Source: Desulfobulbaceae bacterium (GTDB lineage Bacteria > Desulfobacterota > Desulfobulbia > Desulfobulbales > Desulfocapsaceae). From it: 64,000 bases of DNA. The stretch lies in contig JALSMA010000013.1 in NCBI GenBank assembly GCA_026988015.1, positions 1 to 64,000 on the forward strand, in the 5' to 3' direction. The notes beneath the pieces are model-generated. The model was not told the DNA's origin, ran no database searches, and saw only the letters and a program-made list of their open reading frames with translations. A program made the translations under genes and the position numbers. Below are positions 1-64,000 of this stretch, in pieces (the stretch's first letter is position 1; the number at the start of each line of letters is the position of its first letter).

Positions 1-380
1 GCCTTGCAATCCGCTACTAAACGAGCTTAACCGGAAATTGAAAGCTTTGGTAAAAGATTTTTATTGAAAAACGAAAGTAAGCGAGACCACCTTGTACAGA
101 ATGTGCGAAAAATATTTGACACTACCTAGTGATAGGGGATATCGCGGGGAAAGCATGGTAAAAGATACATAGAATCTCATTCCAAAATCATCTGGCAAAA
201 AAACTACTCCATTATCAATGGCAGAAGGCTCGGAAAAAATTTCGTAAAAGAGTAGGCATTGAGCCAATAATTAGCCATTTGAAATCAGATTGCAGGATGA
301 TATGTAATTATCTTAAAGGAATTACTTGCGATAGCATCAATTTGATGCTATCGCAACAGCTACATTTAACTTTGAAAAGT
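1..380 (+). pseudogene. Decayed IS5-superfamily transposase, 3' part
   Basis: The + strand holds the C-terminal part of a DDE transposase broken over several frames. Recognisable pieces are DRGYRGESMV near 130-165, LIPKSSGKKTT near 175-210 and, in one frame, KKFRKRVGIEPIISHLKSD followed by NYLKGITCDSINLML near 235-350; after another shift, ATFNFEKYS ends at a stop near 376. IS5-type transposases carry the same order: DRGYRG with the second catalytic Asp, then R-x-x-IEP-x-I-x-HLK with the catalytic Glu, then a NYLKG-x-x-GD-x-IN-x-ML tail. At least three frameshifts and an in-frame stop make it non-functional. The 5' part lies outside the window or has decayed; 2-67 is an open stretch ending in a stop that may be an earlier segment. 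No inverted repeat end was located. Confidence 0.7.
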
Positions 381-416
381 ACAGCTAAGGTGTAATCAGG
401 AGCAAGCAAACAGTCT

Positions 417-1187
417 ATGTCTGAAGAAAAACGATTTGAACAACAGACACAACGGCAGTTGAGTGATCGAGACGGTGTGGCATGGCGCCGCTACGCTCGA
501 TTCACCATCGGTAAACCTTGTTTTGGAGCAATGCTGCTCTATGAACTGATTACAGGTGTCTTTTGTGGCTTTCCTGGAATGTTGGGGTACTGGTTTCGTC
601 AAAAACTCTACCCCTTCCTTTTTACCTCATTTGGTACGAACGTGATAATTGGTCGTAACGTATCTCTTCGTGGCGCTACGAAAATCACCATTGGAAATAA
701 TGTTTCCATCGACGATAATGTAGTGATTGATGCACGTGGAGAAAAAGGATCCATCACTATTGCCAGTGGAACTCTTATCTCCAGAAATACTGTTTTGCGG
801 GCCAGGAATGCTGAAATTATTATTGGAGAGGGAACTGATATTGGTACAAACTGTATTCTAGCCACTGACAGCAGGCTTATTGTGGGAAAAGATGTATTGA
901 TTGCTGCCTATTCTTATTTGTGCGCAGGCGGAAATCACACATATGATCGCACGGATATCCCTATTATTCAGCAGGGATTTGTTTCCAAAGGTGGTATTGT
1001 GGTTGGGGGTGACGTCTGGATCGGCTCTCATGCAATGATTATGGATGGTGTTAATATAGGGCAGGGGGCAATAATAGGAACTCATTCCCTTGTGAATTGT
1101 GACATTCCTGAAGGGTCCATTGCCTATGGCCAACCAGCAACAGTTCAGGGTAGCCGATTGGCAAAGGTGAAAAATAGTGATGTCTGA
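417..1187 (+). CDS. Hexapeptide-repeat (left-handed beta-helix) acyltransferase
   Basis: Probable cytoplasmic O- or N-acetyltransferase that decorates a sugar of the surface polysaccharide made by the genes downstream. The first 70 residues form a basic, partly hydrophobic lead. From about residue 74 to 245 the chain follows the [LIV]-G-x4 hexapeptide pattern (VIIGRNV, ITIGNNV, IIIGEGT, LIVGKDV, IVVGGDV) of the LbetaH fold. An exposed loop GGNHTYDR with His174 resembles the catalytic His loop of the Maa/VatD/WcaF group. The ATG at 417 is the only good start; an AGGAG lies 14 bases upstream, rather far away. The end overlaps the next gene by eight bases, so the two are probably co-translated. 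The acceptor sugar cannot be read from the sequence. Confidence 0.85.
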   Translation: MSEEKRFEQQTQRQLSDRDGVAWRRYARFTIGKPCFGAMLLYELITGVFCGFPGMLGYWFRQKLYPFLFTSFGTNVIIGRNVSLRGATKITIGNNVSIDDNVVIDARGEKGSITIASGTLISRNTVLRARNAEIIIGEGTDIGTNCILATDSRLIVGKDVLIAAYSYLCAGGNHTYDRTDIPIIQQGFVSKGGIVVGGDVWIGSHAMIMDGVNIGQGAIIGTHSLVNCDIPEGSIAYGQPATVQGSRLAKVKNSDV

Positions 1188-2607
1188 TTGTTCAGCTGAA
1201 CATCAGAAGGGGTTGGATTATTTGGCTCGCAGGGGGATGAGGCCACTCGCCACTCTCCCTGTTACAGGATATCTGGCATTTCTCTGTGTTGCATTTACAA
1301 CAAGAGTGTTGTGTTCTCGCTGTGGAAGTTGTGCAGGTATTTGTCCTAGTCGTGCCATCACCATGGGCGAGAAATTCTATCCAGAATTAAATGCAGAACG
1401 TTGTGTTGCCTGTGGTCTGTGTGGTGATGTGTGTCCTGGAGGGGAGGTACACTATGGTGATCTTGGGGAGCAGGTATTCGGAGAAAGATTTGTCGATAGG
1501 GGCTTTGACGGCTGGGTTGAAAATACCTATGTTGGGTACAGTACTGAAGAAACAATAAAAAAAGGTGGGGCTGGTGGTGGAGTGGTTACGGGACTGCTAT
1601 ATCATTTGCTCAAAACAGGACAGGTTGATGGCTGCCTTGTTACCCGGATGAATCATGAAACACCATGGCTTGGCGAGCCCTTTATTGCCACCAGTTTTGA
1701 AGAGCTCTATGAGAGTCAGGGTTCCAGGTATTCAATTATTCCAGTGAATACTCTCTGGGCACAATTGCGTGATCGTCCCGGAAAATTTGCAGCAGCAATT
1801 TTACCCTGTCAGGTTCATGCTTTTAGAAAACTACAAAAATACGACTCGGAGCTAGCATCAAAGATCACAACCGTTATTGGACTGTTTTGTGGTGGCTCTT
1901 TGGAACCGGATCTTAGTTCTGAAATGCTACTGGTACGTGGTATTAAACGATCAGAAATAACGAATTTCAAGTTCCGTGGTGGTGACTGGCCTGGGCAGAT
2001 GCAGGCCGTGCTCAGGGATGGTCGTGTCAAGCCGCTTCACTATTCAAATTATAAGGATGGTGCCTATAATTATTTCACTTCACTCTACATGCCTGAACGC
2101 TGTCAGACCTGCCTTGATGGTGCTAGTGAATTTGCTGATATTTCGGTCAGTGATGCGTGGACACGTGATGAAAGCGGAGAGTACAAATTCAAAGAACATT
2201 CTCGGATTCTGGTGAGGACTCAGGCTGGGGTAAATCTTATTCAAAGTGCTACGGCAGCAGGGGATCTGGTGATCCACGATGTGACGACTGACCCCAGCTA
2301 CAAGACTCACAAAATGCAGACTCGCCGGAAAGGGTTGCTGGTGCCTATACGTGTGGATCGTTGGCGGCGTGCGGGGAGAAGTGTACCGGTTTATGACAGG
2401 GAGCTGCCTGATGATGTGACCACCAAGGAGCGGGTCACTGAATGGCTATCCTCTTCCATGTTGCGTGCAGGTAAATTCAAACCTTTCCGTATCGTTATTA
2501 TGGGATTCCTGACATCTGTGCTGGCTGTTCCGTTAATCAAAATTCGTCTTTACCTGAAGAAACGCAAGTATCAGAGACGAAGTGCTACTAAGGTTGGAGA
2601 AAAATAA
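1180..2607 (+). CDS. Fe-S protein with FrhB-like (F420 hydrogenase beta subunit) domain
   Basis: A 475-residue protein with two [4Fe-4S] ferredoxin motifs near the N terminus (CSRCGSCAGICP at about 45-56 and CVACGLCGDVCP at about 75-86), followed by the N- and C-terminal domains of the coenzyme F420 hydrogenase/dehydrogenase beta-subunit family. More cysteines occur in the body (ILPCQVHA, ERCQTCLDG, FCGGS). Family members include FrhB, FpoF and glutamate synthase-like subunits that move electrons between ferredoxin, flavin and F420, but many are found in polysaccharide clusters with acyl- or pyruvyl-transferases, where their substrate is unknown. A GTG at 1177 is also in frame, but the ATG at 1180 is preferred. 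A hydrophobic segment near the C terminus (about 440-460) could attach the protein to the membrane. Confidence 0.8.
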   Translation: MSDCSAEHQKGLDYLARRGMRPLATLPVTGYLAFLCVAFTTRVLCSRCGSCAGICPSRAITMGEKFYPELNAERCVACGLCGDVCPGGEVHYGDLGEQVFGERFVDRGFDGWVENTYVGYSTEETIKKGGAGGGVVTGLLYHLLKTGQVDGCLVTRMNHETPWLGEPFIATSFEELYESQGSRYSIIPVNTLWAQLRDRPGKFAAAILPCQVHAFRKLQKYDSELASKITTVIGLFCGGSLEPDLSSEMLLVRGIKRSEITNFKFRGGDWPGQMQAVLRDGRVKPLHYSNYKDGAYNYFTSLYMPERCQTCLDGASEFADISVSDAWTRDESGEYKFKEHSRILVRTQAGVNLIQSATAAGDLVIHDVTTDPSYKTHKMQTRRKGLLVPIRVDRWRRAGRSVPVYDRELPDDVTTKERVTEWLSSSMLRAGKFKPFRIVIMGFLTSVLAVPLIKIRLYLKKRKYQRRSATKVGEK

Positions 2608-2813
2608 AATTTAGTTCTGAGGTTCAGTAGTTTTATAGAAAGTAGGTTCATTGTTCTATGGTTCGTCACTGGTGTCTAGTTGTTGTTAGTCGAAATCAAT
2701 GAGCATTTTCTGTCGGTTTTTGAGTTTTTAAAAGTCAAATCGATCAATAAAGAACACTGTACTCAAAATTAGCTCTTCAGGCTGTATCTATCTTCTTAGC
2801 CGGACAGTATTGA

Positions 2814-5417
2814 ATGAAATATCGATCAGATATAGATGGCATGCGAGGCCTCGCTGTTGTCAGTGTCATCCTGTTTCATATTAACAAGAATATCGTTCCG
2901 GGTGGGTTTTCCGGTGTTGATATCTTTTTTGTCATTTCAGGTTTCCTTATTACCCGGATTATTGTGGACGGGATTCGTGATGGAAATTTTTCCATGGCAC
3001 GCTTTTATGCACGTAGGGTGCGCCGTATCTTCCCTGCACTTTTCACAACCCTGTTGTCATGTACGGTAATGGCTGTACTTGCCTTTGATCCACTGGCCTA
3101 TACAAAGTTTTTTGAAGAACTTCCTTATGCCGTATTTCAGGCTGCAAATTTTCTTTTTGTACAGCAGGTCGGTTATTTTGAGGCGGCAAATGAGACCTCA
3201 CCTCTCCTTCATACCTGGTCACTTGGGGTGGAAGAACAGTTTTATCTGATATGGCCGTTATTATTGATTCTGGTTTTTCGTTTCTGGAAAGATAAGGCCA
3301 GCTATATCCTCACAGGCCTCATCGTAGTATCACTTTTTTATAGTCAGTTTCTCTGCCTCAACGCTCCGAAAGCTGGCTTTTATATGCTGTATTCAAGGGC
3401 ATGGGAGCTTGCTTTTGGAGGACTCCTGGTCGTTGCTGATTTCCCGATACTTTCATCCAGATTTATCAATAATCTGGTGGCCGCAACTGGTTTTTTGGGG
3501 GTCATGATAGGGTTTGTGCTTCTTGATAGTAAAACGCAATTTCCAGGGATACACGCACTCTTGCCGGTTCTCGGTACAGTTCTGATGCTTTACAGCGGTC
3601 AATCAAGAGAGAGTCTTCTGTGTCGAACCTTGGCATGGAAACCCTTTGTGGCCATTGGGATAATATCATATTCTCTCTATCTGTGGCACTGGCCTGTAAT
3701 CGTTTTTGTAAAGAATCTGACTGGTGCTGAGTTGAATGTAGTCAGTGGATGCATTGTCTTTTTTATAAGTCTACTTATGGCGAGTTTTTCATATAATGTG
3801 GTTGAGAGGCCTCTCAGGTATGGACCGTTGCCCCGGTGGCCGTACCATTTTCGAAGAACTGTTAATCCAAGCAGTAGGCCGGGATTTAATTTTTGTGTAA
3901 AACTTTCTCTTTTTGTAGGAGCACCTGTGCTACTGACGTATTTATTTGTCGGCACTATCTTCAAGGAAAAAAATCTGGCTGTTACAGATTTGAAAATGGA
4001 TGTGGAGCTACTGGATAGTGTTAAAGGTTCCGCACAGGAGCGCATTACTATTTATTGGCAGGAAAAAATTGGGACTTACAGGGAACAAAATTCTTTTTCT
4101 CTAACATATGATAATGCTCATAAAGTTGCTGAAAACAAATATCATTTTGAGTTCAGACTTCCGGATCTCGATAAACTAAAAGGTGTCAGGGTCGACCCTT
4201 TGACTGATCGTGGGACCATCACAATTACAGATATTATGGTGGCCGGTGGCTTTTTCAAAGTCGAACAGAATGTTGACCTCAGGAGCCTGTTTGACAACGT
4301 TGGCGTTGTCTCCCCTGATATACAAAGAATAGCATATGAGAATAATGGCCTGCTGGTTAGCAGTAGTGGAAATGATCCCTATTTTACGATCTTCCAATCT
4401 CCACTTGGTAACAGGTTTGATTTTCCAATTATTTTTGGATTGTTTTTCCTTTTGCTGACATTTTTTTATCTGTATTCGATATTTCTTGAAAATAATCAAA
4501 AAAACAGGGCTGTATTGGTTTTGGGGGGAGTGACTATCCTATTGACATTGCTCTCAACCTTGCGACTGCAGTATTCTAATTATTCTCAGTGGCGATTTAA
4601 TGACGAAAAAAACACAGAGTTTCTCCACTCTGCAACAGCCATGACTGAGATGGCACAGTTTTCAGAATCTGTACACAACAATGTGGTTTTACTAGGGGAT
4701 TCCCATGCCGGTTATTATGCATTTCCGGTTCAAAGGTGGAGTGAAAATAATAGCTACAGCTTTGGAGTGTTTGCTCAACCTGCCTGTCCACCCCTTTTGT
4801 ATAAAGGAATAGGAGGGGAGGGCGATCAGAGTACTTTGAGTGACATGTATACGTCATGCACTAGACTTAATAACCAGTATATTAACGAAATCATTGGAGA
4901 TCCAGAAGTAAAAATTGTTTTTATCTCCATACGACAAGAGTTTTATTTTTCGAACCCGGTAATGTTTTTAAATAAAAAAGGAATGAAGTTAGTTAACAGC
5001 TCCGAAACTGCCGAGGGTCTCTTAAAAAAATCGTTTGCAGCTACCATTCGTAGTTTGGTTGATGGTGGAAAAAAAGTGGTGATTTTAGGCCAGGCGCCAG
5101 TATTGAAGGAATCTCCCCAAAAATGTCTGAGTCGTAATGTGACATTGCTTTCTCTACCATACCGGGAAACGAAAACCTGTGATCTGGATAAAGATTTCAG
5201 TAACGGGAGACTCTTGGTGGGGAAGGAATTTTTTCAGCAGCTTGCGAAGGAGAATGATTCCGTGCATTACTTCTATTTGAGCCCGAATATTCAGAGTATA
5301 TTTGGTAAGGATGAAACTATCCTTTATTATGATGATAATCATCTTAGTCATAAAGGATCATTGTATATCACCCCTCTTCTTGAGAGGGATCTCCAGGAGT
5401 TCAGTAAGTCCATATGA
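2814..5417 (+). CDS. Acyltransferase-3 / SGNH O-acetyltransferase (OafA-like)
   Basis: An 867-residue membrane enzyme expected to move acetyl groups across the inner membrane onto a periplasmic glycan. The N-terminal half (about 1-340) is an acyltransferase-3 domain: RSDIDGMRGLAVVSV at the start, FFVISGFLI, RRVRRIFPAL and LGVEEQFYLIWP, with roughly ten membrane segments. Two further membrane segments lie near 540-570. The C-terminal part is an SGNH hydrolase-like domain with GDSH (about residues 627-630) and a closing DDNHLSHKG block (about 840) supplying the Asp-His pair. The AT-richness and weak ribosome site (no clear SD before the ATG) differ from the flanking genes, which is common in surface-glycan loci. 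The 206 bases before it hold nothing I recognise. Confidence 0.9.
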   Translation: MKYRSDIDGMRGLAVVSVILFHINKNIVPGGFSGVDIFFVISGFLITRIIVDGIRDGNFSMARFYARRVRRIFPALFTTLLSCTVMAVLAFDPLAYTKFFEELPYAVFQAANFLFVQQVGYFEAANETSPLLHTWSLGVEEQFYLIWPLLLILVFRFWKDKASYILTGLIVVSLFYSQFLCLNAPKAGFYMLYSRAWELAFGGLLVVADFPILSSRFINNLVAATGFLGVMIGFVLLDSKTQFPGIHALLPVLGTVLMLYSGQSRESLLCRTLAWKPFVAIGIISYSLYLWHWPVIVFVKNLTGAELNVVSGCIVFFISLLMASFSYNVVERPLRYGPLPRWPYHFRRTVNPSSRPGFNFCVKLSLFVGAPVLLTYLFVGTIFKEKNLAVTDLKMDVELLDSVKGSAQERITIYWQEKIGTYREQNSFSLTYDNAHKVAENKYHFEFRLPDLDKLKGVRVDPLTDRGTITITDIMVAGGFFKVEQNVDLRSLFDNVGVVSPDIQRIAYENNGLLVSSSGNDPYFTIFQSPLGNRFDFPIIFGLFFLLLTFFYLYSIFLENNQKNRAVLVLGGVTILLTLLSTLRLQYSNYSQWRFNDEKNTEFLHSATAMTEMAQFSESVHNNVVLLGDSHAGYYAFPVQRWSENNSYSFGVFAQPACPPLLYKGIGGEGDQSTLSDMYTSCTRLNNQYINEIIGDPEVKIVFISIRQEFYFSNPVMFLNKKGMKLVNSSETAEGLLKKSFAATIRSLVDGGKKVVILGQAPVLKESPQKCLSRNVTLLSLPYRETKTCDLDKDFSNGRLLVGKEFFQQLAKENDSVHYFYLSPNIQSIFGKDETILYYDDNHLSHKGSLYITPLLERDLQEFSKSI

Positions 5418-5594
5418 AGGGGATTGTGAAACCTTATTTGTTACGAACTCCTGATAAAAGACTTTTTTGGACTGAACGCACTCAAGCCTGTTTCAGGTAA
5501 AGAATTGTCCAGCTTATGTCGATAATTAGTGCAAAGGATGTTCTGTTTTATTACGGAACCATGATTATTAAGAGGGTTACAGAGAGGAGGTATC

Positions 5595-6542
5595 ATGAGT
5601 ATTACCCCACTAGTAGGCTCAACAGCTTCAGGGATTCAACTCCCCAGTCCCGGTGAGACCTTTCTTGAGAAAGTTAAAGTGACTGAGGAGGTTGCAAGTG
5701 TAACAGAGTCATCAACAGAGAAAAGTGACCAGGAAGCTCAAATATCTTTTTCAAGTCTCCTCAGCGATTTTCTTCCTCCAGAAACGGGCCAGGAGATAAA
5801 CGAAGAACAGTTGTTTGCAACGATCATTGCCGAGCGTCTTGATGGCATGAAGGGCAGTGATGCCTTGGGAAGCTATCAGGATTCTTTTGAAAAGTATATG
5901 TCTGAAATGACGTATTCCAATGGCTATGTGCCTGTGGAGGATGCAGCAAGGGCTGCTCTTGGCGATCTTGTAGACCGGGGGGTTTTGTCAAAGGATGAGG
6001 CTGAATCAATCCATGCCCAGTCGTTTCAGGCTGCCCAACTTGATGATAACCTAAGTGCTTTGTACGATTCATTGGGCTCTACCATTGCTGTGTCTATGGT
6101 GGAAATGGCCTTGGAGTCTTCTAGCCGGATGCTTGTAGCTTTTGATTCCGGGGAAAAAGATGCTGGGAAAATGTCGCTTAGTTACCAGCAGGCTTCAGGC
6201 ATTGGTTTTGTTTCATCATCGTCAAGTGAATCAGGGCAGGTGACGAATACCACCATTGGTGGGGGCTTTCTCTTCAAGCCTGTATCTGAGGGCGATGGGA
6301 ACCTTGTGGTACTCTTGCCTTCCTCCATGTCTGGGAGTGTCTCTAAAGTGTCAATACTTGGCAGCAATGGTCAAATCCTGGATCAGGGGCGCGGATTAGA
6401 TGATTATGATGATGGCAGGCCCCTTTTTCGTTTCTCTTCGCCGGGTACATCCTATCCTGATAATATCACTGTTGAAGCTCTTATGACAAACGGTGAAAGC
6501 TATTCTTATGCTATTCCATACCCAGGGCAGCGCTATGAGTAA
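5595..6542 (+). CDS. Unrecognised 315-residue protein
   Basis: I do not recognise this protein. It starts with a strong ribosome site (GAGGAGG seven bases before ATG). There is no signal peptide, membrane segment or cysteine. The N terminus is rich in Ser, Thr, Pro and Glu and looks disordered; the middle (about 60-190) is acidic and probably helical; a Ser/Gly-rich stretch near 205-230 leads into a C-terminal part (about 220-315) with beta-like repeats (VVLLPSSMSGSV, VSILGSNGQIL, ITVEALMTNG) reminiscent of a small beta-sandwich domain. It stands alone between an acyltransferase and the glycosyltransferases, with 177 bases before it and a terminator-like hairpin after it, so it may be a separate transcription unit. 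The gene is real by length, start signal and codon pattern; its role is unknown. Confidence 0.75.
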   Translation: MSITPLVGSTASGIQLPSPGETFLEKVKVTEEVASVTESSTEKSDQEAQISFSSLLSDFLPPETGQEINEEQLFATIIAERLDGMKGSDALGSYQDSFEKYMSEMTYSNGYVPVEDAARAALGDLVDRGVLSKDEAESIHAQSFQAAQLDDNLSALYDSLGSTIAVSMVEMALESSSRMLVAFDSGEKDAGKMSLSYQQASGIGFVSSSSSESGQVTNTTIGGGFLFKPVSEGDGNLVVLLPSSMSGSVSKVSILGSNGQILDQGRGLDDYDDGRPLFRFSSPGTSYPDNITVEALMTNGESYSYAIPYPGQRYE

Positions 6543-6563
6543 AAAATGTTGATTTAAAACTCT

Positions 6564-6600
6564 TCGGGCTGGCAATCTTCCCCAAAGTGAGCCAGCCCGA
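6564..6600 (+). terminator. Terminator-like hairpin after the unknown gene
   Basis: A perfect 10-bp stem, TCGGGCTGGC (6564-6573) with GCCAGCCCGA (6591-6600), encloses a 17-base loop 24 bases after the stop at 6542. No T-run follows, so a purely intrinsic terminator is uncertain; it may instead protect the 3' end of the message. Confidence 0.5.
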
Positions 6601-6791
6601 TGTCCCTGCCATAGTGTTTGCTTTGGAATTCTTTCTTTCTCTCCTGCCAGATAAGTTTTTTCACTATAATTAGGAAGAAATCAGCTTCACCTGGTTTTGT
6701 TTTTCTTCAATTGTGTATATAGTAGGATACTGGATTTATAACTGGTGCGTGTGCCTAGTCATTTGATTATTGACAAAACAGGAGAGTGGTT

Positions 6792-7751
6792 TTGGATCTT
6801 TCGATAGTTATCCCCATATATAATGAAGAGAAGAACATTCCTCTTCTTTACAAGGAAATACAAGAGGTGTTAGGTAATGCCAGCTACAGTTATGAACTGA
6901 TATGTGTTGACGATGGTTCCAGTGACAGTTCGGTTGCTGTGCTCGAAGAGTTAAGTTTAAAAGATGACAAGGTAGTGGTTATTGCACTCAGACGTAATTT
7001 CGGGCAGACGGCAGCGATGTCAGCAGGTTTTGATCATGCCTGTGGTGATATTATTATTACCATGGATGGTGATCTCCAGAATGACCCCCACGATATTCCG
7101 GATATGGTTGCCAAACTAAATGATGGCTATGATGTGGTTACAGGCTGGCGTTTTGATCGTAAAGACCCCTTTATTTCCCGAAAACTACCCTCCATGATGG
7201 CTAATAAACTGATCTCCTGGATCACTGGTGTAGGACTGCATGATTATGGCTGTACCCTCAAGGCTTTTCGTAAAGAGGTGACTGAAAATATACGACTTTA
7301 TGGTGAGATGCATCGTTTTATTCCGGCCATTGCCTCCGGGATGGGTATTTCGTTCACTGAAGTAAAAGTGAATCACCGCCCACGTCGCTTTGGAACATCC
7401 AAATATGGGATATCCCGTACCATCCGGGTGGTGCTGGATCTGTTGACAGTAAAGTTTATCCTGAGTTATGCCACTCGTCCGCTGCATGTCTTCGGTACTG
7501 TGGGTGTAATATCAGGTGGCCTTGGTGTTCTCATGGCACTTATTATGACTCTGCAGCGCTTTTTCGCGGGGGTTGGACTTTCCGACAGACCACTTCTGCT
7601 GCTTGCGGTACTATTGATGTTTATGGGAATACAGTTTGTCACCATGGGCCTTCTTGCCGAACTGGTGGTACGAACCTACCATGAGTCTCAGCACAAGCCG
7701 ATATACTATGTACGACGTATCATTGGTCGAAACATTACGGAAGATGAGTGA
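6792..7751 (+). CDS. Family 2 glycosyltransferase, DPM1/GtrB type
   Basis: Membrane-anchored glycosyltransferase expected to transfer a sugar from a nucleotide donor to polyprenyl phosphate. It opens with LSIVIPIYNEE, has VDDGSSD and the DGDLQNDP block with the metal-binding Asp pair of the dolichyl-phosphate-mannose synthase/GtrB subgroup, and ends with two membrane segments (about 235-260 and 270-300), the usual topology of that subgroup. I place the start at the TTG at 6792 because the AGGAG at 6780-6784 is seven bases away; the in-frame GTG at 6786 is too close to it. It opens a run of four glycosyltransferase genes. A flippase partner of the GtrA kind is not visible nearby. Confidence 0.88.
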   Translation: MDLSIVIPIYNEEKNIPLLYKEIQEVLGNASYSYELICVDDGSSDSSVAVLEELSLKDDKVVVIALRRNFGQTAAMSAGFDHACGDIIITMDGDLQNDPHDIPDMVAKLNDGYDVVTGWRFDRKDPFISRKLPSMMANKLISWITGVGLHDYGCTLKAFRKEVTENIRLYGEMHRFIPAIASGMGISFTEVKVNHRPRRFGTSKYGISRTIRVVLDLLTVKFILSYATRPLHVFGTVGVISGGLGVLMALIMTLQRFFAGVGLSDRPLLLLAVLLMFMGIQFVTMGLLAELVVRTYHESQHKPIYYVRRIIGRNITEDE

Positions 7752-7806
7752 TGTCGGCAAGGATTTCTGTGTCCTCTGTAGCTGTATTTAAGGAAGCGAA
7801 AGCGAT

Positions 7807-8847
7807 TTGATCTCCATACAGCTGGATATTGTCATTCCCAATTTTAACGGGAAGGCCTTCCTCAAAGACTGTCTTGCCTCTTTGCAGCACCAGAGCTTTC
7901 AGGATTTCCGGGTCATTGTTGTTGATAACGGCTCAACAGATGGTTCACTGGAACTGCTGCGTCGCGACTACCCGGAAGTTGAGCTCATTGCCTGGGATGA
8001 AAACCGGGGGTTCAGTGTGGCGGTCAATGCTGGAATTGCGCATAGCTCAGCCCCTCTTGTTTTTCTGCTCAATAATGATACAGAATTGGATGCGCAGTGT
8101 CTGGCAGAGCTTGTACGAACGGCTGCAGAAAAGCCGGAGTTCGATTTCTTTGCAGCCAAGATGCTCAACTATCATGATCATTCCTGCCTTGATGGTGCCG
8201 GAGAGGCATTTTTGCGTGGTGGTGTCGGCTATAGACTGGGCACCATGGAACAAGATGCTGTCTGTTATTCAACCCCGAGGCAGGTGTTCGGGGCGTGCGC
8301 CGGGGCAGCTCTGTATAGACAAGAATTTTTTGTGGAACTCGGCTGTTTTGACGAAGATTTTTTTGCCTATCTTGAGGATGTTGACTTAAATCTTCGGGCC
8401 AACAGTCGCGGCAGAAAATGCTGGTATGTTCCTGAGGCCCGGGTGTACCATATTGGCAGCGCAACCACAGGATCAAAGATCAACCCCTTTACGGTACGCT
8501 TGTCCACTAGAAATAATTTCTGTATACTGATTAAGAACTACCCATTTGTCCTTCTTTTTCGCTTTGCCCCGGCGATCTGTGTGTACCAGTTTTTCTGGCT
8601 CTGTTTTGTGCTCAAGAAAAGGCAGTTCGGAGCGTATTGGGGTGGAATTGTACAATTTATAAAAATCATGCCACTGATGCTTGCAAAGCGAAAAGAGACT
8701 CTTGGTCTTGCAACCGTTGATACTCGCGAGCTTGGTGTTATTATGCAGAAAGCTGAGGATGAGGTGCTTCAGTCCATCATGCGAAGGAGAGATGCTGCAA
8801 AGAGGAGTAACCGCCTTTTTTCTCTCTACAGACGTTTATTCCTTTAA
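7807..8847 (+). CDS. Family 2 glycosyltransferase (WcaA/RfbB-like)
   Basis: Cytoplasmic-face glycosyltransferase with a GT-A fold: LDIVIPNFNG at the start, VVDNGSTDGS, and LLNNDTELD as the DxD-type metal site, then the ED-containing acceptor region FFAYLEDVDLN. A hydrophobic stretch at about 240-275 probably sits on the membrane. The start is taken as TTG 7807, nine bases after AAGGAAG; no in-frame ATG is closer. The 55 bases between it and the previous gene and the 13 before the next point to one operon. Probable role: adding one sugar of the repeat unit on lipid carrier. Donor and linkage cannot be deduced. Confidence 0.87.
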   Translation: MISIQLDIVIPNFNGKAFLKDCLASLQHQSFQDFRVIVVDNGSTDGSLELLRRDYPEVELIAWDENRGFSVAVNAGIAHSSAPLVFLLNNDTELDAQCLAELVRTAAEKPEFDFFAAKMLNYHDHSCLDGAGEAFLRGGVGYRLGTMEQDAVCYSTPRQVFGACAGAALYRQEFFVELGCFDEDFFAYLEDVDLNLRANSRGRKCWYVPEARVYHIGSATTGSKINPFTVRLSTRNNFCILIKNYPFVLLFRFAPAICVYQFFWLCFVLKKRQFGAYWGGIVQFIKIMPLMLAKRKETLGLATVDTRELGVIMQKAEDEVLQSIMRRRDAAKRSNRLFSLYRRLFL

Positions 8848-8860
8848 ACTGACCTGTCAT

Positions 8861-9679
8861 ATGTTGCCAAAAGTGGCTGCCATAGTTGTTTCTCATGATT
8901 CCGGATCTACACTTGAACACTGTTTGCAGTGTCTTGAAACTCAGGAGCATGCGCTCGTAAATATCATTGTAGTAGACAGCGGATCCTCGGACAGGGCCTA
9001 TCTGAGGTCGGTTGAGAGACGGGAGCAGGCTCAGTTGTTGTGTACGGAAAACATCGGCTTTTCAAGGGCGAATAATCTTGGCTTTGGTGCGCTTGCAGGA
9101 GATATTGATTTTGTGATGTTTGTAAATCCAGATCTTTTTCTGCCTTCGTATTTTGTGCAGCAGGCACTTTCCTTCTGTGAAAAAGATTCTGAAATTGGGG
9201 TTCTTGGCCCGAAATTATTGGCCTATGACCTTGAAGTCGGTAGGCCAGATGGCCGAATAGACTCAACGGGTATTGACAGGAAATGGTATGGTCGCTGGTA
9301 TGATCGTGGGCAGGGAGAGGTTGATAACAAGCAGTATGATATCGCTGAAGAGAGGTCAGCCCTGTGTGGTGCCCTGTTGTTTTGCAGGATTGCTGCGTTG
9401 AGAACCCTTGGCGGGCCGGTTTTTGATCCGGACTTTTTCCTTTACAAGGAAGATATTGAGTTCTGTCTTCGACTTGGAAAACAGGGCTGGAAGATTATGT
9501 ATCATCCGGATCTTGTAGCGTATCACTGCAGGGGCTGGCAGGGTGAACGCGCCGCAATGTCTTTTGAGCTTCGCAAAACTGCAGCAGCCAGTGAGGTTCT
9601 TCTGTATAAAAAACATCCCTCCCCATATATGCTCTGGGCATATTTCAAATATCTTCTGGTTGTTCTTTTTCGTGTTTGA
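8861..9679 (+). CDS. Family 2 glycosyltransferase
   Basis: GT-A glycosyltransferase with VAAIVVSHDSG at the N terminus, VVDSGSSD, the NNLGFG motif of the rhamnosyl/WcaA-like branch, and FVNPDLFLP in place of the DxD metal site. The C-terminal region has KEDIEFCLRLG, the usual acceptor-side acidic motif. The reading frame stays open for 180 bases upstream into the preceding gene, but the protein family begins at MLPKVAAIV, so the ATG at 8861 is chosen (13 bases after the previous stop). The stop TGA is followed directly by the GTG start of the next gene. Probably one more sugar-adding step of the same polysaccharide. Confidence 0.87.
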   Translation: MLPKVAAIVVSHDSGSTLEHCLQCLETQEHALVNIIVVDSGSSDRAYLRSVERREQAQLLCTENIGFSRANNLGFGALAGDIDFVMFVNPDLFLPSYFVQQALSFCEKDSEIGVLGPKLLAYDLEVGRPDGRIDSTGIDRKWYGRWYDRGQGEVDNKQYDIAEERSALCGALLFCRIAALRTLGGPVFDPDFFLYKEDIEFCLRLGKQGWKIMYHPDLVAYHCRGWQGERAAMSFELRKTAAASEVLLYKKHPSPYMLWAYFKYLLVVLFRV

Positions 9680-10615
9680 GTGAAGCTGATGAACAATGTG
9701 AGCCAGCTACAGATATCTGTTATTATACCAACTTTGGATGGGGGAGACGTTTTTGCCGATCTGTTGCAACAGCTTTCTCTGCAGACCGTTACTGCAGATG
9801 AGATCCTGGTTGTTGATTCCGCGTCCAATGATCTCACCTGCGAGGTGGCCAAAGAGTATGGTGCCAAGGTGATCGATGTAGCCAGGGCTGATTTTGATCA
9901 TGGTGCCACCCGGAGTATGGCTGCAAAAGAGGCAAGAGGGGAGCTGCTGCTGTTTTTTACCCAGGATGCTGTGCCGGCAGGCAATGATCTTATCGAAAAA
10001 CTGATAGCACCACTTTTGCAGGATGATACCGTGGCTATCAGTTACGGAAGGCAGTTGCCCCAGCGCGGTGCATCTTTGTCTGCTGCTGCTCTCAGGAGGT
10101 TTAACTATCCGGAACAATCAGTTGTACGCCAGTTTGCTGACAGAGAAAAACTCGGTCTGAAGACTGCCTTTGTTTCAAACTCCTGCGCTGCATACAGCAA
10201 AGCCGCTCTGGAAGAGGTTGCATTTTTTCCTGAGAAACTCATATTTGGTGAAGATACCTGCACCGCAGGGAGGTTACTCCAGAATGGGTATAAGGTTGCC
10301 TACGTAGCAGAAGCGGAAGTGTATCACTCTCATAATTATAGTCTCAGTGAAGAATTCAGGCGATCTTTTGACATCGGAGTGCTCCACGCTATTGAAAACT
10401 GGCTGCCTGATACCTTTGGCCGGGCTGAAGGGGAGGGTCTTAGATACATCAAGTATGAGATAGGTGTCATCTTGCAACAGAAAAAAATTCATCTACTTCC
10501 CCTCTTTTTTTGTAGAAATTTCACAAAATTCATTGGCTATAAGCTTGGGAGCAAGTATGATACTCTGCCTCGATGGCTGCTGCCACGCCTCAGTATGAAT
10601 TCAGGATGGTGGTAG
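9680..10615 (+). CDS. Family 2 glycosyltransferase, rhamnosyltransferase-like
   Basis: GT-A glycosyltransferase of the RfbF/rhamnosyltransferase type: ISVIIPTLDGG, LVVDSASNDLT, then DFDHGATRSMAAKEARG and FFTQDAVP, the block that marks this branch (F-x-HG-x-TRN in relatives). A C-terminal region with HSHNYSLSEEF matches the family's end. The GTG at 9680 directly follows the previous TGA; an ATG three codons later (9689) is an alternative start. It is the last glycosyltransferase of the run. The 161 bases after it contain a copy of repeat family A before the glycosylphosphotransferase gene. Rhamnose as donor is only a family-based guess. Confidence 0.86.
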   Translation: MKLMNNVSQLQISVIIPTLDGGDVFADLLQQLSLQTVTADEILVVDSASNDLTCEVAKEYGAKVIDVARADFDHGATRSMAAKEARGELLLFFTQDAVPAGNDLIEKLIAPLLQDDTVAISYGRQLPQRGASLSAAALRRFNYPEQSVVRQFADREKLGLKTAFVSNSCAAYSKAALEEVAFFPEKLIFGEDTCTAGRLLQNGYKVAYVAEAEVYHSHNYSLSEEFRRSFDIGVLHAIENWLPDTFGRAEGEGLRYIKYEIGVILQQKKIHLLPLFFCRNFTKFIGYKLGSKYDTLPRWLLPRLSMNSGWW

Positions 10616-10627
10616 TGCTAAGTGCTG

Positions 10628-10741
10628 TGCAGACCCCGAAGGAAGGCGAGTGATCGCTTCGAATATATCTGATCACGAATTATATAGTTCTATTTCCAGA
10701 TGTTACCAAAAAAATAATTACGAAGCCATCCCGGATTCAGG
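10628..10741 (+). repeat. Repeat family A, copy 1
   Basis: Intergenic copy with the shared blocks CCCCGAAGGAAGGCG, an AT-rich middle, AAAAAAATAATTACGAAGCC and CGGATTCAGG. It ends 36 bases before the glycosylphosphotransferase start and has the same orientation as that gene. The AACATATC/GATATGTTA inverted pair of other copies is eroded here. Confidence 0.65.
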
Positions 10742-10776
10742 CTAATTTAAAACAGCTCCAAGTTGTATTACCCATT

Positions 10777-12192
10777 ATGAATATGCTTTCCACCAATCTC
10801 AGAGAACAGAGCTCTATCATGGCCAGGCTGCTGCACGTCATAGACTGCATAGTTGTCATCGGTTACATGTATCTTCTGCTCCTCTGGTACAGGGTTCCAT
10901 GGACCCCTTACTATACCAGATTTGCCATTATTACCACCGTCCTCTGTATGATAACATTTCAGTCCTTTCAGCTCTACCGATCTTGGCGCGGTTGGAAGTT
11001 TTTTCAGGAGTTTATCGTTATTATACGTGCCTGGGGTACTGTTGTTGGCATGCTGCTTTTCTATTTCTTTATCTTTAAGATTTCCCATGCCTATTCGCGG
11101 GTGGTTTTTTTGATATGGTCAATTTCCACACCCGTGCTGCTTTTTGCTATACATGTCGTGGCCAGGAAAATACTCCGTCACTTCAGATCACAGGGAAAAA
11201 ACGTGCGTTATGCTGTTGTGGCCGGAGCTGGAGAGCTGGGTGTTTCCCTGGCTAAAGAGCTTGAGACTATCCACTGGGCAGGAATTGACGTAATAGGTTT
11301 CTTTGATGATAAGGTCGAGGAAAGTGATCAGTTGAAGGAAATGGGTAAGACCATACTTGGTGATATAAAAAATCTCCCCGGATATCTGGAAAGTAATGAT
11401 ATAGATTATGTGTATATTGCTCTTCCCATGCGGGCTGAGAAAAAGATTTTTAAAATCCTCCGGGAATGTCGGTCCCTTGGTTCCCGTATATATCTTGTCC
11501 CGGATCTTTATGTGTATGGTCTCCATCACGCGGAAATGCAGTCGCTTGGGAGTCTTCTGGTTCTTAATTTCAATCCTAACACCGAGTGGAAGCGGAGCTT
11601 TGATGTGATTTTCTCCACAGTGGTACTGACCTGTATATTCCCCCTTATGCTGCTTATCGGCTTGATGGTGAAACTACAGGATGGTGGCCCGATTTTTTAT
11701 AAACACCGCAGGATTACCTCTGCCGGTAAGGAGTTTGAGTGTTTGAAGTTCAGGTCAATGGTGGTGGATGCTGAGCAGCGACTGAAAAAAATACTTGGGG
11801 CAGACCCGGCTCTTCGCGAAGAGTGGGAGAAAAGCTTTAAATTGAAAAATGACCCCCGGGTCACAAGACTCGGAAAGTTTTTGCGGAAAACCAGTCTTGA
11901 TGAGTTACCACAGTTTATCAACGTTTTGAAAGGTGAGATGAGTGTGGTTGGCGCCAGGCCCATTGTGGGCAAGGAGCTCACCGATTTTTATAAAGAGAGT
12001 GCCGGACGCTACTGTTCCATGAAACCCGGGATCACAGGTCCATGGCAGGTGGAGCGCCGTTCGGACAGCACCAGTTACGACGAACGGGTGGGGATGGACG
12101 ACTGGTATATTCTGAATTATTCTCTGTGGACAGATATCAAAATCATTTTCAAGACCATCAAACGTATTTTTGATGGTCGTGGCGCTGTCTGA
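10777..12192 (+). CDS. Undecaprenyl-phosphate sugar phosphotransferase (WbaP/WcaJ type)
   Basis: A 471-residue polyprenyl glycosylphosphotransferase that starts synthesis of an exopolysaccharide or O-unit by moving a sugar-1-phosphate onto undecaprenyl phosphate. Four membrane segments (about 20-130) are followed by a CoA/NAD-binding-like domain (VVAGAGELGVSL near 150), a fifth hydrophobic segment (about 280-305), and the catalytic bacterial sugar transferase domain with GGPIFYKHRRI, FKFRSM-like LKFRSMVVDAE, KTSLDELPQFINVL, GEMSVVGARP and PGITGPWQV. Length and order are those of the full-length WcaJ/WbaP class. It closes the glycan cluster and converges on the ATPase gene with only two bases between the stops. 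Confidence 0.93.
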   Translation: MNMLSTNLREQSSIMARLLHVIDCIVVIGYMYLLLLWYRVPWTPYYTRFAIITTVLCMITFQSFQLYRSWRGWKFFQEFIVIIRAWGTVVGMLLFYFFIFKISHAYSRVVFLIWSISTPVLLFAIHVVARKILRHFRSQGKNVRYAVVAGAGELGVSLAKELETIHWAGIDVIGFFDDKVEESDQLKEMGKTILGDIKNLPGYLESNDIDYVYIALPMRAEKKIFKILRECRSLGSRIYLVPDLYVYGLHHAEMQSLGSLLVLNFNPNTEWKRSFDVIFSTVVLTCIFPLMLLIGLMVKLQDGGPIFYKHRRITSAGKEFECLKFRSMVVDAEQRLKKILGADPALREEWEKSFKLKNDPRVTRLGKFLRKTSLDELPQFINVLKGEMSVVGARPIVGKELTDFYKESAGRYCSMKPGITGPWQVERRSDSTSYDERVGMDDWYILNYSLWTDIKIIFKTIKRIFDGRGAV

Positions 12193-12194
12193 TT

Positions 12195-12947
12195 TTACAG
12201 GTTGATCCCTTTGAGTAACATGGCCGGGGCATCGTCTGCCGCATTGTCAAGGCTGCCAATGGGGATCTCCTGACGTTCTGCCCTACGGATACTGTCTGAA
12301 TTCGGAAAGAAGGCGATTGGGGCTTCTCCCAGCCCACCTTCCAGAAATGATTTGTCATCGTCATTTTTTATGAGATTACCCACAAAACTGATGCGCGGAA
12401 TCTTGACGTCTTCGGCCAGTTTTTTTACTTTTAGCGCCGTGCGGATTGAAGATTTTGAAGGGATAACAACAATAAGCAATTGATCGATCCCAGCGATTGT
12501 TCCCCGGCCAAGGTGTTCCACACCGGCCTCCATGTCGAGTAGTACTACCTGGTCTTTGGAGAGCAGTAGCTTCGTGAGCATTCGGCGCAAAACATTGCTT
12601 TCCGGGCAGGCACATCCCTTGTCTCCGGTCTGGATGGCGCCGAGCACCATGAGTTTCATGCCGTTATGCTCCAGCATAAAATCAACGAGTAAATCGTTTA
12701 CCTCGGGATTCATATTGTACATCGGAGAGCCTTCGGTCTTCCCGGAACGTTCGACCAGAAGTGTTGTCATTTCTGCTATGGGACGGATTGCTTCCGGCTT
12801 TTCAACTCCAAGGGTTTCAGCCATGTGAGGACTTGGGTCAGCATCAATGACCAGTACATCCTTTCCTGACTTCTTGAATTCCTCGGCCAACAGAGCCATG
12901 ATGGTGGTCTTACCAACGCCACCTTTTCCACTGATTGCTATTTTCAT
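12195..12947 (-). CDS. CooC-type P-loop ATPase (MinD/ParA family)
   Basis: Cytoplasmic ATPase of the MinD/NifH superfamily. In CooC, ATP hydrolysis assists nickel insertion into carbon monoxide dehydrogenase. It shows the deviant Walker A KGGVGKTT near the N terminus, VLVIDADPSPHM (Walker A'), and VVLLDMEAGVEHLGRG (Walker B region); the last, with the CACPE cysteine pair before it (GDKGCACPESN), is typical of CooC-like proteins. The start at ATG 12947 gives the canonical MKIAISGKGG; a longer in-frame start at 12998 would add 17 polar residues and lacks a better ribosome site (AAAGG is about 10 bases from 12947). No carbon monoxide dehydrogenase, hydrogenase or nickel gene lies in the window, so the client is unknown. 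Confidence 0.85.
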   Translation of the reverse strand: MKIAISGKGGVGKTTIMALLAEEFKKSGKDVLVIDADPSPHMAETLGVEKPEAIRPIAEMTTLLVERSGKTEGSPMYNMNPEVNDLLVDFMLEHNGMKLMVLGAIQTGDKGCACPESNVLRRMLTKLLLSKDQVVLLDMEAGVEHLGRGTIAGIDQLLIVVIPSKSSIRTALKVKKLAEDVKIPRISFVGNLIKNDDDKSFLEGGLGEAPIAFFPNSDSIRRAERQEIPIGSLDNAADDAPAMLLKGINL

Positions 12948-13240
12948 ATGTGATGTACCTTTGTTGCTCGTAAGATTGTTTGTAATGGACATACCCAAGA
13001 AAGTATTTAACGTATTTATATTCTAGCGTAAACCAGAATTCGTGGAGACTGTGGTGGTATCACTGTCCAATATATTGATATACTGTCCTAATTATTTTTG
13101 AAGCTCAGCTATGCAGGTCCGGAGCTGCCCGGAACTCGGATTTTCATTTTACGCCTCCGGTTTTTCTTGCATGCTGGTTTAGAATGGTTATATCATAGCA
13201 TGACATAAAACGTATTAGGAATATGATAAAAACCTGAATC
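12948..13240. other. Intergenic region between cooC-like gene and repeat A2
   Basis: Divergent gap that should contain the promoter of the ATPase gene. I see no open frame, RNA gene or insertion sequence. Several short inverted stretches are present, none convincing as a terminator. Confidence 0.4.
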
Positions 13241-13356
13241 AGCGAAAGCCCCGAAGGAAGGCTTGTGATTTTTTCAAATGTCTCTGGTCGTGAAGTTAAA
13301 TTTGTGTTTCAGGCTATTATTGAAAAAAATAATTACGAAGCTGTCACGGATTCAGG
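13241..13356 (+). repeat. Repeat family A, copy 2
   Basis: Shares AGCGAAAGCCCCGAAGGAAG at the left end, then AAAAAAATAATTACGAAGC and GTCACGGATTCAGG at the right. It ends 24 bases before the start codon of the Bax-inhibitor-1 gene, in the same orientation. The inner arms are degenerate. Confidence 0.7.
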
Positions 13357-13380
13357 ATAAAATTAAAGAGGAGTTTAATT

Positions 13381-14088
13381 ATGGAACATGTTAGTAATCA
13401 GGTAACTCTGAGTCAGGCAAAGCAGGAGGCGTCCACGATCTTTCTTGCAAAGGTTTTTAACTGGATGTCTGTGGGGCTCGGCATCACAGGGGTTGTCGCT
13501 TGGTTTATGGCGTCAAGCGGCCTTGCGGTACAACTTGTGGGTAGTCCATTTTTCATGATTATTCTCTTTGCAGAACTTGGTCTTGTTTTTTACCTGTCAG
13601 CACGAATCAATAAGATTCAGGCAGGTACCGCAACGGGGATTTTCATTGGCTATGCGGGATTGAACGGTCTCACTTTGTCCATGATTTTTCTGGCCTATAC
13701 CAACTCGTCCATTGCAGCGACTTTTTTCATCACCGCCGGGATGTTTGGTGCCATGGCTGTTTATGGTCTGGTGACAAAGCGTGATCTGTCCGGGATGGGT
13801 TCTTTCCTCTTTATGGGCTTGATTGGTATTATTATCGCTTCAGTAGTTAATATCTTTTTGAAGAGTTCATCTCTGTACTGGGCTATCTCTCTCATTGGTG
13901 TTTTTGTCTTTGTAGGTCTTACCGCCTATGATGTTCAGAAGATTAAAAACATTGGCGAGCAGGGGATCATGGACCAGGGTGAAGAGTCCATAAAGAAGGG
14001 TGCAATCATGGGCGCTCTTGCTCTCTATCTTGACTTCATCAACCTTTTTCTTATGCTGCTGCGCTTCTTTGGAAGTAGCAGGAATTAA
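13381..14088 (+). CDS. Bax inhibitor-1/YccA family membrane protein
   Basis: A 235-residue inner-membrane protein with seven predicted membrane segments. After a short hydrophilic N terminus (QVTLSQAKQEASTIFLAKVFNWM region) the segments follow closely, with GIFIGYAGLNGLTLS, VYGLVTKRDLSGMGSFL and LTAYDVQKIKN; the last block with its Asp is the best-conserved part of the family. Bacterial relatives (YbhL, YccA, BsYetJ) are proton-sensitive calcium leak channels or FtsH modulators; which applies here is open. The ATG follows GAGGAG with a short spacer, a strong start. A clear terminator follows, so it is probably monocistronic. Confidence 0.92.
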   Translation: MEHVSNQVTLSQAKQEASTIFLAKVFNWMSVGLGITGVVAWFMASSGLAVQLVGSPFFMIILFAELGLVFYLSARINKIQAGTATGIFIGYAGLNGLTLSMIFLAYTNSSIAATFFITAGMFGAMAVYGLVTKRDLSGMGSFLFMGLIGIIIASVVNIFLKSSSLYWAISLIGVFVFVGLTAYDVQKIKNIGEQGIMDQGEESIKKGAIMGALALYLDFINLFLMLLRFFGSSRN

Positions 14089-14116
14089 GTAGTCATGATC
14101 ACTATCTTTCGAAAAA

Positions 14117-14152
14117 GCATGTTTTGCCCATGGGCGGGACATGTTTTTTTTT
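14117..14152 (+). terminator. Intrinsic terminator of the Bax-inhibitor-1 gene
   Basis: The inverted sequence CATGT..GCCCA / TGGGC..ACATG (14119-14143) is followed by nine T and a second T-rich run, 30 bases after the stop codon. Confidence 0.75.
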
Positions 14153-14187
14153 GGTTTTTTTTATATGAAAGAACAGGTTTATGTAAT

Positions 14188-14285
14188 GATGGCGTTGTAA
14201 AAACGCTTCACCTGCTTCGTTATGCGCCCTTGAGGAAGTGCTCTTGGGGTGCATCTGAAATTTAATTTCTTAGTAGCTTGCCATG
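14188..14285 (-). repeat. Repeat family B, copy 1 (short form)
   Basis: Starts with GATGGCGTTGTAAAAACGC and TTCACCTGCTTCGT, then the X module (GCGCCCTTGAGGAAGTGCTC followed by TTGGGGTGCATCTGAA). It lacks the Y module, and its far end is eroded. It lies between the Bax-inhibitor-1 terminator and coaBC. Confidence 0.7.
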
Positions 14286-14439
14286 TAATGAATGACTAAA
14301 CCAGAGGGAAGCGAAGGCCGCTATAAAAAGAATTATGTAGCGATAAAAGTGAAAAGACAATAAGGAGAAAAGGGGTGGTGATGAGGATCCATTCAGGGTA
14401 ATCATGGAAAAATATTGGTATTTTGTGAGTTAGGAATAT

Positions 14440-15648
14440 ATGAATAGTTTATTTTCCGGAAAAAAAATTGTAATTGGAATAACCGGCTCCATAGCTGCCT
14501 TTAAGGTCGCAGGATGGGTGAGCAGTCTCGCCAAAGAGGGCGCTGACGTTTCTGTTGTAATGACCACCTCCGCATGTCGTTTTGTTGCACCACTGACCTA
14601 TGGCGCACTTTCCGGGAATCCGGTGTTGACTGATATGTTTGCTGCGGAAGAGTCACATGCCATATCTCATATTCAGTTAGGTGAGGAGGCCGATCTATTA
14701 GTAATTGCTCCGGCAACTGCCAATACCATTGCAAAACTTGCCCATGGTATGGCTGACGATTTGTTGTCTACCTCGGTTCTCGCTGCAGACTGCCCCATCC
14801 TAGTCGCTCCGGCAATGAACTCCCGGATGCTTGCCAAAGCAACGACACAGCGTAATATTACCACTTTGAAAGAATTGGGTTTTATGATCATAGAGCCTGA
14901 AAGTGGTCAGATGGCTTGCAAAACCGATGGGCCCGGACGCTTGCCGGAATGGGAGCGCGTCCGAGGAGAGCTTCTTGCTGCAATCACACCGCAGGATCTG
15001 GCAGGGGAGAGATTTGTAGTCACAGCAGGTCCCACTAGGGAAGCCCTTGATCCGGCACGTTTTCTCAGTAACAGGTCGTCAGGGAAGATGGGCTATGCAA
15101 TTGCCTGCGCTGCAAGAAGACGGGGGGCAGAGGTTCTGTTGATCAGTGGCCCCACAGCATTATCTGCACCGTTTGGAGTCTTGAGGAATGAGGTTCAGAC
15201 GGCAGAGGAGATGTATAAAGCTGTGATCCATGCTTCTTACGAAGCCACTGTGATTATAAAATCTGCAGCTGTGAGTGATTTTCGTCCGGAGATGGTGGCA
15301 GTTGATAAAGTAAAAAAAGATGATGCATCGTTTATTCTTCAGCTCAGGCAAACTCCTGATATTCTGCAACAGCTTGGTGCTGAAAAGGAGAAGTATGGAT
15401 ACCTTCTGGTGGGGTTTGCGGCAGAGAGTTGCGGGCATCTGCAGGCAGGAGAGAAGAAATTGGTCCAAAAGAACCTTGATCTTATAGCTATCAATGATAT
15501 TAGCAGCAAAGAGACCGGCTTTGAAGCAGACACCAATCAGATTACCCTTTTAGATAGCCATGGTTTCACAGAGCTTCCGCTTACCAGTAAGGAAGATACT
15601 GCCGATTTGATTCTAGACCGGGTTTGCAAACTGCTGTCAGCGAGGTAA
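14440..15648 (+). CDS. coaBC: CoaBC: phosphopantothenoylcysteine synthetase/decarboxylase
   Basis: Bifunctional coenzyme A enzyme: the C-terminal CoaB half joins CTP-activated 4'-phosphopantothenate with cysteine, and the N-terminal FMN-dependent CoaC half decarboxylates the product. The CoaC part (about 1-185) has ITGSIAAFKVAG, the substrate-binding block APAMNSRM with its Asn, and IEPESGQMACKTDGPGRLPE, which contains the catalytic Cys. The CoaB part (about 190-402) starts VVTAGPTREALDPARFLSN and contains NRSSGKMGYAIA and AAVSDFRP; the Lys of VKKDD lies in the expected place. Length is normal (402). The weak AT-rich leader holds no clear SD. CoaE, the last enzyme of the pathway, is encoded at 28428. 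Confidence 0.96.
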   Translation: MNSLFSGKKIVIGITGSIAAFKVAGWVSSLAKEGADVSVVMTTSACRFVAPLTYGALSGNPVLTDMFAAEESHAISHIQLGEEADLLVIAPATANTIAKLAHGMADDLLSTSVLAADCPILVAPAMNSRMLAKATTQRNITTLKELGFMIIEPESGQMACKTDGPGRLPEWERVRGELLAAITPQDLAGERFVVTAGPTREALDPARFLSNRSSGKMGYAIACAARRRGAEVLLISGPTALSAPFGVLRNEVQTAEEMYKAVIHASYEATVIIKSAAVSDFRPEMVAVDKVKKDDASFILQLRQTPDILQQLGAEKEKYGYLLVGFAAESCGHLQAGEKKLVQKNLDLIAINDISSKETGFEADTNQITLLDSHGFTELPLTSKEDTADLILDRVCKLLSAR

Positions 15649-15853
15649 ACCTGCACCTGTCCTGAAATGGCCTTCTTCCCCTGACTCTTCGTTACTTTGA
15701 AGAATTTTATCCTTGGAGTATCAGCCCTATACTTGCGATAAATTCTCTTCGGTACCTCGATTCAGAAGAAAAAATCTCATTTATGGACGGAACTAAACTA
15801 CCCATTTCTCTGTCAAATCCCAAAAATTTACAGCTATAGAAAAAAGTATAAAA

Positions 15854-17056
15854 ATGTCTCCCGGAGAACGTTCCCTTCTGCAGGTGACCTGTTTTGGTCA
15901 TTTTGTCAGCCATTTTAATATGCTGGTATTTCCGGCGGTCCTTCTACCCCTCACCACTCGTATGGGAATGGGGCTTGTTGAAACGCTGGCGCTTTCATTC
16001 TGGATGTACCTGCTATTTGGGGTAACAGCCCTGCCATGGGGTATGCTTGCAGATCGTTTTGGCTCCCGTCCTCTGCTTATTCTCTTTCATTCCGGGGCTG
16101 GTTGCTGTGGGATTCTTGCCGCTTTTAATGTATCTGACCCTGCGGTGTTTGCCTTTTGTCTTACAGGGATTGGATTCTTTTCAGGTATTTACCATCCAGT
16201 GGGATTAGGTTGGATAGCAAAAAAGATTGAAAACACCAGCAGGGGGATGGCCCTGAACGGGATGTATGGAAATCTGGGGCTTGCGGCAGCTCCGCTGCTT
16301 GCCGGTTCTGTGAACTTTCTCTGGGGCGTTGAGGCTGTTTATATGGTTCTTGGTGGTGTGAACCTTACCGGTTTGCTCCTCTTGTATCTTGTGCGTAACG
16401 GCCATGCACAAAAACAAAAAATCTCTCAGGCAGGAGGGCAGGTCAGGGACAGCCTTAAACCATTTATGGTCCTTTTGCTGGCCATGATGCTCGGGGGGGT
16501 GGTGTACCGGGCCACCACGGTAACTCTGCCAGCATATTTTGAACTGCAGAATCGGGATTTGTATCAGATGTTTCTGGGGTTTTCAGGACAGCTGGGTTCT
16601 GCCAATCTTTTTGCCACCCTTATAACATCAATAATATATCTCATTGGTATGGCTGGACAATATTATGGAGGAAGGGTAGGCCAGAAATTTGATCTTGGCA
16701 GGGGGTATCTTCTTTTTCATCTGGTTACTATTCCGGCGGCACTTGCTATGGCCTGGACCAGTAATACACCACTAATCATCTTTGCCATGATCCACTCTTT
16801 TTTTTTACTTGGGATGCAACCACTGGAGAATACTCTGGTGGCCAGGCTTAGCCCTCCGAAACTGCACTCATCAGCCTTTGGGTTGAAATTTGTCCTCACC
16901 TTCGGAGTGGGGGCTCTCAGCGTAAGTATGGTGGGTGGTATAAAAGAGATCTTTGGCTTGAACGCAGTGTATATAGCCTTGGCGTTGGTCTCTGTCTGCC
17001 TCGTTTTTGTAATTATGCTGCTTAATCATTACCGTCGTCAGCAGACGTTGTTGTAG
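15854..17056 (+). CDS. Major facilitator superfamily transporter
   Basis: A 400-residue inner-membrane transporter with 12 predicted membrane segments. Motif A appears as GMLADRFGSRPLL between segments 2 and 3. FFSGIYHPVGLGWIAKK in the first half is the conserved block of the fosmidomycin-resistance-like (Fsr) subgroup, and the second half shows the usual loop GGRVGQKFDLGRGYLLFH. Its substrate cannot be read from sequence; Fsr relatives export small phosphonates or other drugs, but in anaerobes such proteins are often annotated only as MFS. The ATG at 15854 has no strong ribosome site. The gene converges on glnS with 40 bases between the stops. Confidence 0.88.
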   Translation: MSPGERSLLQVTCFGHFVSHFNMLVFPAVLLPLTTRMGMGLVETLALSFWMYLLFGVTALPWGMLADRFGSRPLLILFHSGAGCCGILAAFNVSDPAVFAFCLTGIGFFSGIYHPVGLGWIAKKIENTSRGMALNGMYGNLGLAAAPLLAGSVNFLWGVEAVYMVLGGVNLTGLLLLYLVRNGHAQKQKISQAGGQVRDSLKPFMVLLLAMMLGGVVYRATTVTLPAYFELQNRDLYQMFLGFSGQLGSANLFATLITSIIYLIGMAGQYYGGRVGQKFDLGRGYLLFHLVTIPAALAMAWTSNTPLIIFAMIHSFFLLGMQPLENTLVARLSPPKLHSSAFGLKFVLTFGVGALSVSMVGGIKEIFGLNAVYIALALVSVCLVFVIMLLNHYRRQQTLL

Positions 17057-17096
17057 CAGGTATACGGAAAGCTGGATGGTGCCAGCGGATCGCGAT

Positions 17097-18797
17097 TTAT
17101 TTCTTTTTGCGCTTTGTCCAGGAGTCACGCAAACCAACTGTACGGTTAAAGACCAGAGCACCCGGTTTTGAGTCTATGGAATCCACACAGAAATAGCCCA
17201 GTCTCTCGAATTGAACGCAGGTTCCCGGGGATGCGTCTGCCAGAGATGGTTCCACCAAACAGTTGTTGAGGGTGGTGAGTGAATCGGGGTTCAGGTACTC
17301 TTTGAAATCTGTTTCCTTATCCGCATCCGGATTTTCAACATCAAAAAGACGATCATAGAGTCGCACTTCGCAGCTGACAGCATGGGCAGTTGAGACCCAG
17401 TGGATAGTTCCTTTGACCTTGCGCCCGTCCGGAGCATTGCCTCCATAAGTTTCCGGATCGTATGTGCAGTGCAGTTCAGTGATTTCTCCGGTTGTTTCGT
17501 CTTTGATTACAGCATTGCAGGTGATGAAGTAGGCATATCTGAGCCGTACCTCGCGACCGACATCCAGGCGGAAGAATTTCCGTGGTGCATTTTCCAGAAA
17601 ATCACTGCGTTCAATATAAATCTCTCTGGAGAAGGGAACCTTCCTCGACCCCATATACGGGTTTTGAGGATGATTTTTTGCTTCTACATCTTCTACCTTG
17701 TCTGCAGGATAGTTGGTAATAACAACTTTCAGTGGATCAAGTACCCCCATCACTCTCGGTGCCTTGGTATTGAGGTCATTTCTCACGGAATTTTCAAGCA
17801 CCCCCATGTCAATCCAGCTGTCACGCTTACCAACACCGATTTCTGCACAGAAACTGCGTATGGAGTTTGGGGTATAGCCACGTCGTCTGAGGCCAGATAC
17901 AGTGAGCATGCGCGGGTCGTCCCAACCGGTTACATGGTTCTCGTTTACCAGTTGCATCAGTTTGCGTTTTGACATCACCGTATAGCTGAGGTTGAGCCTG
18001 GCAAATTCAATCTGCTGTGGGTGAGCAGGTGTCTCGAGAGTGTCAAGCACCCAGTCATACAGGGGCCTGTGATCCTCAAACTCAAGGGTGCAGAGTGAGT
18101 GGGTGATTTCTTCGGTGGCATCAGAGAGACAGTGGGTGTAGTCGTACATCGGGTAGATACACCACTGGTCACCGGTACGGTGATGGTGGACATTCATAAT
18201 TCTGTATAGAATGGGATCGCGCATATTCAAGTTTGGTGAGGTCATGTCAATCTTGGCACGCAGGACATGGCTTCCTGCAGTGTGAACACCATCTTTCATC
18301 TCCTGAAAAATTTTAAGATTCTCTTCGACAGAACGGTTGCGGTAAGGACTTTCTTTGCCTGGTTCTGTGAGTGTTCCACGGTATTGCCGCATTTCATCAG
18401 CATTGAGGCAGCACACGTAGGCCTTCTCTTTTTTGATAAGCTCCACCGCGTATTCATAGAGTTTGTCGAAGTAGTCAGAGGCATAGAAGAGATTGTCGCC
18501 CCAGTCAAAACCCAGCCATTTCACATCCTTTTTAATGGATTCAACATAGGCTGATTCTTCTTTGCTGGGGTTGGTGTCGTCAAAACGGAGGTGACAACTG
18601 CCACCAAACTCGCTGGCTATGCCAAAATTTAAACAGATGGACTTAGCGTGGCCAATGTGAAGAAAACCGTTTGGTTCAGGAGGGAACCGGGTGACAGGAG
18701 CTGTATGCTTCCCGCTGGCCAGATCCTCAGTGACAATCTGCCGAATAAAATCAAGGGGCTTTATCTTCTTCTCGTTGCTGTTGTCTTGGGTGTCCAT
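17097..18797 (-). CDS. glnS: Glutaminyl-tRNA synthetase
   Basis: Class Ib synthetase that charges tRNA-Gln with glutamine. The HIGH signature is in [15 protein letters not shown] (about residues 41-55) and the KMSKS-equivalent in VMSKRKL (about 274). [17 protein letters not shown] and the anticodon-binding beta-barrels at the C terminus (about 340-566, with [16 protein letters not shown]) follow the GlnRS rather than the GluRS plan. The length of 566 fits the enterobacterial-type enzyme. It lies 80 bases after gltX on the same strand and may be transcribed with it. Its presence suggests that Gln-tRNA is made directly, at least in part. GlnRS genes in this lineage are usually regarded as transferred from eukaryotes or gammaproteobacteria. 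Confidence 0.97.
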
Positions 18798-18877
18798 GGC
18801 TTATCTTTTTGTTAAACAGTTCTTGACGACCTTCTCTGGTAGCAATCGCTTTCCAGATGTTTTCGCGCTGTGGGTGT

Positions 18878-20356
18878 CTACTGATACAGTTTTTCCACTT
18901 CGGAAAGACGACGCACCACGCGCTCCCGACCAATGGTTATCAGGATATCGAACATTGACGGGCCTGCAAGCTGGCCTGTGACTACGGTGCGCATACCGTT
19001 AATGATGATACCGGGTTTGATGTCAAGTTCTGTTGCAAGCTCTCGCGCCGTCTGTTCTGCTGTCTCAAGGTTGAAATCATCGAGTTCTTCGTAGCGTTTT
19101 GCCAGCATCGGTAACCATTCTTTGAGTCCCTCATGTTTTAAGACATTCTTTTTTAATGGCTTGGCCTCAACAGGAAAATCATCGGAGAAATAGGCACGCC
19201 CAAGGGCAGCAAAATCGGTGAGGGTGTGAAAGCGATCCCGGATAAGATCCAGAGTTTGTAAAAACCACTCTCTTTTATCTCCCAGGTAAGCACTGTCCCA
19301 GAGATGTTCGTCTTCCAGGAAGGGCTGTACCATCTCTGCAATCTCTTCGATGGGCAAGGTGCGCAGGTAGTGCTCGTTGATGGCGATGGCTTTAGGGTCT
19401 GTGAAAAACTTGGCATCACCTTTACGATAGTTGAAGATGGAGTTTGACTTATTGATTCTTTCAAGGGAAAAAGCTTCAATCATCTCTTCTCTGGAAAATA
19501 TCTCTGTGTCATCTCCGGGTGACCACCCAAGCAGGACAAGGAAATTAGACAGTGCCCAAGGGATAAAGCCATGTTGTTTGTAAAACTGTACTGCCACAAT
19601 TTCGCCATGGCTTCGTTTTGAAATTTTGGCCTTTTTGAGATCCAGGGTCAACGGCATATGGGCAAAAACAGGAACCGGTGCTTCAAGGGCTTCGTAGAGG
19701 AGGACCTGGCGCAGGGTGTTGGTCATATGATCCTGGCCGCGGATGACGTGGGAGATTCGGTCGCGGATGTCATCCACCACATTACAAAGTAAGTACAGCG
19801 GATTACCGGTGGAACGGACAATGACAAAATCTTCTATTTCACTGTAAGCTGCCTTTATCCGGCCAAGAACTTTGTCGTCATAGGAAAGAATTCCATCACG
19901 TTCAGGCACCTTGAATCGGATCACAAAGGGGAACTGCTTCGCTTCTTTTTCGGCTATCTGCTCGTCGCTTAAATTACGGCAGGTGCCGTCATATCCGTAG
20001 GTGGTTTTGTTCGCCTGGGCAGCCTGCCGTTTGGCGTCAAGTTCTTCTTTTGTGCAGAAACACTTGTAGGCCTTTTGGGTCTCAAGCAGCTTCCGGGCAG
20101 AAGCTACATGGTCAGCATCAAAATCCGTCTGAAAGTAAGGGCCTTCATCCCAGTCTATACCGAGCCACTCCATTCCCTCAATAATACCTTTGATGGATTC
20201 CTCAGTAGATCGTTCAGCATCGGTGTTCTCGATGCGCAGGATGAGTTTACCACCGGTTTTTTTTGCATACAGCCAGTTGTAGAGAGCTGTTCTAGCTCCA
20301 CCAATGTGGAGGTAACCGGTGGGACTTGGTGGAAAACGTAGCCGTGTTTCAGTCAT
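18878..20356 (-). CDS. gltX: Glutamyl-tRNA synthetase
   Basis: Class Ib synthetase that charges tRNA-Glu. The HIGH motif is PSPTGYLHIGGARTALYNW (residues about 10-28), and KISKRSHG (about 245) is the KMSKS loop. The Rossmann-fold insert has RIENTDAERSTEES and LGIDWDEGPYFQTD. The C-terminal all-alpha anticodon-binding cage (about 320-492) is complete and ends at the stop without extension. Length 492 is usual for a discriminating or non-discriminating bacterial GltX; the sequence alone does not settle which, although a GlnRS next door makes a discriminating enzyme more likely. It lies upstream of glnS, 80 bases apart. Confidence 0.97.
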   Translation of the reverse strand: MTETRLRFPPSPTGYLHIGGARTALYNWLYAKKTGGKLILRIENTDAERSTEESIKGIIEGMEWLGIDWDEGPYFQTDFDADHVASARKLLETQKAYKCFCTKEELDAKRQAAQANKTTYGYDGTCRNLSDEQIAEKEAKQFPFVIRFKVPERDGILSYDDKVLGRIKAAYSEIEDFVIVRSTGNPLYLLCNVVDDIRDRISHVIRGQDHMTNTLRQVLLYEALEAPVPVFAHMPLTLDLKKAKISKRSHGEIVAVQFYKQHGFIPWALSNFLVLLGWSPGDDTEIFSREEMIEAFSLERINKSNSIFNYRKGDAKFFTDPKAIAINEHYLRTLPIEEIAEMVQPFLEDEHLWDSAYLGDKREWFLQTLDLIRDRFHTLTDFAALGRAYFSDDFPVEAKPLKKNVLKHEGLKEWLPMLAKRYEELDDFNLETAEQTARELATELDIKPGIIINGMRTVVTGQLAGPSMFDILITIGRERVVRRLSEVEKLYQ

Positions 20357-20715
20357 GGAAAAAACCTTGTTTGTGTTTGGAGATATTGCCTAGTCTGGTT
20401 GAAGCTTTTATAGTATGCCTGTTGTATATCGTTTTCGACCACTTTGTTCAATAGCTATTGACTGGAAAGGACGATTTGATATTGGCGGGTTTGAAAAAAA
20501 GTTGAATATTTTTAGTTGTTCTCTTTGCTGGAACTCGTTATAGTTCGTTCTTTTTAGCTGTTTTTATATAGAGTTTTTCGTCACAGATGGAATGGTACAC
20601 TTTTGTATTGTGTGTCTTGTAATAAAAGCTGATTCCATGAGTATTCGATGTGATGCCGCTTGGGTTTTCCGAATGCGTTGATTATGATATAACGATATCA
20701 ATGGGTTCTTGGGGA
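20357..20715. other. Divergent intergenic region upstream of gltX and serA
   Basis: AT-rich region between gltX (leftward) and the family A repeat before serA. It should carry the gltX promoter. I found no gene, terminator or insertion-sequence remnant in it. Confidence 0.4.
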
Positions 20716-20848
20716 ACGGGAGGCCTCGATAGCGAACGCCCGAGGGGAGTGCGTGTCTTTCTTTTTTAACATACCTGGTTGTGGATTTTATGTCTGTATT
20801 TCAGTATGTTACAAAAAAAAGAATACGAATCCGTCACGGATTCAGGTA
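20716..20848 (+). repeat. Repeat family A, copy 3
   Basis: One of the best-preserved copies: AGCGAACGCCCGAGGGGAG, TTTTTTAACATACCTGGTTG, the opposing arm CAGTATGTTACAAAAAAAA, and CCGTCACGGATTCAGG, itself partly palindromic (CCGTCACGG). It ends 35 bases before the serA start, in the same orientation. Confidence 0.8.
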
Positions 20849-20882
20849 AAAGTGAGAAAATCAGGGTAGGGAAGGAGTGAAG

Positions 20883-22469
20883 ATGAAAGTATTGATCAGT
20901 GATAATATGTCTCCCTTGGGAGAAAAAATTCTGGTGGATGCCGGGCTTGATGTTGATGTTAAAACAGGGCTTGCACCGGAAGAGCTCAAGGAGATTATTG
21001 GCGAGTATGATGGTCTGGTTGTACGTAGTGCCACTAAGGCAACTGCTGAAATTATTGATGCTGCCGAAAATTTGAAGGTTATCGGGCGTGCCGGAATCGG
21101 CCTTGATAATGTGGATATTCCAGCTGCAAGCCAGAAAGGTATAGTCGTTATGAACGCACCTGACGGTAATGCTACGACAGCAGCAGAACATGCCATTGGT
21201 ATGATGATGTCCCTGTCTCGTAATATTCCGCAGGCAACGGCTTCCATGAAAGAGGGGAAGTGGGAAAAAAAGAGTTTTATGGGACGTGAACTCACCGGAA
21301 AGACCTTTGGTATTTTTGGTATTGGCCGTATTGGAGCCATTGCAGCCAATCGTGCCCAGGGATTGAAAATGAAGGTCATCGCTTATGATCCTCATATGCC
21401 TGAAGATCTGGTCAAAAAGCTTGGTGTTGAGCTGGTGAGTGTTGAAGAGCTTGCAAAACGTGCTGATTACATCACTGTGCATGTACCGCTCACCAAAGAG
21501 ACTGCCAACGTTCTTTCCACCGAATTTTTCTCCAATATGAAGAACGATGCCATGTTCATTGATTGTGCCCGTGGCGGTGTCTGCGATGAAGAAGCGCTGT
21601 ACAAGGCGCTGGTTGATGGCGAGATCGCTGGAGCCGCTCTTGATGTGTTTGCTCAGGAACCCACCACAAAAGAAAATTGTCCCTTGCTGGGTCTGAAAAA
21701 TTTTATCTGTACGCCGCATCTCGGTGCTTCAACCAGTGAGGCCCAGGAGAATGTCGCAACTGCCATCGCAGAGCAGGTTGCAGATTACCTGAACAAGGGC
21801 GTGGTTACCAATGCGGTGAATGTTCCCTCGGTGAGTGATGATGTTCTGGCCCAGGTTGGTCCTTATGTAAAACTTGGTGAAATGCTCGGCTCCCTACACA
21901 TGCAGATCGCAAAAGGTGGCGTCCAGGAAGTGTCTCTTGAATATTCTGGAGAACTGGCAGAACTGAACACCAGTCCTGTTACTGTGGCCTTTTTGAAGGG
22001 TTTGTTTACCCCAATACTAAAAGATGCGGTAAACTATGTGAATGCTCCGGTGATCGCAAAAGATCGTGGTATTCGCGTGGTTGAGTCCAAGAGTGACAGA
22101 TCAAATGATTTTGTGAATGTACTCAGGATTAAAGTGGTGACAAATGAGGGCGAAAATGAACTGGTGGGAACTGTATTTGGCAAAAATGAGCCTCGTCTGG
22201 TTCGTATGAACACTTTCCGTCTTGAAGCACAGGCCGAAGGGCCCATGCTCCTTGTTTATAACAACGATGTCCCTGGCGTCATTGGGGCCCTGGGTACTAC
22301 CCTCGGTAATGGCGGTGTTAATATCTCCCGGATGACTGTTGGTCGTGAAGAGGCTTCAAGCCAGAATATAATTCTGCTCAGCACCGACTCGGTTATCTCT
22401 AAAGAGCTGCTGGAAGAGGTTAAGAAGCTTGAAAATATTGATGATGCAGTGTCTCTTGAACTCAGCTAA
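20883..22469 (+). CDS. serA: D-3-phosphoglycerate dehydrogenase (long, ACT-domain form)
   Basis: First enzyme of serine synthesis: oxidises 3-phosphoglycerate to 3-phosphohydroxypyruvate with NAD. The substrate/NAD domains occupy about 1-315, with the Rossmann signature FGIFGIGRIGAIAA (about 145), the catalytic RAGIGLDNVD, FIDCARGGVCDE and HLGASTSEAQENV containing the catalytic His. The intervening allosteric substrate-binding domain (about 320-450) and the C-terminal ACT domain (NDVPGVIGALGTTLGNGG) complete the 528-residue long form found in Mycobacterium and most Desulfobacterota. The ATG at 20883 is chosen because GAAGGAG ends five bases before it; a GTG two codons earlier overlaps that site. 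Feedback by serine through the ACT domain is likely but not shown. Confidence 0.96.
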   Translation: MKVLISDNMSPLGEKILVDAGLDVDVKTGLAPEELKEIIGEYDGLVVRSATKATAEIIDAAENLKVIGRAGIGLDNVDIPAASQKGIVVMNAPDGNATTAAEHAIGMMMSLSRNIPQATASMKEGKWEKKSFMGRELTGKTFGIFGIGRIGAIAANRAQGLKMKVIAYDPHMPEDLVKKLGVELVSVEELAKRADYITVHVPLTKETANVLSTEFFSNMKNDAMFIDCARGGVCDEEALYKALVDGEIAGAALDVFAQEPTTKENCPLLGLKNFICTPHLGASTSEAQENVATAIAEQVADYLNKGVVTNAVNVPSVSDDVLAQVGPYVKLGEMLGSLHMQIAKGGVQEVSLEYSGELAELNTSPVTVAFLKGLFTPILKDAVNYVNAPVIAKDRGIRVVESKSDRSNDFVNVLRIKVVTNEGENELVGTVFGKNEPRLVRMNTFRLEAQAEGPMLLVYNNDVPGVIGALGTTLGNGGVNISRMTVGREEASSQNIILLSTDSVISKELLEEVKKLENIDDAVSLELS

Positions 22470-22565
22470 TCGGAACAACCAACAGTTTTGAACCCAACCT
22501 GAAATTGTGAGCGTTTGACGGTGATGCTGCCCGGCTTTTTTTTATGAGCCTTCAACTTTGACAAT

Positions 22566-22718
22566 CTCGTAAAAAGGTCAATTGATAGATGGATAAGTAA
22601 AAAAACTTCAGATACGAGGCGCGTATTTTTTTTGTTTGATTTCGGTGTGCTAAGGTACGTCGTAATTGAACAAAAAATGCAGCAACGAAGCAGGTGAAAA
22701 GTTTTTACGATGCCATCA
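22566..22718 (+). repeat. Repeat family B, copy 2 (Y-module form)
   Basis: Begins CTCGTAAAAAGGTCAATTG and ends GTTTTTACGATGCCATC, so the two ends are inverted. It holds the central Y module with TTTTTTTGTTTGATTTCGG and its inverted partner GTAATTGAACAAAAAATGC. It ends 17 bases before the DUF1844 start codon, so it would form most of that gene's leader; a GTG inside it (22694) is in frame with the gene. Confidence 0.8.
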
Positions 22719-22735
22719 ACTTTAAAGGAAAAACT

Positions 22736-23068
22736 ATGATCTCTGAATATGAAAAGGGCTGTCCCTGTGGTGATGGAAAAGTGCCTGACCAGGAAGGAAA
22801 ATGTGTGATGCCGGAGGTTACTTTCATGGCCTTTATTATGTCACTGAACACATCAGCTCTTTTTCACCTAGGAGAGATAGCAGATCCGGAAACAGGGGAG
22901 AAGGTGGTTGATTATTCCCTGGCACGTCATGCCATAGATACTTTGGTTCTTCTTGAGGAGAAGACAAAAGGAAATCTGGATTCGGATGAGACGGAGATGT
23001 TGAAGAACATCCTCTATGATGTGAAAATCCGTTTCGTAAAGGCGGTCAAAGGTGATAAGAAATCCTGA
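22736..23068 (+). CDS. DUF1844 family protein
   Basis: A 110-residue protein of the DUF1844 family, whose function is unknown. The hallmark is the core FMAFIMSLNTSALFHLGE, followed by ADPETGEKVVDYSLARHAID and LLEEKTKGNLD. The N terminus carries CPCGDG and a third Cys (GKCVMP), which could bind metal; this extension is less usual. The ATG at 22736 lies nine bases after AAAGGA; the frame is open further upstream into repeat B2, but that part is repeat sequence. The gene precedes ispE by 42 bases, an association common in Desulfobacterota, so they probably share a message. Confidence 0.85.
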   Translation: MISEYEKGCPCGDGKVPDQEGKCVMPEVTFMAFIMSLNTSALFHLGEIADPETGEKVVDYSLARHAIDTLVLLEEKTKGNLDSDETEMLKNILYDVKIRFVKAVKGDKKS

Positions 23069-23110
23069 AGGGTTGTCAGGGAGTATCCTGCTGGAAAAGA
23101 ATTTCTGAAA

Positions 23111-24001
23111 ATGGCTAAGTATACAGGATTCCTTGTGCTGCAGGCACCGGCTAAAGTGAATCTGCATCTGAAGATTGCAGGGAAACGCGCCGATGGGTAT
23201 CACGATCTCGATACTGTGATGCAGAAACTCGACCTTACGGATATCGTCAGATTGGCCCTCGCTGAAAATCCAGGGATAAACCTCTCTTGTCTTGGAACGG
23301 ATCTACCTGAAGATTCATCCAACCTTGTGTGGAAGGCAGCGGATGCTTTCTTGAAGGAAACAGGGCTTGAGGGGAAGGTTGGCGTACGTATTGTCCTTGA
23401 AAAGAAAATTCCCATTGCAGCTGGACTTGGTGGTGGCAGCAGTGATGCGGCATCTGTTTTGAAGGGAATGAACCGGCTCGTTGCAAGCGGTCTTTCCGAA
23501 GACAAGCTGCTGATCCTTGCCCGATCCCTCGGTGCTGATGTTCCCTTTTTTGTGGTTTCCGAGCCAGCTGTCAGGGCAACCGGCATTGGAGATAAGATGA
23601 GGAGCTGGCCATCCCTTTCCGGCTGTTCGTTGCTTTTGGTTAATCCCGGGTTTTCCGTGGCAACGGCTTGGGTGTATAAAAATTTTACGTTGACAAGGGT
23701 GGATAAAGATTCTAATCTGTCTGATTCTCGTAAAAATAAGACTGGCATGGATCGGTTTGAGTCGCTGGTTAATGATCTTGAAAGGGTAACAATTGTGCGA
23801 TATCCGGAGCTTGGGTGGATTAAACAGCAAATGATAGCTCGCGGTGCATCTGGTGCTCTTATGTCTGGAAGTGGTCCGACGGTCTTTGGGATTTTCCCTG
23901 ATCAATCCGGGATTAAAAGGAATGCTGTTGTTGAGTGTGCAGAGTATTTTACAAAAAAGTACTCTCAGGGAGTTTTTATAACACGTCCTGCTGTTAAGTA
24001 A
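23111..24001 (+). CDS. ispE: 4-diphosphocytidyl-2-C-methyl-D-erythritol kinase
   Basis: GHMP kinase that phosphorylates the 2-hydroxyl of CDP-methylerythritol in the MEP isoprenoid pathway. It starts with APAKVNLHLKIAGKRADGYHDLDTVM-type sequence (the Lys and His that bind substrate), has the glycine-rich ATP site PIAAGLGGGSSDAASVL at about 100, ADVPFF near 140, and the C-terminal SGSGPTVFG motif near 255. Length 296 is normal. The same window encodes Dxs (first step) and a prenyl diphosphate synthase. Its stop is 26 bases before tRNA-Gln, an arrangement often seen as ispE-tRNA-Gln-prs. Confidence 0.95.
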   Translation: MAKYTGFLVLQAPAKVNLHLKIAGKRADGYHDLDTVMQKLDLTDIVRLALAENPGINLSCLGTDLPEDSSNLVWKAADAFLKETGLEGKVGVRIVLEKKIPIAAGLGGGSSDAASVLKGMNRLVASGLSEDKLLILARSLGADVPFFVVSEPAVRATGIGDKMRSWPSLSGCSLLLVNPGFSVATAWVYKNFTLTRVDKDSNLSDSRKNKTGMDRFESLVNDLERVTIVRYPELGWIKQQMIARGASGALMSGSGPTVFGIFPDQSGIKRNAVVECAEYFTKKYSQGVFITRPAVK

Positions 24002-24027
24002 ATTAAGTGCAGGCTGTATTGTGGTGA

Positions 24028-24103
24028 TGGGGCGTAGCCAAGCGGTTAAGGCACCGGGTTTTGATCCCGGCATTCGGAGGTTCGATCCCTCCCGCCCCAG
24101 CCA
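24028..24103 (+). tRNA. tRNA-Gln (anticodon UUG)
   Basis: A 76-base cloverleaf with the CCA end encoded. The acceptor stem TGGGGCG pairs with CGCCCCA, the D-arm is in GCCAAGCGGTTAAGGC, the anticodon stem CCGGG/CCCGG frames the loop TTTTGAT (anticodon TTG), and the T-arm is GGAGG-TTCGATC-CCTCC. It lies between ispE and prs. The weak first pair (T-A) is characteristic of tRNA-Gln in bacteria with GlnRS. Confidence 0.97.
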
Positions 24104-24161
24104 GATGTATTCTGTAAGAAAACGAAAAATATTTTAATCCATCGTACTGAGAAAAGAGATT

Positions 24162-25100
24162 ATGCCGAATATTATTAAGGTTTTTTCCGGAAATGCCAAC
24201 CCGGTTATGGCTCAGGAAATTGCTGACTATTTGAAACTACCGCTGTCTGAGGCGGAAGTTAAGCAATTCAGCGATGGTGAAATTTTCGTTGAAATTAAGG
24301 AAAATGTTCGCGGTACTGATGTTTTTGTCGTGCAGCCAACCTGTACTCCAGTGAATGATAATCTCATGGAACTGGTGATTATGGTTGATGCCCTGCGACG
24401 TGCATCAGCACGACGGATTACCGCAGTAGTTCCTTACTATGGTTACGCGAGGCAGGATAGAAAGGTCGCGCCGCGTGTTCCAATTTCTGCTAAAGTTGTG
24501 GCGGAAATGTTTATGGCGGTTGGGATACGCAGGGTTCTTTGTATGGATCTCCATGCCGGGCAGATTCAGGGGTTCTTTAATATTCCCGTGGATCACCTCT
24601 ATGCAGCACCCGTCATACTTGACTATATAAAAGATAAATTTGCCGATGTCGTTATGGTGTCGCCGGATGCTGGTGGTGTGGAAAGAACTCGTGCCTTTGC
24701 CAAGCGTCTTGACGCCGGCCTTGCCATCATTGATAAACGGCGAGATCGTCCCAATGAGTGTGAAGCGATGCACGTAATTGGTGATGTGAAAGGAAAGACA
24801 GCAATACTTCTTGATGATATGGTTGATACTGCCGGAACTCTATGCAATGGTGCTGCTACGTTAATTAAGCATGGTGCCAAAGAGGTTCACGCCTGCTGCT
24901 CCCATCCTGTTCTCTCTGGACCTGCTGTAGAAAGGCTGACTAAGTCTGTTATCAGTTCGCTTGTGGTTACTAATTCGATTCCCCTGCGTGGTGATGCCTT
25001 AAACTGTGATAAAATCAAGGTACTGTCGGTGTCTAAGCTTCTGGCACAGGCCATAGATCGTATCCACAATGAAGGATCTATCAGCTCATTGTTTGTATAG
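24162..25100 (+). CDS. prs: Ribose-phosphate pyrophosphokinase (PRPP synthase)
   Basis: Makes PRPP from ribose 5-phosphate and ATP for purine, pyrimidine, histidine and tryptophan synthesis. Class I features: [13 protein letters not shown] at the N terminus, [10 protein letters not shown], the ATP-binding flexible loop [22 protein letters not shown], and the PRPP signature [12 protein letters not shown] near residue 215-226. Length 312 equals most bacterial enzymes. It starts with ATG 59 bases after the tRNA and may be transcribed with it and with rplY downstream, though a repeat B copy lies between. Confidence 0.97.
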
Positions 25101-25139
25101 TTGGTATATCATTCGAGCAGATATGAAAAATAGAACAAG

Positions 25140-25288
25140 CTCGTAAAAGCTGAAATAATAGATGGATAAGTAAAACACTTCAGATGCGAGATGCGCTTTT
25201 TTTGTTGATTTCAGCGTACCAGGGTGCGCCGCTGTTAAGCAGAAAAGACAGCAACGGAGCTGGTGAAGAGTTTTTATAACGCCATCAA
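25140..25288 (+). repeat. Repeat family B, copy 3 (Y-module form)
   Basis: Same plan as copy 2: CTCGTAAAAGCTGAAATAAT at the left, GTTTTTATAACGCCATC at the right, with the Y module (TTTTTTTGTTGATTTCAGCG and GCTGTTAAGCAGAAAAGAC) between. It lies in the prs-rplY gap, 69 bases before rplY. Confidence 0.8.
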
Positions 25289-25356
25289 AATATAATATTG
25301 AGATAAAACCTGACGCGTCGAATTGTTAAGATAAAGTCAGGGCTAAGGAGGAACAT

Positions 25357-25917
25357 ATGCTTCAAGTAGACATGTCTGCTTCAAAAAGAGATAGTTTTGG
25401 TAAATGTGCCATGCGTCGCCTGCGTGTCAGTGGAAACACTCCAGCGATACTGTATGGAAATAATAAAGATGTCATGGCTCTGCAGCTTGAGACTAACTCT
25501 TTTCTGAAGACCCTTTTTCAGATCAGTCGCAAGAATGCGGTTGTCAATCTTGCCATAAATGGTGATGAAACTCGCCATGTCATGATGCGTGACATTCAAA
25601 CCGATCCTGTTACGGACAGCCTTATCCACGCAGATTTTCTCGAGATTGATCTTGGGGCGCCTAAACGCTTTACCGTGCCTGTTGAGTTCACAGGGGTTGC
25701 AAAGGGTGTTGACCTTGGTGGAGAGCTGGTGGTTCATAGTTCTTCTGTTGTCATTGAAGGGCTGCCTCTTGAGGTTCCCGACGCCATAACCATTGAAATC
25801 AGCGATCTCGGTATTGGTGATTCGATTGCTTTTTCTGATGTTGAACTTACTGGTGGTTTGAGTATGGTAACAGATGGTGCTACCCTTTGTATCGAGGTTA
25901 TAGCTCTGGTGGCATAG
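25357..25917 (+). CDS. rplY: 50S ribosomal protein L25 (CTC/TL5 form)
   Basis: 5S rRNA-binding ribosomal protein. The first 95 residues are the L25 domain (RDSFGKCAMRRLRVSGNTP, AILYG and MMRDIQTDPVTDSLIHADF); the second half (about 96-186) is the beta-rich TL5 C-terminal domain, with IDLGAPKRFTVPVEF and VVIEGLPLEVPDAITIEIS. This makes it the long, stress-protein CTC form rather than the short E. coli form. A strong ribosome site AAGGAGG precedes the ATG by seven bases. It is followed by an intrinsic terminator; pth starts just after that. Confidence 0.95.
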   Translation: MLQVDMSASKRDSFGKCAMRRLRVSGNTPAILYGNNKDVMALQLETNSFLKTLFQISRKNAVVNLAINGDETRHVMMRDIQTDPVTDSLIHADFLEIDLGAPKRFTVPVEFTGVAKGVDLGGELVVHSSSVVIEGLPLEVPDAITIEISDLGIGDSIAFSDVELTGGLSMVTDGATLCIEVIALVA

Positions 25918-25941
25918 CCAATCGATGCAGTAGTTTTTTTT

Positions 25942-25984
25942 ATCCGGAAATACCCTCAATGAGGATATTTCCGGATTTTTTTTG
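25942..25984 (+). terminator. Intrinsic terminator after rplY
   Basis: The stem ATCCGGAAATA (25942-25952) pairs with TATTTCCGGAT (25966-25976), followed by eight T. It begins 25 bases after the rplY stop. Confidence 0.85.
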
Positions 25985-26047
25985 ATATGATAAATGTATT
26001 GATGCTGTCTGCCGGTTCACCGGTTGCAGCTATTATGGGTACTTTCC

Positions 26048-26641
26048 GTGGCTGAAGATACTTTTCTGATTGTTGGTCTTGGAAATCCTGGTGCCAGGTA
26101 TGAGAACACAAGGCATAATGTGGGGTTTGTGGTGGTGGATGCCATAGCACGCAGTGCAGGAGAATGCCTTGACCTCACAAAGTGGGATGCCGACTATTGC
26201 AAAGCTGCAATCTGGAGTACCAGGGTTTTCTTTGTGAAACCTCAGACATTTATGAATATATCAGGTCAGTCAGTTGCCAGGTTTGTGAATTTCTTTAACA
26301 TTGATATTAGCAATATTCTGGTTATACATGATGATATTGATATGCATCCCGGTCGTGTTAAGCTTGTCGGTGGTGGTGGGCCAGGTGGGCATAACGGCAT
26401 CCGTTCCCTTATTCAGTGCCTTGGCAGCAGGGAGTTTTTCCGGCTTAAGTATGGTGTCGGTAGGCCGGGTAAGGATGGGGTTCATCCTGAGATACCCGTT
26501 GATCGATATGTTCTTGCTTCTCTTGAGAGAGAAGAGGTTGATCTCCTCGATAGGCGGATAGATCCTATTATTACTGGTGTTCGCGCATTTGTCGAAAGTG
26601 GAAGTCAGTCCGCCATGAATCTACTCAACAGTATAAAATGA
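26048..26641 (+). CDS. pth: Peptidyl-tRNA hydrolase
   Basis: Releases peptides from peptidyl-tRNA that has dropped off ribosomes. The signature IVGLGNPGARYENTRHNVGF lies at the N terminus with the catalytic His in TRHN; FVKPQTFMNISG, VIHDDIDMHPGRVK (catalytic Asp) and GGGPGGHNGIRSL follow, as in all bacterial Pth. Length 197 is normal. The GTG at 26048 is the most likely start: it gives a short N terminus (VAEDTFLIVGLGNPG); the nearby ATG at 26034 is out of frame. No convincing ribosome site is visible. It lies 130 bases after rplY, beyond its terminator. Confidence 0.94.
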   Translation: MAEDTFLIVGLGNPGARYENTRHNVGFVVVDAIARSAGECLDLTKWDADYCKAAIWSTRVFFVKPQTFMNISGQSVARFVNFFNIDISNILVIHDDIDMHPGRVKLVGGGGPGGHNGIRSLIQCLGSREFFRLKYGVGRPGKDGVHPEIPVDRYVLASLEREEVDLLDRRIDPIITGVRAFVESGSQSAMNLLNSIK

Positions 26642-26736
26642 CAAAGGAATGGTGTTACCACCTGCGTTAATGAGCCTACTCTTTTGTGGTACGATCGTTG
26701 TGGGGGTTTTTTTTGAAAGCAAACTCTTTAAAAGTA

Positions 26737-26745
26737 TGGTATAAT
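26737..26745 (+). promoter_or_regulatory. Probable extended -10 promoter of carD
   Basis: TGGTATAAT matches an extended -10 element (TGnTATAAT). A recognisable -35 at the usual distance is missing, as is common with this class. It lies 160 bases before carD and after the pth stop. Confidence 0.5.
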
Positions 26746-26907
26746 GAACATTTGGTTGAATTATGTTCTGCTGTAGCAGGATATGGTGGACCGTTTGCTG
26801 TCGCAGCGTGGCATTTTCAACATAAAGGTGATTTTTTTTAGTGTTGGGCATTTTCAGTCCCTCTGAGAGTGTATGCCTGAATTCCGATGTTATTCCAGGA
26901 GGATACT

Positions 26908-27387
26908 TTGTTTGTACAAGGTGATATGGCCGTTTACCCGGCGCATGGTGTAGGTGTTATAGAAGCTATTGAAAGTCAAACTGTTGCTGGTATTGATCAG
27001 GCATTTTATGTCATGAAAATACTCGACAACGACATGAAAATTATGATTCCAACTGCCAGTAGTGATAATGTTGGACTTCGTGCGATTATCAGTAAAAAGG
27101 AAGTAGAGGCGGTTCTTGAGATTTTGCGGGATCGTGACTCTGAGATAGGATCCCAGACGTGGAATCGACGCTATCGTGACTATATGGAGAAAATTAAAAC
27201 AGGGTCAATCCATGAGGTTGCTGCTGTTCTTCGTGATCTCTATCTCCTCAGTGTGGATAAGGATCTCTCCTATGGTGAGAGAAAGATGATGGATACCGCC
27301 AAAAATCTGCTGGTGACTGAGATATCTCTTGCGAGAAAGGTTGATGAATCCAAAATCGAAACACTTATCGATGATATGTTTCATTGA
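26908..27387 (+). CDS. carD: CarD family transcriptional regulator
   Basis: RNA-polymerase-binding regulator that stabilises open complexes, as in Mycobacterium CarD and Myxococcus CarD. The N-terminal Tudor-like RNAP-interaction domain (about 1-60) has the conserved GDMAVYPAHGVGVIEAIE; the C-terminal helical domain (about 70-159) has WNRRYRDYMEKIKTGS and YGERKMMDTAKNLL, with the Trp that contacts the -10 region edge in actinobacterial CarD. The frame opens at ATG 26887, but AGGAGG at 26897-26902 lies inside that extension and sits five bases before the TTG at 26908, which I take as the start (LFVQGDMAVYP). Length is about 159. Confidence 0.9.
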   Translation: MFVQGDMAVYPAHGVGVIEAIESQTVAGIDQAFYVMKILDNDMKIMIPTASSDNVGLRAIISKKEVEAVLEILRDRDSEIGSQTWNRRYRDYMEKIKTGSIHEVAAVLRDLYLLSVDKDLSYGERKMMDTAKNLLVTEISLARKVDESKIETLIDDMFH

Positions 27388-27444
27388 TTTGATCCACGGT
27401 TTATGTTGCTATCAAAGTAATTTTCCAGACCATTGTCCCCGGTC

Positions 27445-28431
27445 ATGAACTCTTTTTCAGGTAATGCATCTCCAACTGGTTCCATGGTGGCATTTGACTT
27501 TCACGTGTCAGATGAGGATGCTGGGGTGCGTTTTGATCATTTTCTAGTTCAGGCAGTAACTGACATCTCCAGAAGCTGTTTGGTTCAGTCCATTCGTATG
27601 GGGCTTTTCCTTGTTGACGGTCATAAAAAGAAAAGCAGCTATCGACTCAAGTCCGGTGAACGTATCCTTGGAAGCATTTATGAAGCTCCACCACAGGTTC
27701 TGGTTCCCCAGCCTGTTCCCTTTAATATCCTCTTTGAAGATGAATTTTTACTGGTTATTTCTAAACCCCCAGGCATTGTAGTTCATCCTGCAGCTGGAAA
27801 TCCCGACGGGACTCTTGTCAATGGTCTTTTGTACCACTGTAAGGAAATTGCAAATGTGGGTGATGAGGTACGACCTGGCATTGTCCATCGACTTGATAAG
27901 GATACTTCAGGGGTTATGGTGGTTGCTAAATCATCACTCTGCCATCGTCTGCTGGTGGATATTTTTAAGGAGAGAGAGGTTGAAAAGGAGTACCTTGCCC
28001 TGGTTCATGGACACCTGCGTGAGCGGCAGGGGCGTATTATTACTTCCATTGATAGACACCCGGTACAGAGACAGAAAATGACCGTGTGTGAGGAGCATCA
28101 TGGTCGCTATGCTGCAAGCAGATGGCAGGTTCTTGAGGAGTATGCTGAAGGCTGCAGTTTGCTCAGGGTCGGGATTGAGACCGGACGTACCCATCAGATT
28201 CGAGTTCATATGGCTTCATTGGGGCACCCTGTAGCCGGCGACAATCTTTACGGCAGGGCAAGGAACACCAGGAGTTATCCCAGACAGATGCTGCATGCCC
28301 ATTGTCTTCGCTTTGTACATCCTGTCACAGGAGCAACCATGGATTATACTGCCCCTGCCTGGTCGGATTTTCAATTGATCATTGATCAGTTACGTGATCT
28401 TGAATATGAAAAACTGCTGAATGGACCATGA
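27445..28431 (+). CDS. rluD: RluD-type 23S rRNA pseudouridine synthase
   Basis: Converts specific uridines of 23S rRNA (helix 69 in E. coli) to pseudouridine. An N-terminal S4 RNA-binding domain (about 15-75, FDHFLVQAVTDISRSCLVQSI) precedes the RluA-type catalytic domain: ISKPPGIVVHPAAGN, the catalytic Asp motif HRLDKDTSGVMVVAK, and GRTHQIRVHMASLGHPVAGD. The in-frame TTG at 27433 is possible, but ATG 27445 is preferred. The end overlaps coaE as ATGA (28428-28431), so the two are translationally coupled. RluA/RluC specificity cannot be excluded. Confidence 0.92.
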   Translation: MNSFSGNASPTGSMVAFDFHVSDEDAGVRFDHFLVQAVTDISRSCLVQSIRMGLFLVDGHKKKSSYRLKSGERILGSIYEAPPQVLVPQPVPFNILFEDEFLLVISKPPGIVVHPAAGNPDGTLVNGLLYHCKEIANVGDEVRPGIVHRLDKDTSGVMVVAKSSLCHRLLVDIFKEREVEKEYLALVHGHLRERQGRIITSIDRHPVQRQKMTVCEEHHGRYAASRWQVLEEYAEGCSLLRVGIETGRTHQIRVHMASLGHPVAGDNLYGRARNTRSYPRQMLHAHCLRFVHPVTGATMDYTAPAWSDFQLIIDQLRDLEYEKLLNGP

Positions 28432-29015
28432 ATATTGGAGTAACTGGTGGCATGGGTTCCGGGAAGAGCTCTGTGGCAAAAGCACTGGCTCTGATTCTCG
28501 GATGTGACTACGTCAGTGCAGATAGTATTTGTCGCAGTCTTCTAGAGCCTGGTCATCCCGGATATGTGCAGGTCAGTAGAGAGTTCCCTAATAGTTTTTT
28601 TCTGTCAGGTGGCGAAATTGATCGAGCTGCTTTACGCCAGGCTATATTTTCAGATAATAAGTTACGTGTAAAGCTTAATGGTATTCTCCACCCGCTGGCT
28701 CGAGAGGAGATTAGAAGACGGTGCGCCAGTGCAGATACTTGTGGATTTGATCTCGTGGCCGAAATACCGCTTCTTTTTGAAACCGGTTGGCAGGATGACT
28801 TTGATATAACCCTGGTTGTTTTTGCAGATGCCGGGACTTGTATTTCCAGAGTAGTGGCAAGGGATTCGGTGTCTGAGGGTGACGCCCTGAAGGCATACTC
28901 CTCCCAGATGTCACTTGAGGAAAAATGCAATCTGGGAAACAGGGTTATTGATAATTCTGGAACCTTTGAGGATACCATGGCTGCGCTGAGGTTGTTTGCT
29001 ACTGAATTAAGCTGA
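28428..29015 (+). CDS. coaE: Dephospho-CoA kinase
   Basis: Last enzyme of coenzyme A synthesis: phosphorylates the 3'-hydroxyl of dephospho-CoA with ATP. The P-loop is GVTGGMGSGKSSVAKAL at the N terminus; DSICRSLLEPGHPGY is the next conserved block, then ILHPLAREEI and the CoA-binding EIPLLFETGWQDDFD, where VVVD is replaced by LVVFAD. Length 195 fits. The start overlaps the rluD stop by four bases. CoaBC is encoded at 14440, so two steps of the pathway lie in this window but not together. Confidence 0.94.
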   Translation: MNIGVTGGMGSGKSSVAKALALILGCDYVSADSICRSLLEPGHPGYVQVSREFPNSFFLSGGEIDRAALRQAIFSDNKLRVKLNGILHPLAREEIRRRCASADTCGFDLVAEIPLLFETGWQDDFDITLVVFADAGTCISRVVARDSVSEGDALKAYSSQMSLEEKCNLGNRVIDNSGTFEDTMAALRLFATELS

Positions 29016-29574
29016 ATCCAAGGCGGTAGGGTGTTTATTTTCCTGGCAACGTATTTAATGTACATGTGGTTTTCTCCATCAGGTATTTTCTGGAAACACT
29101 TCCCCCCCTTTGGGACCTTTGTTGTAGATGCGATTTGTTATCTGTAAAGTCATTGGTATTGTACACCATAAATTGCGTTTTTGGGAAAGCATGCAGCTTC
29201 ACTGTCAAACGCTAATGGCTCCAGGATACAGTAAAAGATCTGTTTTTAAGGTGAAATGAGAAGAGAGGGTGAAAAAGTCTTGACAGCAATTTCCTGAAAC
29301 CTTACTATACCTTCATCAAACGCTAGTCCTGCCTGAGATTCTGCTCGAAATAGAGAATTCAGTAAAACGAATTTTGATATCCCGGATCCAAAAACGTTTA
29401 ATGATATAAAATAAGTGCAACCTGCTATTTGCACAACGCGATACTATTCAATCATTTCCATATAATCCTATCTAACACAAATTACAAATATCTCTTTGTT
29501 AACAGAGTTGCCAGGTTGTTTATATGGCATTTTCATAACCTGATATCCCTAAACCTATTTGTTAATAGTGATAA
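29016..29574. other. Long intergenic region between coaE and repeat B4
   Basis: Over 900 bases separate coaE from rho. The first part, to 29574, carries a good promoter (29280-29308) and AT-rich sequence but no open frame, RNA gene or transposase fragment I can support. Confidence 0.45.
29280..29308 (+). promoter_or_regulatory. Sigma-70 type promoter, probably for rho
   Basis: TTGACA (29280-29285) and TACTAT (29303-29308) are separated by exactly 17 bases, close to the consensus. Transcription would start near 29315, giving a leader of about 610 bases before rho that includes repeat B4. Confidence 0.6.
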
Positions 29575-29575
29575 G

Positions 29576-29794
29576 CTCGTAAAAAGTTAAAATAACCGAT
29601 GGCTAAGTAGGTAAGCATAGACTCTGGAAAACTTCAGATGCACCTTAAGAGCACTCCTGTGCTGGTGCGATGCACATATTTTTTGTTTAATTCTGGAGTA
29701 CTCGGGTGCGTCGCAATTAAACAAAAGCGTACCCCAGGGGCACTTCCTAAAGGGGCGCACACGAAGCAAGTAAAGAGCTTTTGCGATGCCATCA
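29576..29794 (+). repeat. Repeat family B, copy 4 (long form with X and Y modules)
   Basis: The largest copy, about 220 bases. From the left: CTCGTAAAAAG end, tail, GATGCACCTTAAGAGCACTC (one X arm), the Y module (CATATTTTTTGTTTAATTC and GCAATTAAACAAAAGCG), GTACCCCAGGGGCACTTCCT (other X arm), then the GCGATGCCATC end. The two X arms flank Y symmetrically. It lies 133 bases before rho. Confidence 0.8.
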
Positions 29795-29926
29795 ATAGTA
29801 GTGGAATTATTATTCTAAATACAATCAACTGATGATTTGTGAAACCAAAAATTCCTGTTTGTGCAGGAATTGCAAAATCATGCTGACTGCCTTGCAAAAC
29901 AGCCTCTATAAAGGAGAAAAGTATTA

Positions 29927-31177
29927 ATGAATCTGGCTGACTTAAAACTAAAGAAAATAGTTGACCTGGTAAAACTTGGGCGAAAGCTCAAGGTGGAAAG
30001 TGTTAACACTCTGCGTAAGCAGGAATTGATTTTTGCCATTCTTCAGGCCCAGGCGGATAAAGATGGGAAAATGCGAGGCAACGGTGTCCTGGAAATTCTT
30101 CCTGATGGCTTTGGTTTTTTGCGGGCACCTGATTACAATTATCTTCCTGGCCCAGATGATATATATGTTTCTCCGTCCCAGATAAGACGTCTTGGTCTGC
30201 GAACCGGTGACACCATTGAAGGGCTTGTGAGAGCCCCAAAAGATGGCGAGCGTTACTTTGCTCTGCTTAAGGTGGAGGCTATTAACTTTGATTCTCCTGA
30301 TGCATCAAAGAAGAAAACAGTTTTTGGTAATTTAACACCCCTGCATCCTGAGGAAAAATTTAAACTGGAGTGTGAACCGGATAACTTTTCAATGCGGCTC
30401 ATGGAAATGATGTGCCCACTCGGTAAGGGACAGCGAGGCTTGATTGTTGCACCTCCTCGGACAGGAAAAACTGTTCTTATTCAGAAACTTGCCAATGCCA
30501 TAGCTAAAAATCACAAGGAAGTATATCTCATCGTTCTGCTGATAGATGAACGTCCTGAAGAAGTTACTGAGATGAAACGTACTGCGACAACAGCCGAGGT
30601 CGTCAGTTCTACCTTTGATGAACCACCGCAACGCCATATTCAGGTTGCGGAGATGGTTATTGAAAAGGCCAAGCGACTGGTTGAGCATAAAAAAGATGTG
30701 GTTATTCTTCTTGATAGTATTACCCGGCTTGCCAGAGCCTACAATACAGTGACTCCAGCGAGTGGAAAAATCTTATCCGGTGGTGTGGAGGCCAATGCTC
30801 TTCATCGTCCCAAACGATTTTTCGGTGCAGCCAGAAACATTGAAGAAGGTGGCAGTCTAACTATTATTGCCTCAGCCCTTGTTGAGACCGGTAGTCGCAT
30901 GGACGAGGTGATTTTTGAAGAGTTCAAGGGAACCGGTAATATGGAGGTTGTTCTTGATCGTAAGATGTCGGATAGAAGGATTTATCCTGCCATTGATGTG
31001 AAGAAATCCGGCACCAGAAAAGAAGATCTACTTCTCGAACCTGCTGTGCTGAACCGTGTCTGGATTTTACGTAAGCTGCTGGCGTCTATGAACCCTGCCA
31101 ACGGTATGGAGTTTATTATTGATAAGCTGAAGCAGCATGAAACAAATGAAGGGTTCTTTGATTCTATGAATAGCTGA
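29927..31177 (+). CDS. rho: Transcription termination factor Rho
   Basis: Hexameric RNA helicase that ends transcription. The N-terminal Rho domain (about 1-45: [16 protein letters not shown]) is followed by the cold-shock-like primary RNA-binding domain ([21 protein letters not shown], about 52-72), and the ATPase core with the P-loop [14 protein letters not shown] (about 177), [25 protein letters not shown] and the secondary-site Q/R-loop region [20 protein letters not shown]. Length 416 is typical, with no acidic or basic insertion. AAAGGAG precedes the ATG. The long leader suggests autoregulation by Rho-dependent attenuation, as known in E. coli, though this is inferred. Confidence 0.97.
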
Positions 31178-31220
31178 TGGATTCTTGTGTGTCTAAGTTT
31201 TTTATGGATGTGAGTGTTTT

Positions 31221-31263
31221 AGGTTGAAATTCCTGCACGGTTTTATTATATTTCAACCTTTTT
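31221..31263 (+). terminator. Terminator-like hairpin after rho
   Basis: AGGTTGAAAT (31221-31230) and ATTTCAACCT (31250-31259) form a perfect 10-bp stem followed by TTTTT, 43 bases after the rho stop. Confidence 0.7.
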
Positions 31264-31323
31264 GATATGTTGCAACACAAAATGTGATCACGAGATCACT
31301 TCTATTTTTAAGGAATAACGATT

Positions 31324-31542
31324 ATGAGAAGCGAGATACATCCTGAATATCATAAAATCACAGCTACTTGTGGTTGCGGTAATAAAGTGGAAATCGGATC
31401 TGTTAATACAGAAATGAACGTTGAGATCTGTTCAGCATGCCATCCTTTCTTCACTGGAAAGCAGAAGCTTATTGATACTGCTGGACGAATTGAGAAATTC
31501 AAGAAACGTTACGCAAAGCATTTCGAGAAAAACAAGAAATAA
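31324..31542 (+). CDS. rpmE: 50S ribosomal protein L31
   Basis: Ribosomal protein of the large subunit, bridging to the small one. It keeps the zinc-binding cysteines (TCGCGN and [12 protein letters not shown]), so it is the zinc-containing C+ form; paralogues without cysteines serve in zinc shortage but none is seen here. Length 72 with a basic C terminus ([11 protein letters not shown]) is normal. AAGGAATAACG precedes the ATG. It is placed between rho and prfA, the usual order in Desulfobacterota, with terminator-like hairpins on either side. Confidence 0.96.
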
Positions 31543-31553
31543 CAACTGGAGTT

Positions 31554-31579
31554 TCTGTCTTTCGCAGACAGAGCTTTTT
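31554..31579 (+). terminator. Intrinsic terminator after rpmE
   Basis: TCTGTCT (31554-31560) pairs with AGACAGA (31566-31572) over a TTCGC loop and is followed by a T-rich run. It lies 12 bases after the rpmE stop and may only partly separate rpmE from prfA. Confidence 0.7.
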
Positions 31580-31661
31580 CTTTGTTGATCCACAGTCTGT
31601 TCGCAGGTTGTGGATCTTTTCTGTTTTATGGTCTTTACCATTCTTCCCTTGGTACCCCTTC

Positions 31662-32732
31662 ATGATAGATAAACTCACCGACCTTGATGAAAAAATATCT
31701 CACCTCGAAGGAAGACTCTCCGATCCCTCTCTTGTCAATGATCAGAAGGCTTATCAGAAAGTTGCCCAGGAGCATTCCCATCTTACCCGGCTCCAGTTGC
31801 TTTTCGATGAACTTGACGGGGTTGTTGCTGATATCGCCGAAAATCGGGAGCTGCTCCAAGATGGAGACGAAGACCAAGAACTCCTTGAGTTAGCTCGAGA
31901 GGAAATTGAAGAGCTGCTTGAGCAGGAGAAAAAACTTGAGCAGGAGATAATGCTGCTTCTGCTTCCCAAAGATCCTAATGACGAGCGCAATACCTTTTTA
32001 GAAATCAGGGCCGGAACAGGAGGAGATGAGGCAGCACTTTTTGTTGCAGATTTGTTCCGCATGTATTCCCGTTACTCAGAGTCCATGGGATGGAAAGTAG
32101 AGGTCATGAGTTCGAGTCCCCTGGGAATCGGTGGTTTTAAAGAAATAATAGCTCTCATAACAGGTGACTCTGTCTATTCACGACTAAAATATGAGAGTGG
32201 AGTTCACAGGGTTCAACGGGTACCGGAAACAGAGACCCAGGGGCGAATCCACACCTCAGCTGTAACAGTTGCCATCCTTCCTGAAGCTGACGAAGTGGAG
32301 CTTAATATTAATCCCAGTGAATTGAAGTTTGATGTGTATCGGGCATCGGGACCTGGTGGGCAGTCAGTAAATACTACTGATTCTGCAGTTCGTATAACCC
32401 ATCTTCCCACTGGGCTTGTTGTCACCTGCCAGGATGAGAAGTCGCAACATAAGAATAAGGCAAAAGCTCTCACTGTACTTCGGGCTCGTCTCCTTGATAA
32501 GATGGAACAGGAACATCATGATAAAATTTCTGAAGAGCGTAAGAGTCAGGTTGGTAGCGGAGATAGAAGTGAAAGAATCCGTACATATAACTTTCCGCAG
32601 GGTAGAATGACGGACCATCGTATAAATCTCACACTCTATAAACTTGACGCCATCATGGCCGGTAAACTTGAAGAGGTTCTTACCCCGCTCATCACTCATG
32701 ATCAGGAAGAAAAACTGAAACAGATACAATGA
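31662..32732 (+). CDS. prfA: Peptide chain release factor 1
   Basis: Recognises UAA and UAG stop codons and triggers peptide release. Domain 1 is a coiled region (about 1-100, rich in Glu and Leu). The codon-recognition stretch is [19 protein letters not shown], with PET in the place of the RF1 P-x-T motif (RF2 would have SPF), so this is RF1. The catalytic GGQ lies in [15 protein letters not shown] (about 230). The frame opens at 31608, but ATG 31662 gives the canonical start MIDKLTDL. PrmC, which methylates the GGQ glutamine, is encoded 56 bases downstream. Confidence 0.96.
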
Positions 32733-32788
32733 GCAGAGTTTGCATTTTTGCCGGATATGATCACTTTTTCGCTACAAGAGGAATGTAA

Positions 32789-33685
32789 GTGCTTGTTCAC
32801 CAGGTGATTCAAGCTGCCACCCTGCGCCTGGCAGCAGTTGGTGTCGATACCCCGGAACTTGATGCAACACTTCTTCTCGGGCACTGCCTTGGGAAATCCC
32901 CCACTGAATTATATATCATGGCCGCAAGCGAGCTTGAAAGTGGCAATGAAACCCAGTTTCTAGAATTACTTGCATTACGGGAGCAGCGCTACCCTCTTGC
33001 CTATATTACAGGCAGCCGGGAGTTCTGGTCAATGGACTTCCTGGTAGGTCCCGATGTCCTTATTCCCCGACCAGAGACAGAACTTCTAGTAGAAAAAGCG
33101 ATTGAGTTGTACGGTGACAGTCCCAGTCGCAAGGGTATGATTCTTGATCTCTGTACCGGAAGTGGGATCATAGCTGTTGTTCTGGCTCGAGAACTTGGCT
33201 GTCCAGTACTTGCCGTTGATATTTCCAGTAATGCCCTGCAGGTCGCCAGGAAAAATGCCAAAACCCATGGTGTTGAGCATTTGATCACCTTTGTGCAGTC
33301 AGATCTTCTCGCAGCCATTCGATCTTTTCCTGTTTTTTCTCTTGTTCTCTCTAATCCCCCCTATGTCAGTAGTGCTGAAATGAGTGAAGGCTTACAGCCG
33401 GAAGTTGATCTGTATGAGCCTCACCTCGCACTTGATGGTGGTGAGAAGGGGCTTGAGATAATAAAAAAGATATCCAGACAGCTTCTTCCGCTTTTTTTAC
33501 CTGGTGCTTCTCTTTTAATGGAGATAGGAAATGAACAGGGTGAGGAAATTCTTTCCATGTTCAGCGCTGTTACTTCTGGAAACAGGAACTATACTGATCT
33601 TGCAATAAACAAAGACTACAGTGGTCATGATCGCATCCTATATGGAAAGTTGAAAGACAATTTTGATACTGCAGAGGTTATATAA
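32789..33685 (+). CDS. prmC: Release factor glutamine methyltransferase
   Basis: S-adenosylmethionine-dependent enzyme that methylates the GGQ glutamine of release factors. An N-terminal helical domain (about 1-75) leads to the Rossmann methyltransferase: [28 protein letters not shown] (SAM motif I), and the substrate-binding [14 protein letters not shown] with the diagnostic NPPY. Length 298 is usual. The start is GTG 32789, six bases after AGAGGAA. It sits between prfA and murA; the next gene starts two bases after its stop, so translation is probably coupled. Confidence 0.95.
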
Positions 33686-33687
33686 AG

Positions 33688-34959
33688 ATGAAAAAATTAG
33701 TTATCGAAGGTGGCCGGGCCCTGCATGGGGAAGTTCACATAAGTGGTGCTAAAAATGCTGCGCTCCCTCTTATTGCCGCAAGCCTTTTGGCACCGGGTAT
33801 CCATATTCTTCACAATGTTCCAGATCTACGAGACACCCGGACCATTCTTAGACTTCTTGAGTCCCTGGGACTAAGCTGGGAGCGGCAGGGAAGCACCTTG
33901 AAAATTGATGGAACAGGTTTGAATTGTTCTGAGGCCTCTTATGAGCTTGTGAAGACCATGCGGGCATCTGTTCTCGTGCTGGGGCCATTGCTTGCGAGAC
34001 TCGGTCGGGCAAAAGTGTCACTTCCCGGAGGATGCGCCATCGGCGCCCGTCCCATCAATTTCCACCTCATGGGTTTTGAACACTTGGGAGTCCGCTGTGA
34101 TCTAGAACATGGTTACGTTGATGCGCGTATTGACGGTCGGTTGCAGGGTGGAACTGTTTACTTTGATATCCCATCAGTTACCGGAACAGAGAATCTTCTA
34201 ATGGCTGCAGCTCTGGCAGAGGGAACGACGATAATAAAAAATGCTGCTCGAGAACCGGAGATTGGAAATCTGATTGATATGCTCACAGGTATGGGAGCTG
34301 TTATCGAGGGGAAACACAGTGAACGTTTAACCGTGCATGGAGTAGAAAAGCTTACCGCTTCGGAGAGTACTATTATTCCAGATCGTATTGAGGCTGGAAC
34401 CTATGCCATCGCCGTGGCGGCTGCAGGTGGTGATGCCATGATTAAAGATTGTGATCCAGGGCATCTGCCATCGCTACTTGAAAAATTGCGGCTGGCAGGT
34501 GTGGGGCTTGAGACGGGGGATGACTGGATTCGAATCACAACAACTGCGCGGAATCATGTGACGAATGTTGTGGATGTGACAACCATGCCCTATCCTGGCT
34601 ACCCAACAGATCTTCAAGCCCAGTTCATGGCACTGATGACCTGCAGTGATGGCCTCAGTGTTATTCATGAGACGATTTTTGAAAACAGGTTTATGCATGT
34701 GCCTGAGTTACAGCGCATGGGGGCTGATATTCAGATTGATGGGCGGGTGGCTATGGTTAAAGGGCTTGGCGGGAATTTACTCACCGGTGCCCAGGTGATG
34801 GCAACTGATCTCCGGGCAAGTTCCTCTCTGGTGATAGCGGGTCTTGCCGCAGCAGGGAGAACTGATATCTCCCGTATCTATCATTTGGAGCGCGGGTATG
34901 AAAATATGGTTGATAAGCTCACAGGACTAGGTGCTACCGTCTGGAAAGAGGACGAGTAA
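33688..34959 (+). CDS. murA: UDP-N-acetylglucosamine 1-carboxyvinyltransferase
   Basis: First committed enzyme of peptidoglycan synthesis: adds enolpyruvate from PEP to UDP-GlcNAc. It starts with [25 protein letters not shown], with the conserved Lys of the active site. The loop [13 protein letters not shown] (about 112-124) keeps the catalytic Cys that fosfomycin attacks, so the enzyme should be fosfomycin-sensitive unless other factors intervene. [10 protein letters not shown] and [12 protein letters not shown] are further family blocks. Length 423. It ends the + strand housekeeping run and converges on the sensor kinase gene. Confidence 0.97.
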
Positions 34960-34986
34960 AGAAGAGGGGGGGGCAGGTCTGTGATG

Positions 34987-36708
34987 TCAGGGAAGTGGAA
35001 AAAAGACGGTGAATTGTGCTCCACCAAGGGTTGAACTGTCAACCTCTATAGTACCATGATGTTCTCCTGACATTTGTTTTACGATGGCTAGTCCCAATCC
35101 TGTGCCATCGACACGTCTGGTGAAGAATGGTTCGAAAATCTTTTCCTCTTCGCCGGGAGTAATGCCCGGGCCATTATCTTCCACCGAGATTTTGAGCCTG
35201 TCAGGCTCCCCATTGCCTTTGATTTCTTCAGCAGTTATACGAATCTTTTCTTTCCCGAGAGGTGTAAAAGCCAGTGCATTTTGAAGGAGATGGTTGAGTA
35301 TGGTGAAGAGCTGGTGCTGATCGGCCCAGATGTCCATCATATCGTCAACCTGGATATCAAGATCTATGTTCTGAGGCCAGGATGGTGCAGCCTTTGCAAC
35401 TTCAATCACTTCAGTAAGACATCGTTTCAGAGAAAACCAGTCTTTCTCAGCATGTTCGGGGCGTGCAAATTTCAGAAAATCTGAAACGGTATCGGAAAGC
35501 CTGTTAGACTCCCGTAGAATAATTGTTATTAGCTCTGTATTGGTTTGTTGCTGCGGTGTTCCCAGTTGGCTTAGTTCGTTGGCGAGAACCTGGGCAGACC
35601 CGGAAATAGCGGTGAGCGGGTTTCTGAAATCATGGGCAATACCGGCGCTCATTCTTCCTATGGCTGCGAGTTTTTCTGCCTGCTGCATCTGTTTTTCGAG
35701 CCGCTCTACTTCACTGATATCCTGGATGGTTATGACTCTGCAGTTTCCACACTGCCGTGGCCTTTCCTTGTTCTGTTTTTTCCCCCTGAGGCGTTTGTAC
35801 TGCAATATGGAGTAAGAGTATCCTATTTGGATGATATCGCCATTTTTTTGCTGCAAGGATGCTGAGTGTCGTGATCCTTTGTCGGTGAAGCTCACATTGG
35901 GAAAGATTTCGTGGAATCCCCTGTTGAGGAGTTCGGACAACGGAAAACCGGTTATCTGGGTTGCGGAATTGTTTGCAGAGCTTATCAGGTTCTGGTCATC
36001 GGTGGTGATGATGCCGGTGCTTATGTCGTCAAAGATTTGTTTGTAAAGAAGGCTTAGTCTGTCGTAGTCACGTACTGAATCGGAAAGGGCATCTTCTGTC
36101 TTTCGGAGACGGCCTGCAAAAAGGCTGCTCAGGATTGCTGCCAGGAAGAATGTGAGCCCATATACTGCGAAAAGATTCAGGGTGGCCATCTCATCCTGGC
36201 CATAATCATAAAATGGAATGTTGAGGAACTCAGGGAAGATACGATAGTACTCAAGAATCAGTACCAGCGCATATTGCAGGGTTGCAGCCCCTGCTGCTAT
36301 GAGTCCCCCCAGGCGTGGTAAAATAAAACCCCCGGCAATGATTGGAAAAAAGTAGATAGGTGAAAAAATTGAGTGCGAGCCGCCGGTATAGTAGAGAAGC
36401 AGTGATATAAAAAAGGTGTCAAGCAGGATCTGCTTTGTCCCGAAGGATTTGGGGTTAATCTCTGTCTTGAGGAGGATAAGGCTTGAAGCGATGGAGGTGA
36501 TATAGACCAGCAGAATAAAGAAGAATAATAGTGGTGGTGGAAGAACAACAACGTTAAACTGCCCTGACTGGAGGTATGCGCTCACTCCAAGAAGCAGGGT
36601 GTAGAGAACTACACGGAGAAACAGCATCCACAGGAGTTGGTTGACCATGAGCCTGTGGACAGTACGCTGGTGCGTTTTTGACTCGCTCGAGGGTGTGGTA
36701 ATTGCCAT
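34987..36708 (-). CDS. PilS/NtrB-like membrane sensor histidine kinase
   Basis: A 573-residue two-component sensor with about six membrane segments in the first 190 residues (LLWMLFLRVVLYTLLLGVSA first), arranged as in PilS, then a PAS domain (about 215-320, IFDDISTGIITTDDQNLIS), a HisKA domain with the phosphorylated His in GIAHDFRNPLTAISGSA (about residue 358), and the ATPase domain with NHLLQNALAF (N box), VEDNGPGI (G1), FEPFFTR and DGTGLGLAIVKQ (G2). It starts 12 bases after its response-regulator gene and is surely its partner. PilS senses pilin levels in Pseudomonas; no pilin genes lie in the window, so the signal is unknown. Confidence 0.92.
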   Translation of the reverse strand: MAITTPSSESKTHQRTVHRLMVNQLLWMLFLRVVLYTLLLGVSAYLQSGQFNVVVLPPPLLFFFILLVYITSIASSLILLKTEINPKSFGTKQILLDTFFISLLLYYTGGSHSIFSPIYFFPIIAGGFILPRLGGLIAAGAATLQYALVLILEYYRIFPEFLNIPFYDYGQDEMATLNLFAVYGLTFFLAAILSSLFAGRLRKTEDALSDSVRDYDRLSLLYKQIFDDISTGIITTDDQNLISSANNSATQITGFPLSELLNRGFHEIFPNVSFTDKGSRHSASLQQKNGDIIQIGYSYSILQYKRLRGKKQNKERPRQCGNCRVITIQDISEVERLEKQMQQAEKLAAIGRMSAGIAHDFRNPLTAISGSAQVLANELSQLGTPQQQTNTELITIILRESNRLSDTVSDFLKFARPEHAEKDWFSLKRCLTEVIEVAKAAPSWPQNIDLDIQVDDMMDIWADQHQLFTILNHLLQNALAFTPLGKEKIRITAEEIKGNGEPDRLKISVEDNGPGITPGEEEKIFEPFFTRRVDGTGLGLAIVKQMSGEHHGTIEVDSSTLGGAQFTVFFPLP

Positions 36709-36719
36709 TGCTGGTTTCT

Positions 36720-38096
36720 TTAGCCTATGTCATATTTTTTAATTTTATATCGAAATGATCTGAAGCTGATACGGAGTAGTTCAGCAGCACGCATTTTGGA
36801 GTTTCCGGTTTTTTCAAGGGCTGCTGTAAGGAATTTTTTTTCGGTATCTGCCATGACTTCTTCAAGGCCCCTTGAAAAAAGTTCATCTTCATTGGCAATA
36901 ATCTGAAAAGGGTCTGATTCTGAACTGTCTTCAGTAGTACCTGCCTGTCGATGGGCGGACAGGGTGAGGCTCTCCGGCAGGATAATGTTTGATGATTCCA
37001 GGGCAACCCCTCGCTCAATAATGTTCTCAAGTTCCCTGACGTTGCCGGGGAAATCATATTTCATCAGGACTTCCATGGCATAGGATGATATCTCCTGGAC
37101 TTCCTTCCCAAAGAGTTTTGAATATTTTTTCAAGAAATAGTTGACTAAAAGGGGCACATCTCCCTTTCGCTCCCGCAGGGGAGGCACTCTGAGCGGTACA
37201 ACCGCGAGACGATAAAAAAGATCTTCCCGAAAACGACCTGCCATGATCTCTTCTTCCAGCACTCGGTTTGTTGCAGCAATGATTCGGACATTGACTTTTT
37301 CCACCTGAACTCCGCCAACAGGTTTTACTTCACGTTCCTGGAGAACCCGAAGCAATTTAGTCTGAATGATTGGAGTTAGCTCTCCTATTTCATCGAGAAA
37401 AGCGGTACCGTTGTCGGCAAGTTGAAATAATCCCTTCTTGTCAGTGATGGCGCCTGTGAAGGAACCTTTGACGTGTCCGAAAAGCTCGCTTTCCATGAGT
37501 TCTTCGGGGATGGCACTGCAGGTGATGGGCACGAAGACCTGGTCATTTACGTGGGAATGGCGGTGGATAGCCTGGGCAACGAGCTCTTTTCCTGTCCCTG
37601 ATTCCCCGTAAATTAGTACATTTGCAGGAGTTATGGCAATGCGCTGAATCATCTCAAAAATCTTTATCATCTCCCGGCTCTCTCCAATTATTTCTGGGAA
37701 TTCTGTTGAGACGGATTTTGCTGCCTCGTTCTGTTTTGCCCTGGAGGTGGCAGAGGTGATAACAGATTTAATTTCATCAACATTGAAGGGTTTGCTGATA
37801 TAGTCAAAGGCTCCATTTTTCATCGCTAATACAGCATCATCAGGAGAGGCAAAGGCTGTAATCAGGACAACGGGAAGGGAGGGGTGCTTTTCTTTGATGG
37901 ATCCGAGAAGTTCAAGACCATCCATCTTTTCCATGCGGATATCGGTGATTACCAGATCAACAAGTTTCTCACCAAGAATAGCCATGGCTTGGATGCCACT
38001 TGATGCGGCTTTGACCTGATATCCCTCCTTGACAAGAAGAATCTTCAGAAAGTCACGCATGCTGCGTTCGTCATCTACGACGAGGATTGAGGTCAT
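36720..38096 (-). CDS. Sigma-54-dependent response regulator (NtrC/PilR type)
   Basis: Activates RNA polymerase with sigma-54 once phosphorylated. The receiver domain (1-120) has DD8-9, the phosphoacceptor Asp52 in LVITDIRMEK, and conserved Lys in YISKPFN. The AAA+ domain (about 140-380) has Walker A GESGTGKELVAQA, the sigma-54 contact loop ESELFGHVKGSFTGA (GSFTGA instead of GAFTGA, seen in some family members), and GTAFLDEIGEL. The C-terminal Fis-type helix-turn-helix is ALEKTGNSKMRAAELL and onward. It is the first gene of the pair; the kinase follows. Target promoters are not evident in this window. Confidence 0.95.
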   Translation of the reverse strand: MTSILVVDDERSMRDFLKILLVKEGYQVKAASSGIQAMAILGEKLVDLVITDIRMEKMDGLELLGSIKEKHPSLPVVLITAFASPDDAVLAMKNGAFDYISKPFNVDEIKSVITSATSRAKQNEAAKSVSTEFPEIIGESREMIKIFEMIQRIAITPANVLIYGESGTGKELVAQAIHRHSHVNDQVFVPITCSAIPEELMESELFGHVKGSFTGAITDKKGLFQLADNGTAFLDEIGELTPIIQTKLLRVLQEREVKPVGGVQVEKVNVRIIAATNRVLEEEIMAGRFREDLFYRLAVVPLRVPPLRERKGDVPLLVNYFLKKYSKLFGKEVQEISSYAMEVLMKYDFPGNVRELENIIERGVALESSNIILPESLTLSAHRQAGTTEDSSESDPFQIIANEDELFSRGLEEVMADTEKKFLTAALEKTGNSKMRAAELLRISFRSFRYKIKKYDIG

Positions 38097-38115
38097 GTTT
38101 CTGTATTTGAAATAT

Positions 38116-38245
38116 GATGGTGTTGTAAGAACTCTTCACCTGCGCCGCCTGGGGTGCGCTCCTTTTTGAAAGTGTCCTTGGGGTATCTAACGGTTTTTGG
38201 AGTCCCTGCTTACCTGTTTATCTATCTAAAGTTTTATTTTTTACG
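38116..38245 (-). repeat. Repeat family B, copy 5 (short form)
   Basis: GATGGTGTTGTAAGAACTCT and TTCACCTGC at the left, an X-module remnant (GGGGTGCGCTCC ... CCTTGGGGTATCT), then TTACCTGTTTATCTATCTAA and TTTTTTACGAG at the right. The Y module is absent. It lies upstream of the response-regulator gene. Confidence 0.75.
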
Positions 38246-38331
38246 AGCTTGGCAAATATTGTGAGATTATGCCTTCTATTATGAAAAGGAGTATAATTAA
38301 CTTACCGCATTAACCTTAAATTTTCCAATCC

Positions 38332-38610
38332 TTAAATAATATCCACCCTAAACGTTTCGATCAACTCTTCCTTCTCTTTTCTTCTCAGATGTTTTATCGC
38401 ATATTCCCTCAAGGAGGCACGGGATCTGTCAGGTTGTTCTTCCAAATAGACAAGGAATACCGGTCTGCGGGCCCGTGTGTATCTGGCCCCTTTGCTCGAC
38501 TGGTTGTGCTCGGCAATACGTTTGACGGGATTAGTCGTGATCCCGGTGTAAAGTGTGTGGTCACTGCAGCAGACTATATAAACGTACCAGGTGAGGTTTT
38601 TTGGCGGCAT
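38332..38610 (-). CDS. GIY-YIG domain protein (UPF0213-like)
   Basis: Small single-domain protein of the GIY-YIG superfamily, close to the YhbQ/UPF0213 group. The motif is split as WYVYIVCCSDHTLYTGITT, with the catalytic-type Arg in KRIAEHNQ and the Glu in RRKEKEELIE region; ARYTRARRPVFLVYLEE is the usual middle. Some members are structure-specific DNA nucleases (YhbQ), but most are untested. The ATG at 38610 is chosen (GGAAG four bases away, and the family begins here with PPKNLTWYVYIV); a GTG at 38679 would add 23 residues. It is on the - strand between the octaheme cytochrome and the response regulator. Confidence 0.85.
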   Translation of the reverse strand: MPPKNLTWYVYIVCCSDHTLYTGITTNPVKRIAEHNQSSKGARYTRARRPVFLVYLEEQPDRSRASLREYAIKHLRRKEKEELIETFRVDII

Positions 38611-38805
38611 GGGGCTTCCGGGGGTGGTGATTCCCAAATAAATGTCTTTTGTATCTGTTTTTTTTCGCTGAGAAATCACTATGATTGTGAATAATGAATC
38701 TCAAAACATCAGTATGGACTCAGAATTAAAAAGGCCTGTACTTTCCTCATCGCAGAAGATAGTACAGGCCATGCTAAACGCCAATGGATTTAAAAGAAAA
38801 CCGGA

Positions 38806-40089
38806 TTATTTATGGTTTGCTCTCATGGTTCTGGCAAGTTCTTTGATCTCACCTAAATCTTCAGTCATCATATTCCATCCGTACCAATAGGCATAGTCAG
38901 GATTTATATGAAAGAATGCCTGATAAGCCCTCATGCGATGTTTCATATACATACGCAGCAGAACCTGATCAATGAAGGAGAGTCTGTCAAGATCTTCATT
39001 CCAGGCAGCACCGTTGGTATGCATGAAAGAGAGGAGGAAGGGGTAGTTGAACGGATAACTTTCCGGTTTTTTAATGATCCCTTCTTTGTAGAGCGCGGCA
39101 ACCGTCTCAATGGCCTCTGCCATCAGACGATCAGCTTTACCAAGGATGGAGTCGCCCATCTCGAGCTGTTTTTTTGCGTAGTTCTCAGAGTGACACTGAG
39201 TACAGGTCTTGATCATTTTATTACGTTCTTTATCCCAGGAAGCCTGGTCAAGACGGGCCATATCAACGGCTTTTACTGCGTCAAGAATAGGAGTGCCCTC
39301 ACCTGTTTCCGGGTCAAGTACGCCAAGTGCCTTGAGAATGGTTACTCGGTCAGCTGCTTCCTGTTTATCTTCAGGGAGCGGCAGGCGAACACCAAGGAAA
39401 CCCCATGCAGTATGGTTTTCATGGGTGCCATCTGGAAGATGACAGGTCTGACAGGTGGGAGCCACAGCGCTCTGTGGCAGATCACCGGCCTGTTTTGCAA
39501 AGTAACGCATGCCGTGTTTTGAGCTGGACCACATTTCCCACTGAGGATGGTCGTAACCCATGTGGCACTGCTGGCAGGCACGGGGATTATTAGCCTCTTT
39601 TTTAGAGAAGGTATGGCGGGTGTGACATTCGTCACAGGAGTTAACCTGATAGCGGTAGCCCTTTGCCAGCTGGTCTTTCTTTTGTTCTTCGGTTTTAATA
39701 CCCATGTTATGGCATCCACCACAACCCCGGCCACCTTCAATGAGTTCGTCGGGTGCCATGTGAGTTGCAGGAATGGCATTTAAGGCTGTCCATCCAAAAT
39801 TATGTTTGCCCTTGCTGAAAGAGTCATATTGTTCCTGATGGCACTCGGCACAGACAGCTTCGTCAGGCAGGACAGCTTTCATGGAGTCTTCTGCTGTGGA
39901 ATGCTCATTACCGTGACATGTAGAGCAAGTAACATCATTTTCAGAGTGTTTTGAAATTTTCCAGTCGTTAACCATGCCAGGTGATACTTTTGTGTGGCAA
40001 TCAACACATGTGTCTGCAGCTCCGGCAATTCCTGCCGTACCAAACAGAGCAAAAGCGCCTGCCACCAGTACTGTCTTCAATTGAATCAT
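38806..40089 (-). CDS. Octaheme cytochrome c, hydroxylamine oxidoreductase family
   Basis: Periplasmic multiheme cytochrome. A Sec signal peptide (LKTVLVAGAFALFGTAGIAG, cut near AGA-AD) is followed by eight CXXCH heme sites in order: CVDCH, CSTCH, CAECH, CGGCH, CDECH, CQQCH, CQTCH, CTQCH. This count, the spacing and the helical C terminus (MRAYQAFFHINPDYAYWYGW) fit the HAO/octaheme family, which includes hydroxylamine oxidoreductase, hydrazine dehydrogenase and the reductive epsilonproteobacterial form. Without an ammonia-oxidising context a reductive role on nitrite or hydroxylamine is more likely, but this rests on family knowledge. The start ATG 40089 lies just after GGAGGG; one at 40101 adds four residues. 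No quinol-oxidising partner adjoins it. Confidence 0.88.
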   Translation of the reverse strand: MIQLKTVLVAGAFALFGTAGIAGAADTCVDCHTKVSPGMVNDWKISKHSENDVTCSTCHGNEHSTAEDSMKAVLPDEAVCAECHQEQYDSFSKGKHNFGWTALNAIPATHMAPDELIEGGRGCGGCHNMGIKTEEQKKDQLAKGYRYQVNSCDECHTRHTFSKKEANNPRACQQCHMGYDHPQWEMWSSSKHGMRYFAKQAGDLPQSAVAPTCQTCHLPDGTHENHTAWGFLGVRLPLPEDKQEAADRVTILKALGVLDPETGEGTPILDAVKAVDMARLDQASWDKERNKMIKTCTQCHSENYAKKQLEMGDSILGKADRLMAEAIETVAALYKEGIIKKPESYPFNYPFLLSFMHTNGAAWNEDLDRLSFIDQVLLRMYMKHRMRAYQAFFHINPDYAYWYGWNMMTEDLGEIKELARTMRANHK

Positions 40090-40370
40090 CTTCCCTCCCA
40101 ATGGTGAAAATGGTCATGTTTTCTGCCGTTGTCGCCCTTCGACAAAGACTGTTTCCTATAAATGAAAATGTATAATGCGAATAGAACCACATTTCTTTGA
40201 CATAAGTCAAATTAAATGGAAGGCAAATTTTTTTTCCCCGAAGGATCGCTTGGTTGGCTCTATAATGAGAATCATATTCGGAGTAGATTTAATTGTGGTC
40301 TTCCCTTGTCAGATAGCCGCTTTTAAGGTAAAAAGAAGCAGGGTAATTATTAGAATGCAAGGAGGGTGGA

Positions 40371-41203
40371 ATGAGTGAGCAAGCAGCAGAGGATACGGTG
40401 AAGGATGATGGGGGGAAGGCGTCTTTTGAGTCGCAGGCCCTGACGGGACATCTCCGGGATCTTCGCTCCTGTCTTATTAAATCATTTATAACCATTATTG
40501 CCGGCTTTGCGCTATCCTACGCTTTTATAAAACCCATAGGGACCTGGTTTTTTAAGCCGCTTATTGAGGTCCTTCCCGACTCCAGCTCCCTCATCTTCAC
40601 CTCCTATCAGGAAGGGTTTTTTTTTATCTAAAGCTCGCACTTGTCTGTGGATTACTCTTTGCCACTCCCGTCATTTTCTATCAAATATGGCGCTTTGTGG
40701 CGCCTGGACTTTACAAACATGAAAAACGCGTAATTGTTCCTTTTACCTTTCTTTCAACCATCTGCTTTCTTGGTGGGGCTGCTTTTGGCTATTTCGTCGT
40801 TTTTCCACCGGCTTTTAAATTTCTTGTAGGATACTCAAATGAGTATCTTGCATCTATGCCTGCGGTGAGTGAGTATTTTTCCCTTGCATTGCGACTTCTC
40901 ATCGCCTTCGGGGTGATTTTTGAAATGCCGATCCTGATGGTGTTTCTTGCTAAAATGGGTGTGGTTACGGTCTCCTTTCTGAATAAAAATCGTAAATATG
41001 CCATTCTGATAAACTTCATCATCGCAGCCATTCTCACTCCAACCCCCGATGTGGTAAATCAGTTGATGATGGGTATCCCACTCCTGATTCTATATGAAAT
41101 CAGTGTGGTCTCTGTCTACTTCTTTGGTAAAAAAACCTTTCTTGGTTTTACGGAGGAGGAAAACGGAGAATCAGATACGGAACTACTTGAAAACAAAGAA
41201 TAA
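40371..41203 (+). pseudogene. tatC: tatC, Tat translocase subunit, split by a one-base frameshift
   Basis: TatC binds twin-arginine signal peptides and forms the core of the Tat export system. The first frame (40371-40631) gives the N terminus through LTGHLRDLRSCLIKSF and SLIFTSYQEGFFF, then stops after GGG plus nine T. One more T would restore the frame (FFFYLKLALVCGLLFATPVIFYQ) and the rest, with FVAPGLYKHEKR, FGVIFEMPILMVFL and the last membrane segments, runs to 41203. Everything after the T-run is intact, with no other lesion, so it is either a sequencing error in the homopolymer, a recent mutation, or a gene read by slippage at T9. No tatA or tatB adjoins it. It is divergent from the cytochrome gene. 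Confidence 0.88.
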
Positions 41204-41291
41204 ACTGTTCTTCGCCGTGGTGGCTTTTCCGCTTCTGATGCGATATCAATTCACGCAGTGAGTGCTTGATGGTAATGCAGCCTGGTTTTTT

Positions 41292-41334
41292 TTTTAACAC
41301 GTTGATCATAGTGTACTATATCAATGTGTTAAAA
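41292..41334. repeat. Long palindrome after tatC
   Basis: TTTTAACAC-TTGAT and ATCAA-GTGTTAAAA arms enclose TAGTGTACTA, a nearly perfect 43-base palindrome. It precedes repeat A4, before the aldolase gene, and follows a run of T. It may be an extension of the family A repeat or an operator. Confidence 0.55.
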
Positions 41335-41352
41335 GGTGGCAGGCTGTCTCTG

Positions 41353-41471
41353 CAGCGAGCGGCCCAACGGGAGGAAGGTGATTTTTTTTGCAACATATCT
41401 GATTGTGGGTTTTGTCTTTGCACTTCGATATGTTATAAAAAAAACTCACCGGGTTGTATCACCGATTCAGG
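41353..41471 (+). repeat. Repeat family A, copy 4
   Basis: Carries CAGCGAGCGGCCCAACGGGA, CAACATATCTGATTGTGGG, the opposing GATATGTTATAAAAAAAAC and a shorter CACCGATTCAGG end. It lies 57 bases before the aldolase start, in the same orientation. Confidence 0.75.
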
Positions 41472-41528
41472 CTAATGAATGAACATCAGTGAACAAATAA
41501 TGACCACATTAGAAATATGGAGATTACC

Positions 41529-42809
41529 ATGAGCAACAGTGCAGAGTATTCAAAGGTTCTTGAAACCGGTCGTCCGCCAAATATAAAAAGACTCTTTCCC
41601 CATTCCCGGGCCCTGCTTGTGAGTGGCAAAGTTGTGGATCGGGCGATGATAGCCAAAGGTGATGCCATGACTATGGCTGCCAATGGCCGCAACGCTATTG
41701 TCATTCGTGGAGTATTGCAGGCAGCTCAGCGTGCCAATAGTGCGATTATCATCGAAATTGCACGCTCGGAAGGTGGTGCCAATGCTTACTGTCCTGTGAA
41801 CTTCTGGAACATGGCAAGGATTGTGGATGCGATGTGCAATGAAATGAACATCACCATCCCTGTAGCCATACATGCTGATCATTACGGGATAAAGAAAGAA
41901 GATGATATGGCGATGGCCAAGGTTGAAATTCCCACCATCTTTGAAGCTGGTATTACCTCCATCGCCGTTGATGCTTCCCATATGCTGGATGACAAGAATC
42001 TTCTGGCAAATATTGAATTGAATGCTCTTGTTCCCGATTGGGCAGGTCTTGAGACTGAGGTTGGTGAAATTAAAGGTGCCCTCGGACTTTCCACTGTGGA
42101 TGACGCATCTTTTCTCATTAAAGGGTTGAATGCACACGGCATCTGTGCAGACTGGATTGCTTTGAATAACGGTACCACCCATGGTCTTGAATCATCCGGT
42201 CAGGGGATTCAAGTAGAGCTCACAGCTGAGATTCACAAAGCCCTCGCTTCATATGGAACGTCGGGCGCGCAGCATGGTACGTCTGGAAACAGTTCTGAGC
42301 GGTTACGAGCCATTGCAAAGGAGACGGCCACTACCAAAGCCAACGTTGCAACTGCGTTGCAGATGGTTGCCTGGGGTGTTGATGTTAATGACTATGGAAA
42401 TGCCATCCTGGATAGTGACGGAAGACTCCAGAAAGTGAAGGGAGAAGGGCTTACCGAGGAAATGTGGGAAGAGATGGTTGCCTTTGGAGATGCTCAGGGC
42501 TGGCAGGGTGGGGATTATAAAAAGCTCAACCTTCCATTTGAAAATAAAATCAGTGGTCTTGCAAAAGAGATTCGTGATCGAATGTGCAAGCGTGTTGAGG
42601 AGTTTAGTTACAACCTGCTGGTTGATGTTTTTTTAGCCGAAGGGTCAGCAGATCTTGCCAAAGAGGCAATACTTGCTGCTGGTTCCCACGATCTTGGGCC
42701 AAAGGTAAACCGGATTGAAGATCCACAGGAGTGGACAAAAGAGAAAATTATTGCAAGGGCTGCAGAGCTTGATACCGATAAAGGACCTGAAGGGGATTTT
42801 GATGACTGA
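41529..42809 (+). CDS. fba: Class II fructose-bisphosphate aldolase
   Basis: Zinc enzyme that splits and joins fructose 1,6-bisphosphate in glycolysis and gluconeogenesis. The protein (426 residues) is longer than the 330-360 of E. coli FbaA and belongs to a long subgroup found in Desulfobacterota. The zinc-binding His lies in AIHADHYGIKKEDD, and further class II blocks are SIAVDASHMLDDKN, LETEVGEIKG and the phosphate-binding ALNNGTTHGL; YGTSGAQHGTSGNSSE is a loop particular to this group. The start ATG 41529 follows GGAG with six bases between; an earlier ATG at 41517 overlaps that site. It overlaps the epimerase gene by eight bases. Confidence 0.88.
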   Translation: MSNSAEYSKVLETGRPPNIKRLFPHSRALLVSGKVVDRAMIAKGDAMTMAANGRNAIVIRGVLQAAQRANSAIIIEIARSEGGANAYCPVNFWNMARIVDAMCNEMNITIPVAIHADHYGIKKEDDMAMAKVEIPTIFEAGITSIAVDASHMLDDKNLLANIELNALVPDWAGLETEVGEIKGALGLSTVDDASFLIKGLNAHGICADWIALNNGTTHGLESSGQGIQVELTAEIHKALASYGTSGAQHGTSGNSSERLRAIAKETATTKANVATALQMVAWGVDVNDYGNAILDSDGRLQKVKGEGLTEEMWEEMVAFGDAQGWQGGDYKKLNLPFENKISGLAKEIRDRMCKRVEEFSYNLLVDVFLAEGSADLAKEAILAAGSHDLGPKVNRIEDPQEWTKEKIIARAAELDTDKGPEGDFDD

Positions 42810-43839
42810 TGAATTGCAGCAGATGCCAATGAAAAAAATTATGGTAACCGGTACGGCCGGTTTTATTGGTTCTTTTCTGGCAAAAAAATTAAGGGAAAGC
42901 GGTTGCGAGGTTATTGGTGTTGACACCATAACTGACTATTATGATGTAGGGCTTAAACGTGACCGGCTGCGCTATATAGCTGATGGTGGTGGGTTTCAAA
43001 ATTTTGAGGTGGACATTTCTGACCGTAGTGCAGTTGAGAAACTCTTCACTGAGCACAGCTTCGATGCTGTTGTCAATCTAGCTGCTCAACCAGGAGTTCG
43101 TTACTCCCTCATTAACCCGGCATCCTATATTGATACCAACCTAGTTGGTTTCGCCAATCTCCTTGAGGGGTGCCGCCACTCGGGGGTAAAACATTTTGTG
43201 TATGCCTCTTCCAGTTCTGTTTATGGTGCCAATACCCACCAGCCCTATTCTGAACATGACAACGTCAATCATCCGGTATCTTTATATGCAGCCTCAAAAA
43301 AGTCCAATGAGCTGATGGCCCATTCCTACAGCCATCTTTTCGGGCTCCCTTGTACAGGACTGCGTTTTTTTACGGTGTATGGGCCCTGGGGCAGACCTGA
43401 TATGGCGCCAATGCTTTTTGCAAAGGCTATTCTTGCCGGAGAGGCCATAAATGTATTTAATAACGGAAATATGGAACGTGATTTCACATTTATTGATGAT
43501 ATTGTGGAAGGTGTAGCCAGGGTGATACAAAAACCAGCAGAACCTGATTTTGACTGGAAAAGCGATGCTCCTGATCCTGCCACTTCCTATTGTCCTTACA
43601 GAGTCTACAACATCGGTAATAACAAGAAGGAGCGGCTGTTCTATTTTATTCAATTGCTGGAAGAGAATCTCGGGAAAAAAGCTGACAAGAACTTTATGCC
43701 GATGCAGCCAGGTGATGTCCAGGCTACCTATGCAAATGTAGATGATCTGATAGGGGATTTTGGTTATAAGCCGGATACGCCGCTTGATGTGGGCGTGAAG
43801 AGCTTTGTTGAGTGGTACATGGAGTACCATAAATCATAA
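42802..43839 (+). CDS. NAD-dependent nucleotide-sugar epimerase (UDP-glucuronate 4-epimerase-like)
   Basis: Extended short-chain dehydrogenase acting on a UDP-sugar, probably UDP-glucuronate to UDP-galacturonate for capsule or lipopolysaccharide. The NAD motif is VTGTAGFIGSFLA near the start; the catalytic Ser/Tyr/Lys are in YASSSSVYG and SLYAASKKSNELM; RFFTVYGPWGRPDMAPMLF is the substrate block typical of CapI/LspL. Length of 345 from the ATG at 42802, overlapping the aldolase stop. Starts at 42823 or 42829 (MKKIMVTGTAG) are also possible. GDP- or dTDP-sugar specificity is less likely but not excluded. Confidence 0.9.
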   Translation: MTDELQQMPMKKIMVTGTAGFIGSFLAKKLRESGCEVIGVDTITDYYDVGLKRDRLRYIADGGGFQNFEVDISDRSAVEKLFTEHSFDAVVNLAAQPGVRYSLINPASYIDTNLVGFANLLEGCRHSGVKHFVYASSSSVYGANTHQPYSEHDNVNHPVSLYAASKKSNELMAHSYSHLFGLPCTGLRFFTVYGPWGRPDMAPMLFAKAILAGEAINVFNNGNMERDFTFIDDIVEGVARVIQKPAEPDFDWKSDAPDPATSYCPYRVYNIGNNKKERLFYFIQLLEENLGKKADKNFMPMQPGDVQATYANVDDLIGDFGYKPDTPLDVGVKSFVEWYMEYHKS

Positions 43840-43841
43840 AT

Positions 43842-43990
43842 GATGGCTGTCGTAAAAACTCTTTACCAGTTTCGTTGCTGCATTTTTCGTACAATTACGA
43901 CGACCCTCATACGCCGAAATCAAACAAAAAATATGCACCTCGCATCTGAAGTTTTTTGCTTAACAATCTATCAATTGACCTTTTTGCGAG
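43842..43990 (-). repeat. Repeat family B, copy 6 (Y-module form)
   Basis: GATGGCTGTCGTAAAAACTC at the left and TCAATTGACCTTTTTGCGAG at the right, with the Y module in between (TGCATTTTTCGTACAATTAC and AAATCAAACAAAAAATATG). It begins three bases after the epimerase stop. Confidence 0.8.
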
Positions 43991-44055
43991 GTTGTCATAA
44001 ATAGTTGTTTTATCATGTGAATATCCCTTTTCCCGGGGTGCGGGAGTGTTGTTAC

Positions 44056-44094
44056 TAAGGCATCCATTCACTTGTACAGTGAATGGATGCCTTA
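44056..44094. terminator. Bidirectional terminator between epimerase and dxs
   Basis: A perfect 16-bp stem, TAAGGCATCCATTCAC with GTGAATGGATGCCTTA, and a seven-base loop (TTGTACA). It lies between two converging genes, 30 bases from the dxs stop. The flanks lack long T-runs. Confidence 0.75.
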
Positions 44095-44124
44095 CTTGTT
44101 TGAAGCTGAAAACAGGATGGGGAT

Positions 44125-46026
44125 TTACTTCATCAGTTCCATGGCGGCATTGATGATCGAGGGTGAGTCCAGTTTCGAGTTCTTCCAGAGTATTTCCTGA
44201 GGGGCGTGCTCGATAAAGGTATCCGGGTGCCCCAGCAACAGAGTTTTAACTGAGAAGAGTTTTTGTTTAGAGAGGAGCTCCAGCACTAGACTGCCAAATC
44301 CACCATGCTCAGCATTGTCCTCCACAGTTACTATTCGTTCAGTCTTCCTGGCCCATTCACAGATAAGTTCCTTGTCCAGTGGTTTGATAAAACGTGGATT
44401 GATAACAGCTGCATCAATGCCAAGTTTTTCCAATCCTTCCGCAGCTCGCATGGCAGGATAAACACGATTTCCGATGGGGAGGAGGAGAATGTCTGTGCCT
44501 TCACGGAGGAGTTCTCCACGACCAATTTCAAGTTGTAGCAGTTCCTGATCCAGGGTCACATCTTCCCCGGCCCCTCTGGGATATCGAATTGCGGTGGCCC
44601 CTGGAAAAGAAATTGCAGTATGGAGCATATGCTGCAGTTCATTCTCATCTTTTGGCGCCATATATGTGAGGTTGGGAATAAAACGAAGAAAAGAGATGTC
44701 GAAGACACCGTGATGAGTAGGTCCGTCATCACCAACAACACCACCCCGGTCAATGGCCAGGGTGACAGGCAGGGAGGGGATACAGATGTCATGGATGATC
44801 TGATCCAGCGCTCTTTGGAAAAATGAGGAGTAAATGGCCACAACAGGGTGTGTCCCCTCGGTTGCAAGACCAGCTGCAAAGGTGACTCCGTGCTGTTCGG
44901 CGATCCCAACGTCAAAGAAACGATCCGGAAAGGTGGTGCTGAATGTGCTGAGACCAGTACCAGCGGGCATAGCTGCTGATATTGCTATGACATCTGGATT
45001 TTCTTTTGCTATTTTGCAGAGGGTGTTTCCAAAGACTTCAGTGTAGCTGATGGGGCCACTTGAAGGACAGGGAACTCCGGTTTTAATATCAAAGGGGCCA
45101 AGGCCGTGGTAGTTGCCGGGATTATCTTCAGCCGGCTGGTAGCCTTTGCCCTTTTGTGTTATCACATGGACCAGAACAGGACCGTCAACGTGGTCTCTGA
45201 TGTTTTCAAGTGTTGGAATAAGGTCTTCAAGCTCATGACCGGGAATGGGGCCAATATAGTAGAATTTCAGGGCTTCAAAGAGCATGCCGGGTGTGAAGAA
45301 GCTTTTGATGTTTTCTTCACTTTTCTTTAACACATTGAGAAACCGGTCTCCCACGCCATGGAGCTCTTTAAGCCCGCTGGATATGTGTTTCCTGAGGCGA
45401 CGAACTGTCTTACTGGTGAGCTGCCTTGAAAGAAAACTGGACATCGCTCCTACGTTTTCTGAAATGGACATCTCGTTGTCATTTAGGATAACGATCAGGT
45501 CTTTGTCAAGGTGTCCAGCCTGATTCAGGGCCTCAAAGGCCATTCCGGCAGTCATTGAGCCGTCACCAATGATGGCAACCACCTTGTTTTTGTTTTTTTT
45601 GAGGTCTTTGGCACATGCCATACCCAGGGCTGCTGAAATTGAGGTAGATGAATGCCCTGTTTCAAAAGCGTCATATTCGCTTTCTTTAAACTTGGGGAAA
45701 CCACTCAGGCCTTTATACTGGCGCAGGGTGTGGAATTTAGCCTGTCTCCCGGTGAGAAGTTTGTGGGCGTAAATCTGGTGCCCCACATCCCAGATAAGTT
45801 TGTCATCAGGTGTGTTGAAAACATAATGAAGGGCAAGGGTGAGTTCCACTACTCCAAGGCTTGGTGCCAGATGCCCTCCGGTTTGAGACACCGTTTCAAT
45901 GATTGTCTGGCGAAGATCTGCGGCAATGGTTTCCAGCTCGGGGATTGTCAAGTTCCGGAGGTCAGCAGGGGATTGTATGTCTGTGAGTCTGATGCTTTTG
46001 GACTCTGGGCTTTCAGGTGTTAGCAT
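44125..46026 (-). CDS. dxs: 1-deoxy-D-xylulose-5-phosphate synthase
   Basis: Thiamine-diphosphate enzyme that joins pyruvate and glyceraldehyde 3-phosphate, the first step of the MEP isoprenoid pathway and also of thiamine and pyridoxal synthesis. Features: [21 protein letters not shown] with the catalytic His, the thiamine-binding [16 protein letters not shown] (about 155-170), [15 protein letters not shown] with the conserved Glu, and [18 protein letters not shown] near 435. Length 633. The start ATG 46026 follows AGGA by nine bases. It is the last gene of xseB-ispA-dxs, a usual grouping. Confidence 0.97.
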
Positions 46027-46052
46027 TTTAGGTGTCCTAAAGGTCGCAGCAA

Positions 46053-46949
46053 CTAATGTGACCGTGTGTATATATAATCCGCAAGCAATCGTAATGGCAT
46101 GGCGTTCTCGTCAAACCCGGCCAGACTGTTTTTGGCTTCTTCCACGGCCTGTTTGGCCAGACTTCGTGTTTTTTCAATTCCAAAGTGAGCAGGATAAGTG
46201 GCTTTACCAAGTTCAGCATCACTTCCTGCTGCCTTGCCCAGCTGTTCAGTCGTGGCTGTTACGTTAAGAAGATCATCGACAATTTGAAAGGCAAGTCCTA
46301 TCTTGTTACCGTATTTTTCTAGTGCTGCAAGGACCTCCGGGGTAGCTCCTCCGCAGATTCCTCCTGAGACAACAGATACGGTAATTAGAGCACCGGTTTT
46401 GCTCCTGTGAATGGTCTGCAGGGTTTCAAAGGGGAAATCGCTGTTTTCATTTGTGATGTCCAGATCCTGGCCACCGACCATACCGTAAGATCCAGCTGCC
46501 CGGGCGATGCAGTGGGTGATTGCCAGCTTTTTTTCAGCATCAAGTCTCCCGGTGTCGGGATTTGAAAGAAGGTCAAAAGCCCATGTCAGAAGTCCATCAC
46601 CGGCGAGAATCGCTGCCGCCTCCCCGAAGAGAACATGGTTTGTTGCCTTACCGCGGCGCAGATCGTCGTTATCCATTGCAGGAAGATCGTCATGGATCAG
46701 AGAATATGTGTGGATACACTCTAAAGCACAGGCGACAGGAAGGATATCCTGGTCGGCAACGGACTTTCCTCCAATGGCCCTTGCAGCAGCCAGGCAGAGA
46801 ATGGGACGGACTCGTTTTCCCCCTGCAAAGAGTGAATAACGCATGGCTTCAATGTGCTTTTTGAAAGCTCCCTCTGCTTTAGGGATGAAGGTTTCAAATG
46901 CAGCCTCGACCAGGAGCTTCTGCTCGTTAAGATAACTCTTGATCTCCAT
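46053..46949 (-). CDS. ispA: Short-chain trans-prenyl diphosphate synthase (IspA type)
   Basis: Condenses dimethylallyl and isopentenyl diphosphates to farnesyl or geranylgeranyl diphosphate. The first aspartate motif is [18 protein letters not shown] and the second is [20 protein letters not shown] and KTGALI are further hallmarks. The product length cannot be decided from what I can see; the IspA/GGPPS family is certain. ATG 46949 is taken as the start (MEIKSYLNE); TTG 46964 is possible. It overlaps xseB by 23 bases and is 26 bases before dxs. Confidence 0.94.
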
Positions 46950-47172
46950 GATCCAACTCGTCAAATGGGCTTTTTATGATATCCCCCTGTTTTTCAAGGA
47001 GTAGCTCTACCTTTGCCTTGGCTTCTGTCAGTGTCTTGTTGCAGTATTCAACGAGGCTTATGCCTTCGTCAAACTTTTTCAGACTTTTTTCAAGGCTGAG
47101 ATCACCATTTTCAAGTTCTTCTGTTATTTGCTCAAGTTTACCAAGAGCCGTCTCAAATGTTCGTTTGGCCAT
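46927..47172 (-). CDS. xseB: Exodeoxyribonuclease VII small subunit
   Basis: Small helical subunit that assembles with XseA to degrade single-stranded DNA. The signature is [22 protein letters not shown]-type sequence with [18 protein letters not shown] and [11 protein letters not shown]. The start ATG 47172 gives [11 protein letters not shown], the usual N terminus (81 residues); the frame is open upstream to 47238. The large subunit is not encoded in this window. It is the first gene of xseB-ispA-dxs, as in many proteobacteria. Confidence 0.93.
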
Positions 47173-47245
47173 TGCGCTAGCTTTATGTACTGTTGCTGAA
47201 TTGCTTTTTTTCGGTATCAAGACTATTACCAGAACCAATGCATGA

Positions 47246-47345
47246 GTGGTCGCTGATGATGCGCCTTTGGATTTTTGATATACCTGCCTGCGATCTTTAT
47301 ATCTGCATTTCAGTATGTTATCAAAAAAACAATCACGAATTCCTT
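47246..47345 (+). repeat. Repeat family A, copy 5
   Basis: Eroded left part, then ATACCTGCCTGCGATC, the opposing CAGTATGTTATCAAAAAAAC and AATCACGAAT; the GGATTCAGG end is altered. It is oriented + and is followed directly by the xerC-leader copy, as if it had belonged to xerC. Confidence 0.6.
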
Positions 47346-47360
47346 ATAAATCCAAGTATT

Positions 47361-47441
47361 ATATATATTCACAGTTGTAGGAGAAGTCGAGAATAAAGTG
47401 GTTTAGAAGGGAGGTGGATGAGGAGTAGCGTCGATTGCAGA
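47361..47441 (+). repeat. Duplicate of the xerC leader and first codons
   Basis: This stretch aligns with 52894-52970: both read ATT-ACAGTTG-AGGA, AATAAAGTGGTTTA-AAGGGA, GGATGA-G-GTAG, with roughly four of five bases identical. An ATG at 47418 corresponds to the xerC start at 52951 and reads MRSSVDCRP before a stop, against MKGRIDTF in xerC. The frame then ends, so only the 5' end of the gene is present. It precedes the ABC/LolA/barrel operon. Confidence 0.7.
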
Positions 47442-47544
47442 CCATAACCTTCACGTGCTGGTACGCAGTCGCTGGAAAAAGAGCCTTGGAAAGTATTGAA
47501 ATCCTTCGTAGCGGGCATATCGATAATCCCACCCTGGTAAAAAA

Positions 47545-48882
47545 CTAAAAAAAGTATCTTACTCGTAGTTCAATTTTATTTTCAGTTATCTTTTCGCCGT
47601 ACTCCGTATAATACCCACCCTCTAAAATAGAACCTCGTAGACGTAATTCCCAGTTGGTAAATCCTGTGTAGAGAAGTTCCGGCGTCAACGTCCATGATGT
47701 GTTATCAAGATTGATGATACCGGTAATGCTAGGGGTAAAATAGACAATGTTAAAAGGTTCCTTCCAGGTTACCCGTGCGTAGCCGTAATTCTTTCCGGTC
47801 TGGAAGGCGCCGTAACCACTTCGACTGACCGTCATTGCTTTATCCAGGAGCCGGGTTGCTGCCACAGGATCAGGTTCGTTTCCAGCTTCATGGGCGAGCC
47901 GATAGAAACGGCTCATTTCGTCTTGTGTGTATCCGCCGCCATTATGATAGTATTCAAGGATTGTTGTAATATTTTGATCAGAGAGGTAACGCATGCCCAG
48001 CAGGTAACTGGTCGAGGAATATTCTTCCGGCTGAAGTGTATCGTCCTGCTCGAGCACGATGCGGTCGGCATTGGGAATCCATGAAAACTCACCATGGACG
48101 GCAAAGTTGGTGGATATATTGGTGGCAAAGTCGATTCCATACCGTGAGGATCGGCTGTCGCCGGTAAAGTAGACTAGGTCGATATCCGTATTGTTGACCA
48201 GAAGATAGAGTCTGGCCGCCAGATTAATATTGTTCCTGCGCCCGAAATCCTCGTTCACCCCATCCCACACCGGCAGGATACTGACTGTGGCGGCCATCGA
48301 CTCCACGGTGGAGCCAAAACTTCGAATCCAGGAGCTCTCAAGGCTGATGAATCCCTCCAGGTCTTCGCTGGGGTCGTTGGGGTCTTTACGTCGATTGAGA
48401 AAACCGACAGGATTCCAGGCATAACCGGTTCCCCATTTATAGGATTGTTTCCCGGCCTCAACCGTTATCAAGTCTGTCGGGCGCAGCCGCAGATAGGCCT
48501 CGTACATATCAGCCCAGTCATCATAACGCTCCTGATCCTGACTGGCCGATGCCTTGAGCAGCCAGTTGAAGCTGTTTCGGTTCAGACTGTAACTGCCGTC
48601 AAACTGCAGAGAGCCGGTCAGCCTGTCAAGATTTGTCCGATCACTGTCCGGGCCACCGAGAAGATAGAGAGAACTCCCCCTGTTGAGGGAGAAATGTTCA
48701 AACTTTCCCTCAAGGTAGCCACCCCATTCCAGAGGTTTTTTCTCAAAGGCTTCCAGGTCAAAGTCAAAGCTGTTGCCCTGTTCCTCAGCCGTGCAGGTCG
48801 TCCAGGGCAGCAGGACAAGGATAAACAGCCCCAGGACAGGAACATAAAGAGTTCTGCCTCTTTTTCTGTAACACCTTTTCAT
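47545..48882 (-). CDS. Outer-membrane beta-barrel protein of the ABC/LolA module
   Basis: A 445-residue exported protein. The N terminus is a signal peptide (basic KRCYRKRGR, then VLGLFILVLLPWTTC, cut after Ala near TCTAEE). The rest alternates polar and aromatic residues as in transmembrane beta-strands (LEWGGYLEGKFEHFSL, RLRGSILEGGYYTEYG), and it ends with the aromatic LRVRYFF, the signal read by the BAM machine. WLLKASASQDQERYDDWADMYEAYL and KQSYKWGTGYAWNPVGF resemble DUF1302-type or alginate-export-like barrels that sit in the same gene order. It is last in the operon, 21 bases after the LolA-like gene. Probably the outer-membrane end of a transport route; the cargo is unknown. Confidence 0.75.
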   Translation of the reverse strand: MKRCYRKRGRTLYVPVLGLFILVLLPWTTCTAEEQGNSFDFDLEAFEKKPLEWGGYLEGKFEHFSLNRGSSLYLLGGPDSDRTNLDRLTGSLQFDGSYSLNRNSFNWLLKASASQDQERYDDWADMYEAYLRLRPTDLITVEAGKQSYKWGTGYAWNPVGFLNRRKDPNDPSEDLEGFISLESSWIRSFGSTVESMAATVSILPVWDGVNEDFGRRNNINLAARLYLLVNNTDIDLVYFTGDSRSSRYGIDFATNISTNFAVHGEFSWIPNADRIVLEQDDTLQPEEYSSTSYLLGMRYLSDQNITTILEYYHNGGGYTQDEMSRFYRLAHEAGNEPDPVAATRLLDKAMTVSRSGYGAFQTGKNYGYARVTWKEPFNIVYFTPSITGIINLDNTSWTLTPELLYTGFTNWELRLRGSILEGGYYTEYGEKITENKIELRVRYFF

Positions 48883-48903
48883 TCAGGATGGTTGTGTGAG
48901 GGA

Positions 48904-49641
48904 TTAACGGAGCTCATCAACCTGCGGCATGAATTCCAGGGTAAACACCTCATCATCAAATTGACGTTTTTTTATGTTGGCAAAGATCATCACCGAGCGG
49001 TAGCCCTTATGCAGGGGGCTGTCGGTAACCAGTTTCGCCGGTCTGACAACATCGTCTCCGATATTTTTTATGTCACTGTAGCGCAGGGTCTTGATGAGCA
49101 TACCCGAACTGGCAATACATTCGATATCAAGGGGTTGTATTGTTTTTTTATCAACGGTCATTTTCAGGCGGTCATAGGCCACTGAACGGGTTCTTGCTTT
49201 CATGTCAAGAAGCCACCTGTCTCCAAGATCATCTACTTTTTCAACACTATACTCAACATGAAAATCCAGGCGCATGATATCGGAGTTATTGAAGACTCCG
49301 CCCACCACAGACTGCAGGCTGGTTATCCGAATCGGTTTACCCACATTGGGTATATAGAGCCACATGTTGTCACCAAGCCGGAGGGATACCCGTCCCTTTT
49401 CGCTGGCTGGTGACAGAAACATGATGACCATCTTGTCTTTGCCTTTTTTAACGGTGTAGAAAATGAATTCTTTCTGACTGCCATCCGGCTCTATATTGAT
49501 AAGCTTGCGGTACATCTCATAGGAAGGTGGTTGCAGATTGGAATCCACCTGTTTTAGGATGGCATTGCCGTCAACTGCCCGGGCCGCAACCGGCAAGGTG
49601 ATCAACAGGGAAAAGATGATTAAATAAAATAGGTTTCTCAT
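48904..49641 (-). CDS. LolA-like outer membrane lipoprotein-sorting protein
   Basis: A 245-residue periplasmic protein of the PF17131 family, related to LolA. The signal peptide is NLFYLIIFSLLITLPVAARA. The mature part is a half-barrel with SYEMYRKLINIEPDGSQKEF, MFLSPASEKGRVSLRLGDN, MWLYIPNVGKPIRI, and NSDIMRLDFHVEYSVE, the motifs of this subfamily. LolA proteins take a lipid-modified cargo from an ABC transporter and carry it across the periplasm. Here the gene lies between an FtsX-type permease gene (33 bases upstream) and an outer-membrane barrel gene, which supports such a shuttle role. The cargo is not known. Confidence 0.88.
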   Translation of the reverse strand: MRNLFYLIIFSLLITLPVAARAVDGNAILKQVDSNLQPPSYEMYRKLINIEPDGSQKEFIFYTVKKGKDKMVIMFLSPASEKGRVSLRLGDNMWLYIPNVGKPIRITSLQSVVGGVFNNSDIMRLDFHVEYSVEKVDDLGDRWLLDMKARTRSVAYDRLKMTVDKKTIQPLDIECIASSGMLIKTLRYSDIKNIGDDVVRPAKLVTDSPLHKGYRSVMIFANIKKRQFDDEVFTLEFMPQVDELR

Positions 49642-49673
49642 GAAGTTGGCTCCTGTTGGGTTATGGGTACAGT

Positions 49674-50918
49674 TCAGACGTGACGTAAAGCCTTGATTGG
49701 ATCCATCCGGGCTGCTTTAATTGCGGGCTGCAGGCTGCCGAGGACCGCAATGGCTACAACAATGCCTCCCACAACCAGGATTTCAGGCACACTGATGGTA
49801 GGAGAGAGGAGCAGGCCTTTCTGGCGGCCGAAATCAAAGCTGAGTCCGGAAACATTCATCCAGGCTATTCCTGCCAGACTCAGGCCGATACCGATAACCG
49901 TACCCAGAACGCCAAGCAGCAGGCCTTCAGTGACAAACAGGGCCAGGATTTTTCCAGGGCTGGTACCGATGGCTGCAATGGTGCCGATTTCATTGATTCG
50001 TTCATAGACGGCCATGATCATCACATTCATTATTGAAACTAGGACAATGGCCACCAGCATGACTTTTATAAACAATGTCATCAGATCGATCATGCGGGCG
50101 ATATTAAAAAAAGGTGAAAGCTTTTCCCAGGTGTGTATTTCAAAAACAGGTTTACCTTTTTTGTTTGTACGGGAACCGGGGGCTTGTTTGAGTTGGGCGT
50201 AAACAGCATCAAGTCTGTTCATGTTTTTCAGACGAATGGCAACCTCACAGGCCTCTTTTGATTCAATGCGCAACAGTTCCCTGGCATCTTCAATATGCAT
50301 AACTCCGTCCCGACCGCCGGGGCCGACTATGCCTTCAAGGATTCCCCTGACAGTAAAGGTCTGTCCATTGACTGAACCGGCCTTGTTATTGGCAACCAGT
50401 ACAATGGAGTCTCCGATTTTAACTTTCATCCCCTTAGCGATAAGCTCGGGAATCAGTATTTCACCGCGACCGATAAGGCCGTCCTTCTTACCCTTGATAA
50501 TCCTGGATGCCAGCAGGGGGACGGTTTCCATTTCCATCTCAGGGTTGACCGCAGAGAGCCTGATATTTGTGGTTTCGCTGAAGTTTGAAAACATGGCGCC
50601 GATGCGGATTCGGGGAGAAAATGCCTCAATATCAGGGTTGTCTTTGAGAAGTCGGCTTATTTTTTTCAACTGTTGTTCGGTAAGGTTTTTATCCAGAGGC
50701 AGACTGTCCATGGAAGAGAGATATCCTTTTTTATGGATCTGGATATGGCCGAGCATGGAATCGGTTATCTGGCCAACCATCATGTTTTTAAATGAGCCGG
50801 AAACGGAGATAAAGAGCAGGACTGAGACCACGCCAAGGGTTATGAGGATGGAAGTAAGCAGGGTCCGCCGTTTATATCGCCAGAGGTTTCGGGCTGCAAT
50901 TTTCAGAACATTATTCAT
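49674..50918 (-). CDS. ABC transporter permease, MacB/LolE (FtsX) type
   Basis: A 414-residue inner-membrane permease of the type VII ABC fold: an N-terminal membrane segment (about 18-40, LTSILITLGVVSVLLF), a large periplasmic domain (about 45-270), then three membrane segments in the FtsX domain (about 280-310, 330-360, 375-400) with the TIAAIGTSPGKILALFVTEGLLLG block of the MacB/LolC/LolE family, and the closing ARMDPIKALRHV. There is one permease gene, so the complex is probably a homodimer. The end overlaps the ATPase reading frame by eight bases (50911-50918), so the two are coupled. Confidence 0.92.
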   Translation of the reverse strand: MNNVLKIAARNLWRYKRRTLLTSILITLGVVSVLLFISVSGSFKNMMVGQITDSMLGHIQIHKKGYLSSMDSLPLDKNLTEQQLKKISRLLKDNPDIEAFSPRIRIGAMFSNFSETTNIRLSAVNPEMEMETVPLLASRIIKGKKDGLIGRGEILIPELIAKGMKVKIGDSIVLVANNKAGSVNGQTFTVRGILEGIVGPGGRDGVMHIEDARELLRIESKEACEVAIRLKNMNRLDAVYAQLKQAPGSRTNKKGKPVFEIHTWEKLSPFFNIARMIDLMTLFIKVMLVAIVLVSIMNVMIMAVYERINEIGTIAAIGTSPGKILALFVTEGLLLGVLGTVIGIGLSLAGIAWMNVSGLSFDFGRQKGLLLSPTISVPEILVVGGIVVAIAVLGSLQPAIKAARMDPIKALRHV

Positions 50919-51615
50919 GGTTGTCTCCTTTGCCGTCCTCTTTGCGGATCAGGCGTCCATCTTCTAGGGTGAAGATTATTTCGGCGTTTTTGACCACCCG
51001 CTGGTCATGGGTGGAAAAGATAAAGGTGGTGCCGAACTCGTCGCGCATTTTTTTCATCAGCTCAATGATCCGTTCGGCTGACTTTCGATCCAGGTTGGCC
51101 GTTGGCTCATCGGCCAGGACCAGGGGCGCATTGGTGACCAGGGCTCGGGCAACAGCAACCCGCTGTTTCTGGCCGCCGGAAATCTGGCTGGGAAACTTGT
51201 CGGCCTGATCCGCGATCCCAACCGCTTCAAGAAGTTCGTTGACCCGTTTTTTCCGTTTATCCTTATGCCAGTTTTGTACCATAATCAACGGGTATTCTAC
51301 ATTTTCAAAAACCGAGAGAACGGGAATCAGGTTGAAATCCTGGAAGACAAAACCGATATGTTCGCCACGAAACCCAGCTACCTGGTTCTTTCCCATGTCT
51401 CCAATGTCCTGGCCAACAACTTTAAGGATACCACTGGTTGGGGGATCAAGGCATCCGATCATGTTGAGCAGGGTAGATTTACCGCTGCCGGATGGGCCGA
51501 CAAAGGCGACAAATGAAGACTTGTCGATGGTAAAGGACACATTCTGTATGGCTTCTACCGTGATTTCACCCATCTGGTAGGTTTTAGTGATGTTGCTGCT
51601 TTCAACAAGGTGCAT
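50911..51615 (-). CDS. ABC transporter ATP-binding protein, LolD/MacB type
   Basis: Cytoplasmic ATPase driving the permease encoded next. Walker A is GPSGSGKSTLLNMIG (about 39-53), the Q-loop is in FVFQDFNLIP, the signature is SGGQKQRVAVARAL, Walker B is LVLADEPTANLD, and the H-loop is STHDQRV. Length 234 is that of LolD. It is the first gene of a four-gene operon (ATPase, permease, LolA-like protein, barrel). A copy of repeat family B lies 94 bases before its start. The most likely work is mechanotransmission to pull a lipid-linked cargo out of the inner membrane, by analogy with LolCDE. Confidence 0.94.
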   Translation of the reverse strand: MHLVESSNITKTYQMGEITVEAIQNVSFTIDKSSFVAFVGPSGSGKSTLLNMIGCLDPPTSGILKVVGQDIGDMGKNQVAGFRGEHIGFVFQDFNLIPVLSVFENVEYPLIMVQNWHKDKRKKRVNELLEAVGIADQADKFPSQISGGQKQRVAVARALVTNAPLVLADEPTANLDRKSAERIIELMKKMRDEFGTTFIFSTHDQRVVKNAEIIFTLEDGRLIRKEDGKGDNHE

Positions 51616-51708
51616 TAAAATCTCCTTTAAAAAAAGTCATCATCATAAGTGGGGAAAAGAGGATCTCTAGTTGTAACGGTTGGCATTCGAATAAACACTG
51701 CACCAAGA

Positions 51709-51837
51709 ATGGTGGCGTTGTAAAAATATTTCACCTGTACCGTTGCGGGTACCTTAGAAAGCACTCTTGGTGGGCAAAAGAATTTCCTGAGTCCACTCTT
51801 TTCTATTGAGTCATCAGTTATCGTAACTTTTTACGAG
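51709..51837 (-). repeat. Repeat family B, copy 7 (short form)
   Basis: ATGGTGGCGTTGTAAAAATA and TTCACCTGTACCGTTGC at the left, an X-module remnant (CGGGTACCTTAGAAAGCACT, CTTGGTGGGC), and ATCGTAACTTTTTACGAG at the right. No Y module. It lies upstream of the ABC ATPase gene. Confidence 0.75.
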
Positions 51838-51940
51838 TCCATTAGGAATAACCAGTCTTGGTTAGAATATCATACCGAATGTTTTTGTAAATTTATTAAC
51901 GAATATTCCTGTGAACAGCCTTGAATATACCCCTTCAATG

Positions 51941-52630
51941 TGACTTTATGGTGTCTATACATTTTTTTCTGTTAGGGCTGGGTGTAGGAAAAACTGATTC
52001 ATTATAATGAACATAAGCATGTTTTGTGCCATTCCATCGCTTAAATGATTGTGTCGTTATGCTAATTAGATAGGGTGTGTGTGGTGCCGCGCCAAGGTAT
52101 GCGCGTGGAGGATGTTCGACGATAATGTCGAAAGAAACGGTCATTGTCGACCTTTGTTCGTGCCGTGTACTGACGACCTGGAAGAACAGATTTGGATTCT
52201 GTAGGTTCAATGGAAGATGACTAATCGCGTCACAGATTAGGCGATCCATGCTTTTATATGTTTTAATTTTTTTATTAATGAAAGCTCATCCTGAGCTTCA
52301 TTGAGCTGGTTTATCATGTTCTTGGCTGATGTGAACAATGTTTTGATTTTGATTCCACCTTGAGTTCTTGCACAAGCAATACTCTTTGCAAACATACTTT
52401 TACCAACACTTGAACCATGATAGAAGGATGGAGTAAGGCGGTTCTGCTGATCAAAACAGGAGTTGTATGCTTGGGGAAAAAGACCAGGAGTTCTTCATAA
52501 GTAGGCATTCGGTAATGCAATTATCACCTACTTGGCTCTGCTCATTCGCCAATATAGAAAACTTAAGACTGTGTCGAAGCCTCTGCTTATCTGCTATCTG
52601 CGCCCTGGTCCTAATCAGGTTCTCCTGACT
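51941..52630 (-). pseudogene. istB: Decayed istB (IS21-family transposition helper ATPase)
   Basis: Three frame-shifted pieces on the - strand line up with IstB. First, RTRAQIADKQRLRHSLKF near 52560-52620 (N-terminal domain). Second, in another frame, GSSVGKSMFAKSIACA and TLFTSAKNMINQLNEAQDE near 52270-52430, corresponding to the Walker A and the following IstB segment (the Lys and Ser of the P-loop remain but the glycines are altered). Third, in the first frame again, SHLPLNLQNPNLFFQVVS and TRHEQRSTM near 52130-52220, the closest match. Stops and frameshifts make it inactive. No istA is found; the + strand gene xerC begins soon after, so only part of the element persists. Confidence 0.75.
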
Positions 52631-52841
52631 CGCTTTCTGTATGTCGCCCTGTACATTCGTGTTACCCTGCCGTAGCAGAACCGCATTCTTCAGCCCCATC
52701 GACACAGGATAACCGTTGCAATAGTACTACATCCTTTACCACTTCAGGCAGGGTCTGGGACTTGCCTGGCATAAACCGATATCCTATGCTAAACTCATCT
52801 CCTAATAACGTATGCCGTGCCCGGCACACAACAAATCACTG

Positions 52842-52881
52842 CACTGGTTTTTTTCTCCGCTATGCTACGTAAAAACCAGTG
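52842..52881. repeat. Inverted repeat upstream of xerC
   Basis: CACTGGTTTTT (52842-52852) and AAAAACCAGTG (52871-52881) form a perfect 11-bp stem over an 18-base loop, 70 bases before xerC. It may be the end of the inserted segment or of the IS21 remnant. Confidence 0.5.
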
Positions 52882-52893
52882 AGTCCAAACGAT

Positions 52894-52970
52894 ACATTTA
52901 TTTACAGTTGCAGGAAAATTTGACAATAAAGTGGTTTAAAAGGGACGGGGATGAAGGGTAGAATTGATAC
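52894..52970 (+). repeat. xerC leader and 5' end, second copy of the direct repeat
   Basis: The intact partner of 47361-47441, here running into the real xerC (start at 52951). Together the two bracket the segment 47442-52893. Confidence 0.7.
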
Positions 52971-53862
52971 ATTTGTTGATGCGTTTCTTGTTTGGCTAGA
53001 TATAGAGAAGGGCTACTCTTCTCATACCATAAGCGGCTATGGACGTGATCTGCGGGAGTTTGTGCTGATGTTACCCGAAGATTTACATCCTGCTGAGCTT
53101 GTGGTTACCCATGTGCGACGCTTTGTGGTGAGTCTGCATGGAAAGAATACCGGGGCAACGGTCGCCAGAAAACTCTCTGCTCTGCGGTCATTTTTTAAAT
53201 TTCTGCTGCGGGAGAAGCATATTGTAAATGATCCGGGTGCCGGAGTTGCTGGTCCCAAAGTTGGAAAACATCTTCCTGTTTTTCTTACTGTTGATGAGGT
53301 TTTCAGGCTCCTTGAAACCCCTGAGGCAAGAGATAAATTCATGCTTCGTGATAGTGCTATCCTTGAGTTGCTGTACTCTACCGGAATGCGTGTTGCGGAA
53401 CTCGTCTCCAGAAATACGATAGACCTTGATTTTGAAACTGAAATGCTTAGGGTGAGGGGCAAAGGGAACAAGGAGAGGCTGCTCCCTGTTGGAAGGCCAG
53501 CCCTTGAGGCAGTCCGGGCCTGGCTCCCCTTGCGTGATCAGCTCATTGCTGCCCGAGCAAAACGAGGCCGCCCCGTTGAAAGAGACGGATTGTTTTTAAA
53601 TGGACGCGGTAGTCGGTTAAGCAGCAGGAGTGTGGAACGAATGGTGAAAGCCTATGGAGAACGGGCCGGTATTCCTCAGGTGGTAACTCCCCATGCTCTG
53701 CGTCATTCTTTTGCTACCCACTTGCTGGAAATGGGGGCTGATTTGCGTTCAGTGCAAGAGTTGCTCGGGCATGCGAGTCTTTCCACAACCCAACGTTATA
53801 CCCATTTGACACTTGATCATTTAACTGATGTGTATGATAAGGCCCACCCCCATGCAAAATGA
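52951..53862 (+). CDS. xerC: Tyrosine recombinase XerC
   Basis: Resolves chromosome dimers at dif sites together with a partner recombinase. The SAM-like N-terminal domain (about 8-95: LDIEKGYSSHTISGYGRDL) is followed by the catalytic domain with the Arg in YSTGMRVAEL, Lys in RGKGNKERLLPV, His-x-x-Arg in HALRHSFATHL, His in LLGHASLSTTQ and the nucleophile Tyr in QRYTHL, so the full R-K-H-R-H-Y set is present. Length 303 is normal. It precedes hslV by 104 bases; the order xerC-hslV-hslU also occurs in Firmicutes (codV-clpQ-clpY). Its upstream region appears twice in the window. Confidence 0.95.
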   Translation: MKGRIDTFVDAFLVWLDIEKGYSSHTISGYGRDLREFVLMLPEDLHPAELVVTHVRRFVVSLHGKNTGATVARKLSALRSFFKFLLREKHIVNDPGAGVAGPKVGKHLPVFLTVDEVFRLLETPEARDKFMLRDSAILELLYSTGMRVAELVSRNTIDLDFETEMLRVRGKGNKERLLPVGRPALEAVRAWLPLRDQLIAARAKRGRPVERDGLFLNGRGSRLSSRSVERMVKAYGERAGIPQVVTPHALRHSFATHLLEMGADLRSVQELLGHASLSTTQRYTHLTLDHLTDVYDKAHPHAK

Positions 53863-53966
53863 ACATTCCCTGAAAATTCATACATGGTTGCCGGTATCCC
53901 CAGAGGATAACTGCTCGTAACCTACAATCCCCTAAAGAACAAAACACTTACCTGAAAGCAAAGACT

Positions 53967-54512
53967 ATGAAAATACGTTCAACAACAATACTTGCAGTGC
54001 GCCACAAAGGACAGGTCGCTGTGGCTGGTGATGGCCAGGTTTCACTGGGAAACACAGTGATGAAGCATCATGCTCGGAAAGTGAGACATTTATATAATGG
54101 TAAGGTGATTACCGGATTTGCCGGGGCCACCGCTGATGCCTTTACCCTCTTTGATCTTCTGGAACAGAAACTTGAACAGTACAAAGGCAACCTCATGAGA
54201 GCAGCCGTTGAGCTTGCTAAGGAGTGGCGGACAGACAAAATGCTTCGCAGGCTTGAAGCTATGCTGGTCGCAGTGGATAAAGACTATTCTCTGTTGCTTA
54301 GTGGTACCGGTGATGTTATTGAGGCTGATAACGGTGTCCTGGCAATAGGATCCGGTGGGCCCTATGCCCAATCTGCTGCACTGGCACTCATAGCCAATTC
54401 TGACCTTGACGCCAAAGAGATATGCAAAGCTTCCATGGGCATTGCAGCTGATATCTGCGTCTTTACAAATCATTCCTTTGTAGTTGAAACAATAGATGAA
54501 AGAGAAAAATAA
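53967..54512 (+). CDS. hslV: HslV, ATP-dependent protease peptidase subunit
   Basis: Proteasome-like peptidase ring that works with HslU. The active-site Thr would be Thr6 in [16 protein letters not shown], reached by removing five residues or by processing as in ClpQ; E. coli HslV has only the initiator Met to remove. Conserved blocks are [40 protein letters not shown]-like [16 protein letters not shown] and DICVFTN. Length is 181. It is followed three bases later by hslU. Confidence 0.96.
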
Positions 54513-54515
54513 AAA

Positions 54516-55934
54516 ATGATACCTGCGCAATCCTTAACACCCAAAGATATAGTAGTTGAGCTTGATAAATACATTGTAGGGCAGGCCGAGGCCAAACGCT
54601 CTGTGGCCATTGCCCTAAGAAACCGCTGGCGCAGAAGGCAAGTTCCGGATCCGCTTCGAGATGAGATCGCGCCTAAAAATATCATAATGATTGGTCCTAC
54701 GGGTGTTGGCAAGACAGAGATAGCCAGACGGCTTGCCAGTCTTGCCCAGTCACCTTTTATTAAAGTTGAGGCATCAAAGTTTACTGAAGTCGGTTATGTG
54801 GGGCGTGATGTGGAATCCATGATTCGTGATCTTGTCGAGATTGCAATCAATATGGTGAAGGATGAGGAAAAAAAGCGTTTGGAGGGGCTTGCTGAAGTTA
54901 ATGCCGAGGAACGAATCCTTGATATCCTGCTTCCTCCCGTGAGTGGCAATTCCAATGAAGGTGGAAGTGCTATGGATGGTTTTACTGCTTTTGGTACCAG
55001 TTCAGATGACAGTGGGCTGCCAGTGCTGAAAGAGAGTGGTGGGGAAATGGACAGTACCCGTGAAAAATTCCGGGACATGCTTCGCAATGGAAAACTTGAT
55101 GGTCGCGAAGTGGAACTGGATCTTGCTGAAATGCGTTCCATGCCAATGGTTGAGATTATGACCACCTCTGGGGTAGATGACATGCAGTCCAGCCTTCAGG
55201 ATGCCTTCAGTAAAATTTTCCCTAAGAAAAAAAAGAAACGAAAAGTGAAAATTCCTGACGCCTTGAAAGCTCTTACTGCTGAGGAGATGGAACGTCTCAT
55301 TGATATGGACAGTGTTACAAATGAGGCCCTGAGGCGGACGGAAGAGTCTGGCATCGTGTTTCTTGATGAAATTGATAAAGTGGCATCCCGTAGCTCAGGG
55401 GGGCAAGGCCCCGAGGTCTCCCGTGAAGGTGTGCAGCGTGATCTTCTCCCGATTGTGGAAGGATCCACTGTTACAACCAAATATGGTATGGTGAAGACAG
55501 ATCATATTCTTTTTATTGCAAGTGGCGCCTTTCACCTCTGTAAACCCTCCGATCTGATACCGGAACTCCAGGGGCGTTTTCCCATCCGTGTCGAACTGAC
55601 GCCTCTAGGTAAAGATGAGTTTGTGAGAATTCTCACCGAACCCGAAAGTGCATTGGTGAAACAATATACAGCTATGATGGCTACAGAGAATGTGGAGCTT
55701 TCCTTTGAAGCAGATGCCATTGATGAGTTGGCAGCCATTGCAGTGGAAGTCAATGAAAATACCGAAGAGATTGGTGCCAGGCGACTACATACTGTTATGG
55801 AACGGGTCCTTGATGAGCTATCCTTTGATGCCAGTGAACGCGGAGAAGAAAAATTTATGGTCACTGCAGAGTATGTAAAGAAACAACTGAAGGATGTTGT
55901 CGAAAACCGTGACCTCAGCAGATTTATTCTGTAG
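54516..55934 (+). CDS. hslU: HslU, AAA+ unfoldase of the HslUV protease
   Basis: Unfolds and feeds substrates to HslV. The AAA+ core has Walker [16 protein letters not shown] (about 64-72), the pore motif [12 protein letters not shown], Walker [12 protein letters not shown] and sensor region [12 protein letters not shown]; the I domain (about 110-250) lies between. The C terminus ends DLSRFIL, the tail that inserts into HslV pockets. Length 472. The start ATG 54516 follows the hslV stop by three bases. Confidence 0.97.
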
Positions 55935-56211
55935 GTGGAAAGTTGTTGGGCAAGGTGTTTACAGCTTTATTTGCATACGTCGGGAGGCGCAGATCGTTTT
56001 CATGGCTCGAGTGAGCTTAGTGTCTGTAGGAAAGTCAGAATAGGATTCTGAATCAGTGTTCGTTTTTTGCTAACGGAGTGAGATGTTATTATATGATTCG
56101 TAGTCGGGTATGCCGGGGGAAATCACTCGTATCCCTTTCGGGGTGCTCGCACAATCACCATTGAACGCCCAAGGATTCAGGAAGATAATAAGAAATTTTC
56201 AGGAAAGGAAT

Positions 56212-56733
56212 ATGCGTTATACAGATCCAGATTTAAAATATTGTCTCAAATGTGACGAAGAGTATCGTGCAGAAATCATCAATTGTGTGGCTTGTAATGT
56301 CGAACTGATCAGTGGCAGTGAAAAATTGCGCCTTGAGGATGAGGCAAAGACAAAACTTAGATCACGGTCTATGGAAATATCACCTGATGATGAAATGGCC
56401 AATATCAGGAAAGGTCCGTTGGGGGAAATGAAGCAACTGCAGGCGCTGTTGGCCACGCAGAGTATTCCGTCTCTAGTTGCCGGGGAGAAGAGTAATTGTG
56501 GGAAAGGTTGTTGCGGCAGTGATGTTTATCTGAAGATTAAGGTTGCCGATGGTGCTGAGGCAACAGAAGTCCTGGCCCAGGAGTTCAAACGGACAACAGC
56601 CCTTGATTTCCATGATTTAAGTAATGCACATGCTGTTTTTGATACCGGTGCCATGTCTTCCACCTGTCCTGCATGTGGTTTTACGTTTCCCACTACCGAG
56701 TCCACCTGTCCTGATTGTGGCTTATGTTTCTAA
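56212..56733 (+). CDS. Zinc-ribbon protein of unknown function
   Basis: A 173-residue protein with two cysteine-rich ends. The N terminus YCLKCDEEYRAEIINCVAC has four Cys in CxxC pairs; the C terminus CPACGFTFPTTESTCPDCG is a typical zinc ribbon. Between them is an alpha/beta region (KQLQALLATQSIPSLVAGE, SDVYLKIKVADGAEATEVL) that looks like a DUF2007-type fold, interrupted by NCGKGCCG. AAAGGAA precedes the ATG at 56212; an in-frame start at 56110 is less likely. The last 12 bases overlap the end of the convergent diguanylate cyclase gene. The function is unknown; zinc binding is inferred. Confidence 0.75.
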   Translation: MRYTDPDLKYCLKCDEEYRAEIINCVACNVELISGSEKLRLEDEAKTKLRSRSMEISPDDEMANIRKGPLGEMKQLQALLATQSIPSLVAGEKSNCGKGCCGSDVYLKIKVADGAEATEVLAQEFKRTTALDFHDLSNAHAVFDTGAMSSTCPACGFTFPTTESTCPDCGLCF

Positions 56734-58212
56734 TGGGTCTCCTGGGGATTCGGAAAGGCTGATAGCCTCGTTGTTTCTGAAGATTGCGACTTGGTTTCGT
56801 CCTCTGCGTTTTGCGTGATACAGTGCAGTGTCTGCGGTGTTTATGAGATTATTTTTATCATGAGTCACCAAGGAAGAAAGACTTGAAGCACCAAGGCTGA
56901 TGGTGGATTTTATGACCTTGTCTTTATAATAGCAGGTATGTTCTTCTATGAGGAGACGTAAACGTTCAGCAACCAGGCTTGCCTTTTTCAGGTTTGCCAT
57001 GGGCAGAATGATGAGGAATTCCTCTCCTCCATAGCGGCAGATAATTTCCTCATTGCGCAGGTGAAGTGCAATGGTTGAAACAATACTTTTTAGTACAGTA
57101 TCACCAGCTTCGTGACCATAGTCATCGTTGACTCTTTTGAACCTATCAATGTCCAGCATGATAGCACTGAGATCACTTTGGTGACGGACGGCTGAGGAAA
57201 ACTCCTCTTCAAGGCGTATGAGCCCGAATCGTCTGTTCAGGACATGGGTCAGTGAGTCATAGGAGGCCATTTCTTGGATTTTGTTATGAAGCAGGGCATT
57301 CTGAAGATAGGGGGCCATGTAACTCGAATAGGTTTCCAGCTTTTCCTTTTGGGCGGTCTCGGAATAGTCGGTGGTTTCACAGGAGGCAATGACCAGACCC
57401 ACGGTGCTTTTTTCTGCTATCAGGGGGATAATACGGACACACTTTGGTCTCAAGGTGCCAAGGGGAGTGGTGATGGCGATCCAGTTAAAACCATCTTTTT
57501 CGGTATCAATGGTATGAATTTTTCCGGACTCAATGGTGTCACTGATGATGCCCTGCCAGGATTCAAGCTTTTGTGGTAATTTCTCATCGGTGTCCACATC
57601 ATGGCTAGAGAGCAGTCTCATTTCATCTTCAATCTTCCCATAAAGGACACCGGCGGTGATGCAGGTAGTACTGATAAAGTAGTTGAGGATGATATTACTT
57701 GTTGTGTCAAGGTCCACGTTGGCAGAGAGATTTGCACTGATGTCCCGAAAGCTGGCTTCATGGATCAGACGCTGCTCAACAGTCTTGCTCATGGTGTTAA
57801 ATGCCTGGGTAACTTCTCCTATCATGTCGTTTGTTCTCACCTCAATATCGTATCTTCCCACATGGGGCTTACCACTGAACATGGCAGCTTTTATCTGCCT
57901 GTTGACCTGGGTCATTCCTTTTGCGAGAAATCGAAGTTGTTTGGAGATCACAATTGAGAACAGGATGTAGTTGGCGATACCAACAGTTATTCCAGCAGCA
58001 ACGCACATCAGGGTAAAACCCATGGTTATACTGAGGGCATCTTCAAAATAGACCTTTATAAGAGCTGGAAATACGGCACCGACAATGAGTCCAAAGGTGA
58101 CCATGCTGAGAAACAGAATGCGGAAGACATTCTGTTCCTTTGAGTTGAACTTGATTGTCTCTTTCGGCTCTTTATCAGATTCCTGGAGTTTTTTGTATGG
58201 TTTTTCTGTCAT
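56722..58212 (-). CDS. Membrane-bound diguanylate cyclase with HAMP and GAF domains
   Basis: Makes cyclic di-GMP from GTP in response to a signal. Two membrane segments (about 28-60 and 65-95) are followed by a HAMP-like helix pair, a GAF domain (about 160-310), and the GGDEF domain with the active site RYGGEEFLII (about 394) and preceding DIDRFKRVNDDYGHEAGD. The autoinhibitory I-site (RxxD five residues before GGEEF) is replaced by RNEE, so feedback inhibition through it is doubtful. Length 496. The gene is four bases after dnaE on the - strand and may be expressed with it. Confidence 0.92.
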   Translation of the reverse strand: MTEKPYKKLQESDKEPKETIKFNSKEQNVFRILFLSMVTFGLIVGAVFPALIKVYFEDALSITMGFTLMCVAAGITVGIANYILFSIVISKQLRFLAKGMTQVNRQIKAAMFSGKPHVGRYDIEVRTNDMIGEVTQAFNTMSKTVEQRLIHEASFRDISANLSANVDLDTTSNIILNYFISTTCITAGVLYGKIEDEMRLLSSHDVDTDEKLPQKLESWQGIISDTIESGKIHTIDTEKDGFNWIAITTPLGTLRPKCVRIIPLIAEKSTVGLVIASCETTDYSETAQKEKLETYSSYMAPYLQNALLHNKIQEMASYDSLTHVLNRRFGLIRLEEEFSSAVRHQSDLSAIMLDIDRFKRVNDDYGHEAGDTVLKSIVSTIALHLRNEEIICRYGGEEFLIILPMANLKKASLVAERLRLLIEEHTCYYKDKVIKSTISLGASSLSSLVTHDKNNLINTADTALYHAKRRGRNQVAIFRNNEAISLSESPGDPLET

Positions 58213-58216
58213 TGTG

Positions 58217-61200
58217 TTAAGACGATCTGGGCTGTCCCCAGCGCTTTCGCTTGTTGCTTACAAGAGCTTTTTTCTTGTAAGAGAGTGCTTTGTAGCCAAG
58301 TATCTCTTCAGCTTCTCTGCTGAACTCGCGGCAGGGGCGGACTGTCAAATCTTTTAAAATCTCAATATCCACTTCACCCTGTCCAGGAAAATGCATGGTG
58401 AGAAGCAGAGGACAGCTGCCGTGGTAACGGTATAAAATCTGCTTAAGCGACTCCAGACGTTTTCTGCTTATTTTTTCACTGTTTAGTTTTATTCGGATTG
58501 ATTCAGTGTGGGTCTCTCTGGCCATGGGCAGCAATTCAATAGATTCAGCAATGATCTTCGGTCCCCGCTCGTCGTTCTGCACAGTTCCTTGAACAATAAT
58601 GGTCTCAGTGGACGAGAGTAAGGAGTAACAGTCTGCAAAGGTGTTTGGAAACACAATTACTTCAACAGCATTCAAGAGATCCTCCACTGTGATGAAAGCC
58701 ATGGGGTCACCTTTTTTACTTTTGAGCTGTTTACAGCTGCGGATGAGGCCGCCAATGCGCACTGGCTGCTCTTCTCCATATTCTGCAAGTCCTGCAATGT
58801 CAGTGTCTGCAATAGTTTTTATTTCGTGAAGATCTTCGTCCAGCGGGTGTCCGGTAATATAAAATCCCACAGTTTCTTTTTCTTTCGTGAGACGTTCCCT
58901 TTCATCCCACTCCGGAATGTCTGGCATGATGATACCGCTTTTGTCAGTGGTATCGGTGGTTGGGGAGATGGCAAAGAGAGACATCTGGCCACTCTGTTTA
59001 TCACGTTGCACTGCCTTTGCCTTGTCCATGGCCTGATCGACTATTGCCATGAGTTGGGAGCGTCTACAGCCAACTGAATCAAAGGAGCCTGATTTTATCA
59101 GGCTTTCTATGACCCGTGAGTTCACCTTGCGTGAATCAACCCGATTACAGAAATCTTCCAGGGAGGTGTATTTACCGTTTTCAGTCCGCTCTTCAATAAT
59201 TGACTGCAGGGCTGACTTACCAACATTTTTTACTGCAGCAAGACCAAAACGAATTCGGTCGTTATGTACGGAAAAATCAATCAGAGACTCGTTTATGTCA
59301 GGGGGCAGCACTTCGATGGAATTTTCCCGGCACTCGTTGATATAGAGGACCACCTTGTCGGTGTTGTTCATATCACATGAGAGCAGCGCAGCCATAAATT
59401 GAGCGGGGTAGTGGGCCTTGAGATAAGCAGTCTGATAGGATATTAGAGCATAAGCTGCAGAGTGGGATTTGTTGAAGCCATAGCCTGCAAACTTTGCCAT
59501 CAGGTCAAAGACATATTCGGCCTTTTTTTCATCAATATTGTTTTTTCTGGCACCAGCCATGAATTTCACTTTTTCTTCATCCATGACTTCTACAATCTTT
59601 TTACCCATGGCACGACGCAGGATATCAGCATCTCCAAGACTATAACTGGCAAGGATGTTAGCGATTTTCATCACCTGTTCCTGATAGACTATGACGCCAT
59701 ATGTTTCTTCAAGAACAGGTTTGAGTTGAGGCAAGGGATAGTTGGCTGTTGCACGACCATGTTTGGTTGCAACGAAGTCGTCAACCATTCCAGAGTCTAG
59801 TGGTCCGGGGCGATAAAGGGCAACCAGTGCAATGAGATCACTGAACTGTTCGGGGGCCATTTTAACAAGGAGTTCACGCATTCCGGAACTTTCAAGTTGA
59901 AAAACACCAAGGGCATCACCTGAGCAGAGGAGTTCAAATGTCTTGATGTCATCCATGGGAAGGCCGTTGATATCGATATCTATGCCTATATCAGCCTTGA
60001 TATGCTTCAGGGCGTAGTCTATGACGGTGAGTGTTTTAAGACCCAGGAAGTCAAATTTAATAAGACCAGTCATCTCAGTATGTTTCATGTCATACTGGGT
60101 CAGGGTCTCTCCCTCTTTGCCCTTGCAGGTAGGCAGGTATTCGACCATGGGTTTGGGAGAAACAACCACACCTGCTGCATGGGTGGAGGTGTGGCGAGCC
60201 AGGCCTTCCAGGGTCTGGGCAACTTTGATCAGTTCAGCGATTCTGGGGTCTCTGTTGGCAGCGTCGGCGATTCTGGGCTCTTTGTCAATGGCCTTGTCAA
60301 TGGTCATCTTAAGGGCGTCAGGAACCAGTTTTGCGATTTTGTCAACTTCACTGAAGGGGATATCCAGAGCTCTGCCTACGTCGCGGATGACCCCCTTGGC
60401 TTTCATGGAACCATAGGTGATAATCTGTGCTACATGAGGTGCGCCGCCGTATTTCTGACGGACATAGTCGATGACCTCTCCCCGCCTGTCCTGACAGAAG
60501 TCTACGTCAAAGTCCGGCATACTAACCCGTTCCGGATTCAGAAAACGTTCAAAGATAAGGCCATAAGGGATCGGATCTATGTTGGTGATGCGCATGGCGT
60601 ATGCTGCAAGGCTTCCAGCTCCTGAGCCACGCCCCGGCCCGACGGGAATACCGTGATCTATCGCCCAGTTAATGAAATCTGCCACAATGAGAAAATAGCC
60701 TGGAAAGCCCATGGAGTTGATGATGTCCAGCTCAAATTCCAACCGTTTTTTGTATTGATCCTCAATTTCACGGCTGAAGGTACCAGCCTCGCGCATGGCG
60801 GTAAAACGCTCTTTCAGACCTTCCCAGCAGGCATCAATAAACACGCTTTCCAGGGTTTCCCCTTCAGGTACGGGGAATTCGGGGAAGTGGTACCCTTCAA
60901 GGTCAATTTCAAGGTTGCAGCGTTCTGCAATTTCCATAGTGTTGCTGATGGCTTCCGGGTAGGCCCTGAAGCTTTTCTGCATTTCTTCGGGTGTTTTAAA
61001 AAAGAATGTGTCGGAGGAAAAGCTAAAGTGTTTGGGGTCGTTGATAGTTTTACCTGTCTGGATACAGAGGAGAACCTCGTGGGCATGAGCATCTTCCTGG
61101 TTCAGATAGTGGCAGTCATTGGTGGCAACGAGTTTGATCCCAAGTTCTTTTGCGATTTTTACCAGGCCAATGTTGGCAGTTCTCTGCTCAGGAATGGAAT

Positions 61201-61732
61201 TCTCCTGAATTTCAAGATAGAACCGGTCATCGAAAATTTTCTGATACTGTTGAGCTTTTTCCCGCGCTGCAGCAAGCCCTTTATGAACAACAAGCCAGGG
61301 TACCTCTCCGTGAAGACAGGCACTGAGGCAGATCAAGCCTTCATTGTGACTCTCGAGGACTTCCATGTCTATTCGCGGTCTTGAATAAAAGCCCTCGAAC
61401 TGGGCAATTCCAGCAAGTTTCATCAGGTTCTGGTACCCACGATAGTTCATGGCAAGCAGAACAATATGATAGGCCTTGGTAGGTGCGCTTGCGTCACGTT
61501 CAGTGCGTTTTCCGGGGGCAATATAAAACTCACACCCTACTATGGGTTTGATACCCTTAGCCTTTGCTTTGAGATAAAATTCCAGGGCTCCGTACATGGC
61601 GCCATGATCTGTCATGGCTACGGAGTCCATGCCGTATTCCTTGCATTTGGCAAGGAGATCAGGGATGCGTATGGCCCCGTCCAAGAGACTGTACTGGGTA
61701 TGGACGTGGAGGTGGGTGAAACCGGCTGTCAT
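58217..61732 (-). CDS. dnaE: DNA polymerase III alpha subunit
   Basis: Replicative polymerase of type DnaE1. The N-terminal PHP domain (about 1-280) begins FTHLHVHTQYSLLDGAIR and includes AMTDHGAMYGALEFY with the metal-binding His residues. The palm has the catalytic aspartates in PDFDVDFCQDRRGEV (about 403-417), preceded by GPGRGSGAGSLAAYAM; the fingers, helix-hairpin-helix and beta-clamp regions follow; an OB domain starts with VRIGGLIRSCK (about 990). The 1171 residues match the usual size, and there is no intein. It is preceded by the pentapeptide lipoprotein gene, three bases away. Confidence 0.97.
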   Translation of the reverse strand: MTAGFTHLHVHTQYSLLDGAIRIPDLLAKCKEYGMDSVAMTDHGAMYGALEFYLKAKAKGIKPIVGCEFYIAPGKRTERDASAPTKAYHIVLLAMNYRGYQNLMKLAGIAQFEGFYSRPRIDMEVLESHNEGLICLSACLHGEVPWLVVHKGLAAAREKAQQYQKIFDDRFYLEIQENSIPEQRTANIGLVKIAKELGIKLVATNDCHYLNQEDAHAHEVLLCIQTGKTINDPKHFSFSSDTFFFKTPEEMQKSFRAYPEAISNTMEIAERCNLEIDLEGYHFPEFPVPEGETLESVFIDACWEGLKERFTAMREAGTFSREIEDQYKKRLEFELDIINSMGFPGYFLIVADFINWAIDHGIPVGPGRGSGAGSLAAYAMRITNIDPIPYGLIFERFLNPERVSMPDFDVDFCQDRRGEVIDYVRQKYGGAPHVAQIITYGSMKAKGVIRDVGRALDIPFSEVDKIAKLVPDALKMTIDKAIDKEPRIADAANRDPRIAELIKVAQTLEGLARHTSTHAAGVVVSPKPMVEYLPTCKGKEGETLTQYDMKHTEMTGLIKFDFLGLKTLTVIDYALKHIKADIGIDIDINGLPMDDIKTFELLCSGDALGVFQLESSGMRELLVKMAPEQFSDLIALVALYRPGPLDSGMVDDFVATKHGRATANYPLPQLKPVLEETYGVIVYQEQVMKIANILASYSLGDADILRRAMGKKIVEVMDEEKVKFMAGARKNNIDEKKAEYVFDLMAKFAGYGFNKSHSAAYALISYQTAYLKAHYPAQFMAALLSCDMNNTDKVVLYINECRENSIEVLPPDINESLIDFSVHNDRIRFGLAAVKNVGKSALQSIIEERTENGKYTSLEDFCNRVDSRKVNSRVIESLIKSGSFDSVGCRRSQLMAIVDQAMDKAKAVQRDKQSGQMSLFAISPTTDTTDKSGIIMPDIPEWDERERLTKEKETVGFYITGHPLDEDLHEIKTIADTDIAGLAEYGEEQPVRIGGLIRSCKQLKSKKGDPMAFITVEDLLNAVEVIVFPNTFADCYSLLSSTETIIVQGTVQNDERGPKIIAESIELLPMARETHTESIRIKLNSEKISRKRLESLKQILYRYHGSCPLLLTMHFPGQGEVDIEILKDLTVRPCREFSREAEEILGYKALSYKKKALVSNKRKRWGQPRSS

Positions 61733-61735
61733 TTT

Positions 61736-62650
61736 CTATAATCCTTTAGCGCCTTCTTTCAGGGTGTTGTCGAGTATACTTCCTTTCATTGTGGCCCCGG
61801 TGAAGTCTGCCTGAATCAGGTTGGAGCCGGTTAAATCACAACCAGTGAGGTCGGAGTTTTTAAGATTGGCCCCGGGCAGGTTCGTACTGAGAAGGGTGGC
61901 TCCTGAGAGATCAGCACCTTCAAGATTTGCTCTTCTCAAGTTGGCGCGGCTGAGATCAGCACCCCGAAGATTCGCCCCCTTGAGGTTTGCTCCTACCAGA
62001 AAAGCCTGACGCAGATCAGCCTGTTCGAGATTACAGCCAGGGCAGTTTTGCGCCATATTCTTTACAGTGTTTTTGACCTCTTCCCGGGTGGCTGTTGTGA
62101 TCTGTGGTGCTATTTCCGGGGTCGCAGGTGATGCGGTTTCTTGTGGTATAGTTTTTTGACTCTGTTCTTCACGGACAAATGTTTCCCGAACATAGACAGG
62201 TTTTTTGTCTTTTTTGGTCTTAATTTTCATGCGTTGTGAGTTACCGGGGAAAACAGTTGCTGTGTAAGCCAGAGCGCCGTTTGTTGTGAAGAAAAGGTAC
62301 TGGTCTTTTTCCGGATCCTTATAGATGGAATAGCAGTTAGCATCACCGTAATACCAGACGCTGAATTTCAGACATAATTTACTGTCACTGGTTATATCCC
62401 AGCTGCCATAATCAAAGTTTTCGTTGAAAACAGAGCTGGCAGAAATGGATCCGTCTTCACTGAAGTAGACATGAGCATCGAAGTCGGAGGAGATTAATCG
62501 CAGCGTATTCAGGTTACTTATCTCGAAGATTTCCTGAGGGCCAAGTTGGGTCGATCCCTGTTGCTCAGCCTTATTTACAGTTGAAGCCGCACAGCCTGTA
62601 AAGACAAACAGGAAAAGGACGTATAACAGTTTTAACAGGTGGGTATTCAA
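61736..62650 (-). CDS. Lipoprotein with pentapeptide repeats
   Basis: Secreted lipoprotein. The signal peptide LLKLLYVLFLFVFTGC ends in a lipobox (FTGC). The mature part has an N-terminal domain of about 150 residues with no repeats, and a C-terminal pentapeptide-repeat stretch (about 210-300, LKGANLRGADLSRANLRRAN) that should form a right-handed square beta-helix. GNCPGCNLEQADLRQ-like sequence opens the repeats. A TTG at 62650 with GGAG seven bases upstream is chosen; the ATG at 62698 lies in the neighbouring repeat A6 and has no ribosome site. The function is unknown; the position before dnaE may be by chance. Confidence 0.8.
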   Translation of the reverse strand: MNTHLLKLLYVLFLFVFTGCAASTVNKAEQQGSTQLGPQEIFEISNLNTLRLISSDFDAHVYFSEDGSISASSVFNENFDYGSWDITSDSKLCLKFSVWYYGDANCYSIYKDPEKDQYLFFTTNGALAYTATVFPGNSQRMKIKTKKDKKPVYVRETFVREEQSQKTIPQETASPATPEIAPQITTATREEVKNTVKNMAQNCPGCNLEQADLRQAFLVGANLKGANLRGADLSRANLRRANLEGADLSGATLLSTNLPGANLKNSDLTGCDLTGSNLIQADFTGATMKGSILDNTLKEGAKGL

Positions 62651-62682
62651 GGTCTTTCTCCGCAAATTGAGATGATCAAAAG

Positions 62683-62776
62683 GAATTTTTTTTAACATAT
62701 CAGATTGAAAAATTTATACTATCATTTTAATATGTTATTAAGAAAAAATAATCGCGATGCCGTCACTGATTCAGGT
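62683..62776 (+). repeat. Repeat family A, copy 6
   Basis: TTTTTTTTAACATATCAGATTG, the opposing AATATGTTATTAAGAAAAAA, AATAATCGCGATGCCGTCAC and TGATTCAGG. It lies just upstream of the pentapeptide lipoprotein gene but in the opposite orientation. Confidence 0.75.
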
Positions 62777-63005
62777 AGATATATACCATACTCATTTAGA
62801 CAATGCACATTGAAAGCTTGGCAGTGACAGTGGCTAAGATCGAGAAAAAGCCATTAGTTTAACAGCAATACTGAGTATTTTGCCAGTGCAGGCTTATGAA
62901 AGAATATTGCGAGTAATTAGTGTACCTGATAAAAGTATTTAACCTCAAACTGAAACAGGGTACCACGAGGTGGATGTGTGCGTCAAATTCTTTATTGAGG
63001 TTCAC
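62777..63005. other. Intergenic region between repeat A6 and motA
   Basis: No open frame, RNA gene or insertion-sequence fragment is visible. A terminator for motA would be expected here, but I see no strong hairpin with a T-run. Confidence 0.4.
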
Positions 63006-63809
63006 TCAGGATTCAATATTGAATCGTTCCTTCAACTTTTGGTAGGAGACCAGAGATTCCTGGCGCTCTGAAGGGGTGAGGAAGGATTCTAACTTTGTCT
63101 TGAGTATGGTCGGATTGATTTCAGAATCGATGGCAATGACCCCTTCCATTATGATTTTCTGCAGCAGTAATTCCTGATTTGTTCGTTCTCTGAGAAAAGC
63201 AGCAAAGGGAAGAAATAAAAAATTGGCACAGACGATACCGTAGAGTGTTGACGTAAGGGCAATGGGTACAGCCTTTAAGATGATAGAGGTGTCGCCGATA
63301 CCACCAAGCATGGATATGAGGCCAACAACACTCCCGGTGATGCCAAATGCTGGGAAAAAATCAGCTATGGTGCGTAGGACTCGTTCGGAATCTTCTCTTC
63401 GCATTTTAAAAAAATAAATTTCAGTGTTTAAGATATCTCGTATCTGTTCGGCCTTATAACCATCAACCAGACATCCCAGAGCCCTTCTTAAAAAGAGAAT
63501 AGATGTTTCGTTTTCCTCCTCCTGCAGTGAAAGAATTCCTTCAATTCTGGATTTGATGGAGAGATCTATCAGAATTTGAACAATCTCAGTCTCTTTTTTA
63601 ATCTTGTTTCTGTAATTTGCCCGTAAAACCTTCGTCACAATCGAAAGTTGCTCTGTTTTAAAACTAAGTAATGCCGCACCTGCAGTACCGCCAAAAACGA
63701 TGAGCAGGCCGGATACATTAAAATAAAGGCTGAGGTTTCCATTGATGAAAAAACCAAGGCAGAAGATAACTATACAGAGAAGAAGACCGACAAAATTTCT
63801 ATTTTTCAT
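63006..63809 (-). CDS. motA: Flagellar motor stator protein MotA
   Basis: Inner-membrane proton or sodium channel subunit of the flagellar motor. Four membrane segments (about 5-25, 30-50, 150-175, 185-210) and a cytoplasmic loop between segments 2 and 3 match MotA. FPAFGITGSVVGLISML contains the conserved Pro and Gly of segment 3, and TLYGIVCANFLFLPFA is segment 4. The length of 267 is shorter than E. coli MotA (295). The motB gene lies upstream rather than downstream, an inverted order with 13 bases between. The ion used cannot be decided here. Confidence 0.88.
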   Translation of the reverse strand: MKNRNFVGLLLCIVIFCLGFFINGNLSLYFNVSGLLIVFGGTAGAALLSFKTEQLSIVTKVLRANYRNKIKKETEIVQILIDLSIKSRIEGILSLQEEENETSILFLRRALGCLVDGYKAEQIRDILNTEIYFFKMRREDSERVLRTIADFFPAFGITGSVVGLISMLGGIGDTSIILKAVPIALTSTLYGIVCANFLFLPFAAFLRERTNQELLLQKIIMEGVIAIDSEINPTILKTKLESFLTPSERQESLVSYQKLKERFNIES

Positions 63810-63822
63810 AATTGTAAAACTC

Positions 63823-64000
63823 TTATAAAAGATTTTCAGGAGTGGCCTGAACTACAGGTGCCAGACGTTTGGATACAATGATTTCCACTCGTCTGTTTGC
63901 TGCACGGTTACCGGCATTGGTGTTTGGTCTGCGTGGTCGTTGAGCACCGTATCCGGAAACGATGAACTGAGCAGGGTTCATTCCCATTTCATTGATGAGA
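63823..64000 (-). CDS. motB: MotB-type OmpA-domain protein, 3' end only
   Basis: The C-terminal 58 residues of an OmpA/MotB peptidoglycan-binding domain; the 5' part continues beyond the window. SGYGAQRPRRPNTNAGNRAA and NRRVEIIVSK are the closing motif of that domain (the R-x-x-N-R-R-V core). It ends at TAA 63823-63825, 13 bases before motA, so the pair is motB then motA in one transcript. MotB anchors the stator to peptidoglycan. Confidence 0.85.
   Translation of the reverse strand, partial: LINEMGMNPAQFIVSGYGAQRPRRPNTNAGNRAANRRVEIIVSKRLAPVVQATPENLL

What the first reader, a model, noticed from the sequence alone, without database searches (positions are those of the whole stretch)
40600..40640. 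tatC broken at a run of nine T
The frame is lost exactly at GGG followed by T9 and restored by a single added T; the remainder is intact. T9 or A9 runs are known sites of polymerase slippage, and a Tat exporter is probably needed for periplasmic redox enzymes. The gene could therefore be decoded by slippage, or the base was lost in sequencing.
Basis: partly seen in the sequence, partly recalled or inferred. Interest (0 to 1): 0.5.

Follow-up and report, generated by a model that had tools for sequence, protein, structure and literature searches.

The report
Order-wide programmed frameshift in tatC
A gene for a protein-export channel looks broken by one missing letter in a run of nine Ts, but most of the related bacteria examined carry the same break at the same place, so it is probably a kept, working frameshift and not an error.

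Summary
Window 40371-41203 is a tatC whose frame is lost at GGG-T9 (40617-40625), with a zero-frame stop three bases after the run. It is not a sequencing slip. Of 80 relatives found by protein similarity, 75 have the same break in the same register, including 7 of 7 isolate genome records. With further, non-random samples the count is 102 of 113 loci (101 of 111 distinct sequences): run T9 in 99, T10 in 2. All 24 loci read from outside the order are in frame. The tree needs six changes, read as one gain and five restorations. Controls inside the gene show selection: Phe codons in the run never changed between TTT and TTC, against 14-22 changes at other Phe sites; the stop-giving Leu codon changed 20 times but left the stop class once, against 8-23 class changes at other Leu sites. 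Full-length TatC therefore most likely needs a programmed frameshift. I favour RNA-polymerase slippage over ribosomal -1 shifting, but sequence alone cannot decide. Two intact paralogues exist. The literature searches listed nothing on tatC recoding. RNA and protein data are needed.

The parts
40360..40365 (+). AGGAGG, ribosome-binding site before the ATG at 40371
   Evidence: read from the sequence
40371..40631 (+). zero-frame ORF: first part of TatC (86 aa), ending just after the run
   Evidence: TatC profile positions 2-58
40609..40616 (+). purine-rich AGGAAGGG abutting the run; GGG in 78 of 102 broken loci, GCC in 11, GGC in 8
40617..40625 (+). T9 run, the shift site; holds the zero-frame heptamer T TTT TTT
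   Evidence: T9 in 99 and T10 in 2 of 101 distinct broken sequences
40629..40631 (+). zero-frame stop TAA, made by the Leu-Lys codons CTA AAG of the -1 frame
   Evidence: immediate stop in 89 of 92 broken loci; class changes 1 against 8-23 at control sites
40619..41203 (+). second part of TatC in the -1 frame, from the Phe codons of the run to the stop
   Evidence: TatC profile positions 56-208; dN/dS 0.01-0.14 in the 20 closest pairs

Best explanation
tatC of this order is a programmed-frameshift gene. It gives two products: an 86-aa first part that stops just after the T9 run, and full-length TatC made after a net shift of one base. The most likely agent is RNA polymerase: when its RNA-DNA hybrid is all rU:dA it slips back and adds a U, so that a fraction of the mRNAs can be read straight through. 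Shown by sequence: the conserved break, constraint on the run and on the zero-frame stop, purifying selection on the part behind the break. Inferred: that the full-length protein is made, that the shift is transcriptional, and that the ratio or the short product is useful.
For: Same break and register in 75 of 80 similarity-sampled relatives, 7 of 7 isolate records, 102 of 113 loci in all. Pattern in 197 of 257 genomes of the order against 1 of 257 for the reversed pattern, and in 0 of 379 sampled genomes of the phylum outside the order. Six state changes on the tree. Run Phe codons: 0 TTT/TTC changes against 14-22 at five other Phe sites; stop-giving Leu: 20 codon changes, 1 class change, against 8-23. 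Part behind the break under purifying selection. Only 15 of 92 broken loci have any ATG/GTG/TTG within -15 to +8 codons of the break in the second frame, 1 of 92 an ATG, so separate translation is unlikely. For polymerase slippage: run of at least 9 in 101 of 101 distinct broken sequences; efficient slippage at 9 A or T in vivo (PMC5009743 section 43); single-base insertions prevail in homopolymer runs (PMC5574713 passages); no consensus RNA structure; at most T8 in the 10 distinct in-frame sequences.
Against: No RNA or protein data. The run also holds a ribosomal slippery heptamer, and Phe-Phe-Phe-Tyr demands the T run under either model. G before the run, which would suit a polymerase pause (G-10, PMC12288461 passage), is not general: 10 of 10 loci of seven other family codes have GCC. 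Three of 92 broken loci lack the immediate stop (L127, L128, L133). The genome has T9/A9 runs in open frames elsewhere. RNAalifold gave about zero in every window of the gene, so it had little power, and folding dips mildly (mean z -0.83 and -0.92) 30-90 bases after the run. Two intact paralogues could supply TatC.
Confidence: 0.62

Rival explanations
1. Programmed -1 ribosomal frameshifting: tRNA-Phe in P and A sites slip back one base on U UUU UUU; the mRNA stays U9.
For: The heptamer T TTT TTT is in the zero frame of the run; an AGGAAGGG element abuts it; mild folding dip 30-90 bases downstream. PMC3711429 section 19 reports up to 63% frameshifting of A-run cassettes in E. coli without saying for each whether it is transcriptional.
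Against: No consensus structure after the run (low power). The purine element ends 2 bases before the heptamer, whereas about 10 bases is usual for -1 stimulation (recalled, from no call).
Confidence: 0.3
2. Two-chain TatC: both ORFs are translated separately and assemble; no shift is needed.
For: The break lies between helix 1 and helix 2, where the second part begins to match the solved TatC 4b4a at residue 61 (helix limits recalled).
Against: 15 of 92 broken loci have any start codon within -15 to +8 codons of the break, 1 of 92 an ATG; in the window the first start in that frame is GTG 40697, inside the conserved core. Five restored lineages are fused.
Confidence: 0.04
3. Phase variation: T9/T10 changes in DNA switch the gene off and on.
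For: Long T runs are likely hypermutable (PMC1088944 passage).
Against: 101 of 101 distinct broken sequences are in one register and none of the 10 distinct in-frame ones has a run of 9 or more. One genome per species was seen, so variation within strains was not tested.
Confidence: 0.02
4. Sequencing error, or a dying pseudogene covered by the intact paralogues.
For: Homopolymer runs are a usual error site (general knowledge); two intact paralogues.
Against: Same break in 7 of 7 isolate records and in separate metagenome assemblies; dN/dS 0.01-0.14 in the 20 closest pairs; selection on run and stop.
Confidence: 0.02

Closest known systems
Two-ORF dnaX genes of the GeneTack survey (PMC3711429, section 19 part 1 read) and dnaX of Thermus thermophilus (PMC1088944 passage)
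   Same: Homopolymer run in a chromosomal housekeeping gene; recoding needed for the long product in the two-ORF form.
   Different: Run of A in the sense strand, not T; DNA polymerase subunit; in T. thermophilus slippage makes the short product. Here the gene is tatC, and the run length is 9 or 10 over a whole order.
Transcriptional slippage in secretion-system genes (spa13 of Shigella, PMC5009743 passage; tssM of Citrobacter rodentium, PMC4256274, search listing only)
   Same: Slippage yields length variants of parts of an export machine.
   Different: Other export systems; here the TatC channel subunit, with an old origin at the base of an order.
prfB +1 programmed ribosomal frameshift (PMC12421855, search listing only)
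   Same: Frameshift in a core gene, widely conserved, with a stop codon at the shift site.
   Different: prfB shifts +1 at CUU UGA beside an SD-like element (recalled); here the shift is -1 (one base gained) on T9, and the stop follows one codon later.

Membership tests
TatC (PF00902, TIGR00945) | profile match over the whole family length | tested here: met
   the two parts match adjoining stretches of Pfam (2-58, 56-208) and TIGR00945 (1-58, 57-215); the first part alone is under the TIGR00945 cut-off (27.1 of 132.7 bits)
programmed transcriptional slippage genes | homopolymer run of about 9 A or T at the frame change | tested here: met
   T9 in 99 and T10 in 2 of 101 distinct broken sequences
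programmed transcriptional slippage genes | conserved in position and register among relatives | tested here: met
   75 of 80 loci
programmed transcriptional slippage genes | mRNAs of mixed run length | not testable with these tools
   no RNA reads available
bacterial programmed -1 ribosomal frameshift | slippery heptamer in the zero frame | tested here: met
   T TTT TTT within the run
bacterial programmed -1 ribosomal frameshift | stimulatory structure downstream (not always present) | tested here: inconclusive
   no consensus structure (low power); mean z -0.83 and -0.92 at 30-90 bases, in 31 of 92 loci folded
bacterial programmed -1 ribosomal frameshift | frameshift on a U9 mRNA by the ribosome | not testable with these tools
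   needs in-vitro translation
phase-variable homopolymer gene | run length differs so that frames differ between relatives | tested here: not met
   one register in 101 of 101 distinct broken sequences; 10 in-frame ones have runs of at most 8

The most novel reading that the evidence does not exclude
The frameshift is a control device and not a tolerated flaw: it sets a fixed or responsive ratio between a short one-helix TatC fragment, which could occupy or regulate Tat complexes, and the full channel subunit. It would tune Tat export across a whole order of sulfur-cycling bacteria, cable bacteria included, and would have done so since the order arose.
Probability: 0.3. Interest if true: 0.85.

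Novelty: new member of a known kind. Interest (0 to 1): 0.72.

Why it matters
A core export gene reads as broken in most genomes of a bacterial order that were examined, so automatic annotation is likely to call it a pseudogene or two fragments. An order-wide programmed frameshift in a non-mobile housekeeping gene comes with natural controls (about five restored lineages, two codon contexts before the run, intact paralogues) and with cultured hosts. That makes a general question testable: why a frameshift is kept where gaining one base in a T run should be an easy way back.

Tried and rejected
RNA structure as stimulator: local folding of 31 of 92 broken loci and RNAalifold on 92 gave no clear structure. 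A pairing of GGG with CTC across the run was considered, because CTC is enriched two codons after the stop-giving Leu (52 of 80 Leu codons there), but nothing supports it and the CTC stays unexplained. Synonymous bias also peaks at Ser -5 and at two sites far behind the break (codons +44 and +45), so bias alone does not mark the site.

Polymerase pause element: GGG is favoured in the first 92 broken loci (78 of 92, against 21.4% of 954 Gly codons), which would fit G-10 and Y-1 (PMC12288461 passage). Ten loci of other families all have GCC, and the next base is A and not the consensus G, so the idea is partial at best.

Independent-pairs tests of codon choice against frame state had only 4-5 pairs and cannot reach significance; I rely on the site controls.

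Literature: searches with tatC or Desulfobulb plus recoding terms were made; general recoding, pausing and slippage are. Several listings were capped (30 of 38, 15 of 42, 12 of 470, 15 of 21, 12 of 16, 12 of 270 shown). None listed tatC recoding. Seen: PMC3711429 (outline, section 19 part 1, passages), PMC5009743 (section 43 and passages; only the first 300,000 of 475,107 characters are held), passages only of PMC4066793, PMC10924467, PMC5574713, PMC1088944, PMC6336406 and PMC12288461. Supplements were not seen. Sharma et al. 2011 (PMC3199440) is not held.

Full report
WHAT IS THERE. Window 40371-41203 encodes TatC in two frames. The first ORF (40371-40631) begins after AGGAGG, runs for 86 codons through GGG and nine T (40617-40625) and ends at TAA 40629-40631. 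The rest is open in the -1 frame to 41203. The parts match adjoining stretches of the TatC profiles, and the second part matches solved TatC structures (4b4a residues 61-225).

SECOND COPIES. The genome (G000, 3.15 Mb, 99.8% complete) has two other tatC genes, both intact, 37% and 38% identical to the query. One (C24) lies beside a tatA/B gene, two more tatA/B genes are on C42; the other (C86) lies near what reads as serS (name recalled). The gene order regulator, GIY-YIG, tatC, class II aldolase, epimerase is shared with Desulfosediminicola flagellatus L051; the aldolase and the cytochrome beside tatC were tested by Pfam, the other names are read from the translations.

NOT AN ERROR. A protein search with the second part alone gave 80 contigs of one-per-species genomes (the best 80 of 121 were kept). 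In 75 of 80 the first part is in another frame, always in the same register, with T9 (74) or T10 (1); 5 are in frame. A DNA pattern of the site occurs in 197 of 257 genomes of the order and the reversed pattern in 1 of 257; six genomes have two places, so not each place is tatC. Of the 60 genomes without the pattern, 4 were already read in frame and 56 were searched: 22 have the orthologue, 16 broken with other bases around the run and 6 in frame. Ten more loci, chosen from genomes that carry the pattern so as to reach seven other family codes, are broken, 10 of 10; since the pattern includes the stop, they are no independent test of break or stop. With the window, 102 of 113 loci are broken. 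Two pairs are duplicates: 101 broken and 10 in-frame distinct sequences. Only the 75 of 80 comes close to an unselected figure, and those 80 are the nearest relatives. Broken loci were read in 12 of the 15 family codes of the order (f1-f9, f11, f12, f15); f10 was in frame in its one genome, f13 had no orthologue in two genomes, and in f14 one genome was in frame and one with the pattern was not read. Isolate records L051, L073, L074, L077, L082, L089, L096 and the cable bacteria L106 and L109 are all broken at T9.

HOW OLD. In a phylum sample of 395 genomes the pattern is in 11, all among 16 members of the order; 0 of the other 379. The 24 orthologues from outside the order that were read are in frame; further listed matches outside the order start at query residue 4 or later, as expected if in frame, but were not read. 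Trees of 127 and 137 rows (quick method, many weak branches, long branches warned of) need six changes; with the outgroup in frame this reads as one gain at the base of the order and five restorations, at least four changes being forced by well supported branches. The name Desulfobulbales comes from the titles of the relatives' records and from recall; the genome itself is unnamed.

SELECTION ON THE SITE. On 92 broken loci the two run Phe codons scored in the second frame changed between TTT and TTC 0 times; five other Phe sites changed 14-22 times. The Leu codon whose CTA or CTG makes the zero-frame stop changed 20 times and crossed between A/G-ending and C/T-ending once, against 8-23 crossings at five other Leu sites. 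The immediate stop is present in 89 of 92; L127, L128 and L133 stop further on. Over 102 loci the codon is CTA 64, CTG 35, CTC 2, TTT 1, while CTA is 2.6% of 2335 Leu codons in the second part. Behind the break dN/dS is 0.01-0.14 in the 20 closest pairs; over 421 pairs with dS 0.05-1.2 the median is 0.18 (maximum 0.48), from ungapped windows, so distant pairs are overestimated. T runs are likely hypermutable (PMC1088944 passage), so a neutral break should have reverted often; about five restorations are seen. That argues, without proof, that the shift is useful.

WHICH MECHANISM. A net gain of one base is needed. Polymerase slippage is efficient at nine A or T (PMC5009743 section 43), and single-base insertions prevail in homopolymer runs (PMC5574713 passages). 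No conserved structure was found, with little power, and there is a mild folding dip 30-90 bases downstream. On the other side, the run holds a U UUU UUU heptamer, and the protein sequence Phe-Phe-Phe-Tyr forces the T run under both models. L131 has Ala GCT before the run and Asn for Tyr, and its run still counts nine in a shifted position: a hint from one case that length itself matters. G before the run would fit a pause, but ten loci have GCC. T9/A9 runs in open frames elsewhere show that the cell tolerates such runs. I put polymerase slippage at 0.62 and ribosomal shifting at 0.3; that it is programmed by one or the other I hold above 0.9.

WHAT IT IS LIKE. It works like the two-ORF dnaX genes of PMC3711429 (section 19). 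It meets the sequence criteria for slippage genes; the RNA criterion could not be tested. 'tatC' does not occur in that paper's main text nor in the held part of the Atkins review, and searches listed nothing on it.

Noticed in passing
L040, L047, L048, L049, L114/L137, L129, L130, L139, L140, L143: In-frame tatC copies inside the order, read as about five restorations. All 10 distinct ones have a T run of at most 8, so the run was broken up or shortened along with the return of the frame.
   Followed up: partly
L106 near 6115 and L109 near 6106: Cable-bacteria tatC has an A9 run about 100 bases behind the T9 run, inside the open second frame.
   Followed up: no
window 16798-16806: Another T9 run, inside an open frame (15797-17056) that stays open.
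   Followed up: no
window 38806-40101, minus strand: A multi-haem cytochrome gene lies divergently before tatC; it is not at that place in L051, whose gene order is otherwise the same.
   Followed up: no
window 40634-40636 and relatives, second Leu codon behind the run: CTC in 52 of 80 Leu codons there in broken loci and in 0 of 11 in-frame loci; no explanation found.
   Followed up: partly
G000 C42:1675-2035 and C24:30185-30325: The tatA/B genes are not beside the frameshifted tatC: two in tandem on C42, one beside the C24 paralogue.
   Followed up: no
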